From contig JAISUD010000002.1 in the NCBI GenBank assembly GCA_031272265.1, forward strand, positions 1 to 50,542: 50,542 nt of DNA, written 5' to 3'. This stretch comes from Endomicrobium sp. GTDB taxonomy: Bacteria > Elusimicrobiota > Endomicrobiia > Endomicrobiales > Endomicrobiaceae. How positions within the stretch are numbered: position 1 is the stretch's first letter; each line of letters starts with the position of its first letter. Below the pieces are notes generated by a model. It was not told the origin of the DNA, made no database searches, and worked only from the letters and a program-made list of their open reading frames with translations. Positions 1 through 50,542 of the stretch are shown in pieces. The position numbers and the translations under genes are program-made.

Positions 1-2
1 AG

Positions 3-1322
3 GATTTATCAGAGCTTAAGAAAGAAACTGAGACCCAAAAAAAAGATGCTGAACATAAATTGAAAGTGTTTGAAGAAAAGGGAATTGCGGACAAATTAAA
101 ACTTCAAACAAGTTTTGAAATGGATATAAATAAGGTTCAAAGCTTTAAAGGGAACGTGGATACTTATTATATTGAAGAATTAAGTAATTTGATTGAGAAT
201 AATAAGTTTTTAATAGAGCAAGCTATTTTATCTTATGATTTTGGCATCAATAAATCGTTTTTTGAAGAAATAAACAAACAACTGGAAATATTGAAACAAG
301 AATTTAGTAATTTAAACGTAATTTTTGAACGTTCTAAAGCTATCAGTAGCAACTTAGAAGATATTTTAATACGATTGATTTCTAAGCGAGATAAATTTAA
401 AGAAGAATTTGCAAAAATAAAAAGAGAAATTAATATCACAAATCTTGACCCTGACGACTATATTAAAATAAAAAAAGAGTTAGAAATATCAAAGACTAGA
501 TTAATTGAGATTGATAAATCTGAAGCTAAAAGGAAGAAATTAGATAATCAGCTTAAGGTGAGTTTAGGAGACTTAGATAGATTATGGCATAAAGAGTTTG
601 AAATTCTTCAGGAAGAAGCTCGAAAAATAAATGATAGCAAAACTAAATTATCAGTAAAAGTAGAATATAAAGCGCGTAAGGATAAATTTCTAAGTAAGCT
701 ACAAAATGATTTTAAGGGAGAGGGAATAAGAGGAACGTTATTTGAAGATGTATCCAATAAATATGAAGATTTTATAGATATATTTAAAGATGGTTTTCAA
801 AAACTTAAAACTATAATAAAAAATGAACATCAGCAAAGTCATTTTAGAAAACATTTTGAAAGCGATTTCTACGATCTTTTGACATTTAGAGTCGCGGATG
901 AGGTAACTATTAATTTTGAAGACAGACCTTTGAGAGAGCATTCATTGGGACAGAGGGCTTCCGCGCTAATTCTGTTCCTATTAGCGCAAAAAGAAAACAA
1001 TATTTTAATAATAGACCAACCGGAAGACGATTTGGACAATCAAACTATTTATGAGGATGTTATTAAAGAAATTAAGAAAATAAAAGGAGATATGCAGTTT
1101 ATATTTGCCACGCATAATGCGAATATACCGGTTCTTGGCGACAGTGAAATGATAATTGCTTGTGAATATACGGACGGTAGGAATATTAAAGTGGAAACCG
1201 GTAGTATTGATAAGAAGTTCCCTATTCAAGAAAAAGTAATTAGGATAATGGAAGGTGGAAAAGAAGCATTTGAGAGTAGGAGAAAGATTTACAATATTTG
1301 GAATAATGAGGAAACAAAATAA
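3..1322 (+). CDS. C-terminal part of an SMC/ABC-like ATPase (TrlF/Ppl-like family), 5' end outside window
   Basis: The frame is open to the left window edge (DLSELKKETETQKKDAEHKLKVFEEK...). Coiled-coil region, then LGQRASALILFLL, Walker B NILIIDQPEDDLDN and H-loop FATHNANIPV, as in TrlF-like ATPases. Confidence 0.8.
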   Translation, partial: DLSELKKETETQKKDAEHKLKVFEEKGIADKLKLQTSFEMDINKVQSFKGNVDTYYIEELSNLIENNKFLIEQAILSYDFGINKSFFEEINKQLEILKQEFSNLNVIFERSKAISSNLEDILIRLISKRDKFKEEFAKIKREINITNLDPDDYIKIKKELEISKTRLIEIDKSEAKRKKLDNQLKVSLGDLDRLWHKEFEILQEEARKINDSKTKLSVKVEYKARKDKFLSKLQNDFKGEGIRGTLFEDVSNKYEDFIDIFKDGFQKLKTIIKNEHQQSHFRKHFESDFYDLLTFRVADEVTINFEDRPLREHSLGQRASALILFLLAQKENNILIIDQPEDDLDNQTIYEDVIKEIKKIKGDMQFIFATHNANIPVLGDSEMIIACEYTDGRNIKVETGSIDKKFPIQEKVIRIMEGGKEAFESRRKIYNIWNNEETK

Positions 1323-2516
1323 ATGGACGCACTGGAATTATTGGATATTATAAGCTCGGGCGAAACTAGTCGTGTGCAGTTCAAAGAAAAATTGGATAAT
1401 GATAAGTCCATTGCTGCTGAAATGATTGCCATGTCTAACTCTAAAGGTGGGCGTATTATCTTTGGAGTCAAAGACAAAAGAGGAGAAATATCAGGATTAG
1501 GTTTTGAAGAACTGCAAGATTATGGGAGTCGTTTGGCTACGATAGCTGACAATTTAATAAAACCAAGTATATTTATTTGTACAGAAGTTGTTTCTGTTAG
1601 CGATAAAAAAGTTTTGGTTATAGATATAGAAGAGGGAATGAACAAACCTTATAAGGACAGTCAGGGCGCAATTTGGATTAAACAAGGACCAGATAAAAGA
1701 CGGGTGACTGATAATAATGAGGTAAAAAGACTTTTTCAACAGAGTGGCAATTTATCAGCAGACGAATTGACTGTTAAAGGAACTGATATAAACGATATTG
1801 ACGAAAAATTATTTGCCGATTATTTTAGGGAGGAATTCAGGCAGACATATCAAGAGAAAGCTCTGTCTTTTGAAAGGGCGTTGCAAGTAAAAAGAATTAT
1901 GAGAGACGGGGAAATCACTTTAGCGGGACTGCTTTTTTTCAACAATAGTCCTCAGACTATAAAACCCGCTTTTACGGTTAAAGCCGTTTCTTTTATAGGC
2001 AATGATCTTTCAGGAACAGAATATAGAAGCAAACCTTCGGATTTCAAAGGGACAATTCCTGAATTGTTTAAGCAGGCGACGGATTTTTGCAGTGCTAATC
2101 TACACCATATACAGAAAGATAAAAAGGATTTTAATTCAAAAGGGAGTTTAGAAGTTTCTCATACGGCCCTTGAAGAGTTAATTGTGAACGCCTTAATTCA
2201 CAGAGATTATTTTAAAAACGCTCCAGTGAGAATTCTTATATTTGATAATCGGATTGAAATAATAAGTCCGGGTGTATTGCCTAATAGCTTAATAGTTGAC
2301 CAAATAAAATACGGCAATACCGTAATACGCAATAATCAGATTGTAACTTTTGCACAGCATTTACTCCCTTACTCCGGTTTAGGGTCAGGTATAAAAAGAG
2401 CTTTGAAGGAACAACCTGACATTGAGTTTATAAATGACTCCGACGGAGAGCAGTTTATAGTGAAAATTCCGAGACCGGAAAGAGTAGTAAAGAAAAATAA
2501 TGATTTCAACTCTTGA
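1323..2516 (+). CDS. AlbA_2 (Schlafen-type) putative DNA-binding domain plus C-terminal HATPase_c_4-like protein
   Basis: N-terminus ESxxVQFKEKL...AMSNSKGGRIIFGVKD is typical of AlbA_2. C-terminal ALEELIVNALIHRDY...IEIISPGVLP is typical of the associated ATP-binding domain. ATG directly follows the upstream stop. Confidence 0.85.
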   Translation: MDALELLDIISSGETSRVQFKEKLDNDKSIAAEMIAMSNSKGGRIIFGVKDKRGEISGLGFEELQDYGSRLATIADNLIKPSIFICTEVVSVSDKKVLVIDIEEGMNKPYKDSQGAIWIKQGPDKRRVTDNNEVKRLFQQSGNLSADELTVKGTDINDIDEKLFADYFREEFRQTYQEKALSFERALQVKRIMRDGEITLAGLLFFNNSPQTIKPAFTVKAVSFIGNDLSGTEYRSKPSDFKGTIPELFKQATDFCSANLHHIQKDKKDFNSKGSLEVSHTALEELIVNALIHRDYFKNAPVRILIFDNRIEIISPGVLPNSLIVDQIKYGNTVIRNNQIVTFAQHLLPYSGLGSGIKRALKEQPDIEFINDSDGEQFIVKIPRPERVVKKNNDFNS

Positions 2517-5274
2517 ACAAATATTATCGGATATAAATTATGAAGATTTAGGCTTGTGGAAAATATCTGAAATTACGCATTTTTGCCGAGATAAAAATCT
2601 TTGGAACTATCAAACTGAAGCGCTTAAAAATATAATAAAAGTTTTGAAATTGTATTTTGAAAACAAAAACGGTAAGAAAAATTTTTTAGATAAATACCTT
2701 AACAAAGGCGTAAAAATTGCCGGCATTAAAAAATTTTTAAATTCTAAAGACAGAAAGAAGAGCGCTGTAAATAAGAGATTTGATTTTTTTAGGAATCATT
2801 TTGAAGTTTTGGAAGGAGTGGAAGACGAGTATATTTCCGGCGAAAACTTTTTAAACAGAGCTTGTTTTTGGATGGCGACGGGATCAGGTAAAAGTCTTGT
2901 ACTTATTAAAACAATAGAAATCTTGGATCATTTGCAGAAAAAAGAACTTATTCCTAAGAAAGAGATAATGCTGTTATTGCCTAGACAAGATTTAATCAGT
3001 CAATTTAAAAGAGAAGTAAGCGATTTTAATTCCGACAGGGAAAAGAAAATAGAGCTTGTCAGTCTTAAAGATTATGAAAATGATAAGCAGAACCAGTCTC
3101 TTGATTTTGACGACACTATTAAAGTTTATTTTTACAGAAGCGATTTATTGAGGGACGAAAGAAAAGAGGCGTTTTTAGATTATAAAAATTACCAGAATGA
3201 CGGGAATTGGTATGTATTTTTGGACGAAGCGCACAGAGGCGAAAAAGAAAATTCTTTAATGCAGGATTATATCTGCGTTTTGTCTAAAAACGGTTTTTTG
3301 TTTAATTTCAGTGCGACTTTTAGTGAAGAAATTGATTTTGCCACGACGTGTTATAACTTTAATTTAATGAAATTTATAAATGAAGGTTACGGTAAGAATC
3401 TCTATTTAAGCAATTCTTATTTTTCTTTCAGCAAAGACAACGACGATTTTAGCGAAAAAGATAAGCAGAAACAAGTTTTGAAATCTTTGATAGTCTTCAC
3501 GCTGGTTAAAATGCAAAAACAGGATAATTTATACCATAATCCTCTGCTTATGACGTTTGTTAATTCTGTGAATACCAGTGACGCGGATCTATTGTTGTTT
3601 TTTAAAAAATTAGAGGAAATAGCCGTTGGCAGCGTTGAAAACGCTTTGTTTGAACAATCAAAACAAGAGCTGATTTCAGATTTTTTGAACAATAGACGAT
3701 ACTTTTTCAGCGAAGAAGAATTTCAACTTGACGCTGAACTCGTCAAAAAAATTGAAATTAAAGATGTTTTATTGCAGGTTTTTAACAGTCGCAGGCACGG
3801 CAAGATAGAATTGCTTGAAGGTGAAAAAGGCAAAGAAATTGTTTTAAAGCTTCAAACAGCGCAAAGTCCTTTTGCTTTAATAAAAATAGGTGAGGCGGAA
3901 AGATTTCGTAGACAACAGCTTGGAAATGAATATATGCAGATTATCGGCTTTGATGAAAAAAAGATTTTTGAGAATATAAATCAAGATGAAAACATAAATC
4001 TGCTGCTTGGAAGCAGAGGTTTTTATGAAGGCTGGGACAGCAACAGACCCAATGTTATAAATATGATCAACATCGGTAAAAAAGACGCTAAGAAGTTTGT
4101 TTTGCAGGCGATAGGCAGAGGTATTAGGGTAGAGCCTCGCAAAGGAGTGAGAAAAAGGCTTGATTACGGGGACGCGAATAAAAATGTTCTACTTGAAACG
4201 CTTTTTATTTTTGCGACTGATAAGAATTCTATAAAAGCAATCGTGGAAACCGTCAATGAAAATCAAAGTCGTCAAGAACGAGAAATATCTTTGTGGGAAA
4301 ATGACGAAAAGCCTTTTGATTTACTTATTCCTGTCTATAAGGAAACAGAGATTTCTCCTGTTTTTGCAAAATTTAATATAGCGTCGGGAACGCTTGAAAA
4401 GTTTAAAGAGTACTGTGGAGGACTAGATGAAAATTTAATGCTTTTAAAAAATAAAATAAGCGTTCAGAAACTAAATTCAACTTTTGAGAAGATTCAAAAC
4501 GGTTCTCTATTTCAAGTAAAAAGCGAAAATGTGTACAGCGATATGAATTTTTTGTTCCAGCAAATAATTGACCTTGCCTGTACTAGACAAAAAATTGTGG
4601 ACGGTGTAAAAAGACTAGATAATGAAATTATCCATTTTAAACATATTAAAGTTTTTAATTTGAGCGATGAAGAAACGGAACTTTTAGAGGATAAAATTAA
4701 AAAAGTTAAAAATTTCACCCCTGTAGATAAAGCTGAAGAAGAATTTAGGAAAGTATTGAAATTAAAAAAAATAGTAAATCATTATTATTTGCCCTTGATA
4801 TATTCCGAAGACGAAAAAATAAATTATGTAAGCCGTATTATTTATCACCCGAGTGAAGTTAAATTTATTAAAAACCTTGATAATTTTGTAGCGGGAGTAA
4901 GTAAAGATAAAAATGTCCAGTGGATGTTTTGCAAAATAAACGAGAATTTAGACAAAATATGCGTGCCGTATTTTTATGCTAAAGATAATTCTTATAGAAA
5001 GTTTTTCCCGGATTTTATTTTCTGGATTAAAAATAAGTCTGACTATGAAATTATTTTTATTGATCCTAAAGGAACGAGTCATACGGATTATGAGAGTAAA
5101 GTTGATGATTTTGAGAAATTATTTTTTGAAAATGACCGGCCGAAAGTTTTTATTTACAAAGGTATGAAAATAACTTTTAAACTTCAATTGATAGCTGAAG
5201 ACAAAAATGCAATAGGCGGTAAATATAAATCATATTGGCTTAACGAAGGTGATTTTAGTTTTTTAGAACGTTAG
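2500..5274 (+). CDS. Type III restriction Res-like DEAD/DEAH helicase with C-terminal PD-(D/E)xK-like nuclease motif
   Basis: Walker A WMATGSGKSL, DEAH box FLDEAHRG, motif III-like FSATF, motif VI QAIGRGIRVEP, C-terminal FFPDFIFWI...IIFIDPKGT. Overlaps the upstream gene by 17 nt. Confidence 0.85.
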   Translation: MISTLEQILSDINYEDLGLWKISEITHFCRDKNLWNYQTEALKNIIKVLKLYFENKNGKKNFLDKYLNKGVKIAGIKKFLNSKDRKKSAVNKRFDFFRNHFEVLEGVEDEYISGENFLNRACFWMATGSGKSLVLIKTIEILDHLQKKELIPKKEIMLLLPRQDLISQFKREVSDFNSDREKKIELVSLKDYENDKQNQSLDFDDTIKVYFYRSDLLRDERKEAFLDYKNYQNDGNWYVFLDEAHRGEKENSLMQDYICVLSKNGFLFNFSATFSEEIDFATTCYNFNLMKFINEGYGKNLYLSNSYFSFSKDNDDFSEKDKQKQVLKSLIVFTLVKMQKQDNLYHNPLLMTFVNSVNTSDADLLLFFKKLEEIAVGSVENALFEQSKQELISDFLNNRRYFFSEEEFQLDAELVKKIEIKDVLLQVFNSRRHGKIELLEGEKGKEIVLKLQTAQSPFALIKIGEAERFRRQQLGNEYMQIIGFDEKKIFENINQDENINLLLGSRGFYEGWDSNRPNVINMINIGKKDAKKFVLQAIGRGIRVEPRKGVRKRLDYGDANKNVLLETLFIFATDKNSIKAIVETVNENQSRQEREISLWENDEKPFDLLIPVYKETEISPVFAKFNIASGTLEKFKEYCGGLDENLMLLKNKISVQKLNSTFEKIQNGSLFQVKSENVYSDMNFLFQQIIDLACTRQKIVDGVKRLDNEIIHFKHIKVFNLSDEETELLEDKIKKVKNFTPVDKAEEEFRKVLKLKKIVNHYYLPLIYSEDEKINYVSRIIYHPSEVKFIKNLDNFVAGVSKDKNVQWMFCKINENLDKICVPYFYAKDNSYRKFFPDFIFWIKNKSDYEIIFIDPKGTSHTDYESKVDDFEKLFFENDRPKVFIYKGMKITFKLQLIAEDKNAIGGKYKSYWLNEGDFSFLER

Positions 5275-5513
5275 AGAGTGGGCTGAACAACAAGACTCTG
5301 ACCGTTAAAGATACTGTTCATATTTTTGATTTTTGTGTTGTACTAAGCTTAGAATATAAACAACATAGACATCTCTTTCTTAAGAGTCAATTAAAATTAT
5401 CAATATAAAAAAAGAATTTAAAATTGCAGTTATAAATTGTGATAAATAATAATTCTTTATACGAACTAAAAATAATAATTAAGTGTCTCTAAGTAAAAAT
5501 AATTTTATGGAGA

Positions 5514-5976
5514 TGGAGGTGGCGGGAATTGAACCCGCGTCCGAAAATGCTTCAGTAAGACCGCTACAGGTTTAGTCTGGAATATTTCCTCATTTATAAC
5601 GCCGCTTCCAAACAAGCTCGCCTTATAAACTAACGCTGTTTTAGTTTCATTTTAAACTAGCAACGTAAACAAGTTTAAAACTAACCTGCTTCTTGTCGTT
5701 TTATCCTAATAGCAGGTGTCTAAGGTAAAACGTGGCCGTCTTATGCGGCCATTGACACTTCCTGCATTCTAAAATTCTCACGCTTTGTGTTAGTCTTTCT
5801 TGTTCTTAAAGCTAAAAGGGCTAACATAACTCCTCCCAAACCCGCGAGAGAATTCGTGTTATGCATTGGAATAGAATTACTGTCATTTATTTTTTAGTCG
5901 ATTTTTACGGAGCCATCGACTAACTCCGACCTGCTGTCTTAACATCAATCGTTCTCGTCGAAACCTGTTCACCCCC
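5514..5976 (-). ncRNA. ssrA: tmRNA (transfer-messenger RNA)
   Basis: Minus strand begins GGGGGTGAACAGGTTTCGACGAGAACG and ends GGACGCGGGTTCAATTCCCGCCACCTCCA. Acceptor stem pairs; PK1 is recognisable (CGGAG...CTCCG; AGTCGA...TCGACT). CCA does not appear to be encoded. Confidence 0.95.
5741..5884 (-). other. tmRNA tag reading frame (47 codons + TAA): DSNSIPMHNTNSLAGLGGVMLALLALRTRKTNTKRENFRMQEVSMAA
   Basis: Resume codon GAC lies 11 nt after the PK1 3' strand (CGACT-AAAAAATAAAT-GAC), the same spacing as E. coli (GCCGC-AAAAAAUAGUC-GCA). The stop lies in the loop of a TGGCCG/CGGCCA hairpin (P5-like). Confidence 0.75.
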
Positions 5977-6006
5977 CGATATCATTATTTTTTAATTTAA
6001 TGGATA

Positions 6007-6495
6007 TTATTTTTTATTTTTAGTCCTTTTTTCATTAAAAAAATCTTTTATAATCTCTGCACATTTGCTGCTTAAATACTTTTCTTTTTCACCTGTAATT
6101 TCTATTTTGTGATTAAATTTTTTGTGCTCCGTTATTCTGTAAGCACTGCACGCACCTGCTTTCCTATCAAATGCGCCGAAAGTAACTCTTTTTATTCTTG
6201 CATTTATCAAAGCTCCCAGACACATTATACAAGGCTCAATTGTAACATATATATAACAATTATTCAAACGGTAGTTTTTTAGTTTTTTTGCGGCTTTCCT
6301 CAGTGCGACATTTTCAGCGTGAGCTGTAGGATCTAGTGATGAAATACATTTATTAAATCCTCTTGCTATTATTTTTCTGTCTTTAACTATAACTGCTCCT
6401 ATGGGTACTTCCTGTGCTTCTTTTGCTTTATAGGCTTCCTTTACAGCTTGAAGCATGAAATAAGCATCGTCTCCAATTCGTTTATTTCTATCCAT
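6007..6495 (-). CDS. tadA: tRNA-specific adenosine deaminase
   Basis: Cytidine/deoxycytidylate deaminase fold motifs PTAHAENVAL and EPCIMCLGALI. Confidence 0.93.
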   Translation of the reverse strand: MDRNKRIGDDAYFMLQAVKEAYKAKEAQEVPIGAVIVKDRKIIARGFNKCISSLDPTAHAENVALRKAAKKLKNYRLNNCYIYVTIEPCIMCLGALINARIKRVTFGAFDRKAGACSAYRITEHKKFNHKIEITGEKEKYLSSKCAEIIKDFFNEKRTKNKK

Positions 6496-7179
6496 TAGTT
6501 CTTCTTAGTGTTTATTGTCTTTCAAAGTATATATAAATTTTAGCATTTTGTTTGCAAGTAATTGTTTTTTCCTCGCACCGATCACACTTTACTTAAATAA
6601 AAGGATATTATGCTTGCCTATTTCGTTTTAGTCATTATAATTAAAGTTTTATATTGATTGGTTGGTTATAAATTGGAAGCGCGATTTACTTGGTTATATT
6701 GGGTATAATTTTGACTTCTAAACTCTTACAGTGTTGCCTTTAGCAAAGCTGTATTTTGATCATAGTTATAAGAAGGTTATGAATAATTTTTGATTTAATA
6801 TATAATGAATAATAGTTAAATTTATAGTATTTTTAAATTGACTATTATGAAGTCAGTAATTATAGCGTTAAGTTAAGCGGTCGTTGACTGCTTATACTAG
6901 AAATATTATAATCTAACATATTCCTAAGAGAAAAAACAATAGCAGAAAATAAAAAATGTCTGAATTCTAAATTGCCGACTATATAAGATTTATTAATATG
7001 TGGTGTAAAATTTAAAATAAAGTCTTTACTAAATTTGTCGTGTTAAATAATTTTAAACTGCAGTTTATTATTTTTTAATGTCGGATAGGTAATTCTCCTT
7101 CCTAAAAAATAAGTACCTATGAATTACAGCATATTAAAACATATAGACAAAAACTTTATTACCGCAATGGAGAAATAGA

Positions 7180-8532
7180 ATGAAAAAACAAGAAAAAGTT
7201 GATATAAAAAAACTTTTGAAAACTGCTCTTGAACCGTCTAAAATTGCAAGAAAATTGCACCCTTTTTACAGAGGTAAGATTGAAATTGTCCCAAAATGCA
7301 GAGTTAAAAGTTTTGACGATTTTTCTATATGGTATAGTCCGGGTGTGGCAGCTGTATGCACTGATATTTACAAGAAGCCTGAACTTGTATATAAATACAC
7401 TAATAAATGGAATAGTGTCGCTGTGGTAAGCGACGGAACAAGAGTTTTAGGGTTAGGTGATATAGGGCCCGAAGCTGGAATGCCAGTTATGGAAGGAAAA
7501 GCTCTTTTATATAAATATCTTGGCGGAGTTGACGCTTATCCTATTTGTCTTGGTACGAAAGATGAAAAAGAAATAATACAAACTGTAAAAATATTGCAGC
7601 CGTCTTTCGGAGGCGTGAATTTAGAAGATATCGGACATCCTAAATGCTTTTCTATATTGAATACTTTAAGGGAGGAATGCCGTATACCTGTTTGGCATGA
7701 TGATCAGCAGGGAACGGCGCTTGTAACCTTAGCAGGTTTAATAAATGCTTTAAAGGTCGTCGGCAAGAAAATAGAAAAAGTTAAAATTGCAATGATAGGC
7801 GCCGGTGCTGCAAATATATGCATATCAAAACTTTTAAATCTTTACGGCGCGAATCCTGCGAATATAATTTTAGTTGATTCACATGGCATTATTAATAAGG
7901 ATAGAAATGATTTAATAGCGAATTCTGAAAAGTGGCTGTCAGCTAGAAATACCAACATTAATAACGTGCACGGTGGAATTAAAGAAGCCATAGAAAATGC
8001 CGACGCTGTTATTGCTTTATCCACTCCCGGACCAGGTGTGATAAAAAAAGACTGGATAAAAACAATGGCTAAAAGCTCTATAGTTTTTGCGTGCGCAAAT
8101 CCTGTGCCGGAAATTTGGCCGTGGGAAGCAAAAGAAGCAGGCGCGGCAGTGGTAGCGACAGGCAGGAGTGATTTTCCAAATCAAGTGAATAATTCTCTTG
8201 GATTTCCCGGAGTTTTTCGCGGAGTTCTTGACGTAATGGCGTCTACAATCACAGATAATATGTGTATAACAGCTGCAATAGAGCTTGCCTCCTGCATACC
8301 CGATAATAGAATAAAACCCAGCAAAATTCTTCCTACTATGGATAATTGGGAAATTTTTCCTAAAATTGCCGCAGCAATAGGAGTGAAAGCAATAAGCGAA
8401 AAAGTTGCCAACAGAAAAATAAGTTATGATAAAATTTTTGACAATGCAAAGATAATGATAAGAAGGAGCAGAGCTATAACTGAAACAATGATGAAGAAGA
8501 GCTATATAAAAAGTGCGAAAGATAAAATCTGA
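7180..8532 (+). CDS. NAD(P)-dependent malic enzyme (malate dehydrogenase, oxaloacetate-decarboxylating)
   Basis: Motifs [58 protein letters not shown]. Confidence 0.93.
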
Positions 8533-9352
8533 AATTATCGTAAACGCCGTTGAAAATTTGTGTGCTAAGGCAAATTTTGAGCTTCCTTTAGACGTTTTAA
8601 AATCTTTGAAACAAAGCGTCGTTTTTGAAAAAGACATTGCAAAGAGTGTTTTAAAGGAAATTATTGAAAACGCAGACATTGCAAAGAGGGAGCAAATTCC
8701 ACTATGTCAAGACACCGGCACAGCAAATTTCTTTGTAAAACTCGGCAAGGACGTAAATATAGTGGACGGAAATATTTACGAGGCGATAGATAAAGGTGTT
8801 TCTTTAGGGTATATAAAGAATTATTTGCGTAAATCTATTGTGGTTGATCCGTTTAAAAGAAAAAATACTCAAAATAACACGCCTGCGAATATTTACATTG
8901 AAATAATATCTGGTGATAAAATAGAAATTGCTTTTTTGCCTAAAGGTGGAGGAAGCGAGAATGCAAGCTCGTTAAAGATGCTTACTCCGTCAGCAGGTTG
9001 GGACGGAATAAAAAAATTTGTTTTAGATAATGTAAACGAGAAAGGCAGAAATGCTTGTCCTCCTTTGATTGTTGGCGTTGGCATAGGTGGAGATTTTGCT
9101 TCAGTTGGGCTTATGTCAAAGAAAACTTTACTTCGCGAGATAGGCAGCGAAAATAAAAATGTTTTTTATGGTGAGAAAGAAAAAGAATTATTAAATGAAA
9201 TAAACAAACTAGATATTGGCCCTATGGGAATGGGTGGAGCAACGACAGCTTTAGCGGTATTTATTGAAACGAGACCAACACACATAGCTTCTTTACCTGT
9301 ATCTGTAAATATTCAATGTCACTCATTTAGAAGGAAGACAGTTATAATATGA
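8513..9352 (+). CDS. Class I fumarate hydratase, alpha subunit
   Basis: PLCQDTGTANFFVKLG, FLPKGGGSENASSLKML, GPMGMGGATTALAVFIE. Overlaps the malic enzyme gene by about 20 nt. Confidence 0.92.
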   Translation: MRKIKSEIIVNAVENLCAKANFELPLDVLKSLKQSVVFEKDIAKSVLKEIIENADIAKREQIPLCQDTGTANFFVKLGKDVNIVDGNIYEAIDKGVSLGYIKNYLRKSIVVDPFKRKNTQNNTPANIYIEIISGDKIEIAFLPKGGGSENASSLKMLTPSAGWDGIKKFVLDNVNEKGRNACPPLIVGVGIGGDFASVGLMSKKTLLREIGSENKNVFYGEKEKELLNEINKLDIGPMGMGGATTALAVFIETRPTHIASLPVSVNIQCHSFRRKTVII

Positions 9353-9870
9353 GGGTAGATTTACAGGATTTGGTTTTAAATTCAAAAATTCTAAAAGCGG
9401 GACAAAAAATTTTATTTAGCGGAACTATTTATACAGCGAGGGACGCTGCTCATAGCAGAATTATAGAAATGCTGGATAGCGGCAAAAAAGTTCCTTTTGA
9501 ATTAAAGAATGCGGCGATATACTACTGTGGGCCGTCGCCTGCAAAACAGGACGCGGTTATAGGCGCCTGCGGCCCTACTACCTCTGCGAGAATGGATATT
9601 TTTACCCCGAGGATTTTAAAAGAAGGCGTTAAATTTTTGATTGGGAAAGGCGCTCGTTCTAAAACAGTGGTTGATTCTATAAAGGAAAACAGTGCAGTAT
9701 ATCTTGTTGCTACAGGTGGCGTTGCAGCACTTCTTTCTAAAACTGTAAAGAGAGCTGATATAGTTGCTTTTGAGGATTTGGGTCCCGAAGCAGTTTATAA
9801 GCTTGAAGTTAAAAATATGCCGTTGATTGTTGCTATAGATAGCTTCGGTGGCACTGTTTTTAAGATATAA
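9349..9870 (+). CDS. Class I fumarate hydratase, beta subunit
   Basis: LFSGTIYTARDAAHSRI, YYCGPSPAKQDAVIGACGPTTSARMD. Overlaps the alpha subunit gene. Confidence 0.93.
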   Translation: MRVDLQDLVLNSKILKAGQKILFSGTIYTARDAAHSRIIEMLDSGKKVPFELKNAAIYYCGPSPAKQDAVIGACGPTTSARMDIFTPRILKEGVKFLIGKGARSKTVVDSIKENSAVYLVATGGVAALLSKTVKRADIVAFEDLGPEAVYKLEVKNMPLIVAIDSFGGTVFKI

Positions 9871-9994
9871 TTCTCCCTATATTATCTATCAATTTCTAAA
9901 ATCTAAAATGACTGCGGCTTATATTGTATGAATAAATGAAGCTGTAAATAGTTATTATATTTACTTAAATGGTTATTCACTCAAAGAAAATATT

Positions 9995-10789
9995 ATGTTT
10001 TTAGCGTTAGATATTGGCAATACAGAAATAACTGTTGGTTTGTTTAGCGTGGAAGATAAAAAAACTTTACCTAACCCGTTAAGAGTTTGGCGAATGTCAA
10101 CTAGAAAAAAACAGACTTCTGACGAATATGCAGTAATGCTTATGAATATATTTTTTTACTCGGATTTTGACGCAAAAAAAATAGACAGTATTGCTGCTGC
10201 AAGTGTTGTTCCGTCGTTAAATTCTGTTTTTGAAGAACTTTTTAAGAAATATTTTAACCGAGAGATATTTTTTATAAGCTACAAAAAATGTGGAAAACTT
10301 GTTTTTTTGCCAGAAAATTCTAAAGAAACAGGTGCTGATAGAATTGCTAACATTGTAGCTGCGTATTCTTTTTACAGCGGAAACTGTATTGTTATTGATC
10401 TCGGCACCGCGACAACTTTTGACTGCATAAACTGTAATGGCGAATATCTTGGCGGAGCGATAGTTCTTGGTCCGTCAATTTTTGCGCAGGCGCTAAATTT
10501 GAAAACATCACAACTTCCATATGTTGCGTTAAAAAAACCTTTAAAAGCAATAGGCTCTAACACTGTTGAATGTATACAATCTGGTCTCTATTTTGGATAT
10601 ATAGGACTCGTAAAGGAAATTATTGCAAAAATGAAAAAAGAGATGAAAGTTAAACATGTAATTGCCACTGGTGGTTTGGCAGGTCTTGTAGCAAATGAGA
10701 CGAAAGAAATAGAAGTTATCCTGCCAAATTTAACTTTGGAAGGAATACGTATTATATGGGAGAACAGTGATAAAGGTGGAAAAAACTAA
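9995..10789 (+). CDS. coaX: Type III pantothenate kinase
   Basis: MFLALDIGNTEITVGLF, TGADRIANIVAAY, VIDLGTATTFDCI. Confidence 0.94.
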   Translation: MFLALDIGNTEITVGLFSVEDKKTLPNPLRVWRMSTRKKQTSDEYAVMLMNIFFYSDFDAKKIDSIAAASVVPSLNSVFEELFKKYFNREIFFISYKKCGKLVFLPENSKETGADRIANIVAAYSFYSGNCIVIDLGTATTFDCINCNGEYLGGAIVLGPSIFAQALNLKTSQLPYVALKKPLKAIGSNTVECIQSGLYFGYIGLVKEIIAKMKKEMKVKHVIATGGLAGLVANETKEIEVILPNLTLEGIRIIWENSDKGGKN

Positions 10790-11126
10790 TTATCGTGATC
10801 GTACAAAACGTTGAAAAGTTTGAAGTTTAGACAAAATAATTTATGTTGTTGAAATTAAGACTGTCTTTGATTAACAGAAAAAGCGCATTATGATAGTTTG
10901 AAAACAATTAAATATAAAAAAAAATTATTTGCTTTTTAAAATCTATTTAACTCTATCTAAGAGATTGATGTGATAATAGATACAGAGAGTTAGGTTTATC
11001 AGGATAATTGCAAGAGATAGAAATTTATGTCATAATGTGTTTTTGTATTAAACCAGCTGATACCGTAGTGCAAAATGCGTTTCATTTATCAATTTAATTG
11101 TGTTTTTACTTTTTACAGGTGCTTTA

Positions 11127-13385
11127 ATGAAAATCCGTTATATTGTAATGTCCATTATTATAGTTATTATGTTTTTTCCCGTATATTCTTATGCGACTAC
11201 CTATACAGTTTCAAACGTTTTGATTGAGGGGCTACAAAATGTAAAGTTGAAGGATGTTTTATCAGTTATAAATCTTAAAAAAGGAGAGTTCTACTCAGAA
11301 AATAAAGCAAGGGAAGATGTTGCTTCAATTTTGAGATTAGGATACTTTAATAATATTGAAATTCGTTTTGACAAAGACAAGGGAAATCTTGTTTTTATCG
11401 TTACTGAAAATCCTTATGTAGAACGTATTGTTTTTAAAGGCAATTCAGCGTTTTCTACATTTAGACTTAAGCTTTTAAGCGTATTGAAGGAGAAAAATTA
11501 CTACGATGTTTCAAAGGTTGAAGAGACTAAGGAGAAAATAAGCACTTTATACCTCAATGAAGGTTACCTCAACTGTAAAATAGAAGTTTATCCTACAGTT
11601 AACACGGATACAAATAAAATGACGGTAACTTTTCTTATAAATGAAAATAAGAAAATAGTTATAGAGGATATTAAGATTGAAGGTGTAATTTCTTTTAAGG
11701 AAAAAGAAATTCTTAAAGTTATGAAAACGAGATCAAAAAAAGCATTTAGAGAAGATATTTATCAAGCAGATTTAGAGTCAATAGAAGCATTTTATAAAAA
11801 TAATGGTTTTATGGATTATCAGTTTATTTCTTTAACTACTACGTATAATGACGCTAAAACAAAAATGTTTTTAACTTTAGAAATCAACGAGGGTAATAAG
11901 TATAAAATAGGTTCTGTAACTTATAATGGCAATTTCGTCGTTGATGATAAGGAAATGGAAAAAATGATTAAAGTTAAAAAAGGTCAAATTTTTAATCAAA
12001 GTAAGATTACTGAAACTGTTAAACGCATTCGTAAACTTTATTCCGGTAAAGAATATCCAAAAGCGGTGATTGAGCCGTATTTTTATAAAGAAGATGTTGA
12101 AGGAGTTGTAAACATAAATTTTTTGGTTGAAGAAGGTGAGGTTATTAGCGTAAGAAATATTTACATTAATGGACTTGTCTCTACTAAAGATAGAGTAATA
12201 AGGAGAGAAATGCTTTTAAAACCCGGTGCGGTGTTGACGCGTAGAAAACTTAGAAGAAGTATTGAAAAAATTTACAATTTGGGTTTTATTGACGAGGTAA
12301 AGTGTGATATATTAAACACTGGGGATCCTGGTGTTGTTGATTTAGAATTTTCTGTTAAAGACAGTCCTAAGCATAATAATATTAGCTTGAATATTGGATA
12401 TTCTTCTATTTCATCTTTTACTGGAAGGGGGGAATTTTCTCATTTTAATATGTTGGGATTGGGACAAAAATTGAATCTTTTTTGTTCGCTAGCTTTTTCA
12501 AGTAAAGAAGTAAATTATGGAACTAGTTGGGAAGAACCTTATTTTTTTGGTAAAAATATGAGTTTGCTACTGAAACTTTATGATACTACTGAGGTTGATT
12601 CAATAAGGCGCAAGAGTAAGACTGATAATAACAAAAAAATTGGGAAAGACATTACAAGAAAGACGTTTGAAATGATGATATGTCCCCGGATCGACGATCG
12701 CACGCGTTTATTTATCGGAGGTAGATATGAAGATGTTGATTTTCATTCTTATGGTAAATATCTAAAACCGTATGAGACGGACAGATTGTTAAGTTTTCTT
12801 TGTGGTGTCTTGTACGATTTAAGAGATTATGTTTTTGATCCTTCAAAGGGAAGTATACATTCTGTAAATTTAAGTGTGACGAATGTGAATAATTTAATTA
12901 ACGGTAACAAAAATTTTATTAAGGGAACTGCCAGCTCAGCGTGGTTCTTCCCTACATTTTATCGAAGACTTGTATTAAGTGTTAATTTGAGCGTAGGTGC
13001 AATTATGCCTTTTAGTGATCAGATCCCTGTCTATGAAAGATTTCATTTAGGCAGACCAAAGACTTTAAGATGTTATGATAGAGATGAGATTGATCCTGAT
13101 AAGGGCGGTGAAATTATGGGACTAATGAATATTGAATATAAATTTCCGATATGTCCTTTTCAAGCAATTTTTGGAAAAGAGAGAGCATTAGTCCAAATAT
13201 TTTTATTTTATGATATAGGCGTACTTTTAGAAAGAAAAAAAGGAAAATTATCTGAGTGGGAAGGAAAAGGGGGACATAACGTAGGTGTTGGAATAAGAAT
13301 ATTTTTACCCATAGCTATAGAATTTGATTTGGGATATGTGCTGACTAAAAAAGAGTTAAGATTTAATTTTAGTGTGGGGGGATAA
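11127..13385 (+). CDS. bamA: Outer membrane protein assembly factor BamA
   Basis: Signal peptide from ATG 11127 (MKIRYIVMSIIIVIMFFPVYSYA), repeated POTRA domains, C-terminal beta-barrel (surface antigen). The ORF-track GTG at 11100 is less likely as the start. Confidence 0.92.
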   Translation: MKIRYIVMSIIIVIMFFPVYSYATTYTVSNVLIEGLQNVKLKDVLSVINLKKGEFYSENKAREDVASILRLGYFNNIEIRFDKDKGNLVFIVTENPYVERIVFKGNSAFSTFRLKLLSVLKEKNYYDVSKVEETKEKISTLYLNEGYLNCKIEVYPTVNTDTNKMTVTFLINENKKIVIEDIKIEGVISFKEKEILKVMKTRSKKAFREDIYQADLESIEAFYKNNGFMDYQFISLTTTYNDAKTKMFLTLEINEGNKYKIGSVTYNGNFVVDDKEMEKMIKVKKGQIFNQSKITETVKRIRKLYSGKEYPKAVIEPYFYKEDVEGVVNINFLVEEGEVISVRNIYINGLVSTKDRVIRREMLLKPGAVLTRRKLRRSIEKIYNLGFIDEVKCDILNTGDPGVVDLEFSVKDSPKHNNISLNIGYSSISSFTGRGEFSHFNMLGLGQKLNLFCSLAFSSKEVNYGTSWEEPYFFGKNMSLLLKLYDTTEVDSIRRKSKTDNNKKIGKDITRKTFEMMICPRIDDRTRLFIGGRYEDVDFHSYGKYLKPYETDRLLSFLCGVLYDLRDYVFDPSKGSIHSVNLSVTNVNNLINGNKNFIKGTASSAWFFPTFYRRLVLSVNLSVGAIMPFSDQIPVYERFHLGRPKTLRCYDRDEIDPDKGGEIMGLMNIEYKFPICPFQAIFGKERALVQIFLFYDIGVLLERKKGKLSEWEGKGGHNVGVGIRIFLPIAIEFDLGYVLTKKELRFNFSVGG

Positions 13386-13658
13386 TTTTTAATAAGTGAA
13401 AGAGTATAATTTCGGGTGATATACTTTGTATTTTAAGAATTTAGATTTTAAATAAAGACTTTTATTTAAATAATATTGTTGTGCCAAAGTGTTTCGTTTT
13501 GGTTGTAAAATAGAAACATTTCAAAGAAGCAAAATTATTTTAAGCTTATATAAGCATAATATAATAGTTCATATATAGAGTGCATAGTCATATATGAAGA
13601 ATTGTTGTGTTACTACGATAAAGTTGTTGAAAAATAAAAATATGGAGATGATATTGAG

Positions 13659-14138
13659 ATGATAAAAAATGCCGGAAACACAGGAATAACAGAAACAGAG
13701 GTGATATTGAATCTTGAAGAGGTTTTGAATTATATACCTCATAGGTATCCGTTCCTTATGGTTGATAAGGTAAAGATAAGTACAGCGGAACCTTTGAAAG
13801 CTATAGGATATAAGCTCGTAAGCGGAAATGAAAGTTTTTTGCAGGGACATTTTCCAGGAGCGCCAATAATGCCTGGCGTTTTAATTATTGAAGCAATGGC
13901 TCAAACATCGTGCGTTATGTTTCTATCTAAACCGGAGATGAGAGGCTGTCTAGCGTATTTTATATCTATAGATAAGGTGAAATTCCGCAGACCGGTGAAA
14001 CCGGGAGATGTTTTAGAGTTACATGTAGAAACATTAAAAGATAGTGGGAGACGTGGTAAGATAAAAGGTACATCTTATGTAGGTGGCAAATTAACAACTG
14101 AAGCTGAATTTATGTTTGTTATCGTTGACAAAAAATAA
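13659..14138 (+). CDS. fabZ: 3-hydroxyacyl-ACP dehydratase
   Basis: IPHRYPFLMVDKV, GHFPGAPIMPGVLIIEAMAQ. Confidence 0.96.
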   Translation: MIKNAGNTGITETEVILNLEEVLNYIPHRYPFLMVDKVKISTAEPLKAIGYKLVSGNESFLQGHFPGAPIMPGVLIIEAMAQTSCVMFLSKPEMRGCLAYFISIDKVKFRRPVKPGDVLELHVETLKDSGRRGKIKGTSYVGGKLTTEAEFMFVIVDKK

Positions 14139-14194
14139 AATTATAAAGTTAAAGTATAATGTAAATATGTTTAATAGAGTTGTTTTTTATTAAG

Positions 14195-14386
14195 TTATAT
14201 TGCTTTTTTAATTTTATTTGATTTAATGCAAGAGGTACAAACATATTCACGTATTTTTTTCCCATTAATAATGATATTCAAACTCTGAAGGTTAGGCCTG
14301 AAAAGTCTTTTAGAAGCTTTATTTGAGTGACTAATTGTATTTCCTGAGCTTGAACCTTTACTGCAGATTACACATTTATAAGACAT
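14195..14386 (-). CDS. rpmB: 50S ribosomal protein L28
   Basis: [34 protein letters not shown], a typical L28 sequence. Confidence 0.95.
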
Positions 14387-14432
14387 TTTATACCCCTCCC
14401 TAAAAATTAATTATAACTTAATTGTCAGCTTA

Positions 14433-14460
14433 TAGTCAAATCTAGTTTATTTTGTATAAT
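14433..14460 (+). promoter_or_regulatory. Candidate promoter of recG (TAGTCA-N16-TATAAT), about 10 nt from the ATG
   Basis: TATAAT at 14455-14460, ATG at 14471. AT-rich context makes chance matches likely. Confidence 0.35.
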
Positions 14461-14470
14461 TAATATTGTT

Positions 14471-16573
14471 ATGCTGAATTTGGAAAGTAAAGTGCAGTGC
14501 TTAGAAGGAATAGGATATAAACGCGCACAAATGCTTGCAAGACTTGCAATAGAAACTATTGAGGATGCGCTTACTTTTTTCCCAAGTCAATATCAGGATA
14601 GAACGAGAGTTATTTCTCTAAAAGAAGCTTACGAACAATCGCAAAGCTGTATATTTGGCAAAGTAGGAAAGGCGTATGAAAGAATGCTTCCACAAGGACT
14701 TTGTATTTTAGACATAGAAATATTTGATAAAACTTCTATGATTTACGCTCGTTTTTTTAGAAGGAAAAAGATGTATTCTGGCATTGATGTTTTTGCTCAT
14801 ATAAAAAATGATTTCAAATGTGGAGTTTTTGCTTATATCTATGGTGAGACAAAGATAGGGTCCGGATTGGGATCTATAATCGTAAACGATTACGAAACAG
14901 TCAATAACGAAAATGATAAACCTTTGTTTTTTAATAAAGTCATCCCTGTATATCCTACGACTGAAGGAATAAATCAAAAATTTATTAGAGGAACTCTTAA
15001 AGATATTTTGGAATTAACTTGTGGATTGTATCCTGATGTCTCAAATTTAATACCAGATTGCAAGGGTATTTATAAGTTGAATTCTTCGTTTGCGATTCAA
15101 AAAATTCATTATCCCAATAGTTTAGTAGATGCTGAAAATGCAAGAAGAGCATTTGCTTTGCAGGAATTTTTTGTTTTGGAATCTGCTCTTTTTCTATGGC
15201 GAAATAATTTCAGAAAAAATTACAAAGTGCAAAAATATGAAGTAAAAAAAACTCTTCTTACAGCTTTTAAAAACAGTTTAAAATTTAAATTTACAAAAGA
15301 CCAGAAAAAAGCAATAAACGATATTTTTTCCGATATGAAAAGCGTATATCCCATGAATAGAATACTCATGGGAGATGTAGGCTCTGGGAAAACTGTTGTG
15401 GCATTGAGCGCGATTTTGCTTGCAGTGGAAAATGGTTATCAAGCAATTATTATTACTCCAACTGAAATTTTAGCTGAACAACATTATATTACAATATCAA
15501 ATATGCTTTCTGGAATTGACATTAAACCTGTTCTAGTAACTTCTTCTACATTGAAGAAAAAAAGAGAAAGAGAAAGGATGTTAGCAGGATTTAGAAATAA
15601 TGATATAAAAATAGCAATCGGCACGCATTCGTTGATAGAAGATAGAATAAAATTCAAAAAATTGTCGTTAATAGTAGTGGACGAACAGCATAGATTCGGA
15701 GTCACGCAAAAATTTGCAGCGTTAGATAAAGCACAATCGCCTGACATATTAATGATGTCGGCAACTCCTATACCAAGATCTCTTTCTATGACTGTTTACG
15801 GAGAAATAGATATAACTACAATGGTACATTCGCCACCCGGAAGAATCCCAGTAAAAACTTATTCTTCAAGTGAACAAGTTGCATATACAAATGCAATCAA
15901 AGAACTTAAAAATGGGAATCAAGTGTATATTGTATATCCGCTTATCGTAGAATCGGAAAAACTTGCTTTAAAATCTGTAGTACAAGATTCTGAAAAATTA
16001 TCACAGACATGGTTTAAAGATTTTAAAATTGGATTGTTGCATAGCAAAATGATGCCCTCGGAAAAAAACGAAATATTACTTAAATTTAAAAATAAAGAGT
16101 TCAATGTTTTGATGTCTACAACTATTATTGAGGTAGGAATGGATATTCCTAATGCCACGGTTATGATAATACAGCATGCCGAGAGATTTGGGTTATCAGA
16201 ACTTCATCAGCTTAGGGGAAGAATAGGCAGGAGTTCTAAACAGTCTTATGTGTATCTTATAGTTACATCGCGAAGCGAAAATACTTGTAAGAGAATTTCA
16301 ATTTTAACGTCTGTAAATAACGGCTTTGAAATTGCAGAAAAGGATCTTAAAATGCGGGGACCTGGAGAACTGATGGGAACTACACAACATGGTTTTCCTA
16401 AGTTTAAGGCCGGCGATTTAGTAAAAGATATTGATATTATTGAATTTGCTAAAAATTGTGCCGTTAAAACCATAGAAGATGATCCTAGTCTTTCCAAAGA
16501 TAAGAATTCTGTGTTAAAAGAACTTATACAGAAACGTTTTTCAGATAAAACGAAGTTTATAAATATAGGTTAA
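14471..16573 (+). CDS. recG: ATP-dependent DNA helicase RecG
   Basis: GDVGSGKTVVALSA, DEQHRFGVTQ, MSATPIPRSLSMTVYGEID, QLRGRIGRSSKQSY, and a wedge domain at the N-terminus. Confidence 0.96.
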   Translation: MLNLESKVQCLEGIGYKRAQMLARLAIETIEDALTFFPSQYQDRTRVISLKEAYEQSQSCIFGKVGKAYERMLPQGLCILDIEIFDKTSMIYARFFRRKKMYSGIDVFAHIKNDFKCGVFAYIYGETKIGSGLGSIIVNDYETVNNENDKPLFFNKVIPVYPTTEGINQKFIRGTLKDILELTCGLYPDVSNLIPDCKGIYKLNSSFAIQKIHYPNSLVDAENARRAFALQEFFVLESALFLWRNNFRKNYKVQKYEVKKTLLTAFKNSLKFKFTKDQKKAINDIFSDMKSVYPMNRILMGDVGSGKTVVALSAILLAVENGYQAIIITPTEILAEQHYITISNMLSGIDIKPVLVTSSTLKKKRERERMLAGFRNNDIKIAIGTHSLIEDRIKFKKLSLIVVDEQHRFGVTQKFAALDKAQSPDILMMSATPIPRSLSMTVYGEIDITTMVHSPPGRIPVKTYSSSEQVAYTNAIKELKNGNQVYIVYPLIVESEKLALKSVVQDSEKLSQTWFKDFKIGLLHSKMMPSEKNEILLKFKNKEFNVLMSTTIIEVGMDIPNATVMIIQHAERFGLSELHQLRGRIGRSSKQSYVYLIVTSRSENTCKRISILTSVNNGFEIAEKDLKMRGPGELMGTTQHGFPKFKAGDLVKDIDIIEFAKNCAVKTIEDDPSLSKDKNSVLKELIQKRFSDKTKFINIG

Positions 16574-17050
16574 TAATCGGTTTCTCATTTATCTAAATGT
16601 TTGTTTATATCTAATATCATCCAATAATCCTAATGCAGCTACTAACTTTTTCATTTATATATACAGAAACGTCGTCTAATTTCTGGGAACATAGATGAGT
16701 TTCTGCTTTATCTTATTTTGTTTGAAATGAAAATTATGCTGAAAACTGACGCTGAAATTATTAAGCCAATCAATAAATTTTTCTTTTTTTATGTTTATAA
16801 CGATTTTTTTGATATAATACTAAGCATAGTATAATAGTATATAAGTATTACAGCTAAATTAAAAGGTTATTGTATTCTGCAGTTTTAGTACATATTTCTT
16901 GTTCTTGCTCGTGTTTTATTTGGACAGAGAGAACGAAAAATGAATTATTCTATGCTATGGCAGGTGAAATAAATTACTGTACAATACAATACACAACAAT
17001 ACACAATATAAAACAAAATTAAATTAACGCAAAAAAAGTTGGATTAAAAA

Positions 17051-18460
17051 ATGAATATTTTTGATAATATAAAAAGACAGTACAGTGCACCCGGCGGCTA
17101 TTTGGAATTTTTAAAAATAGCAATTCCTCTTATTATTTCTACAAGTATTGGTGCTATTCAACTCTTTATAAACAGAACTTTTCTTTCTTGGTATTCTCAA
17201 GAAGCTTTTGCTGCTTCAGCTCCGGCTGGCATTTCTAATTGGGCGATTATAACTCTTTTTTTGGGAACTTTGTCGTATGTGGATGTTTTTATAGCGCAAT
17301 ATTACGGCAAAAAAGAGTACAAGTCAATAGGTCCTGCCGTTTGGCAGGGTGTTTATATGTCACTAGTTTCGGCTTTTATAATTCTTTGTATTTCTTTTTT
17401 CTCTAAGAGTATTTTTATGAACTTAGGCCACCCTCATATTGTGGCATGCGAGGAAGTAAAATTTTTTAGGGTATTATGTTATGGCGCTTTTCCGATTCTT
17501 TCGGTGGCAGCGCTATCCGGTTTTTATGCGGGAAGGGGTAAAACTAAAGTAGTTTTATTGGTAAGTGCCTGTGGTGTTGTCATAAATATTATTTTGGACT
17601 TTTGTTTAATTTTTGGACGTTTTGGATTTCCCAGAGCGGGTGTTATTGGTTCAGCATGGTCAAGTAATATCTCTTCAACTATTATGTTTATAATTTATAT
17701 CTTTATGGTTATCTCAAAAAGCAATAATATTTACAATGTAAGATGTATGAAGCCCGATTTTAATTTTATGAAAAAATTATTGCGTTATGGTTTTCCAAAC
17801 GGTGTGCAATTCTTTTTTGATATGGCGGGGTTTGGAATTTTTGTGTCCATAGTTGGAAGGCTGGGCATAACGGAACTTACAGCAAGCAATCTGATCTTAA
17901 ATGTAAATAATGTGATTATTATGCCTCTTGTTGGAAGCGGTATGGCAATATCAGTAATAGTTGGTAATTATTTAGGTAAGAATAAAGCATCTCTTGCTCA
18001 AAGGAGTGTCAAATCTGCCGCTCATATAATGTATTTGTATTCGGTACTTATTATTTTTGTTTTAATTTTTTTGCCCTATCAAATTCTTTATCCGTTTCTT
18101 TATCCGTTTTTACACCTACCGCAAGCATTGCCTATGGATCAAATAACACCGATGACGGTAGACCTTTTGAGAATTTTAGCGATATACATAATCTTTGACG
18201 CTACTGGTATAATTTTTACGTCGGCTATTAAAGGCGCAGGCGATACAGTATTTATTATGAAAAGACTTACGGTTTTAACTGTGATTTTTGTAATTGTGCC
18301 GACTTATCTTATTGTGGTAGTCTTTAAACTTGGTATATATGTTGCGTGGTTGTTTATGCTTAGTTATAGTATAACTCTCGCGATTAGCTTTTATTATAGA
18401 TATAGATCTAATAAATGGAAAGAAATACGCGTTATAAATATGGATGTTATTGACAGTTGA
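17051..18460 (+). CDS. MATE family efflux transporter
   Basis: About 12 hydrophobic segments, LKIAIPLIISTSIGAIQLFINRTFLSWYS, MPLVGSGMAISVIVGNYLG. Confidence 0.88.
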   Translation: MNIFDNIKRQYSAPGGYLEFLKIAIPLIISTSIGAIQLFINRTFLSWYSQEAFAASAPAGISNWAIITLFLGTLSYVDVFIAQYYGKKEYKSIGPAVWQGVYMSLVSAFIILCISFFSKSIFMNLGHPHIVACEEVKFFRVLCYGAFPILSVAALSGFYAGRGKTKVVLLVSACGVVINIILDFCLIFGRFGFPRAGVIGSAWSSNISSTIMFIIYIFMVISKSNNIYNVRCMKPDFNFMKKLLRYGFPNGVQFFFDMAGFGIFVSIVGRLGITELTASNLILNVNNVIIMPLVGSGMAISVIVGNYLGKNKASLAQRSVKSAAHIMYLYSVLIIFVLIFLPYQILYPFLYPFLHLPQALPMDQITPMTVDLLRILAIYIIFDATGIIFTSAIKGAGDTVFIMKRLTVLTVIFVIVPTYLIVVVFKLGIYVAWLFMLSYSITLAISFYYRYRSNKWKEIRVINMDVIDS

Positions 18461-19060
18461 TAGAATGGAGCGCTGCCTAATTGCATTAATACCGGGAACA
18501 TTCAATATTTATTATTTATTTGAAGTTTAACAAATCCTATTGAAATTCTGACTTTTAATAAACTATCCGGTTAAAAACTCTTTTTAATTTTTAAAAAAAC
18601 AAGTTCTGGCTAAAATTTTATTGTTAAACAAAACTTGCGATTATGCTTTATGAAGTACCAATGTATTTTTAAGAAAGGTTATATTATAAAAATATGCAGA
18701 ACAAATGTTTTTGAATATAAAAAACGATTCAGAAAATCTTTTGAGATATTTGTGGGAGTGAGAGAAAAAAAATAGTTTCCTTAGTATTGCTGTTAGTGAA
18801 GAGGCGTCTTTTTGATTGCTTTTATTTAAGGGTTATTTTATGCTTTTTTCATTAGTATTTTACACTAATAATATGCTTTATACTTAGGGAAAAAATAAAG
18901 AAAATGTTTTCAGAACAACAATGGTCTTTTGGTGATTTATATGCGTCTTTAATGGAGTTGTTTCAAAGGATTAAAACAGCTTTTTTAGCTTATTGATGAG
19001 TCAGTTTCTATAATATCGATTTAGCAGGATATATTGTTATTAAAAATTTGTGATTTTTTA

Positions 19061-19066
19061 TATAAT
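19061..19066 (+). promoter_or_regulatory. Candidate -10 element of hisD, 8 nt before the ATG
   Basis: TATAAT at 19061-19066, ATG at 19075, in-frame stop just upstream. No convincing -35. Confidence 0.3.
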
Positions 19067-19074
19067 ACTAGGAA

Positions 19075-20247
19075 ATGAATAATACCGGGCAAATTAATAC
19101 TTACGTTTCAGAGATAATTGAGGATATTAAAAAAAATGGCGACATAGCTGTTTTTAAATATCTTAAGAAATTTGACGAGGTAGATTTATCTAAAAAAGGA
19201 TATAAAGTTTGTCAAAAAACAATAGACGAAGCTGTTAAACGCGTTCCAAAATTGTTGAAAAACGCAATAAGATCTTCCTATTTAAACGTTTTAGCATATC
19301 ATAAGTATGAGTATTCCCAAATTAGGAAAAAGTGGAGTTATGATAAAAATGGTTTAAAAGTGGGACAATTTTATACTCCGGTAGAATCTGTTGGTATTTA
19401 TGTACCGGGAGGGCGTTTCGCTTATCCATCAACAGTTATCATGACAGTGATACCTGCTTTTGCAGCGGGTGTAAAGAGAATAGTAATGGTTACTCCACCC
19501 AAAAATATGAACGACACTGTTTTGTTTGCTGCAAATCTGTGCAAAGTGAAAGAAATATATTGTGTTGGCGGTATAATGGCGGTAGCGGCGCTTGCTTACG
19601 GAACAGAAACATTAAAAAAAGTTAATATGATCGTAGGGCCGGGTAATGCTTATGTAAATGAAGCTAAAAGACAGGTTTTTGGATATGTTGGCATAGATTC
19701 TCTAGCAGGTCCAAGCGAAGTGGCAATAATTGCGGATGAAAATGTTCCTGCAAATTATGTTGTTGCTGATATAATGGCTCAAATGGAGCATGATCCTATG
19801 GCAAGATCGTATCTTTTATGCGAATCTGAAAATAAAATAGCTGAAATTAGAAAATTACTTCCTAAAAAGGCTTTTGAGCAGTTAGAAATAGAATTTTGCT
19901 CTTTGAGAGAGGCTGTTGACAAGGTGAATGAAATAGCACCTGAGCATTTGGAATTGCTAGTGGAGAAATATGAGAATTTACTAAAAAATATCAAAAATGT
20001 GGGAGCAGTTTTTGCGGGTTATCAAACACCTACGGCCTCCGGCGATTATTGGGCGGGACCGTCACATGTTTTACCAACAAATGGTTCTGCAAAATTCTCA
20101 AGTGGTGTTTCGGTAATGACATTTTTGAAAAGGTCCTCATATATAAAAATGAATAAAAAAAATGAAAAGGCATATAGGACTATCGCCGATTTTGCACAGT
20201 CCGAAGGCATGTATTATCATAAAAAGTCTTCAGAAATAAGAATATGA
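19075..20247 (+). CDS. hisD: Histidinol dehydrogenase
   Basis: VGIYVPGGRFAYPSTVIMTVIPA, VGPGNAYVNEAKRQVFG, AGPSEVAIIAD, EHDPMARS. An in-frame TAG at 19069 rules out an upstream start. Confidence 0.95.
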   Translation: MNNTGQINTYVSEIIEDIKKNGDIAVFKYLKKFDEVDLSKKGYKVCQKTIDEAVKRVPKLLKNAIRSSYLNVLAYHKYEYSQIRKKWSYDKNGLKVGQFYTPVESVGIYVPGGRFAYPSTVIMTVIPAFAAGVKRIVMVTPPKNMNDTVLFAANLCKVKEIYCVGGIMAVAALAYGTETLKKVNMIVGPGNAYVNEAKRQVFGYVGIDSLAGPSEVAIIADENVPANYVVADIMAQMEHDPMARSYLLCESENKIAEIRKLLPKKAFEQLEIEFCSLREAVDKVNEIAPEHLELLVEKYENLLKNIKNVGAVFAGYQTPTASGDYWAGPSHVLPTNGSAKFSSGVSVMTFLKRSSYIKMNKKNEKAYRTIADFAQSEGMYYHKKSSEIRI

Positions 20248-20831
20248 AGCAAAGAAAAGCAAAAATTGTAAGAAAAACTAAAGAAACTAGTATTTCCGTT
20301 GAAATTAATCTTGATAGTTCCTCTGTAGTGTCGGTGTCAACTACTATAGGTTTTTTAGACCATATGCTTGAGCTTTTTGCTGTGCATTCGGGGATAGGCT
20401 TTAAAATCAAAGCTTTTGGAGATACTAATATAGATGACCATCATTTGGTTGAAGATTCGGGGATTGCTATAGGCCAGGCTTTGAAAGAAACCTTTGGAGA
20501 TAAAAGGGGCATTCTAAGATACGGACATTTCCTTTTGCCTATGGACGAAGCTTTAAGTTATGTAGCTTTAGATTTATCCGGTAGGTTTTATTTAAGTTAT
20601 GAAGTCAATATAAAGTTTCAGAAAACCGGATTTAACTATGATTTAATACAAGAATTTTTTTATGCTCTTGCAAGCAATGCTGGTATCACGTTACATATTA
20701 AAATGATTAAAGGAAGAAATAATCATCATATAGCAGAGTCTGTTTTCAAAGCTTTCGGCCACGCTTTGGGAAGAGCGATATTATATTCCAAAAATAAGAA
20801 CTTTGTTCCTTCAACTAAAGGAATTCTTTAG
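20244..20831 (+). CDS. hisB: Imidazoleglycerol-phosphate dehydratase
   Basis: GFLDHMLELFAVHSG, DDHHLVEDSGIAIGQAL, GRNNHHIAESVFKAFGHAL. Confidence 0.96.
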   Translation: MKQRKAKIVRKTKETSISVEINLDSSSVVSVSTTIGFLDHMLELFAVHSGIGFKIKAFGDTNIDDHHLVEDSGIAIGQALKETFGDKRGILRYGHFLLPMDEALSYVALDLSGRFYLSYEVNIKFQKTGFNYDLIQEFFYALASNAGITLHIKMIKGRNNHHIAESVFKAFGHALGRAILYSKNKNFVPSTKGIL

Positions 20832-20837
20832 AAAAAA

Positions 20838-21476
20838 ATGCAACGAACAAAAATCGCGGTTATAGATTATGGGTTTGGCAATATTAAGAGTGTTATAAAT
20901 GCTTTGCGTTATTGCGGGGCGGAGCCTTGTATTGTTGATTCTCCGTTAAAAATTTTAAATTTTGGTGGCACAATACTTCCCGGTGTAGGTGCATTTGGCC
21001 CAGCAGCGGATTTTTTAAAGTTAAAGGGTTTTTATAAAATCATACGCGATTATGTAAATTCCGGGAAAATGCTTTACGGAATATGTTTAGGATTCCAACT
21101 TTTTTTTACTAGAAGCTATGAAAATGGCAATTATGAGGGACTTGATATTATATCCGGCGAAGTAAAAAAATTTGAGTTTGGAGATAAAACTTTGAAGATT
21201 CCGCATATGGGTTGGAATGATATAAGTATAGCAGAGGGCGTATATGCAGAAAAAATGTTTTATTCGATAAATAATAGAGAAAATTTTTATTTTGTCCATT
21301 CTTATTATGTAGTGCCTGAAAATTTTTTATATGTTTCAAGTATATGTGAGTATGGTTTAAAATTTTGCTCTTCTGTAGCATATGAAAACGTATGGGGCAG
21401 CCAGTTTCATCCTGAGAAAAGTGGCAAGGAAGGATTAAAGATTTTAAGTAATTTTATAAATGAGGTAGGTAAATGA
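20838..21476 (+). CDS. hisH: Imidazole glycerol phosphate synthase, glutamine amidotransferase subunit
   Basis: [41 protein letters not shown]. Confidence 0.95.
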
Positions 21477-22195
21477 TTGTAATACCGGCAATTGATATAA
21501 GACAAGGGAATTCGGTAAGGTTGAAACAGGGCAAAATTGACGCAGAAACTATTTATTCCACAGATCCAGTTTTTATTGCAAAACTCTGGAGAGCAAAGGG
21601 AGCGCAGCGTATACATGTTGTTGATTTAGACGGTGCTTTTAACGGAATGAATATAAATAAAGACATTATTAGAAATATATGCGAGGCAGTTGATGTTCCC
21701 ATTGAGGTCGGTGGCGGAATAAGGGATATGGATAAAATAAAAGAAGTTTTTGATATGGGCGCTTCATATGCAATTTTGGGTACGGTAGCGGTTTATAATC
21801 CTGAGATTGTAAGGAAATCTATAGATAAATATGGCCCTGAGAAAATAATTGTTGCTGTTGACGCGAAAGATGGAAGGATTGCAATAGGCGGGTGGAAAGA
21901 TATAACTCCAGTTGAGATTTTAGGGCTTGTAAAGAGACTAAAAGAAATAGGTGTTGAGGAGATTTTATATACTGATATATCTAGAGATGGAATGTTTATG
22001 GGACCTGATTTTGCAGGAATTAAAAGATTGTCTGAAAGCGGTATGAGAATAATTGCTTCTGGTGGGGTGAAAACTATTGACGATTTAATTGAGCTAAAAA
22101 AATACGAAAGGAACGGTGTTTTTGCTACAGTGGTTGGCAGCGCATTGTATACAAATGATTTTAAGCTTGAAGATGCGATAAAAAAAGTGGAATAA
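21473..22195 (+). CDS. hisA: ProFAR isomerase
   Basis: [45 protein letters not shown]. Confidence 0.96.
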
Positions 22196-22245
22196 GCATT
22201 TTTTATTAAGATTTAGAGACGACAACAAACTGGCAAGGGATTGAA

Positions 22246-23007
22246 ATGTTAGGAATAAGACTAATACCGTGTTTAGATGTTGCTAAGGGACGTGTTGTTA
22301 AGGGGACGAATTTTGTTAATTTAAGAGATGCGGGTGATCCTGTTGAAGTTGCGGAACAATATTATTCAGAAGGTGCGGACGAAATTGTGTTTTTGGATAT
22401 TACGGCGACTCACGAAGGACGCAATACTACGGTGGATTTAGTTAGAAAGACAGCTGAAAAAGTCTTTATTCCGCTTACGGTGGGCGGAGGAATAAGAACT
22501 ATTGAAGATATAAGAAATCTTTTAAATGCGGGAGCAGATAAAGTTTCGCTGAATTCTTCTGCTGTTAAGGATCCTGAAATTATAAGGAAAGCAAGTGATA
22601 AATTTGGTATCCAATGCATAGTTGTTGCAGTGGACGCAAAGAAGGTAAGGGAATATAAGTGGAATGTATTTGTTCACGGTGGGAGAATAGATACTGGAAT
22701 TGATGCTGTTGTTTGGTCTGAAAAAGCTGCAAAGCTTGGTGCCGGTGAAATTTTACTAACTAGCATGGATAAGGATGGGACAAAAGACGGTTATGATTTA
22801 GAACTTTTAAAAGCAGTTTCAAATTCTCTGGAAATACCGGTAATTGCCTCCGGCGGTGCGGGAAAAATAGAGCATTTTTCCCAAGCTTGCGAGTACGGCG
22901 CTTCGGCAATGCTTGCAGCTTCTTTGTTTCATTACAAAAAGTTGACGATAAAAGAGATTAAGGATTATCTAGAGTCTAAAAATATATTTGTTAGAACAAT
23001 AAATTGA
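22246..23007 (+). CDS. hisF: Imidazole glycerol phosphate synthase, cyclase subunit
   Basis: [54 protein letters not shown]. Confidence 0.96.
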
Positions 23008-23127
23008 AGCTGAGAGTTAAAGATATTATATATCGGCAGATAGGTGACGTAAAAATAATTACGCTATTGTAATAGATTTTAGCTTGGTGAGTTAAATTTT
23101 AATACGCATTAAAAAAGAGAATTTTTT

Positions 23128-23526
23128 ATGGACGAAATTATTAAAAATTTGAAGTTTGACGATAAAAAACTTATTCCCGTCATAGTTCAGGATTGGAAAA
23201 ATAATGTAGTTTTAATGTTAGCCTATATGAATAAAGAGGCTATTAAGAGAACTCTTGAAACAAAAAAGGCTACTTTTTGGAGTCGCTCGAGACAAACTTT
23301 TTGGGTTAAAGGTGAAACTTCAGGGAATGTGCAGAAAGTAAAAGAATTTTATTATGACTGTGACGGTGATTGTATTCTTTTAAAAGTAAATCAAGTTGGG
23401 GATGCGGCATGCCATACCGGGCATAGAAGTTGTTTTTTTTCGAAGGTTACCTCACTCGAGACGATAGAAACAATAGACGAAATACTTTTTGATCCCGATA
23501 AGGTTTATAAAAAATCTTTAAAATAA
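23128..23526 (+). CDS. hisI: Phosphoribosyl-AMP cyclohydrolase
   Basis: [58 protein letters not shown]. No fused HisE domain. Confidence 0.95.
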
Positions 23527-24068
23527 GAAAAAGATATCACTAATATTAATAAAAAAGTTATAGGATGCGAAGATTTATAAATCGCAGAGTTAACATTTTG
23601 CTAAGTTTTTGCTGGCTTTTGAAAACACTCTAAAAGATTATCAAAAAAACGTAGTTTTTAATCTCTATTCTTTTATTGCTTTAAGGGTCTGTCAAATCGT
23701 GTTTCAAATAATAAAGATGTTAGTTGAAGATTAGACAAAATTCGTCTATATTGTGAGTAAACTTATAAAAGTCAAAATTTGAAAATGTCTTAATGATACC
23801 AGAGCCTTTTTAAAAAGGAAATTAAAAGTAATGATATGATATGTATATAATTGAGAGGATGATAGCAAAACTTTGCTGTGGAATAAACTGCAGGTGGTAA
23901 AGAAGCTCTTTTTGTTGTGCAAGCCGCAAAACTCTAAACGGTAAGTGCTGTGTAAATAGCTAAAGCGAAATTGTGGATTTTTAAGAAATGACAGTTTACG
24001 AAGATGTCTTTAAGATGGAGAGGATTTATTGACTGAAGGAATTTCTTGGCTAAAATGTTTTAAATACT

Positions 24069-24099
24069 ATATCTCAATTTTTTGATATGAGATATTTTT
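24069..24099 (+). terminator. Weak stem-loop followed by T tract between hisI and accD
   Basis: ATATCTCA-N11-TGAGATAT followed by TTTT. 8-bp arms, low GC. Confidence 0.3.
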
Positions 24100-24139
24100 A
24101 AATGGTGACGAAGAGGGGATAGGTCGGAGGAAGATTAGA

Positions 24140-24946
24140 ATGGAAATGAGAGTTAAGAAAACATCTGAAAAGAAAGGACTTCCTGCAGGTATTTGGACTA
24201 AATGCAAAAAGTGCGATAATGTTTTCCTGCAAAAAGATTTTGAAGAAAATTTTATGGTCTGTCCTAAATGCGGTTACTATACAAGACTTAATGCGATTAA
24301 GAGAATTGAATTTATAGTAGATAAAGAAAGTTTTAAAGAAATTAACGCGAATATTAAATCTGTGAATTTTTTGGATTTTCCAGAATATTCAGATAAGATA
24401 AAAAAATCTGCGATAAACGACGCTGTTGTTACAGGTGAAGCAAAAGTTAGTGGTTATAATGTTATGATAGCCGTTATGGATTTTAGATTTATGGGCGGCA
24501 GCATGGGATCTGTTGTGGGCGAGAAAATAGTAAGAGCAATAGAGAGAGCCTTGAAAAAAAAGTATCATGTAATTATCGTTTCCGCTTCAGGTGGGGCAAG
24601 AATGCAAGAGGGTATAGTATCTCTTATGCAAATGGGTAAAACAAGCGCCGCACTTGCAAAACTTGCCGATAGCGGACTTGCATTTATTTCTATTTTAACG
24701 GATCCTACCACTGGTGGAGTTGCCGCAAGTTATGCTATGCTCGGAGATATAAATATTGCCGAACCGAAGGCTTTAATAGGTTTTGCAGGGCCTAGAGTTA
24801 TTGAACAAACTATAAGACAACAGCTTCCAAAAGATTTTCAGTTTTCTGAATTTTTGGAGAAACACGGAATGATTGATATTGTCGTAGAAAGAAAAAATAT
24901 GAAAGATGTTCTTGCTAAGATATTAAAGTTTTTTTACAATAAGTAA
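24140..24946 (+). CDS. accD: Acetyl-CoA carboxylase carboxyltransferase beta subunit
   Basis: Zn-binding CKKC...CPKC, VMDFRFMGGSMGSVVGEK, SASGGARMQEG, DPTTGGVAAS. Confidence 0.95.
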   Translation: MEMRVKKTSEKKGLPAGIWTKCKKCDNVFLQKDFEENFMVCPKCGYYTRLNAIKRIEFIVDKESFKEINANIKSVNFLDFPEYSDKIKKSAINDAVVTGEAKVSGYNVMIAVMDFRFMGGSMGSVVGEKIVRAIERALKKKYHVIIVSASGGARMQEGIVSLMQMGKTSAALAKLADSGLAFISILTDPTTGGVAASYAMLGDINIAEPKALIGFAGPRVIEQTIRQQLPKDFQFSEFLEKHGMIDIVVERKNMKDVLAKILKFFYNK

Positions 24947-26226
24947 TGGTTTTTAAATTTTTAAAAGAATATGAGGGAATGACGCCGGGACTTTCAAGAA
25001 TAAGAAGATTTCTTAAAAGTGTAGGCAATCCTCAGAGCAGATTGAAAGTAATCCATGTAGCAGGGACTAACGGGAAAGGCTCAACGGCGGCTTTTATATC
25101 TGAAATTTGTAGCGCGAGTGGGTATAAAACGGCATTGTATACATCGCCACATTTAATTGATATTACTGAAAGAATTAAAGTTGACGGTATAGAAATATCT
25201 AAAAAAATTTTTGACGACTTGTCGGAAAAATATTCAGCAGAAGCATTAAAGTGCAAACTTTCATATTTTGAATATTTAACTTCATTGGCCTTTATATATT
25301 TTGCAGATATGAAAGTAGATATTGCTGTAATTGAAACGGGACTTGGTGGTCGTTTTGACGCGACAAACATAATAAAAAAGCCGTTGATTTGCATAATAAC
25401 ATCTATTGCGAAAGAGCATCAAGAAATACTCGGAACTACGATTGAAGAAATAGCTTTTGAAAAAGTCGGGATAATAAAAAAAGGATCCTATGTTGTTTGC
25501 AGTAAACTGCCCGCAAAAGCTATCGTTGTGGTAAAAAATAAGACAGAGCCGTACTTATATGGAAAAGATTTTAGAATTATAAATAATAAAGACGACATAT
25601 ACGGTCAAAAATTTGATTATGTTAGTACAAATATTAAAATGCGAAATGTTGAAGTAAAGCTTTTAGGCATACATCAGTCTATAAACGCTTCAGTTGCTAT
25701 TTTTACTGTGGAACTTTTAAATAATAGTGGATATCATTTAAATGAGACACATATAAGGGCGGGTCTGGCTAGCACAGTTTGGCATGGTCGGTTTGACATA
25801 AGAAAAATTGTTTGGGGAAATAAGAGTTTTAAGTTGATTATAGATGGTGCGCATAATGTTCAAGGTTTGAATGCCTTTTTTAAAACATTTAAACAACTTG
25901 GTTTTTCAAATGAGAAAAGAGTTTTCATTTTTTCTGTCATGAAGGAGAAAAAATATAAATGCATGGTGAAAAAAGTGGCTTCTTTTGCAAAGAAAGTAAT
26001 ATTGTTAAAAATAAATAATAGCAGAGCTTTAGACTCTGACATCTTAAAACGAGAGTTTTCAAAGTATATTGAGCAAAGTAAAGTTTATACAGCAAGTTCG
26101 CTGAAAAACGCTTATAATATGATAGACGACGGAGAAATAGTGGCGACAATAGGTTCTCTTTATCTTGCAGGAGAAGTTTTAAAACACGCGAGGAGTGAAG
26201 GAATTCAAATGAATTATAAAAATTAG
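24946..26226 (+). CDS. folC: Bifunctional folylpolyglutamate synthase/dihydrofolate synthase
   Basis: VAGTNGKGSTAAF, YTSPHL, ETGLGGRFDATN, IDGAHN. Start overlaps the accD stop. Confidence 0.94.
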   Translation: MVFKFLKEYEGMTPGLSRIRRFLKSVGNPQSRLKVIHVAGTNGKGSTAAFISEICSASGYKTALYTSPHLIDITERIKVDGIEISKKIFDDLSEKYSAEALKCKLSYFEYLTSLAFIYFADMKVDIAVIETGLGGRFDATNIIKKPLICIITSIAKEHQEILGTTIEEIAFEKVGIIKKGSYVVCSKLPAKAIVVVKNKTEPYLYGKDFRIINNKDDIYGQKFDYVSTNIKMRNVEVKLLGIHQSINASVAIFTVELLNNSGYHLNETHIRAGLASTVWHGRFDIRKIVWGNKSFKLIIDGAHNVQGLNAFFKTFKQLGFSNEKRVFIFSVMKEKKYKCMVKKVASFAKKVILLKINNSRALDSDILKREFSKYIEQSKVYTASSLKNAYNMIDDGEIVATIGSLYLAGEVLKHARSEGIQMNYKN

Positions 26227-26430
26227 ACGGAAAAGTTCTCTAAGTACTGCTTTTTTGTTCAAAGTTTTAATTCAAAGTGGTAGTTATTAATCAAGTGTGG
26301 TTATAATAAATAATTGAAAGACAGAGGTATATAGATTTTAAAAAGTTATCTTAAAACAAAAAATGTGACTTTAAGAAAATTTGTTTTATATAGAAAAAAA
26401 TCCTCATCAAATTAAATTTATAGAGGTGTT

Positions 26431-28662
26431 ATGGCTGATAATTTCAGCAACTATTCAAGGGATATATTATTATTTAAATTTAAGAAGATCATTGCTTTTG
26501 TCATAGTTATAATGTTGTTAAACGTGTTATTGTTAACGGGGGATATTTTTGCTCATGAGGATATTGATATATCTACGGATAATCTTGAATACAGTGAAGA
26601 GCAAGGAGGTCGTTTTTCGGCAAAAGGCGGTGTTATTCTTTACTGGGGAAAGAGAAAGATATTCGCCGACTATCTTGAATTTATTCTCGGTGAGAAAACT
26701 ATAACCGCTGGTGGCAATGTCAAAGTTGAAGAATCCGGGAGTATAATTCACGCGGATAGCGTTAAATATAATTATGATAAGAAAAGCAGCGAAATAAAAG
26801 AAGTTTTTGGATATTCGCGTGATATTTTTATTCGCGCGAAATATCTAGGAGGGATTGGCAAAGACACAAAAGACGCAAATGATAATGATATGTATGCGAT
26901 AAGAGATATAAAACTTTCAACCTGCGATTTAGATGATACGCATTTTTATTTGAAAGCAAGACGAGGAAAACTCCAGTTAAATAAAATGGTTACTCTTTAT
27001 AACCCGGTTATTTATATAGGTAAAATTCCAGTGTTTTATCTACCTATATTTTGGAAATCTTTGGATAAAGAAAGTTTTCTTTATAAGCTTAAAGTGAATC
27101 CTCAGCTGTCCTATGGTAAGAAAAGACTCTCTTTGAAAACAGAACTTTCATTTCCGTTGTTTAAACATTTGACACTTGGGTTTGTATTTGATGCTTTCCA
27201 TTTAATAAAAAGTGACAGCGAAGGGACACTTGATTATATAACTAAAGACTTAATTGCGAAATTACACGTTTTTCATAAGCCTTCTGATAAGCACCGTAAG
27301 CAGTCCGACCAAGAGGAGAAAGATTTTTACGTAAATTTTAATTATTTTCAAATAATAAATCATATGTGGACGTCGCGGGCCAAAGGAACTATATCTATTA
27401 TTAACAGTAAAAGTATTAGCGAAGATAATTATACGCACGCATCTTTAAGTATGCAGACAAACAATATAAACTTAAATTTCGGTATTGCTCTTCCGAGTGT
27501 GAGAAGGAGATTTTATTTACCGCCAGAAGGGTATAATAATTATGAGAATTTGAATTTAATACGTCCTGCAATAGATTTTACGTGGTATCATAAATTTAAT
27601 TTTTATGGAATAGTGCAGAGAACTGGATTTATGTGGAATAGTACTTTAATTGGCGATTATTATTTACGGAATCGGTATAATCAAGAATACGATACTGAAG
27701 GATTTTTTTATAATGCTGGATCTCGGAGACGACTTTGCAAAGAAGCCCATTCCAATCTAACTTATAAACAAGAGAAAATGATTATCAAACAAACGATATG
27801 TATAAATCATGCTTTGACAAGGAGTTTTAGTTTGGGGGAAAGAACTATGTTAAAACCTAATTTAGAACTGCTAGCAATATTTGAGGTTTGGAATAGAAAT
27901 TATGATTTTAACATTTTTCTGAAACCAGAATATATTGTTGGATTTTCTCCAAGATGTGTGGGATCTTTAAATTTAAGACATAGAGTTTTAGACTGGATGG
28001 AGTGGGACTTCAATTTTTGTTTACTAAGATTAAAAAACGAAAAAGATCTTTTGAATTTTTCGCATTATTATTTTTACCATCCAAAATCTTCTTTTACTAG
28101 TTATATGTATATTAGAGATAAGGCTGTTATCAAAACTCGCCTTTCATATGACGAAGAGCGGTTGCCTTTTGTTACAGAACTAACATGGATCCCCGGAAAT
28201 TTTATAATTGCAAATGTAAAACATTCCCAGTCGTTATATCCGTTTAAGGTTAATTATTTTCAGTTCTACTCCAAAATTGGGAAATTGGATAGGGCTTATT
28301 TGAATTTTAATTTTTTTTGCGGAAACCGCGAAATTAATACTATGTTAGGATTTGGATTTTGGATTACTTCTAAATGGAGATTTGACTGTAATTTTACAAC
28401 ACAGCAATCTTCTATTGATTTATCACACTTTAAAGTGGATAAATGTGAATTTAAAATTTTCAGAGATTTACATTGTTATAATTTCTTCTTAGGTGTGAGA
28501 TTTGTAAGAGATGTTTCAAGAGATAAAGAAGAGAGTTGGAACACAGAGGTATTTGCTAGGATTGATACTGAGTCAGTAAGTAAGTCTTTTAGGAACAAAA
28601 AGTATTTCAATGACTTGGAGGCAACACCTCTATTATGGTTGCATCATCGACGGTCGTTATAG
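26431..28662 (+). CDS. LPS-assembly protein LptD/OstA-like outer membrane protein
   Basis: Signal/TM segment, OstA-like N-terminal domain (ISTDNLEYSEEQGGRFSAKGGVILYWGKRKIFADYLEF), long beta-rich C-terminus. Confidence 0.72.
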   Translation: MADNFSNYSRDILLFKFKKIIAFVIVIMLLNVLLLTGDIFAHEDIDISTDNLEYSEEQGGRFSAKGGVILYWGKRKIFADYLEFILGEKTITAGGNVKVEESGSIIHADSVKYNYDKKSSEIKEVFGYSRDIFIRAKYLGGIGKDTKDANDNDMYAIRDIKLSTCDLDDTHFYLKARRGKLQLNKMVTLYNPVIYIGKIPVFYLPIFWKSLDKESFLYKLKVNPQLSYGKKRLSLKTELSFPLFKHLTLGFVFDAFHLIKSDSEGTLDYITKDLIAKLHVFHKPSDKHRKQSDQEEKDFYVNFNYFQIINHMWTSRAKGTISIINSKSISEDNYTHASLSMQTNNINLNFGIALPSVRRRFYLPPEGYNNYENLNLIRPAIDFTWYHKFNFYGIVQRTGFMWNSTLIGDYYLRNRYNQEYDTEGFFYNAGSRRRLCKEAHSNLTYKQEKMIIKQTICINHALTRSFSLGERTMLKPNLELLAIFEVWNRNYDFNIFLKPEYIVGFSPRCVGSLNLRHRVLDWMEWDFNFCLLRLKNEKDLLNFSHYYFYHPKSSFTSYMYIRDKAVIKTRLSYDEERLPFVTELTWIPGNFIIANVKHSQSLYPFKVNYFQFYSKIGKLDRAYLNFNFFCGNREINTMLGFGFWITSKWRFDCNFTTQQSSIDLSHFKVDKCEFKIFRDLHCYNFFLGVRFVRDVSRDKEESWNTEVFARIDTESVSKSFRNKKYFNDLEATPLLWLHHRRSL

Positions 28663-28855
28663 ATTATGTTTTTACTAAAATTTGCGATTTATTTAATTAT
28701 ATTTGATTGATTGTGATTCAAAAAATTAGTGTTAAAATGATATAGCATTCAAGCGCGGTGTGTATATTTTGGAGATTATAGTATAGACATGGAAAATATT
28801 ACTGTTGGTTAAAGACAGTCAATTTCAGTAGCTTTATTCCGGCGTTTTTGGGTAT

Positions 28856-28943
28856 GGAGAAGTGGCCGAGTTGGTTTAAGGCGTCAGTTTCGAAAACTGA
28901 TATATAGGAAACTGTATCGAGGGTTCAAATCCCTCCTTCTCCG
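28856..28943 (+). tRNA. tRNA-Ser (anticodon CGA)
   Basis: Acceptor GGAGAAG/CTTCTCC, anticodon arm TCAGT-TTCGAAA-ACTGA, long variable arm, T-arm GAGGG-TTCAAAT-CCCTC, discriminator G. CCA not encoded. Confidence 0.96.
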
Positions 28944-29080
28944 TTTAATTTATTTTTTATAGAATAATTTCTTTGTTATAGATATTTATTGCTTTTACTT
29001 TTGCCGGATTAATAGATTTAACTCAGAATATAATTTTGTTTGATTGACAAAACAGATTGAAATTTATATAAACTTTAAGT

Positions 29081-29599
29081 ATGACTAAAGAAATTTTAGC
29101 GGTTTATCCGGGAAGTTTTGATCCGCCTACAAATGGCCATTTGGATATTGTAATGAGAGCTTCTTGCCTTTTTCCGAAAATAATAGTTGCCATAACTGAA
29201 AATGTATCTAAAAGGCATATCTTTTCTTTAGAGAAAAGAATTAATTTGTTTGAGAAAATTACTGAGAATTTGAAAAATGTGGAAGTGACATCTTTTTCGG
29301 GTCTTCTGGCAAATTATCTTGAAAGGATTAATTCTTTTATTTTGATAAGAGGATTGAGGGCGCTCTCTGATTTTGAGTATGAATTTCAAATGGCGTTAAT
29401 GAATAGAAAGCTGAACAAAAAAATTGAAACGATATTCTTAATGACGGATCAGACTTATACGTTCATTTCATCTAATATGGTAAAAGAGATTGCAATGCTT
29501 GGAGGCAATATCATTGACTTTGTGCCTAAATGCGTAGATGAAGAATTAAAAAAGCATGTTATGGGTTTATCAAAAGAAAATTTTGCAAAGCAGTGTTGA
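29081..29599 (+). CDS. coaD: Pantetheine-phosphate adenylyltransferase
   Basis: AVYPGSFDPPTNGHLDIVMRA, LIRGLRALSDFEYEFQMA, FISSNMVKEIA. Confidence 0.96.
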   Translation: MTKEILAVYPGSFDPPTNGHLDIVMRASCLFPKIIVAITENVSKRHIFSLEKRINLFEKITENLKNVEVTSFSGLLANYLERINSFILIRGLRALSDFEYEFQMALMNRKLNKKIETIFLMTDQTYTFISSNMVKEIAMLGGNIIDFVPKCVDEELKKHVMGLSKENFAKQC

Positions 29600-29949
29600 T
29601 TTCAGCAGTAAAATAGAAATGTGCAGTTTTTCCAATAAAGTTTATCTGCAACTGATTTTTAGTTTTTTACTGTATTTGCAGAGTTTTAAATTACGAACAA
29701 TGAAACGCTGAATTAAATGAAAATGGGAAAAAGTTTTTTAGAGGTATTAGGTAACAAGCTTTTTTAATTTATTTAAAATAATAAAAAGGTTACAAAAAGA
29801 GAAAGTAAAAGGAGTAATTCTTTTTGTTTTTCTTTTTAGGGGAAGCAGTGCCGTGTATAAAGCTTGTAGTATTTTAAATTAGGATATTGGAATAAAAAAA
29901 TAAAGTTTTGGCAATCTATAATTGCGTGTAAAGCTGAACAAATTATAAA

Positions 29950-30570
29950 ATGGCATCTTTCATATTAGGAGTGATTTTAGTTTTTTGTATAGGATTTATG
30001 GCAGGAAGTATAATATATAGAACGCATTTTATTAAACTTCTTTCGGCGTTTTCATTTGTGTTTCTTTTTTATAAATTTTCTTTTTCACTTCAATTTGCTA
30101 TATTTGCTTTTCTTGTAATGTTGCTGATTTCTATTTCAGTGATAGATTGTTTTTATAAAATCATACCTGTAATATTTTCAGCTTTTTTAATTATTTTTGG
30201 TATATTGTCAAGTTTTATAAATTTAACTTTGGGCGAAACGTGTTTGTCAAGGTTTTTAAATTCTTTTTTAGGTGTTTTTACAGGTGGCGGTTCGTTGTTT
30301 ATTTTAGGAGTTTTAGGTCAGTTTGTTTATAAAAAAGAGGTTATAGGTGGTGGAGACGTTAAACTTATGGCGGGTGTTGGCGCGTTTATAGGGTGGGAAA
30401 AAGTTTTGTTTGCAATATTCGTTGCGGCGGTTTTGTGCGGTATAGTAGGATTAATACTTGTATTTTTGAAAAAAATTGAAAGAAAAGAGTATATACCTTT
30501 CGGCCCTTTTTTATCAACAGCATCTTTTATATCTTTGTTTATTCCCAAACCTTCGTTAATGTTTATTTAA
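29950..30570 (+). CDS. Type IV prepilin peptidase (A24 family), lacking the cysteine-rich methyltransferase domain
   Basis: VIDCFYKIIP and GGGDVKLMAGVGAFIGW carry the catalytic Asp contexts. The N-terminal GxxxGSxxxR motif is followed directly by the peptidase core with no CxxC pairs. Confidence 0.85.
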   Translation: MASFILGVILVFCIGFMAGSIIYRTHFIKLLSAFSFVFLFYKFSFSLQFAIFAFLVMLLISISVIDCFYKIIPVIFSAFLIIFGILSSFINLTLGETCLSRFLNSFLGVFTGGGSLFILGVLGQFVYKKEVIGGGDVKLMAGVGAFIGWEKVLFAIFVAAVLCGIVGLILVFLKKIERKEYIPFGPFLSTASFISLFIPKPSLMFI

Positions 30571-30686
30571 CTGGAGAATCAAAGAGTTTCAAATAAACGT
30601 TTTCAAAAATATTTTTAGGAGTATTATTTAATAATTAGTTGACAACAAGTTAAAATTGTTATATAGTCATTGTTAAAAATTCAAAA

Positions 30687-31751
30687 TTGGAGATATATAT
30701 GTCATATAAAATTACTCTTATTCCAGGTGATGGTACGGGTCCTGAAATTGCTGAGGTTACAGCAAAAGTTATAGAAGCTACAGGTGTAAAAGTTGATTGG
30801 GAAATAGCACAAGCAGGTGTTGAGGCAGTGGAAAAAGGAGGAACGACTCTTCCTTCAAGTACTTTGGATTCTATAAGGAAGAATAAAGTGGCTTTGAAAG
30901 CTCCTCTGACGACTCCTATAGGCACTGGATTTCGCTCCGTCAACGTTGCAATAAGAAAGGAGCTTGATTTATTTGTATGTCTTAGACCGTGCAAGACTTA
31001 TAACGGCGTAAAGTCAAAATATGAGAATATAGATTTAGTTGTCGTAAGAGAAAACACAGAAGATTTGTATTCAGGTGTTGAGTACACGCAGGACTCAGAG
31101 GAATCTAAGGAGATAATTAAACTTTCAAATAATAAAATAAGAGAACATTCTGCAATATCAATAAAACCTATTTCAAGTTTCGGAACAGAAAGAATTGTAC
31201 GATACGCTTTTGAATATGCGTTAAAATGCAAGAGAAGAAAAGTTACTGCTGTGACAAAAGCAAATATCATGAAATGTACTGACGGATTGTTTTATGAAAC
31301 GGCAAGAAAGGTGGCGAAAGATTACGAAGGTAAAATTGAATACGAAGAAAGATTAATTGATAATATGTGCATGCAACTTGTTCAGAAACCCGAGCTTTAT
31401 GATGTTATAGTGCTTCCAAATCTTTATGGTGACATTCTCTCAGATTTATGTGCAGGGCTTGTAGGCGGACTAGGCGTTGCACCTGGGGCAAATTTAGGAA
31501 AAGATATTGCAGTTTTTGAAGCAGTTCATGGTTCTGCTCCTAAATATAAAGGATTAAATAAGGTGAATCCAACGGCTTTAATTCTTTCTGCGAAGCTTAT
31601 GCTTGAGCATCTCGGTGAAATAAATGCTGCCTGCAGACTTGAAAAAGCGGTAGCGGATGTTATAATTGAGAAGAAATGCGTTACCTATGATTTAGGCGGT
31701 ACTGCGGGGACAAAAGAAATGGGACAAGCAATAATTGAAAGACTTAAATGA
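30687..31751 (+). CDS. Isocitrate/isopropylmalate dehydrogenase family, probably NAD-dependent isocitrate dehydrogenase
   Basis: [62 protein letters not shown] at 30699 ([10 protein letters not shown]) is an alternative start. Confidence 0.9.
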
Positions 31752-32013
31752 TAAAAATAGTTAATAAGCAAATAGATTAGGGATTTTATCAGTTTAAAGA
31801 ACTAATTTTCATTAAATGAAATCTATTTTATTTAAACGGCATGATAAGTAGAGTAACTTATTTAATTTAGCATTAAAAAGTTTTTAGTGTGTATAGTTGG
31901 AAAGTATTGTTTGGCAGAAAGGCAAATAGAAAGTAATATTGTTTTAATAAACTGAGGTGAATTTAACAGATATAGGATTATTGAGTTTTGAAGTTTAATG
32001 GAAGTTTTATTGT

Positions 32014-33237
32014 ATGAATATATTAAAGGTGTTGGTGGTTAATTGTGGTTCGTCGTCAGTTAAGTATACTCTCTTTGAGATGGAAAATGAAAAAAAGATT
32101 GCTTGGGGAATAGTTGAATGCATTGGTCTTCCTGAAGCATGTTATAGAAGACAAACTATAGATACTGCCGGAAGAAGAGATTATGTAAAAGTTACAAACC
32201 ATATAGAAGCGCTTGAACTTATAATTAAAAATCTTTTAGATAAAAAAGTTGGCAGTATTACAAATAAAAATGAGATTGCTGTTGTCGGTCACAGAGTAGC
32301 ACACGGCGGAATCAAATTTTCAAAATCAGTTTTAGTTACTGAAAAAGTAAAAGAAGATTTAAAAGAGTATTTTACGCTGGCGCCTTTGCATAATCCTGCC
32401 AACTATGCCGGTATTGTTGCGATAGAAAAAATGCTTCCTGAAATTCCCTCAGTTTTAGTTTTTGATACTGCTTTCCACCAGACAATGCCTGATTATGCTT
32501 ATATGTACGCTATCCCCTATGAATATTATGAAAGGGACCACATAAGAAAATACGGTTTCCACGGGCCTTCACATAGTTATGTTTCTCAAAGGGCAGCTGC
32601 GATACTTGATAAGCCTTTAAGTGAATTAAAATTAATTACGGTTCATCTCGGAAATGGTAGCAGCGTAGCGGCAATTGAAAAGGGAAAAGTTGTAGATACT
32701 TCTATGGGATTTACCCCGCTCCAGGGAGTTGTTATGGGAACGAGATGCGGCGATATAGATCCTGCGATTATAACCTATATTTTAAATACTTATCCTCATC
32801 AATATAAAAATAGCGATGCCTTAAATAGTTTTATGAATAAGAAAAGCGGGTTATTTGGCGTATCCGGTCTTTCAGCTGATATAAGGACTATTGTTGAAGC
32901 GATTAAAGCAGGCAACAGGAGGGCAAAACTTGCTTTTGAAATGCTTTGTTACAGCGTAAAAAAATATATAAGCGCCTATTACGGAGTGTTAAACGGTGTT
33001 GATGGTTTAGTTTTTACAGCGGGTATAGGTGAAAATTCTCCGCTTGTTAGAGAGAAAATATGTGTTAATTTGCAGACTTTGGGAATTGAAATGGACTTGG
33101 AAAGAAATAATACGTTGTCAAATGGAGAAGGATTGGTTTCTGTCCCGACGTCTAAAGTAAAAATTATGGTAATTCCTACAAATGAAGAATTGATGATTGC
33201 AAGAGAGTCAAAAGCTTGTTTATATGGTAGACAATAA
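32014..33237 (+). CDS. ackA: Acetate kinase
   Basis: [61 protein letters not shown]. Confidence 0.96.
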
Positions 33238-33497
33238 ATGTACTTTTTTGATTTATAATTTTGCCGTTTTTATTTTTGCTTGATAACGCTTAACTAACGT
33301 ATTTCTTGTTTTTTAAGGAAATTAAAAGGAAATTAATTTGTCTAAGTAAGTAGGATATAGAGACGGTTTTATAAATATTGCAATTAAAATTAATATGTTG
33401 TATGTGCTGTTAAGAAGTAAGTTTGTCTTGACTAGAAAGAAAAGTCAGTTATTAAAATTGGAAAATTGTTAGGTGAAGATAATCATAGGAGATACAA

Positions 33498-33722
33498 ATG
33501 CCAAATCCGAAGAGAAAACACACGCCTCACCGCAGAGACTGCAGAAGATCGGCAAATTCAAAACTTGAAATGCCAAATTTAAGTAATTGTCCAAATTGTA
33601 ATGCAGCGAAACGACCGCATAAAGTGTGTCTTGAGTGCGGATTTTATAATGGCAAGCTTATTATTATGACTAAAAATGTAAAAAAACCTGTTGATGGTGA
33701 GGGACAAATAAGAGGGAGCTGA
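33498..33722 (+). CDS. rpmF: 50S ribosomal protein L32
   Basis: MPNPKRKHTPHRRDCRRSA, CPNC...HKVCLECGFYNGK. Confidence 0.95.
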   Translation: MPNPKRKHTPHRRDCRRSANSKLEMPNLSNCPNCNAAKRPHKVCLECGFYNGKLIIMTKNVKKPVDGEGQIRGS

Positions 33723-33728
33723 TAAAAA

Positions 33729-34739
33729 ATGATAATTGCGCTTGATGCAATGGGGGGCGATTTCGCGCCTGCTTCAACAGTTGAAGGAGCGATTTTTGCA
33801 GCCAAAGAATCTAAACATAAAATTGTTCTTGTAGGTCACGAGAAACTTATAACGAAAGAGCTTTTAAAATATAGTAAACAACGTGATTTTACCTCGCTTA
33901 ATATAGAAGTAGTAGATGCGCCTGAAATTATTGCTATGGACGAGCATCCTGCGAAAGCTGTTAGGCGAAAAAAGAAATCTTCTTTATCTATTTGTGCGCA
34001 ACTAGTGGCAGAGGGAAAAGCTAATGCTTTTGTTTCTTTGGGTAATTCCGGTGCTGTTATGGCAGCGGCGCTTTTCTATTTAAAAAGAATAGAGGGTGTT
34101 TTGAGACCTGCGATTTCAACAACTCTCCCTACCATTAACGGTGGTTATTGTATAATTGCTGATGTAGGTGCGAATGTAGATTGTACGCCTGAATATCTTC
34201 TTCAATTTGGGATAATGTCAAGTTTGTTTTGTGAAAAAATTACAGGTATAGAAAACCCCAAGGTTGGTTTAGTTTCAATTGGAGAAGAGCCTGTAAAAGG
34301 CAACGAGCTTACCTTGGCGGCTTTTAATCTTTTGAAAAAAGCGGATATAAATTTTATAGGAAATGTTGAGGGGAGAGATATTCTTAGGGCTAAAGCAGAC
34401 GTGGTTATATGCGATGGATTTGTGGGGAATGTAATATTGAAATTTGGCGAAGGGTTTTCAGAAATGGTGCTTAAACTTGTAAAAAAAGAATTTAAAGAGC
34501 GTCCTATAGCATGGATTTCGCTTCCTTTTTTATGGCTTGCCGTAAAAGATTTAAGGAGAAAAGTTGATTATAGTGAATTTGGAGGAGCGCCACTTTTAGG
34601 TGTTGACGGTGTATGCGTAATAGGTCACGGAAGGTCAAATGGGAAGGCAGTGAAAAATGCGATTTTTGTTGGAGTAAAATCTGTGGAACATAATCTCGCA
34701 GTCGGAATAAGGGAAGCAATAGCAAAGTACAACAAATAA
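33729..34739 (+). CDS. plsX: Phosphate acyltransferase PlsX
   Basis: IALDAMGGDFAPA, LGNSGAVMAAALFYL, ADVGANVDC, CDGFVGNVILK. Confidence 0.96.
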   Translation: MIIALDAMGGDFAPASTVEGAIFAAKESKHKIVLVGHEKLITKELLKYSKQRDFTSLNIEVVDAPEIIAMDEHPAKAVRRKKKSSLSICAQLVAEGKANAFVSLGNSGAVMAAALFYLKRIEGVLRPAISTTLPTINGGYCIIADVGANVDCTPEYLLQFGIMSSLFCEKITGIENPKVGLVSIGEEPVKGNELTLAAFNLLKKADINFIGNVEGRDILRAKADVVICDGFVGNVILKFGEGFSEMVLKLVKKEFKERPIAWISLPFLWLAVKDLRRKVDYSEFGGAPLLGVDGVCVIGHGRSNGKAVKNAIFVGVKSVEHNLAVGIREAIAKYNK

Positions 34740-34757
34740 TAAGGACGTAAATAATAG

Positions 34758-35747
34758 ATGAAGAAAAAAATAGGCGTGAAGGTTTTAGGTACGGGATCGT
34801 GTTTCCCCAAAAAAGTTATTACTAATGTGGATTTAGAGAAAATAGTTGACACCTCTGACGAATGGATAAGTACAAGAACAGGTATTAAAGAAAGGAGAAT
34901 GTCGGAAAAAGATGAACCGACTTCAGAACTTGCCCTTAAAGCTTCTTTAGAAGCTTTAAAAGTTGCTGGTATTTCACCTAAGCAAATAGATATAATAATT
35001 GTAGCGACAATTACCCCTGATATGTTCTTTCCTTCAACGGCGTGTTTTTTGCAAGCAAAATTAAACATTCTCTCAGTGCCGGCATTTGATTTATCAGCTT
35101 CATGTAGTGGTTTTATATATGGAATTTCAGTTGCTAAGGCATTTATTGAATCGGGATTTTATAAGACAATTTTATTAGTCGGAGCTGATGAACTTACAAA
35201 AATTACGGATTGGACGGATAGGAGTACGTGCGTTTTATTTGGAGACGGAGCGGGAGCGATGATTTTATCGGCTTCAGAGAGCAACGAGGATATTTTATCT
35301 GTATTTTTAGGTGCTGACGGTTCATATTCAGATTTGCTTTTTCTGCCTGCAGGAGGTACTCGTAGTCCTGCAACAATAGACACTGTAAATGAGAAATTGC
35401 ATACGATAAAGATGCGCGGCCAAGAAGTTTTTAGGGTCGCTGTTCCAAAAATGGTTCTTGCTGCTGAAAAAGCGCTTGAATTCTCTGGAAAAAGAGTTGA
35501 AGACGTAAAACTTTTTATTCCTCATCAAGCAAATATGAGAATAATTGAAGCAGTTGCTAAAAGAATAGGCATTTCTATGGATAGAGTTTTTGTAAATATT
35601 CATAAAACAGGAAATATTTCTTCGGCAACTACGATTACAGCTTTAGATGAAGCTATAAAAACCGGTAAGCTTAAAGTAGGAGATATAGTAGAATTAGTGG
35701 CATTTGGCGGTGGATTTACATGGGGTGCCACGGTGCTTAGAGTTTAA
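34758..35747 (+). CDS. fabH: Beta-ketoacyl-ACP synthase III
   Basis: DTSDEWISTRTGIKERR, DLSASCSGFIYG, IPHQANMRII, GNISSATT, FGGGFTWGA. Confidence 0.96.
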   Translation: MKKKIGVKVLGTGSCFPKKVITNVDLEKIVDTSDEWISTRTGIKERRMSEKDEPTSELALKASLEALKVAGISPKQIDIIIVATITPDMFFPSTACFLQAKLNILSVPAFDLSASCSGFIYGISVAKAFIESGFYKTILLVGADELTKITDWTDRSTCVLFGDGAGAMILSASESNEDILSVFLGADGSYSDLLFLPAGGTRSPATIDTVNEKLHTIKMRGQEVFRVAVPKMVLAAEKALEFSGKRVEDVKLFIPHQANMRIIEAVAKRIGISMDRVFVNIHKTGNISSATTITALDEAIKTGKLKVGDIVELVAFGGGFTWGATVLRV

Positions 35748-35858
35748 AATAAAGTTTGTGTGAATATTAATTTAATAAAGCTGTGAATTTAAGTTAAAGA
35801 AACAAGTAAGATTTTATATTAATTGAAATTGCATTTTATGTAGCTTTTGAGAGGTGTA

Positions 35859-36803
35859 ATGGGTAAAATAGCATTGATGTTTCCTGGACAAGGTGCGCAG
35901 AAAGTTGGAATGGGTAAAGAGCTTTATGATAAATATCTAAAAGCTAGGGAAATAATAGATTCAGCAGGAGGTGAGCTTAAAAAAATTATTTTTGAAGGTC
36001 CGGAAGAAATTTTAAAACTTAGCAAATACGCGCAGCCTGCAATATTTACGATAAGTATGGCGACTTTTGAAGTTTTCAAAGAATTTTGTAATGTTTCAGT
36101 GAGCGATTTTGTTGCGGCAGGCCACTCGGTAGGTGAGTATTCTGCCTTATGCGCAGCTGGGTTTTTTGGCTATAAAGAAGGATTGGCGATGGTCAGAGCA
36201 AGAGGGGAGTTTATTCAAAAAGCATCTGAGGAAAATCCGGGGATAATGGTTGCAATTATGGGTCTGGAAAAATCTAGCGTTGAATACATATGCAAACAGG
36301 CTGCAAGTTTAGGTGTTTGCGAACCGGTTAATTTTAATTCGTCCGAGCAAATTGTTATAGCTGGAACTTCAACGGCAGTAAATAAGGCGATTGGACTTGC
36401 AACTGCTGCGGGAGCAAAAAAAAGTGTTGTCTTAAATGTTTCTGGACCATTTCACTCTTCTCTTATGAGTTCGGCTTCGGATAATATGTTAAAAGAGCTT
36501 GAAAAATATGATTTTAAAGCACCATCTTTCGGAGTATTTACAAATTGTGACGCTTCTTTGACTGTTGATAAATCAGCTCTTAAGTTAAAACTTGTGAAAC
36601 AAATTAAAAGTCCTGTGAAATGGAACGAGAGTATAATTAATATTATTGCAGCAGGTTTTGATAGATTTATAGAAATCGGGCCAGGTAGAGTTTTATCTGG
36701 GCTTTTAAAAAGAATAGACAAATCAAAAAAAGCGTTAAATATAGAAGATTCAGTTAGTTTACAAAAAACGCTTGAGGATCTAAACAATGAAACTTCAAAA
36801 TAA
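35859..36803 (+). CDS. fabD: Malonyl-CoA:ACP transacylase
   Basis: ALMFPGQGAQKVGMG, AGHSVGEYSALCAAG. ATG at 35859 with GAGAGGTG upstream is preferred over TTG at 35847. Confidence 0.94.
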   Translation: MGKIALMFPGQGAQKVGMGKELYDKYLKAREIIDSAGGELKKIIFEGPEEILKLSKYAQPAIFTISMATFEVFKEFCNVSVSDFVAAGHSVGEYSALCAAGFFGYKEGLAMVRARGEFIQKASEENPGIMVAIMGLEKSSVEYICKQAASLGVCEPVNFNSSEQIVIAGTSTAVNKAIGLATAAGAKKSVVLNVSGPFHSSLMSSASDNMLKELEKYDFKAPSFGVFTNCDASLTVDKSALKLKLVKQIKSPVKWNESIINIIAAGFDRFIEIGPGRVLSGLLKRIDKSKKALNIEDSVSLQKTLEDLNNETSK

Positions 36804-37527
36804 AACGGCGGTTATTACAGGTTCTTCTCAGGGTATAGGAAAAGCTATCGCGGAAGTTTTCGCCTCTGAAGGAGCAGAGTTGGTAATCACAGGAATTGAC
36901 GATTCAGCCCTGAAAACGGCTAAAGAGATAACGGAGAAATACGGTTGTAAGACTATAGCATTTGTTTTAGATGTTTCAAAGTTAGAAAGTTGCGAGACTT
37001 TTATTAAAGCTTCTCTTGACAAATTTTCTAAAATAGATATACTAGTCAACAATGCTGGAATAACAAAAGACAACCTAGTTTTAAAAATGAAAGAAACTGA
37101 ATGGGATGAGGTTATAGCTGTTAATTTAAAAGGTGTGTTTAACTGTATAAAAGTTGTAAGCAAGTCTATGTTTAAGCAAAGACAAGGCAAAATAATAAAC
37201 ATAGCTTCTGTTGCAGGTCAGATGGGAAACGTGGGCCAGATAAATTATTCAGCGTCAAAAGGAGGTGTAATTGCGATGACGAAAACGTGTGCCAAAGAGT
37301 TTGCTTCAAGAAATATTCTAGTAAATGCTATTGCTCCCGGATTTATTCGCACTCCAATGACGGATAAATTAAAAGAAGAACAAAGGCAAATTGTAGCTTC
37401 GGCAATACCCCTTGGAAGATTTGGGGAAGCTTTTGACGTAGCGAAAGCAGCATTATTTTTGGCAAGCGACGATTCATCTTATATAACAGGACATGTTTTA
37501 GCTGTTAACGGCGGTATATATATGTAA
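36787..37527 (+). CDS. fabG: 3-oxoacyl-ACP reductase
   Basis: AVITGSSQGIGKAIAEVFA, LVNNAGITKDNLVLKMKE, NYSASKGGVIAMTK, APGFIRTPMTD. Confidence 0.96.
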   Translation: MKLQNKTAVITGSSQGIGKAIAEVFASEGAELVITGIDDSALKTAKEITEKYGCKTIAFVLDVSKLESCETFIKASLDKFSKIDILVNNAGITKDNLVLKMKETEWDEVIAVNLKGVFNCIKVVSKSMFKQRQGKIINIASVAGQMGNVGQINYSASKGGVIAMTKTCAKEFASRNILVNAIAPGFIRTPMTDKLKEEQRQIVASAIPLGRFGEAFDVAKAALFLASDDSSYITGHVLAVNGGIYM

Positions 37528-37588
37528 ATGAAGTGAAAATTTTATGAGATTAAATGTGGAAAAAAGTAGAGAGGAGGGAATATACAAA

Positions 37589-37828
37589 ATGGCAGATTTT
37601 GAAGCTAGAGTAAAAAAGATTATTGTTGAACAATTGGGTGCAGATCCTGCTGAGGTGGTAAGTAGCGCGTCATTTGTTAATGATTTAGGTGCGGATTCTT
37701 TGGATACTGTAGAACTTGTTATGGCTTTTGAAGAAGAATTCGGTATTGAGATCCCGGATGAAGAGGCAGAAAAAATTCAAACGGTAGGAAGTGCGATAGA
37801 GTATGTAAAGACTCACGCTACAAAATAA
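37589..37828 (+). CDS. acpP: Acyl carrier protein
   Basis: [20 protein letters not shown]...[30 protein letters not shown]. Strong SD (GAGGAGGG) near 37571. The upstream ORF start at 37544 is not needed. Confidence 0.97.
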
Positions 37829-37837
37829 GGTGTTAAG

Positions 37838-39079
37838 ATGAGAAAGAGAATAGTTGTAACCGGTATAGGGGTTGTCACGTCTATAGGTATAGGGAATGTT
37901 GAATTTACTAGAGCGTTAAAAGCTGGCGAATCAGGTGCTTGTACTATTGAATCGTTTGACACGAGTTTATATTCTACGAAGTTCGCGGCTGTTGTTAAAG
38001 ACTTCAATCCCGAACAATTCATTGACAAGAAGAAATTAAAAAAAATGGCAAGATTTACGCAATTTGGGTTTGCGTCAGCAAAGATGGCTATTGAGGATTC
38101 GGGAATTGATCTTTCCACGGAGGATTTGTCAAAGATCGGTGTTATCACTGGAACTGGAATCGGTGGTTTGGATATAATTGAGAAAGAAGAACAAACTCTT
38201 TTGACGCAAGGACCTAAAAGAGTAAGCCCTTTTCTTATTCCTATGATAATTACAAATATACTTCCCGGCGAAATAGCTATTAATTATGGTTTTACAGGAC
38301 CAAATTATGCTGTTACGAGTGCGTGCGCTTCTTCTAATAATGCTATTGGAGACGCTTTACGATTACTTCGCAGTGGCGACGCAGACATAATGATTTCTGG
38401 CGGTGCGGAAGGAGCGATTGTCCCTTTAGGACTGGCTGGTTTTTGTTCTATCAGGGCTTTATCTAGGAGAAATGACGAACCGCAGAAGGCTTCAAGGCCC
38501 TTTGACAAAGAACGCGACGGCTTTGTTATGGGCGAAGGCGGCGGTATAGTTGTGCTTGAAACTTTAGAACATGCGTTAAATAGAGGAGCGAAAATATACG
38601 CTGAATTTGCAGGATATGGCGCTTCTGACGACGCTTATCATATTACAGCTCCTGAACCGGGAGGACGGGGAGCTATTTTAGCTATGGAAAAAGCGATAAG
38701 TGATGCTGGTATTTCTAAAGATGAAATTGATTATATAAACGCGCACGGTACGTCAACTGCGTTGAATGATAAAACAGAGACGCTTGCGATAAAAAAAGTT
38801 TTTGGTAAGAGGTCATATAAAATACCTGTTTCCTCTACAAAATCAATGATAGGGCATCTTCTTGGAGGCGCCTCTATTGTGGAATTTGCAGCTACTATTC
38901 TTACAATGCAGGAAGGTTTTATACATCCTACAATAAATTATGAAACGCCCGACCCAGAATGTGACTTGGATTATGTTCCAAATACCGCAAGAATTCAGCA
39001 TATTAATTGTGCTCTTTCAAACTCTTTAGGTTTTGGCGGACATAACGCGAGTGTTGTAATAAAGAGATATGTTAAATAA
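37838..39079 (+). CDS. fabF: Beta-ketoacyl-ACP synthase II
   Basis: RIVVTGIGVVTSIG, VTSACASSNNAIGDA, NAHGTSTALND, STKSMIGHLLGG, NSLGFGGHN. Confidence 0.97.
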   Translation: MRKRIVVTGIGVVTSIGIGNVEFTRALKAGESGACTIESFDTSLYSTKFAAVVKDFNPEQFIDKKKLKKMARFTQFGFASAKMAIEDSGIDLSTEDLSKIGVITGTGIGGLDIIEKEEQTLLTQGPKRVSPFLIPMIITNILPGEIAINYGFTGPNYAVTSACASSNNAIGDALRLLRSGDADIMISGGAEGAIVPLGLAGFCSIRALSRRNDEPQKASRPFDKERDGFVMGEGGGIVVLETLEHALNRGAKIYAEFAGYGASDDAYHITAPEPGGRGAILAMEKAISDAGISKDEIDYINAHGTSTALNDKTETLAIKKVFGKRSYKIPVSSTKSMIGHLLGGASIVEFAATILTMQEGFIHPTINYETPDPECDLDYVPNTARIQHINCALSNSLGFGGHNASVVIKRYVK

Positions 39080-39750
39080 AAGTCAGGAAAAACTCCAAAA
39101 ATTTATTGAGTACAAATTCAATAATCTTGAGTTTTTAAATATGACTTTAACACATAAATCTTATATTGCTGAAAATGAAAAAGAAGTTTATAATGAGCGG
39201 TGGAGTTTTTGGGGATAGCGTTCTTTCAGTGATTGTTGTAGAAACTCTTTATTTAAGGTATCTATTGACGGTGAAGGAAGATTGTTGCAACTGCTTAAAG
39301 TGCAGATTATTTCAGCTTCTTAATTTAAGTGATTGGACCAGAAAGGTAAATTTGGGAATTTATGTATTTTTAGGTAAAGGCCAAGGTACTAAAAGTAAGA
39401 TTGAAAAACAGTTTATTATGCGGTGTGTTTGTGAAGCTATTGTCAGGATGATATATTTAGACGGTGGCTTTAAGAATGCTAGAAAATTTGTCCTAAAATT
39501 TTTGGACAGGTAGAAAGAAATAATAATCATGGATTATAAAAGCAGATTACAAGAAACAGTTCAGTCTCTGTAATAAAGAACTTCCCAAGTATTTGATAGT
39601 AAGAAATTGTATCTAAGACATAACAAAAAGTTTGAAACCGCTATATATGTTAAAGATAGTTTTTTAGAAAAAGGTATAGGAAATTCCAAAAAGAAGCACA
39701 TCCTCCGCTGCCAGACAAGCAATAAAAAGTATAAACCGTTCTGTATGTGT
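39069..39750 (+). pseudogene. rnc: Eroded ribonuclease III gene (frameshifts and in-frame stops)
   Basis: RNase III pieces in order across frames: LQKFIEYKFNNLEFLNMTLTHKSYIAENE...NERWSF / FGDSVLS...LKCRLFQLLNLSDWTRKVNLGIYVFLGKGQGTKSKIEKQFI...CEAIVRMIYLDGGFKNARKFVLKFL / DYKSRLQETVQSL / KELPKYLIV / HNKKFETAIYVKDSFLEKGIGNSKKK / AARQAIKSI. Stops at 39216, 39511 and 39571/39574. Confidence 0.92.
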
Positions 39751-39810
39751 AAGCAGTGGTTGGTGTGCATTAGAATTTGTGTTGGTAGACTTGTTAAAGA
39801 GGAGTTTTAT

Positions 39811-40980
39811 ATGGTAATGGATTATATGTTATCCGAAGAAGAGCAAATGATAGTTGAAACTGCTAGAACGGTGGCAGTTGAAAAGATGAAACCGTTAAGA
39901 GAGTATTATGACGAAAAAGAAGAATTTCCTTGGGATATTGTAAAAGAATTTGCAAAGGCTGATTTATTTGCAACGTATATTCCTGAAGAATATGGTGGCT
40001 TTGGCAAAGGTATTATGGGTCTTGTGCTTGCAGTTGAAGAGCTTTGTAAAGTTGACGGTGCTATTTCGTTATCACTTGCCGCAACGGCGTTAGGAGCTTT
40101 TCCTATTCTTGTAGCTGCAAACGAAGAACAAAAGAAAAAGTATTTGCCTGATATTGCCTCCGGTACGAAACTTGCGGCTTTTGGTTTAACAGAGGCAGGA
40201 GCTGGTTCAGACGCAACCGGAATGACTACAACTGCTGTTAAAGACGGTGATTATTATGTATTAAATGGAGCAAAATGTTTTATTACTAATGGTGGAGACG
40301 CTGAGACATATACGGTTTTTGCTAAAACTAATCCTTCAAGAGGGGCGAGAGGAATATCGTGCTTTATTTTAGAAAAAGGCGATACGGGCTTTAGTTTTGG
40401 CAAAAAAGAAAAAAAGATGGGTATAAGAGCATCTTCTACAAGAGAGCTTGTATTTAATGATTGCAGAGTGCATAAAGATAGACTGCTTGGAAAAGAGGGA
40501 CAAGGTTTGATGATAGCGCAGGCTACTTTGGATAATTCTCGTCCCGGTGTTGCAGCTCAGGCGCTTGGTATTGCAACCGGGGCTTTAAATGAGGCTGTTG
40601 AATATGCAAGAAAGAGGGTGCAATTTGGGCAGCCTATAGCTTCTTTCCAAGCAATACAGCATATGCTTGCGGAAATGGCTACTGAAATTGAAGCTGCCAG
40701 AGCGTTGCTTTACGCTTCTGCAAGAATGATCGATTCAGGGAAAGTAAAACGCACCAGTAAAGAGTCAGCAATGGCAAAACTTTTCTGCTCAGAAGTGGCA
40801 ATGAAAGTTACTACAAATGCTGTGCAAATATTTGGTGGCTATGGATATACTAGAGAATATCCTGTAGAAAAAATGATGAGAGATGCAAAAATTACGACCC
40901 TTTATGAAGGAACAAGCCAAATTCAAAAAAATGAAATTGCGCTTAATCTTATTAAAGAATATATATCAAGCTCTAAATAA
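39811..40980 (+). CDS. Acyl-CoA dehydrogenase
   Basis: MVMDYMLSEEEQMIVETARTVA, LTEAGAGSDATGMTTTA, NGAKCFITNGG, FGGYGYTREYPVEKMMRDAKITTLYEGTSQIQ. The ORF-track start at 39607 reads into rnc remnants. Confidence 0.93.
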   Translation: MVMDYMLSEEEQMIVETARTVAVEKMKPLREYYDEKEEFPWDIVKEFAKADLFATYIPEEYGGFGKGIMGLVLAVEELCKVDGAISLSLAATALGAFPILVAANEEQKKKYLPDIASGTKLAAFGLTEAGAGSDATGMTTTAVKDGDYYVLNGAKCFITNGGDAETYTVFAKTNPSRGARGISCFILEKGDTGFSFGKKEKKMGIRASSTRELVFNDCRVHKDRLLGKEGQGLMIAQATLDNSRPGVAAQALGIATGALNEAVEYARKRVQFGQPIASFQAIQHMLAEMATEIEAARALLYASARMIDSGKVKRTSKESAMAKLFCSEVAMKVTTNAVQIFGGYGYTREYPVEKMMRDAKITTLYEGTSQIQKNEIALNLIKEYISSSK

Positions 40981-41014
40981 TAAATTATAAAAATATGATT
41001 AGGTTTGGTGGAAT

Positions 41015-41800
41015 ATGAATATAATTGTTTGTATTAAGCAAGTACCTAGTATGGCAAATGTTCAAATTGACCCGGAAACTGGAAGACTTCAAAGAGACGG
41101 TGTAGAGTCTGTAATTAATCCTTTTGACGAGTATGCTATAGAAGAAGGTGTAAGAATTAGGGAGAAAGCTGGCGGGAAAGTTATAGTTATTACAATGGGA
41201 CCCCCGCAGGCTGAATCCGCTTTAAGAGAAGCTATTTCAAAAGGTGCCGACGAAGCAATTTTAATAAGCGATAAAGTTTTTGGAGGAGCGGACACTTTAG
41301 CGACTTCTTATACTTTGTCGTCTGCTATAAAGTTTATAGGCGATTACGACCTTATTATTTGTGGTAGACAAGCGTCGGATGGGGACACTGCTCAAGTTGG
41401 TCCTGGAACAGCGGAAATGCTTAATATACCGCATATAACCTATGTAAAAAAAATAGAATTACTTGGTGATAAATCAATTAGAGTTGAAAGAATAATGGAA
41501 GACGGATGCGACTTGATAGAAAGTCCATTGCCGGCTCTTTTGACAGTTGGTAAGGAGATAAATGTTCCAAGAATCTCGTCTCTTAAAGGTAAAATGCTTG
41601 CAAAGAAAGCGGTTATTAAGACTCTTGATGCCGCAACTATTAACGCAGATGCTAAAAGAATAGGTCTCAATGGATCTCCCACCCAGGTTATAAAAATATT
41701 TACACCTCCACAGAGAACTTGCGGAGAAAAACTTACTGGTGACGCGAAAAAAATTGCAGTTGCTTTAGTTAAAAGATTGTCTGAGTTAGGTATAGCTTAG
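41015..41800 (+). CDS. etfB: Electron transfer flavoprotein beta subunit
   Basis: MNIIVCIKQVP, INPFDEYAIEEGVRI, GRQASDGDTAQVGPG. Confidence 0.95.
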   Translation: MNIIVCIKQVPSMANVQIDPETGRLQRDGVESVINPFDEYAIEEGVRIREKAGGKVIVITMGPPQAESALREAISKGADEAILISDKVFGGADTLATSYTLSSAIKFIGDYDLIICGRQASDGDTAQVGPGTAEMLNIPHITYVKKIELLGDKSIRVERIMEDGCDLIESPLPALLTVGKEINVPRISSLKGKMLAKKAVIKTLDAATINADAKRIGLNGSPTQVIKIFTPPQRTCGEKLTGDAKKIAVALVKRLSELGIA

Positions 41801-41967
41801 TAACTATGTATGGTATGATAAGGATTTAATAGCAGGCTCAATGAATGATAAAAAGATAATATATATAATGTTAGTATTGTTATTATGTGTATATCTTCGC
41901 AAAGTTTTAAATGTCAAAAGCGTGTAATTTTATCTGATTTGTTCAAATTCTAAACGGAGTTGTTTAA

Positions 41968-43200
41968 ATGGAAAACAGTATAAAAATATTAGCTGATAAA
42001 TGTGTCGGATGTGGGATATGTGAAAGTGAATGTCCTTTTAGTGCGATTTCAATGCTTGAAAGGTCAGAAGAACATGCTAGGAAATTTAAACTTGCGGTTA
42101 TAGATTTAAACAAATGCACGTATTGTGGGGCATGTAAGCAAATTTGCAAATTTAGCGCAGTAGAACTGAAAAAATGCAGACCTCAGGCTGAAATTGATAA
42201 AAGTTTGTATAAAGGTGTATGGATTTACGCAGAGCAAAGGCACGGTAAGATTTCAAATATTGCGTATGAACTTTTAAGTGAAGGGCGAAGACTTGCGGAA
42301 AAACTTGGAACGTTTTTGGGTGCAGTTTTGATAGGCAGTAATATTAAATCAAAAGCTCAAGAGTTGATAGATAGAGGTGCAGATAAAGTTTACATTTGTG
42401 ACGACCCTGTTTTTGTTGAGTTTCAAGATGATCCTTATACTAGTATTTTAACTCAGCTCATAAAAAAAGAAAAACCAGAAATTATTTTAATGGGTGCCAC
42501 GAATATAGGACGTTCGTTTGCCTCAAGAGTCGCGGCGAAAATTCATACAGGTCTTACTGCAGACTGCACTTCATTAGAGATAGACACTGTGACAAAAAAT
42601 CTTCAACAGACAAGACCTGCTTTCGGCGGAAATATCATGGCGACTATTTTGACTTCAAGGCATCGTCCACAGATGTCTACAGTAAGACATAAAGTTTTCA
42701 AAGAAGCTAAAATAGAAACAGGTAGAAAAGGGGAAGTTATTGAATATAAAGTTGATGTAAAGACTTTGTTAAATAGAACGAAGTTTTTGGGTTTTATAAA
42801 AAGCGCTGTCAACTATGTCAATCTTCTTGAGGCGGAAATTATCGTATCCGGCGGAAGAGGACTTGGTAAACCAGAGGGTTTTAGGCTTATTGAAGAACTT
42901 GCTGAGTGTTTAGGCGGAGCGGTAGGTGCTTCAAGGGCAGCAGTTGACTCAGGTTGGATCCCTGATATACATCAAGTAGGTCAGACAGGTAAAACAGTTT
43001 CTCCTAAAGTTTATATTGCCTGCGGAATTTCCGGACAAATCCAACATAGAGTAGGTATGGGTTCGTCTGATATTATTATTGCAATAAATAAAGACGCGAC
43101 TTGCCCTATGATGCAGATTGCTTCTTATGCTTTGGAGGGCGATTTATATGAGATTATTCCAAATATAATAAAAGAAATAAAATCCTCTAAATCTGTTTAA
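41968..43200 (+). CDS. etfA: Electron transfer flavoprotein alpha subunit with N-terminal 2x[4Fe-4S] ferredoxin domain
   Basis: CVGCGICESECP and CTYCGACKQICK, then the EtfA body (IVSGGRGLGKPEGFRLIEELAECLGGAVGASRAAVDSGW...QVGQTGKTVSPKVYIACGISGQIQH). Confidence 0.94.
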   Translation: MENSIKILADKCVGCGICESECPFSAISMLERSEEHARKFKLAVIDLNKCTYCGACKQICKFSAVELKKCRPQAEIDKSLYKGVWIYAEQRHGKISNIAYELLSEGRRLAEKLGTFLGAVLIGSNIKSKAQELIDRGADKVYICDDPVFVEFQDDPYTSILTQLIKKEKPEIILMGATNIGRSFASRVAAKIHTGLTADCTSLEIDTVTKNLQQTRPAFGGNIMATILTSRHRPQMSTVRHKVFKEAKIETGRKGEVIEYKVDVKTLLNRTKFLGFIKSAVNYVNLLEAEIIVSGGRGLGKPEGFRLIEELAECLGGAVGASRAAVDSGWIPDIHQVGQTGKTVSPKVYIACGISGQIQHRVGMGSSDIIIAINKDATCPMMQIASYALEGDLYEIIPNIIKEIKSSKSV

Positions 43201-43297
43201 TGTTCAATAATATTTTGCTCTAAATTATTATGAAAATTTAACCTGTTACTGATTAATGTTTATTTAGTGTTAGTTAGTGTGGGTTGAAGGGGAGTGG

Positions 43298-44314
43298 ATG
43301 TTAAAAGTTTTAGTTACAGGCGCGAACGGTTTTGTTGGAAGTCATATTGTTGAAGCGTTGCTTAGCGCGAAATATTACGTCATATGTCCCGTGAGAAAAA
43401 CGTCAGATTTAAGGTGGATAAAAGGTTTGCCTGTAAGATATGAATACGGTGATTTGAGCGATAAGAATTTTTTAGAAAAGATTGTTAAAGATGCGGATAT
43501 TATTGTTCACTGCGCTGCTATTGTGCGTGCAGTAGTTAAAAGTGAATATTTTAAAATAAATGTAGGGATTACTAAAAACCTATGTGAAGTAGTTTTAAAT
43601 ATAAACCCCGGGTTAAAAAAGTTTATATTTATTTCTTCTCAGGCCGCCATGGGACCGTCATCTTCGGTTAATTTTAAGAAAATTACATATGAGGAAAATC
43701 CGATTTCAGATTATGGTTTGAGTAAGCTTATGGCAGAGAAAGAGATAAAAAAAATGTTTTACAAGAAGGTAGTTTATACAATTTTAAGACCCGCTGCCGT
43801 TTACGGACCAAGAGACAAAGATATATTTGTATTTTTCAACTTAGTGTATAAACATTTAAGACCCGTAACAACGATAAAAAGATTATTGCAACTTGTTTAT
43901 GTAAAAGACGTGGCAAATGCTGTGGCAGCTTGTTTGGAAAATAGAAAAACTAATAATAATATTTACTATCTTGCTGATTCCATTGCATATACATGGTCAG
44001 AAATAGGCAAGATTATATCATTTTCTGCCGGTGTAAAGACAATTCCGATTCCCATTCCTGATTTTGTTTTTAGATTTATTGGGATAGTGTCGGAAGTTTT
44101 GTCTTATGTAACTAAAAAACCTGCAGTATTAAACAGACAAAAAGTTATGGAAATACTTCAAAAATATTGGATTGCAGATACTGAGCTTTCCGAAAAAGAT
44201 TTAAATATTAGCTTTACTCCTCTTGAAGTTGCTTCTAAAATAACATATAATTGGTATTTTAATAACAGTTTTTCTAAATATTTTATTAGGAAAATTGACC
44301 TAAGAGGGAAATAA
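43298..44314 (+). CDS. NAD-dependent epimerase/dehydratase (extended SDR); candidate ceramide-pathway ketoreductase (CerR-like)
   Basis: LVTGANGFVGSHIVEALL, RKTSDLRWIKGLPVRYEYGDL, YGLSKLMAEK. ATG 43298 preceded by AAGGGGAG. Function inferred from the neighbouring gene. Confidence 0.8.
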   Translation: MLKVLVTGANGFVGSHIVEALLSAKYYVICPVRKTSDLRWIKGLPVRYEYGDLSDKNFLEKIVKDADIIVHCAAIVRAVVKSEYFKINVGITKNLCEVVLNINPGLKKFIFISSQAAMGPSSSVNFKKITYEENPISDYGLSKLMAEKEIKKMFYKKVVYTILRPAAVYGPRDKDIFVFFNLVYKHLRPVTTIKRLLQLVYVKDVANAVAACLENRKTNNNIYYLADSIAYTWSEIGKIISFSAGVKTIPIPIPDFVFRFIGIVSEVLSYVTKKPAVLNRQKVMEILQKYWIADTELSEKDLNISFTPLEVASKITYNWYFNNSFSKYFIRKIDLRGK

Positions 44315-45502
44315 ATGAATTTTGACATTTTTGGAAAATGTTTTAATTTTAAAGCCGCAACCGAGCTTAAAAAAATAGGTTTTTATCCGTATTTTCATAA
44401 AGTTGAATCTGTACAGGGACCGGAGATTATAGTTGACGGTAAAAAAAAGATAGTTGTTTGCTCTAATAACTACCTTGGGCTTGCAAATCACCCAAAAGTT
44501 ATTGAAGCTTCTATAACTGCCGCGAAAAAGTACGGTACCTCTTGCACGGGATCTAGATTTCTTAATGGAACTAATGATTTACACGAAAAAGTTGAGAAAA
44601 AATTTGCGAAATTTGTAGGTAAAGAAGAAGCTCTTCTTTTTACTACCGGGCATCATTCAAATTTAGGAGCTATTTCAAGCTTAGTAGGCAAAAATGAAGT
44701 TTTGATTACAGACAGATTAGATCATGCTTCAATTATAGACGGTTGTCGACTATCTTTTGGTGAGATGGCGAGATTTAGACACAATGATATGGCGGATCTT
44801 GAAAGACAACTTATTAAGTATCAAGGACGAGGTATGTTGATTGTAGTTGACGGAGTTTTTAGCATGGAAGGCGATATTGCAAATTTACCGGAAATCTCAA
44901 GGCTTGCAAAAAAATATGAAGCGAGAGTGTTTGTTGACGAAGCTCATTCCTTAGGAGTAATAGGTGAAAATGGAAAAGGAACCGGCGAATATTTTAATAT
45001 GGAAGAAGACATTGATGTGTTAATGGCTACGGCTTCCAAATCTTTAGCTTCTATTGGTGGGTTTATTGCAAGTAAGAGTGAAGTTATTGATTTCATCAAA
45101 CATAGTGCAAGAACGATGATTTTTACGGCAAGTCTTCCTCCTGCGTGTGTAGGAGCAATAGATGCTGCTCTGGATCTAGTTATTGCTGAACCTGAAAGGA
45201 GAACAAGACTTATAGAAACTTCTAAAAAAATGAGATCGGCTTTTAAATCAATGGGATATAACACAGGACATTCTCAATCTCCTATTATACCTTTAACTGT
45301 CGGCAGTGATTTTAGTGCTTTTAAGATGTGGAAAATGCTTTTTGACGAAGGAATTTTTGCTTCTCCTGTTGTTACTCCGGCAGTACCTGAAGGGAATTCT
45401 ATAGTCAGAACAAGTTATATGGCCACTCATTCTGACGACAACTTGAATTTTATTCTTGAAAAATTTAAAAAAGTCGGGAAACAGCTTGGTATACTAGGTT
45501 AA
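44315..45502 (+). CDS. PLP-dependent alpha-oxoamine synthase, serine palmitoyltransferase-like (AONS/KBL family)
   Basis: GFYPYFHKVESVQGPEIIVDGKKKIVVCSNNYLGLANHPKV, TGSRFLNGTNDLHEKVE, DHASIIDGCRLSFG, VDGVFSMEGDIANLPEI, VDEAHSLGVIGENG, IRTSYMATH. Confidence 0.85.
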   Translation: MNFDIFGKCFNFKAATELKKIGFYPYFHKVESVQGPEIIVDGKKKIVVCSNNYLGLANHPKVIEASITAAKKYGTSCTGSRFLNGTNDLHEKVEKKFAKFVGKEEALLFTTGHHSNLGAISSLVGKNEVLITDRLDHASIIDGCRLSFGEMARFRHNDMADLERQLIKYQGRGMLIVVDGVFSMEGDIANLPEISRLAKKYEARVFVDEAHSLGVIGENGKGTGEYFNMEEDIDVLMATASKSLASIGGFIASKSEVIDFIKHSARTMIFTASLPPACVGAIDAALDLVIAEPERRTRLIETSKKMRSAFKSMGYNTGHSQSPIIPLTVGSDFSAFKMWKMLFDEGIFASPVVTPAVPEGNSIVRTSYMATHSDDNLNFILEKFKKVGKQLGILG

Positions 45503-45542
45503 ATGTGTAAATAATAAATACAAGAGGGACTAGTATATAATA

Positions 45543-46658
45543 ATGAAAGTGGTCAAAGTAGACACTAAAAAGCATTTCAAGGAATTTGTTCACTTTCCTT
45601 GGAAAATTTATTCAAAAAACAGTCCATGGGTACCGCCGTTAATTTCTAGTATTATAAATATCCTTTCAGGAGATAAAAATCCTTTCTGGTGGCATGCAAA
45701 AAGACAGCTTTTTCTAGCTTATAATGACAGCAACAATGTTATCGGCAGAATTATGGCGATAATAGATTACAACTATATAAGTTTTCAGAAAAATAAGTGT
45801 GGTTTTTTTGGATTTTTTGAATGCTTTGATGATAGCGCAGCAGCGAGAGCACTTTTTTCAGTAGCAGAGAATTGGCTTAAAGAACAAGGTATGTATAAGA
45901 TGATGGGTCCTATGAATCCGTCCACAAACGACGAATGTGGATTTTTAATGGAAGGATTTGAAATATCGCCGAGTCTTATGATGTCTTATACTCCTCAATA
46001 TTACCTACGACTTGCTGAACAGAGTGGTCTTAGGAAAGTAAAAGAACTCTATGCTTATGATATGGATGTTGCAGATGATTCAAGGGTTCCCAGACTTGAA
46101 AAAGCGGTAGCTATAGCAAAAAGAAAACTTCCGACGCTTAAAGTAGAAACTATACGGGAAAATGCTTCATTTGAAAAATATTTAAAAGCTATAATATCAG
46201 TATATAACCGGGCTTGGGAAAAAAATTGGGGCTTTGTCCCGTGGAGCGACGAAGAGTTTGTTGAAATTGCTTCAAAATTAAAAATGTTTATGGATCCGGA
46301 TATGGTGATAATGGCGACAGTAGCAGACGTTCCTATAGGAGTACTTATTTCTTTGCCGGATTACAATCAAGTTTTAAAAAAACTTGACGGCAAACTTCTA
46401 CCTTTTGGAATCTTAAAATTTTTACATTATAGGAAAAAAATTGACAGTTTGAGACTTATGATTATGGGTGTTTTAGAGGAATATAGACGCAAAGGTATTG
46501 AAGCGGCTATGTATGAAAAAGGTCTAAAAAATGCGATTAAAAATGGTTATAAACACTGTGAACTTTCATGGGTACTTGACGATAATATAATGACGCAGCG
46601 CACTGTAGAAATGATGAATGGCAAGGTATATAAAAAATATGCTGTGTACAGTAATTAA
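45543..46658 (+). CDS. GNAT-fold acyltransferase-like protein (about 371 aa); candidate N-acyltransferase
   Basis: FPWKIYSKNSPWVPPL, GRIMAIIDYNY, GFFGFFECFDD, GPMNPSTNDECGFLMEGFEISPSLMMSYTPQYY, LMIMGVLEEYRRKGIEAAMYEKGLKNA. Confidence 0.75.
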   Translation: MKVVKVDTKKHFKEFVHFPWKIYSKNSPWVPPLISSIINILSGDKNPFWWHAKRQLFLAYNDSNNVIGRIMAIIDYNYISFQKNKCGFFGFFECFDDSAAARALFSVAENWLKEQGMYKMMGPMNPSTNDECGFLMEGFEISPSLMMSYTPQYYLRLAEQSGLRKVKELYAYDMDVADDSRVPRLEKAVAIAKRKLPTLKVETIRENASFEKYLKAIISVYNRAWEKNWGFVPWSDEEFVEIASKLKMFMDPDMVIMATVADVPIGVLISLPDYNQVLKKLDGKLLPFGILKFLHYRKKIDSLRLMIMGVLEEYRRKGIEAAMYEKGLKNAIKNGYKHCELSWVLDDNIMTQRTVEMMNGKVYKKYAVYSN

Positions 46659-46897
46659 GATTTTGCTGGTATTTTTTGAGGTCATCTTTAAATCTGTGAT
46701 AACGTGTTTATTCGTGTCTTATTATTGCAGTAAATGTAGTTTACTATGCAATATTTCTTTTTAATTATCCCGATTATCCCAAAAATCCCGAAGGAATAGA
46801 GGAAAGAACGTAAAATATACTAAAAGAAAAAACTCTCTATATGAGGTTTTAAGCGAATTATTTTTGTTTTATGTGATCGCTTTTGCAAAGTAATATA

Positions 46898-49800
46898 ATG
46901 TATTTAAAGAAATTAGAAGTTAGTGGTTTTAAGTCATTTGCTGACAAAACAGTATTGGAATTTGGACTTGGGATTTCAGGTATTATAGGCCCTAATGGAT
47001 GTGGTAAATCTAATATATCGGATTCTATACGCTGGTGTCTTGGAGAGCAGAGATCAAAGTCAATGAGAAGTTCTAATATGCAAGAAGTGATATTTAGCGG
47101 TACTCAAACAAGGAGTGCCGGTGGAATGGCTGAAGTTTCTCTTACTTTTGACAATTCGCAGAGTATTTTGCCTGTAAAATATTCCGAAGTTACCGTAACA
47201 AGAAGATTGTTTAGAAGCGGCGAGAGTGAGTATTTTATAAATAGAAACCAGTGCAGACTTAAAGACATAAGAGATATGTTTTTGGATACAGGATTAGGTT
47301 CTGACACTTATTCAGTAATTGAGCATGGTAAAGTTGATCTTTTGGTTACGGCAAGACCTGAGAACAGAAGAGAATTATTTGAAGAAGTTGCCGGGGTTGC
47401 GAAATATAAAATAAGAAGAGAAGAAACTCTGAGAAAACTTGAGAAAATAGACACAGATATATCTCGCTTGTCTGATATTCTTACAATACATAAACAGCAG
47501 ATAACAGCTTTAGATGCGGCTGCGAAAAAAGCAAAACAGTATAAGAAGTGTCAGGACGATCTTGCAAAATATGAAATCTTCTATCTGGTGCGCTCTATAA
47601 CATTTAATAAATTTGAAATAGAAGAATTAAAAAAGGAATTGGATCCTAAGGTAGAAGATTTCCGGTTAAATAACGCTTTGTCTGTGCAAGTTGAGGCGGA
47701 AATTCAGAAATTGCGTTTTAGTCTAGGCGAAATGAACGAACAATATTTAAATATAAATAAGGATTTAAGCGAAATAAAGACACAAAAAAGTGTTGCTGAA
47801 CAGGTAATTCAACATGCAACTCAGCGTGAAACTGAAATAAAATCAGAGCAAACGATACTTGAAAAAGAACTTGTAATAAACCGTGACAAAGCTGTTCATA
47901 TGGATGAGCAACTTGAGCAATTAAATATTAGTGACGATTCTTTTAAGAGCGGAGTGAAACTTTTGGAAGCTATTTATATAGAAAAGGAGCAGCAATATAA
48001 TTCGTTAAAAGTAAAATTTTCTGAACTTGAATCAAAAAAAAATTCAATCCGAATTAAAGTTTCGGAAATTGAGTCTGAAAAAAAACGACTTCTTAAATTA
48101 AAAGAAGAGCTTGCAGAGACAAAAATACGGCTGAATTCGGACACAGTTTCTTTACAAAAGTTAATAACAAGACTTGAAAGTGTTGTGGGTTCTACGAATC
48201 AGGAAATTGTAAAGATTGAAGCCGAACTTAGTGCTAAGAACGAATCATTTCAGTCGCTTAAAATTAAGCAAGAAGAAGTGAATAAAACTATTTTGGAGAA
48301 CAGCAGGGAAATAAAAACTCTTAACAATGATTTGTCCAAATATAAAGATATTTTCGCTTCCAACGACGCTCGTATAATCACTTTAAGAGAGTTTGATTAT
48401 CAGGATCCTGTTAGATCGTCTATAAGAACTGTGTTGAGTTTGGGCAATGTTGCGAGAGGACCTGTAAGTAGTTTAATTGATCTTGAGGAAAATAAGTATG
48501 AGCTTATAGCAGCGGCTTTAGGCGAGAAATTAAATTATCTTGTGTGCGAAACTTTAGAGAAAGCTGAATATGCTATTAAATTTTTGGAAAACAATAATTT
48601 AAGCAGACTTTCGTTTGTAATTGTTGAAAAAATTTCTGATTCTTATAAAAATGGTAATCTAGGACCTCCTTCTGGATATTTTGAACTTGTAAAATATTTG
48701 AGATATGAGCCGTGTGACGAAAAAGTAATCCGTTTCATATGTTCTGACGCTCTTGTTTATGGCAATAGAGTTTACGGAAACGTCGTGGTTCAAGGTGGAG
48801 GAAAGATATTTTTTGAAAAACCGATACTTGTTGAAGAGCAAATAAAAAAACTTAACAGGGAATCTAAAGAAATAAGACGGAACATTTCTGATATACAGTT
48901 TAAAATAGAGCAGATAGATAAGTATCAAAAGAATCTTTTAACTGAGAAAGAAAAATTGGATTTTGACATAATGAAAATCAAAATGCAAATTGACGGGGAA
49001 CATGTTCGGATTGTAGAAAAAAGGAACGATATAAACGTTGTTATTGGGGAAATAAATAGACATAAAGAGGAGATAAATTGTAAAAACTTAGAATCTATAT
49101 CTTTTGACGAAAGAATATCTGTTTTTGAAACAGAAATTTCGGATTATGAGAAAAAAGAGAATGAACTTTATAAGGAATTAAAGACGGTTGAAAACGACAT
49201 ATTTTTAATGAGAAAAGAAGAAGAAGTTGTCGCTCCTGTAATGATGGAGGCGAGAATTAATTGGAATAAAAAGATTGCTGAACTTGAGAATAGAAACAGA
49301 GAGCAACAGTACATTGTTGATAATGTTGCTAATTTTAGAAATCGGATAAGCCATGTCCAGCTTAAAATTACGGAAAACAATAAAAAGATTTCCGAATTAT
49401 TTGCTTCCCGACAAAAGGAAACTGCAAGAATACAGCAGTTGTGCGACGAAGAGTCTAAGAAAGAATCTGGAATGCAAGTTTTTTTAGCGGATAAACAGAC
49501 AGTTCAAACCGCGCTGGATATAAAGACAAACGAATTGCGCGATCTGCAAAACAAAGCGAATGATTTAAAAATCAGAATAAATACTATGCAGATTGATATA
49601 AAGAATTTTGAATTTCAGAAAAGCGATTCAGAGAAAAAGCTTATGGATATGTATGGAAAAAATTATGAGGAAATTAAAAACGATTTTGGCGATAATATTA
49701 AAGAAGTAGATGATGAAGAAATTAAACAGATAAAGAAAAAAATTGAGTTTTTAGGTTCTGTGAATCTTGCTGCACAAGAGGAATACGACGCTTTGGAGCA

Positions 49801-50362
49801 AAAATATAATTCCATTTTGGTGCAGCAAAATGATTTGTTGAAATCTAAAGAGGACTTATATGAAATTATAAAGAAAATTAATAGGTCCACTGCGGAAAAT
49901 TTTGAGAAGACTTTTGGTCTTGTGAAAGAGAATTTCAGAAAACTTTATGTGAAACTTTTTGGTGGTGGGGAGGCGAACTTAATTCTTAATAAAAAGAATG
50001 ATTTGCTTGAAAGTGGAATTGATATTTTCGCGCAACCTCCGGGGAAGAAATTACAGAGTATCTCGCTTTGTTCTGGTGGAGAAAAAGCTCTAACTGCTGT
50101 TGCTTTAATTTTTGCTTTTTTTATGGTCAAACCTTCGCCTTTTTGTATTTTAGACGAAGTTGATGCTTCATTAGACGACGCGAACGTGGACAGGTACAAT
50201 GCTATGATTAGGGAGTTTTCTGCGAAAACGCAGTTTTTAGTTGTTACACATAACAAACGTACAATGGAAATGGCGGACACTCTTTACGGCGTAACAATGG
50301 AGGAATATGGTATTTCAAAAATAATATCCGTGAGAATTAGCAAACAAGATAATGCGCAATAG
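46898..50362 (+). CDS. smc: Chromosome segregation protein SMC
   Basis: MYLKKLEVSGFKSFADKT, IIGPNGCGKSNISDSIRWCLGEQ, long coiled coils with hinge, LCSGGEKALTAVALIFAFF, CILDEVDASLDDANVDRY. ATG 46898 preferred over TTG 46883. Confidence 0.96.
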   Translation: MYLKKLEVSGFKSFADKTVLEFGLGISGIIGPNGCGKSNISDSIRWCLGEQRSKSMRSSNMQEVIFSGTQTRSAGGMAEVSLTFDNSQSILPVKYSEVTVTRRLFRSGESEYFINRNQCRLKDIRDMFLDTGLGSDTYSVIEHGKVDLLVTARPENRRELFEEVAGVAKYKIRREETLRKLEKIDTDISRLSDILTIHKQQITALDAAAKKAKQYKKCQDDLAKYEIFYLVRSITFNKFEIEELKKELDPKVEDFRLNNALSVQVEAEIQKLRFSLGEMNEQYLNINKDLSEIKTQKSVAEQVIQHATQRETEIKSEQTILEKELVINRDKAVHMDEQLEQLNISDDSFKSGVKLLEAIYIEKEQQYNSLKVKFSELESKKNSIRIKVSEIESEKKRLLKLKEELAETKIRLNSDTVSLQKLITRLESVVGSTNQEIVKIEAELSAKNESFQSLKIKQEEVNKTILENSREIKTLNNDLSKYKDIFASNDARIITLREFDYQDPVRSSIRTVLSLGNVARGPVSSLIDLEENKYELIAAALGEKLNYLVCETLEKAEYAIKFLENNNLSRLSFVIVEKISDSYKNGNLGPPSGYFELVKYLRYEPCDEKVIRFICSDALVYGNRVYGNVVVQGGGKIFFEKPILVEEQIKKLNRESKEIRRNISDIQFKIEQIDKYQKNLLTEKEKLDFDIMKIKMQIDGEHVRIVEKRNDINVVIGEINRHKEEINCKNLESISFDERISVFETEISDYEKKENELYKELKTVENDIFLMRKEEEVVAPVMMEARINWNKKIAELENRNREQQYIVDNVANFRNRISHVQLKITENNKKISELFASRQKETARIQQLCDEESKKESGMQVFLADKQTVQTALDIKTNELRDLQNKANDLKIRINTMQIDIKNFEFQKSDSEKKLMDMYGKNYEEIKNDFGDNIKEVDDEEIKQIKKKIEFLGSVNLAAQEEYDALEQKYNSILVQQNDLLKSKEDLYEIIKKINRSTAENFEKTFGLVKENFRKLYVKLFGGGEANLILNKKNDLLESGIDIFAQPPGKKLQSISLCSGGEKALTAVALIFAFFMVKPSPFCILDEVDASLDDANVDRYNAMIREFSAKTQFLVVTHNKRTMEMADTLYGVTMEEYGISKIISVRISKQDNAQ

Positions 50363-50542
50363 TATGTTTTTTGTTGTTTATATTTAAAAGGATTGTATTG
50401 TAGGGTCAATAATTTAACCTTTTGCTAAGGAGATATTATTCATTATTTTGGAAGGTTTATGGAACTCGGTATCTATGTTTAGCTGACTTATACATTGTTT
50501 GATTATTTCGGTTTCTTTGGATTTGTTTGCGATTCCAAAAGG

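Follow-up and report, generated by a model that had tools for sequence, protein, structure and literature searches.

A TrlF-Schlafen gene pair in the probable downstream part of a type III restriction-modification operon of Endomicrobium

The genes that open the window (the whole stretch of DNA analysed, 50,542 nucleotides from Endomicrobium sp.) probably form the downstream end of an operon for type III restriction-modification, which carries a portable TrlF-Schlafen module with a proposed backup guard role. We hold the identities of the three genes and the nesting of TrlF-Schlafen in a type III operon with high confidence. Defence genes nested in restriction operons are already known; the TrlF-Schlafen pairing in the slot between mod and res appears to be undescribed.

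Results

The first gene, a truncated trlF (positions 3-1322, plus strand, 439 aa, 5' end open at the contig edge), forms the embedded pair with slfn, a bacterial Schlafen gene (1323-2516, plus strand, 397 aa). The third gene is res (2500-5274, plus strand, 924 aa), which encodes the restriction subunit of a type III system and combines an SF2 helicase with a PD-(D/E)xK nuclease at the C-terminus. The TAA of trlF (1320-1322) abuts the ATG of slfn at 1323, and slfn and res overlap by 17 nt (2500-2516). Domain matches span the full-length genes, so all three frames are real and not chance open reading frames. A preliminary description of the sequence had placed the same three same-strand genes in one operon of a defence context and had named their families; frames, operon and context were borne out, and the families proved correctly named.

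The window begins at base 1 of its contig, in an assembly of 698,591 bases that is 60% complete. As trlF starts at the contig edge and was cut by the assembly, only its C-terminal half is visible. The full operon order would be mod-trlF-slfn-res, with mod just off the contig. Both mod and the TrlF N-terminus were sought in the rest of this 60%-complete assembly and neither was found, as would follow if both were located upstream of base 1, in the assembly gap.

Gene 3 matches the Pfam ResIII and DEAD families (9e-19 and 6e-8, respectively). It carries the SF2 helicase motifs (motif I ATGSGK, DEAH, SAT and Q..GRG.R) together with a C-terminal PD..(D/E)xK nuclease motif (PDFIFW...IDPKG), as type III Res proteins do, and all of these motifs are kept across five aligned relatives. 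A Res alignment was searched against one genome per species (84,980 species), which gave 240 relatives, and the best 80 of the 240 were studied. The nearest named relatives are from Endomicrobium metagenome-assembled genomes (MAGs). A type III Mod, identified by the PADLOC MTase_III model PDLC03638 with E values down to 1e-276, was found upstream on the same strand in 69 of these 80 Res loci. Of the 11 loci that lack a full Mod, one (L050) retains a C-terminal Mod remnant and the other 10 have a contig edge no more than 1.6 kb from res. Hence no verifiable Mod-less Res locus was found among the best 80 of the 240 relatives, the 10 without a trace of Mod being cut by contig ends. Judged from its sequence, gene 3 supplies the Res of a type III Mod-Res pair, and Mod is presumably not seen beside it because the contig ends there. 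Its function we take to be that of Mod plus Res in type III restriction, as established for the family. Gene 3 thus shares with known type III Mod-Res systems the helicase and C-terminal nuclease of Res, and its homologues have a type III Mod directly upstream. The differences are a Mod that would lie beyond the contig end, two additional genes on the 5' side of res, and a Res that the PADLOC 2.0.0 models do not recognise.

In profile searches gene 1 matched the TrlF model NF045780 (E 8e-83) over model positions 481-944 of 944. The score of 280 bits comes from the C-terminal half alone and is to be read against an NCBIfam cut-off of 350 bits; full-length TrlF relatives score 499-598 bits on the same model. 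The visible part contains a coiled coil, a Walker B motif (IDQPEDDLD) and an H-loop, and both the Walker B sequence and the EGGKEAF tail are common to the full-length relatives. A PHP-like motif (DFHLHT) stands at the start of these relatives, which also have the Walker A sequence GIRGSGKS; in gene 1, Walker A and any PHP domain would fall off the contig. The N-terminal PHP domain anticipated in the preliminary description is therefore upheld through the full-length relatives only. On the Ppl model gene 1 scores 78 bits and the full-length relatives at most 231 bits, short of the NCBIfam Ppl cut-off of 1000 bits. By these profile scores gene 1 is assigned to the TrlF family, a sibling of the Ppl family. 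Full-length TrlF relatives resemble the anti-phage PHP-ATPase Ppl in having a PHP-like N-terminus and a C-terminal SMC/ABC-like ATPase, but differ from it in those scores and in having a Schlafen partner. The predicted structure of TrlF was unusable (mean pLDDT 45).

Gene 2 encodes an SLFN_AlbA_2 domain (Pfam, 7e-22) followed by a GHKL/HATPase_c_4 domain (2e-10), a histidine-kinase-like ATPase. Its predicted structure (mean pLDDT 72) matched 3lmm over nearly the full length and, in part, human SLFN14, the SAMD9 tRNase domain and histidine kinase catalytic domains. Because of the AlbA_2 and HATPase domains and these fold matches, we consider gene 2 to be a bacterial Schlafen; Pfam and the predicted structure agree on the AlbA_2/Schlafen fold. 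Alignments place the Schlafen motif GETSRVQFK at 1362-1382 (plus strand; approximately residues 13-21), where gene 2 has E-x4-Q and SLFN14 has E-x4-E (ESTHVEFK). The catalytic E-x4-E is thus absent, and E-x4-Q is found throughout the whole Schlafen clade of gene 2. A second deposited SLFN14 sequence reads ESTHVAFK and is presumably a catalytic mutant. The replacement of the second Glu by Gln speaks against a canonical RNase and calls nuclease activity into question. It predicts a sensor role for a domain that is usually presumed to be the killer.

In the Schlafen tree gene 2 falls within a clade (support 100/99) that contains the TrlF partners of type I operons and of stand-alone pairs, and the C-terminal wHTH is absent from this clade. 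Backup effectors of BREX loci include bacterial Schlafens, composed of a Schlafen domain and a minimal histidine-kinase domain (PMC12839542). Gene 2 has the same AlbA_2 plus HATPase architecture and likewise sits inside a defence operon; it differs from the BREX Schlafens in the clade without wHTH, in the Gln at the second Glu of E-x4-E and in its TrlF partner. A scan of viral contigs for the gene 2 Schlafen gave no match, and phage records contained distant relatives only. In another genome of the same phylum (Elusimicrobiota G015, L168:1-10700), a type I operon has an AlbA_2/HATPase gene between its hsdM-like and its hsdS-like gene.

TrlF and a Schlafen of the same clade recur elsewhere as a pair. 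On enterobacterial plasmids they lie inside operons of the order hsdR-trlF-slfn-hsdS-AAA-hsdM, and near-identical copies are present in 38 of 5,426 complete E. coli genomes. The pair is also found within an Aeromonas type I operon and, in Vibrio cidicii, in a different type I operon (hsdM-hsdS-trlF-slfn-hsdR), and Pseudomonas and Yersinia plasmids carry it by itself. Its nearest copy, from Bergeyella, shows 46% and 48% identity and is broken into several frames. The identities of the TrlF and Schlafen proteins correlate with r = 0.95 across 36 non-independent pairs. Pairing is not obligatory, TrlF being found without Schlafen and the Schlafen clade without TrlF. Recurrence both in other hosts and alone is what a nested module should display; type I operons show the pair between subunit genes of another system, and the type III family shows other cargo so placed. 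From this distribution we class TrlF-Schlafen as a two-gene defence module that is portable and that, in this genome, is probably nested in a type III operon.

A second case of the window's exact TrlF-Schlafen clade inside a type III operon was not found among the best 80 of the 240 Res loci. The locus L113 (Mod-TrlF-AlbA_2-M78-DUF4411-Res) had been considered an exact precedent and was downgraded when the tree grouped its Schlafen with the M78-linked one of L059. In a gammaproteobacterial MAG (G202, L187:1146-8551), a TrlF-AlbA_2 pair lies divergently beside the mod of a type III operon that already carries an AAA plus AlbA_2 cargo pair. The preliminary description did not recognise the exact trio as a named system; PADLOC 2.0.0 has no named system for TrlF plus Schlafen. 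A literature search that left bioRxiv preprints as such aside found no description of TrlF or of the TrlF-Schlafen pair.

In this type III family, the interval between mod and res acts as a slot for varied, mostly effector-like cargo, about half of the loci being filled. Among the 69 Mod-bearing loci, mod abuts res (gap of less than 150 nt) in 35 and cargo lies between them in 34. A filled interval holds one to five genes, mostly effector-like; the kinds seen include Schlafen, Fic, RhuM, NTase-HEPN, AAA_13, short pAgo-SIR2 and, on a plasmid, CBASS. Pfam matches among the 53 cargo proteins were to HATPase_c_4 (7), SLFN_AlbA_2 (6), Fic (5), Bro-N (5), RhuM (4), DUF4411 (4), nucleotidyltransferase (4), AAA_21 (4), AAA_13 (3), DUF6119 (3), M78 (3), HEPN (2), HepT (2), Piwi (1) and SIR2_2 (1), counts that cover the cargo proteins alone and are not an enrichment over a background of flanking genes. 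PADLOC candidate families matched by the cargo include PDC-S05, S06, S09, S13 and S23. An AAA_13 gene occupies the slot in three genomes from the window's own genus, so cargo varies even among close relatives. Inspection of mod-res intervals is thus a simple route to backup defence systems.

Several individual loci illustrate the range. On a Rhodothermus marinus plasmid (L033:7829-14964), a type III mod and res flank a two-gene CBASS (SMODS cyclase and Cap15 effector). An Aminicenantes MAG (L079:4539-12937) has Piwi and SIR2 proteins of the short prokaryotic Argonaute type in this position. Upstream of the cargo in L050 (positions 1-640) is a scar made up of a Schlafen-wHTH C-terminus, about 60 codons of the start of Res and about 30 codons of the end of Mod. 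It resembles what cargo exchange would leave behind after recombination at the conserved ends of mod and res, although an error in joining the MAG could account for it as well. In two Endomicrobium genomes (G001, L024; G017, L025), a second type III locus, adjacent to a conserved host gene, carries AAA_13 cargo.

Discussion

Nesting of accessory defence genes in restriction operons has precedents. Candidate defence genes embedded in restriction operons were reportedly described by Payne et al. in 2024. PrrC (EcoPrrI) and TgvAB (Vibrio) are accessory defence genes nested in type I restriction operons (PMC12707154, PMC11411939). The present case resembles all of these in its nesting and differs from them in that the host is a type III operon and that TrlF plus Schlafen is another pair.

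In the mechanism we propose, Mod and Res would cut incoming unmodified DNA, while the TrlF ATPase might respond, via its SMC-like head and coiled coil, to a signal of infection, either DNA ends or a restriction complex that is blocked, and act through its PHP domain. The Schlafen partner could bind RNA or DNA as a co-sensor or effector under the control of its ATPase domain. Once restriction failed, the two proteins would halt growth or bring about cell death, in the way that PrrC acts for EcoPrrI. We infer the guard role of the cargo from the company of effector domains, from the PrrC and TgvAB precedents and from Schlafens acting as BREX backup effectors. By this analogy TrlF-Schlafen may be a backup abortive-infection module that guards the restriction system, a reading we advance tentatively, at somewhat below an even chance. 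A more far-reaching version, which we think unlikely, has TrlF-Schlafen as an undescribed guard module that plugs into unrelated type I and type III systems and senses their inhibition by a common signal, the altered Schlafen serving as a nucleic-acid sensor for the PHP nuclease and not as an RNase.

The serious rival is that TrlF-Schlafen is nested but independent, a self-sufficient pair that travels in restriction operons for a shared promoter, shared transfer or a complementary range of phages, without monitoring the state of the restriction enzyme. The stand-alone copies on Pseudomonas and Yersinia plasmids and the occupation of unrelated type I and type III hosts are consistent with such independence, as is the finding that TgvAB protects without HsdR although it lies in a type I operon (PMC11411939). 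However, the pair occurs in at least three distinct restriction operons and, where seen there, is always inside the operon, which a guard role explains too; the sequence fits either reading, and we consider independence rather doubtful. That one and the same pair occurs in type I operons, beside a type III res and on its own makes it possible to test directly whether embedded modules guard the host restriction system or merely travel with it.

The preliminary description had united TrlF, Schlafen and the helicase-nuclease in a single stand-alone system, which would lack a methyltransferase. The abutting and overlapping genes fit that idea, the rest of the operon is out of sight, and no Mod was found in this incomplete genome. 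However, the trio recurs in 0 of the 80 Res loci (the best 80 of 240), and every locus without a trace of Mod is one that ends at a contig edge. In type III systems, a Res nuclease that lacked its Mod would not be expected to be under regulation. Since the trio does not recur among these 80 loci, whereas the pair and Mod-Res each do, we rejected the single three-gene system, to which we give hardly any weight. The co-occurrence expected of the genes in other genomes thus failed for the trio and held for the pair, in type I operons and in stand-alone plasmid copies, and the content of the mod-res slot varies by locus. We also regard it as very improbable that the operon is a decaying relic, on its way to being lost and no longer a functional defence, like restriction genes in other symbionts of the genus. 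Restriction genes are decaying in the genus, as the second type III locus shows: its res is split in G001 and interrupted by internal stops in G017. Truncated Schlafen relatives occur in the family. Here, however, slfn and res are full length, trlF runs open to the edge of the contig, and no helicase or nuclease motif of Res is missing.

A tmRNA gene, ssrA (5511-5976, minus strand; Rfam RF00023, 157 bits), lies outside the system, its 3' end 237 bases from the end of res. ARAGORN missed it at these positions; it is clear in Rfam. The region 5' of ssrA is syntenic across the genus, with a tadA-like gene constant, and the 3' side differs between genomes. The gene that neighbours ssrA in close relatives was found in this genome only as a 36% paralogue. 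This arrangement is suggestive, and only suggestive, of acquisition of the operon by integration at ssrA.
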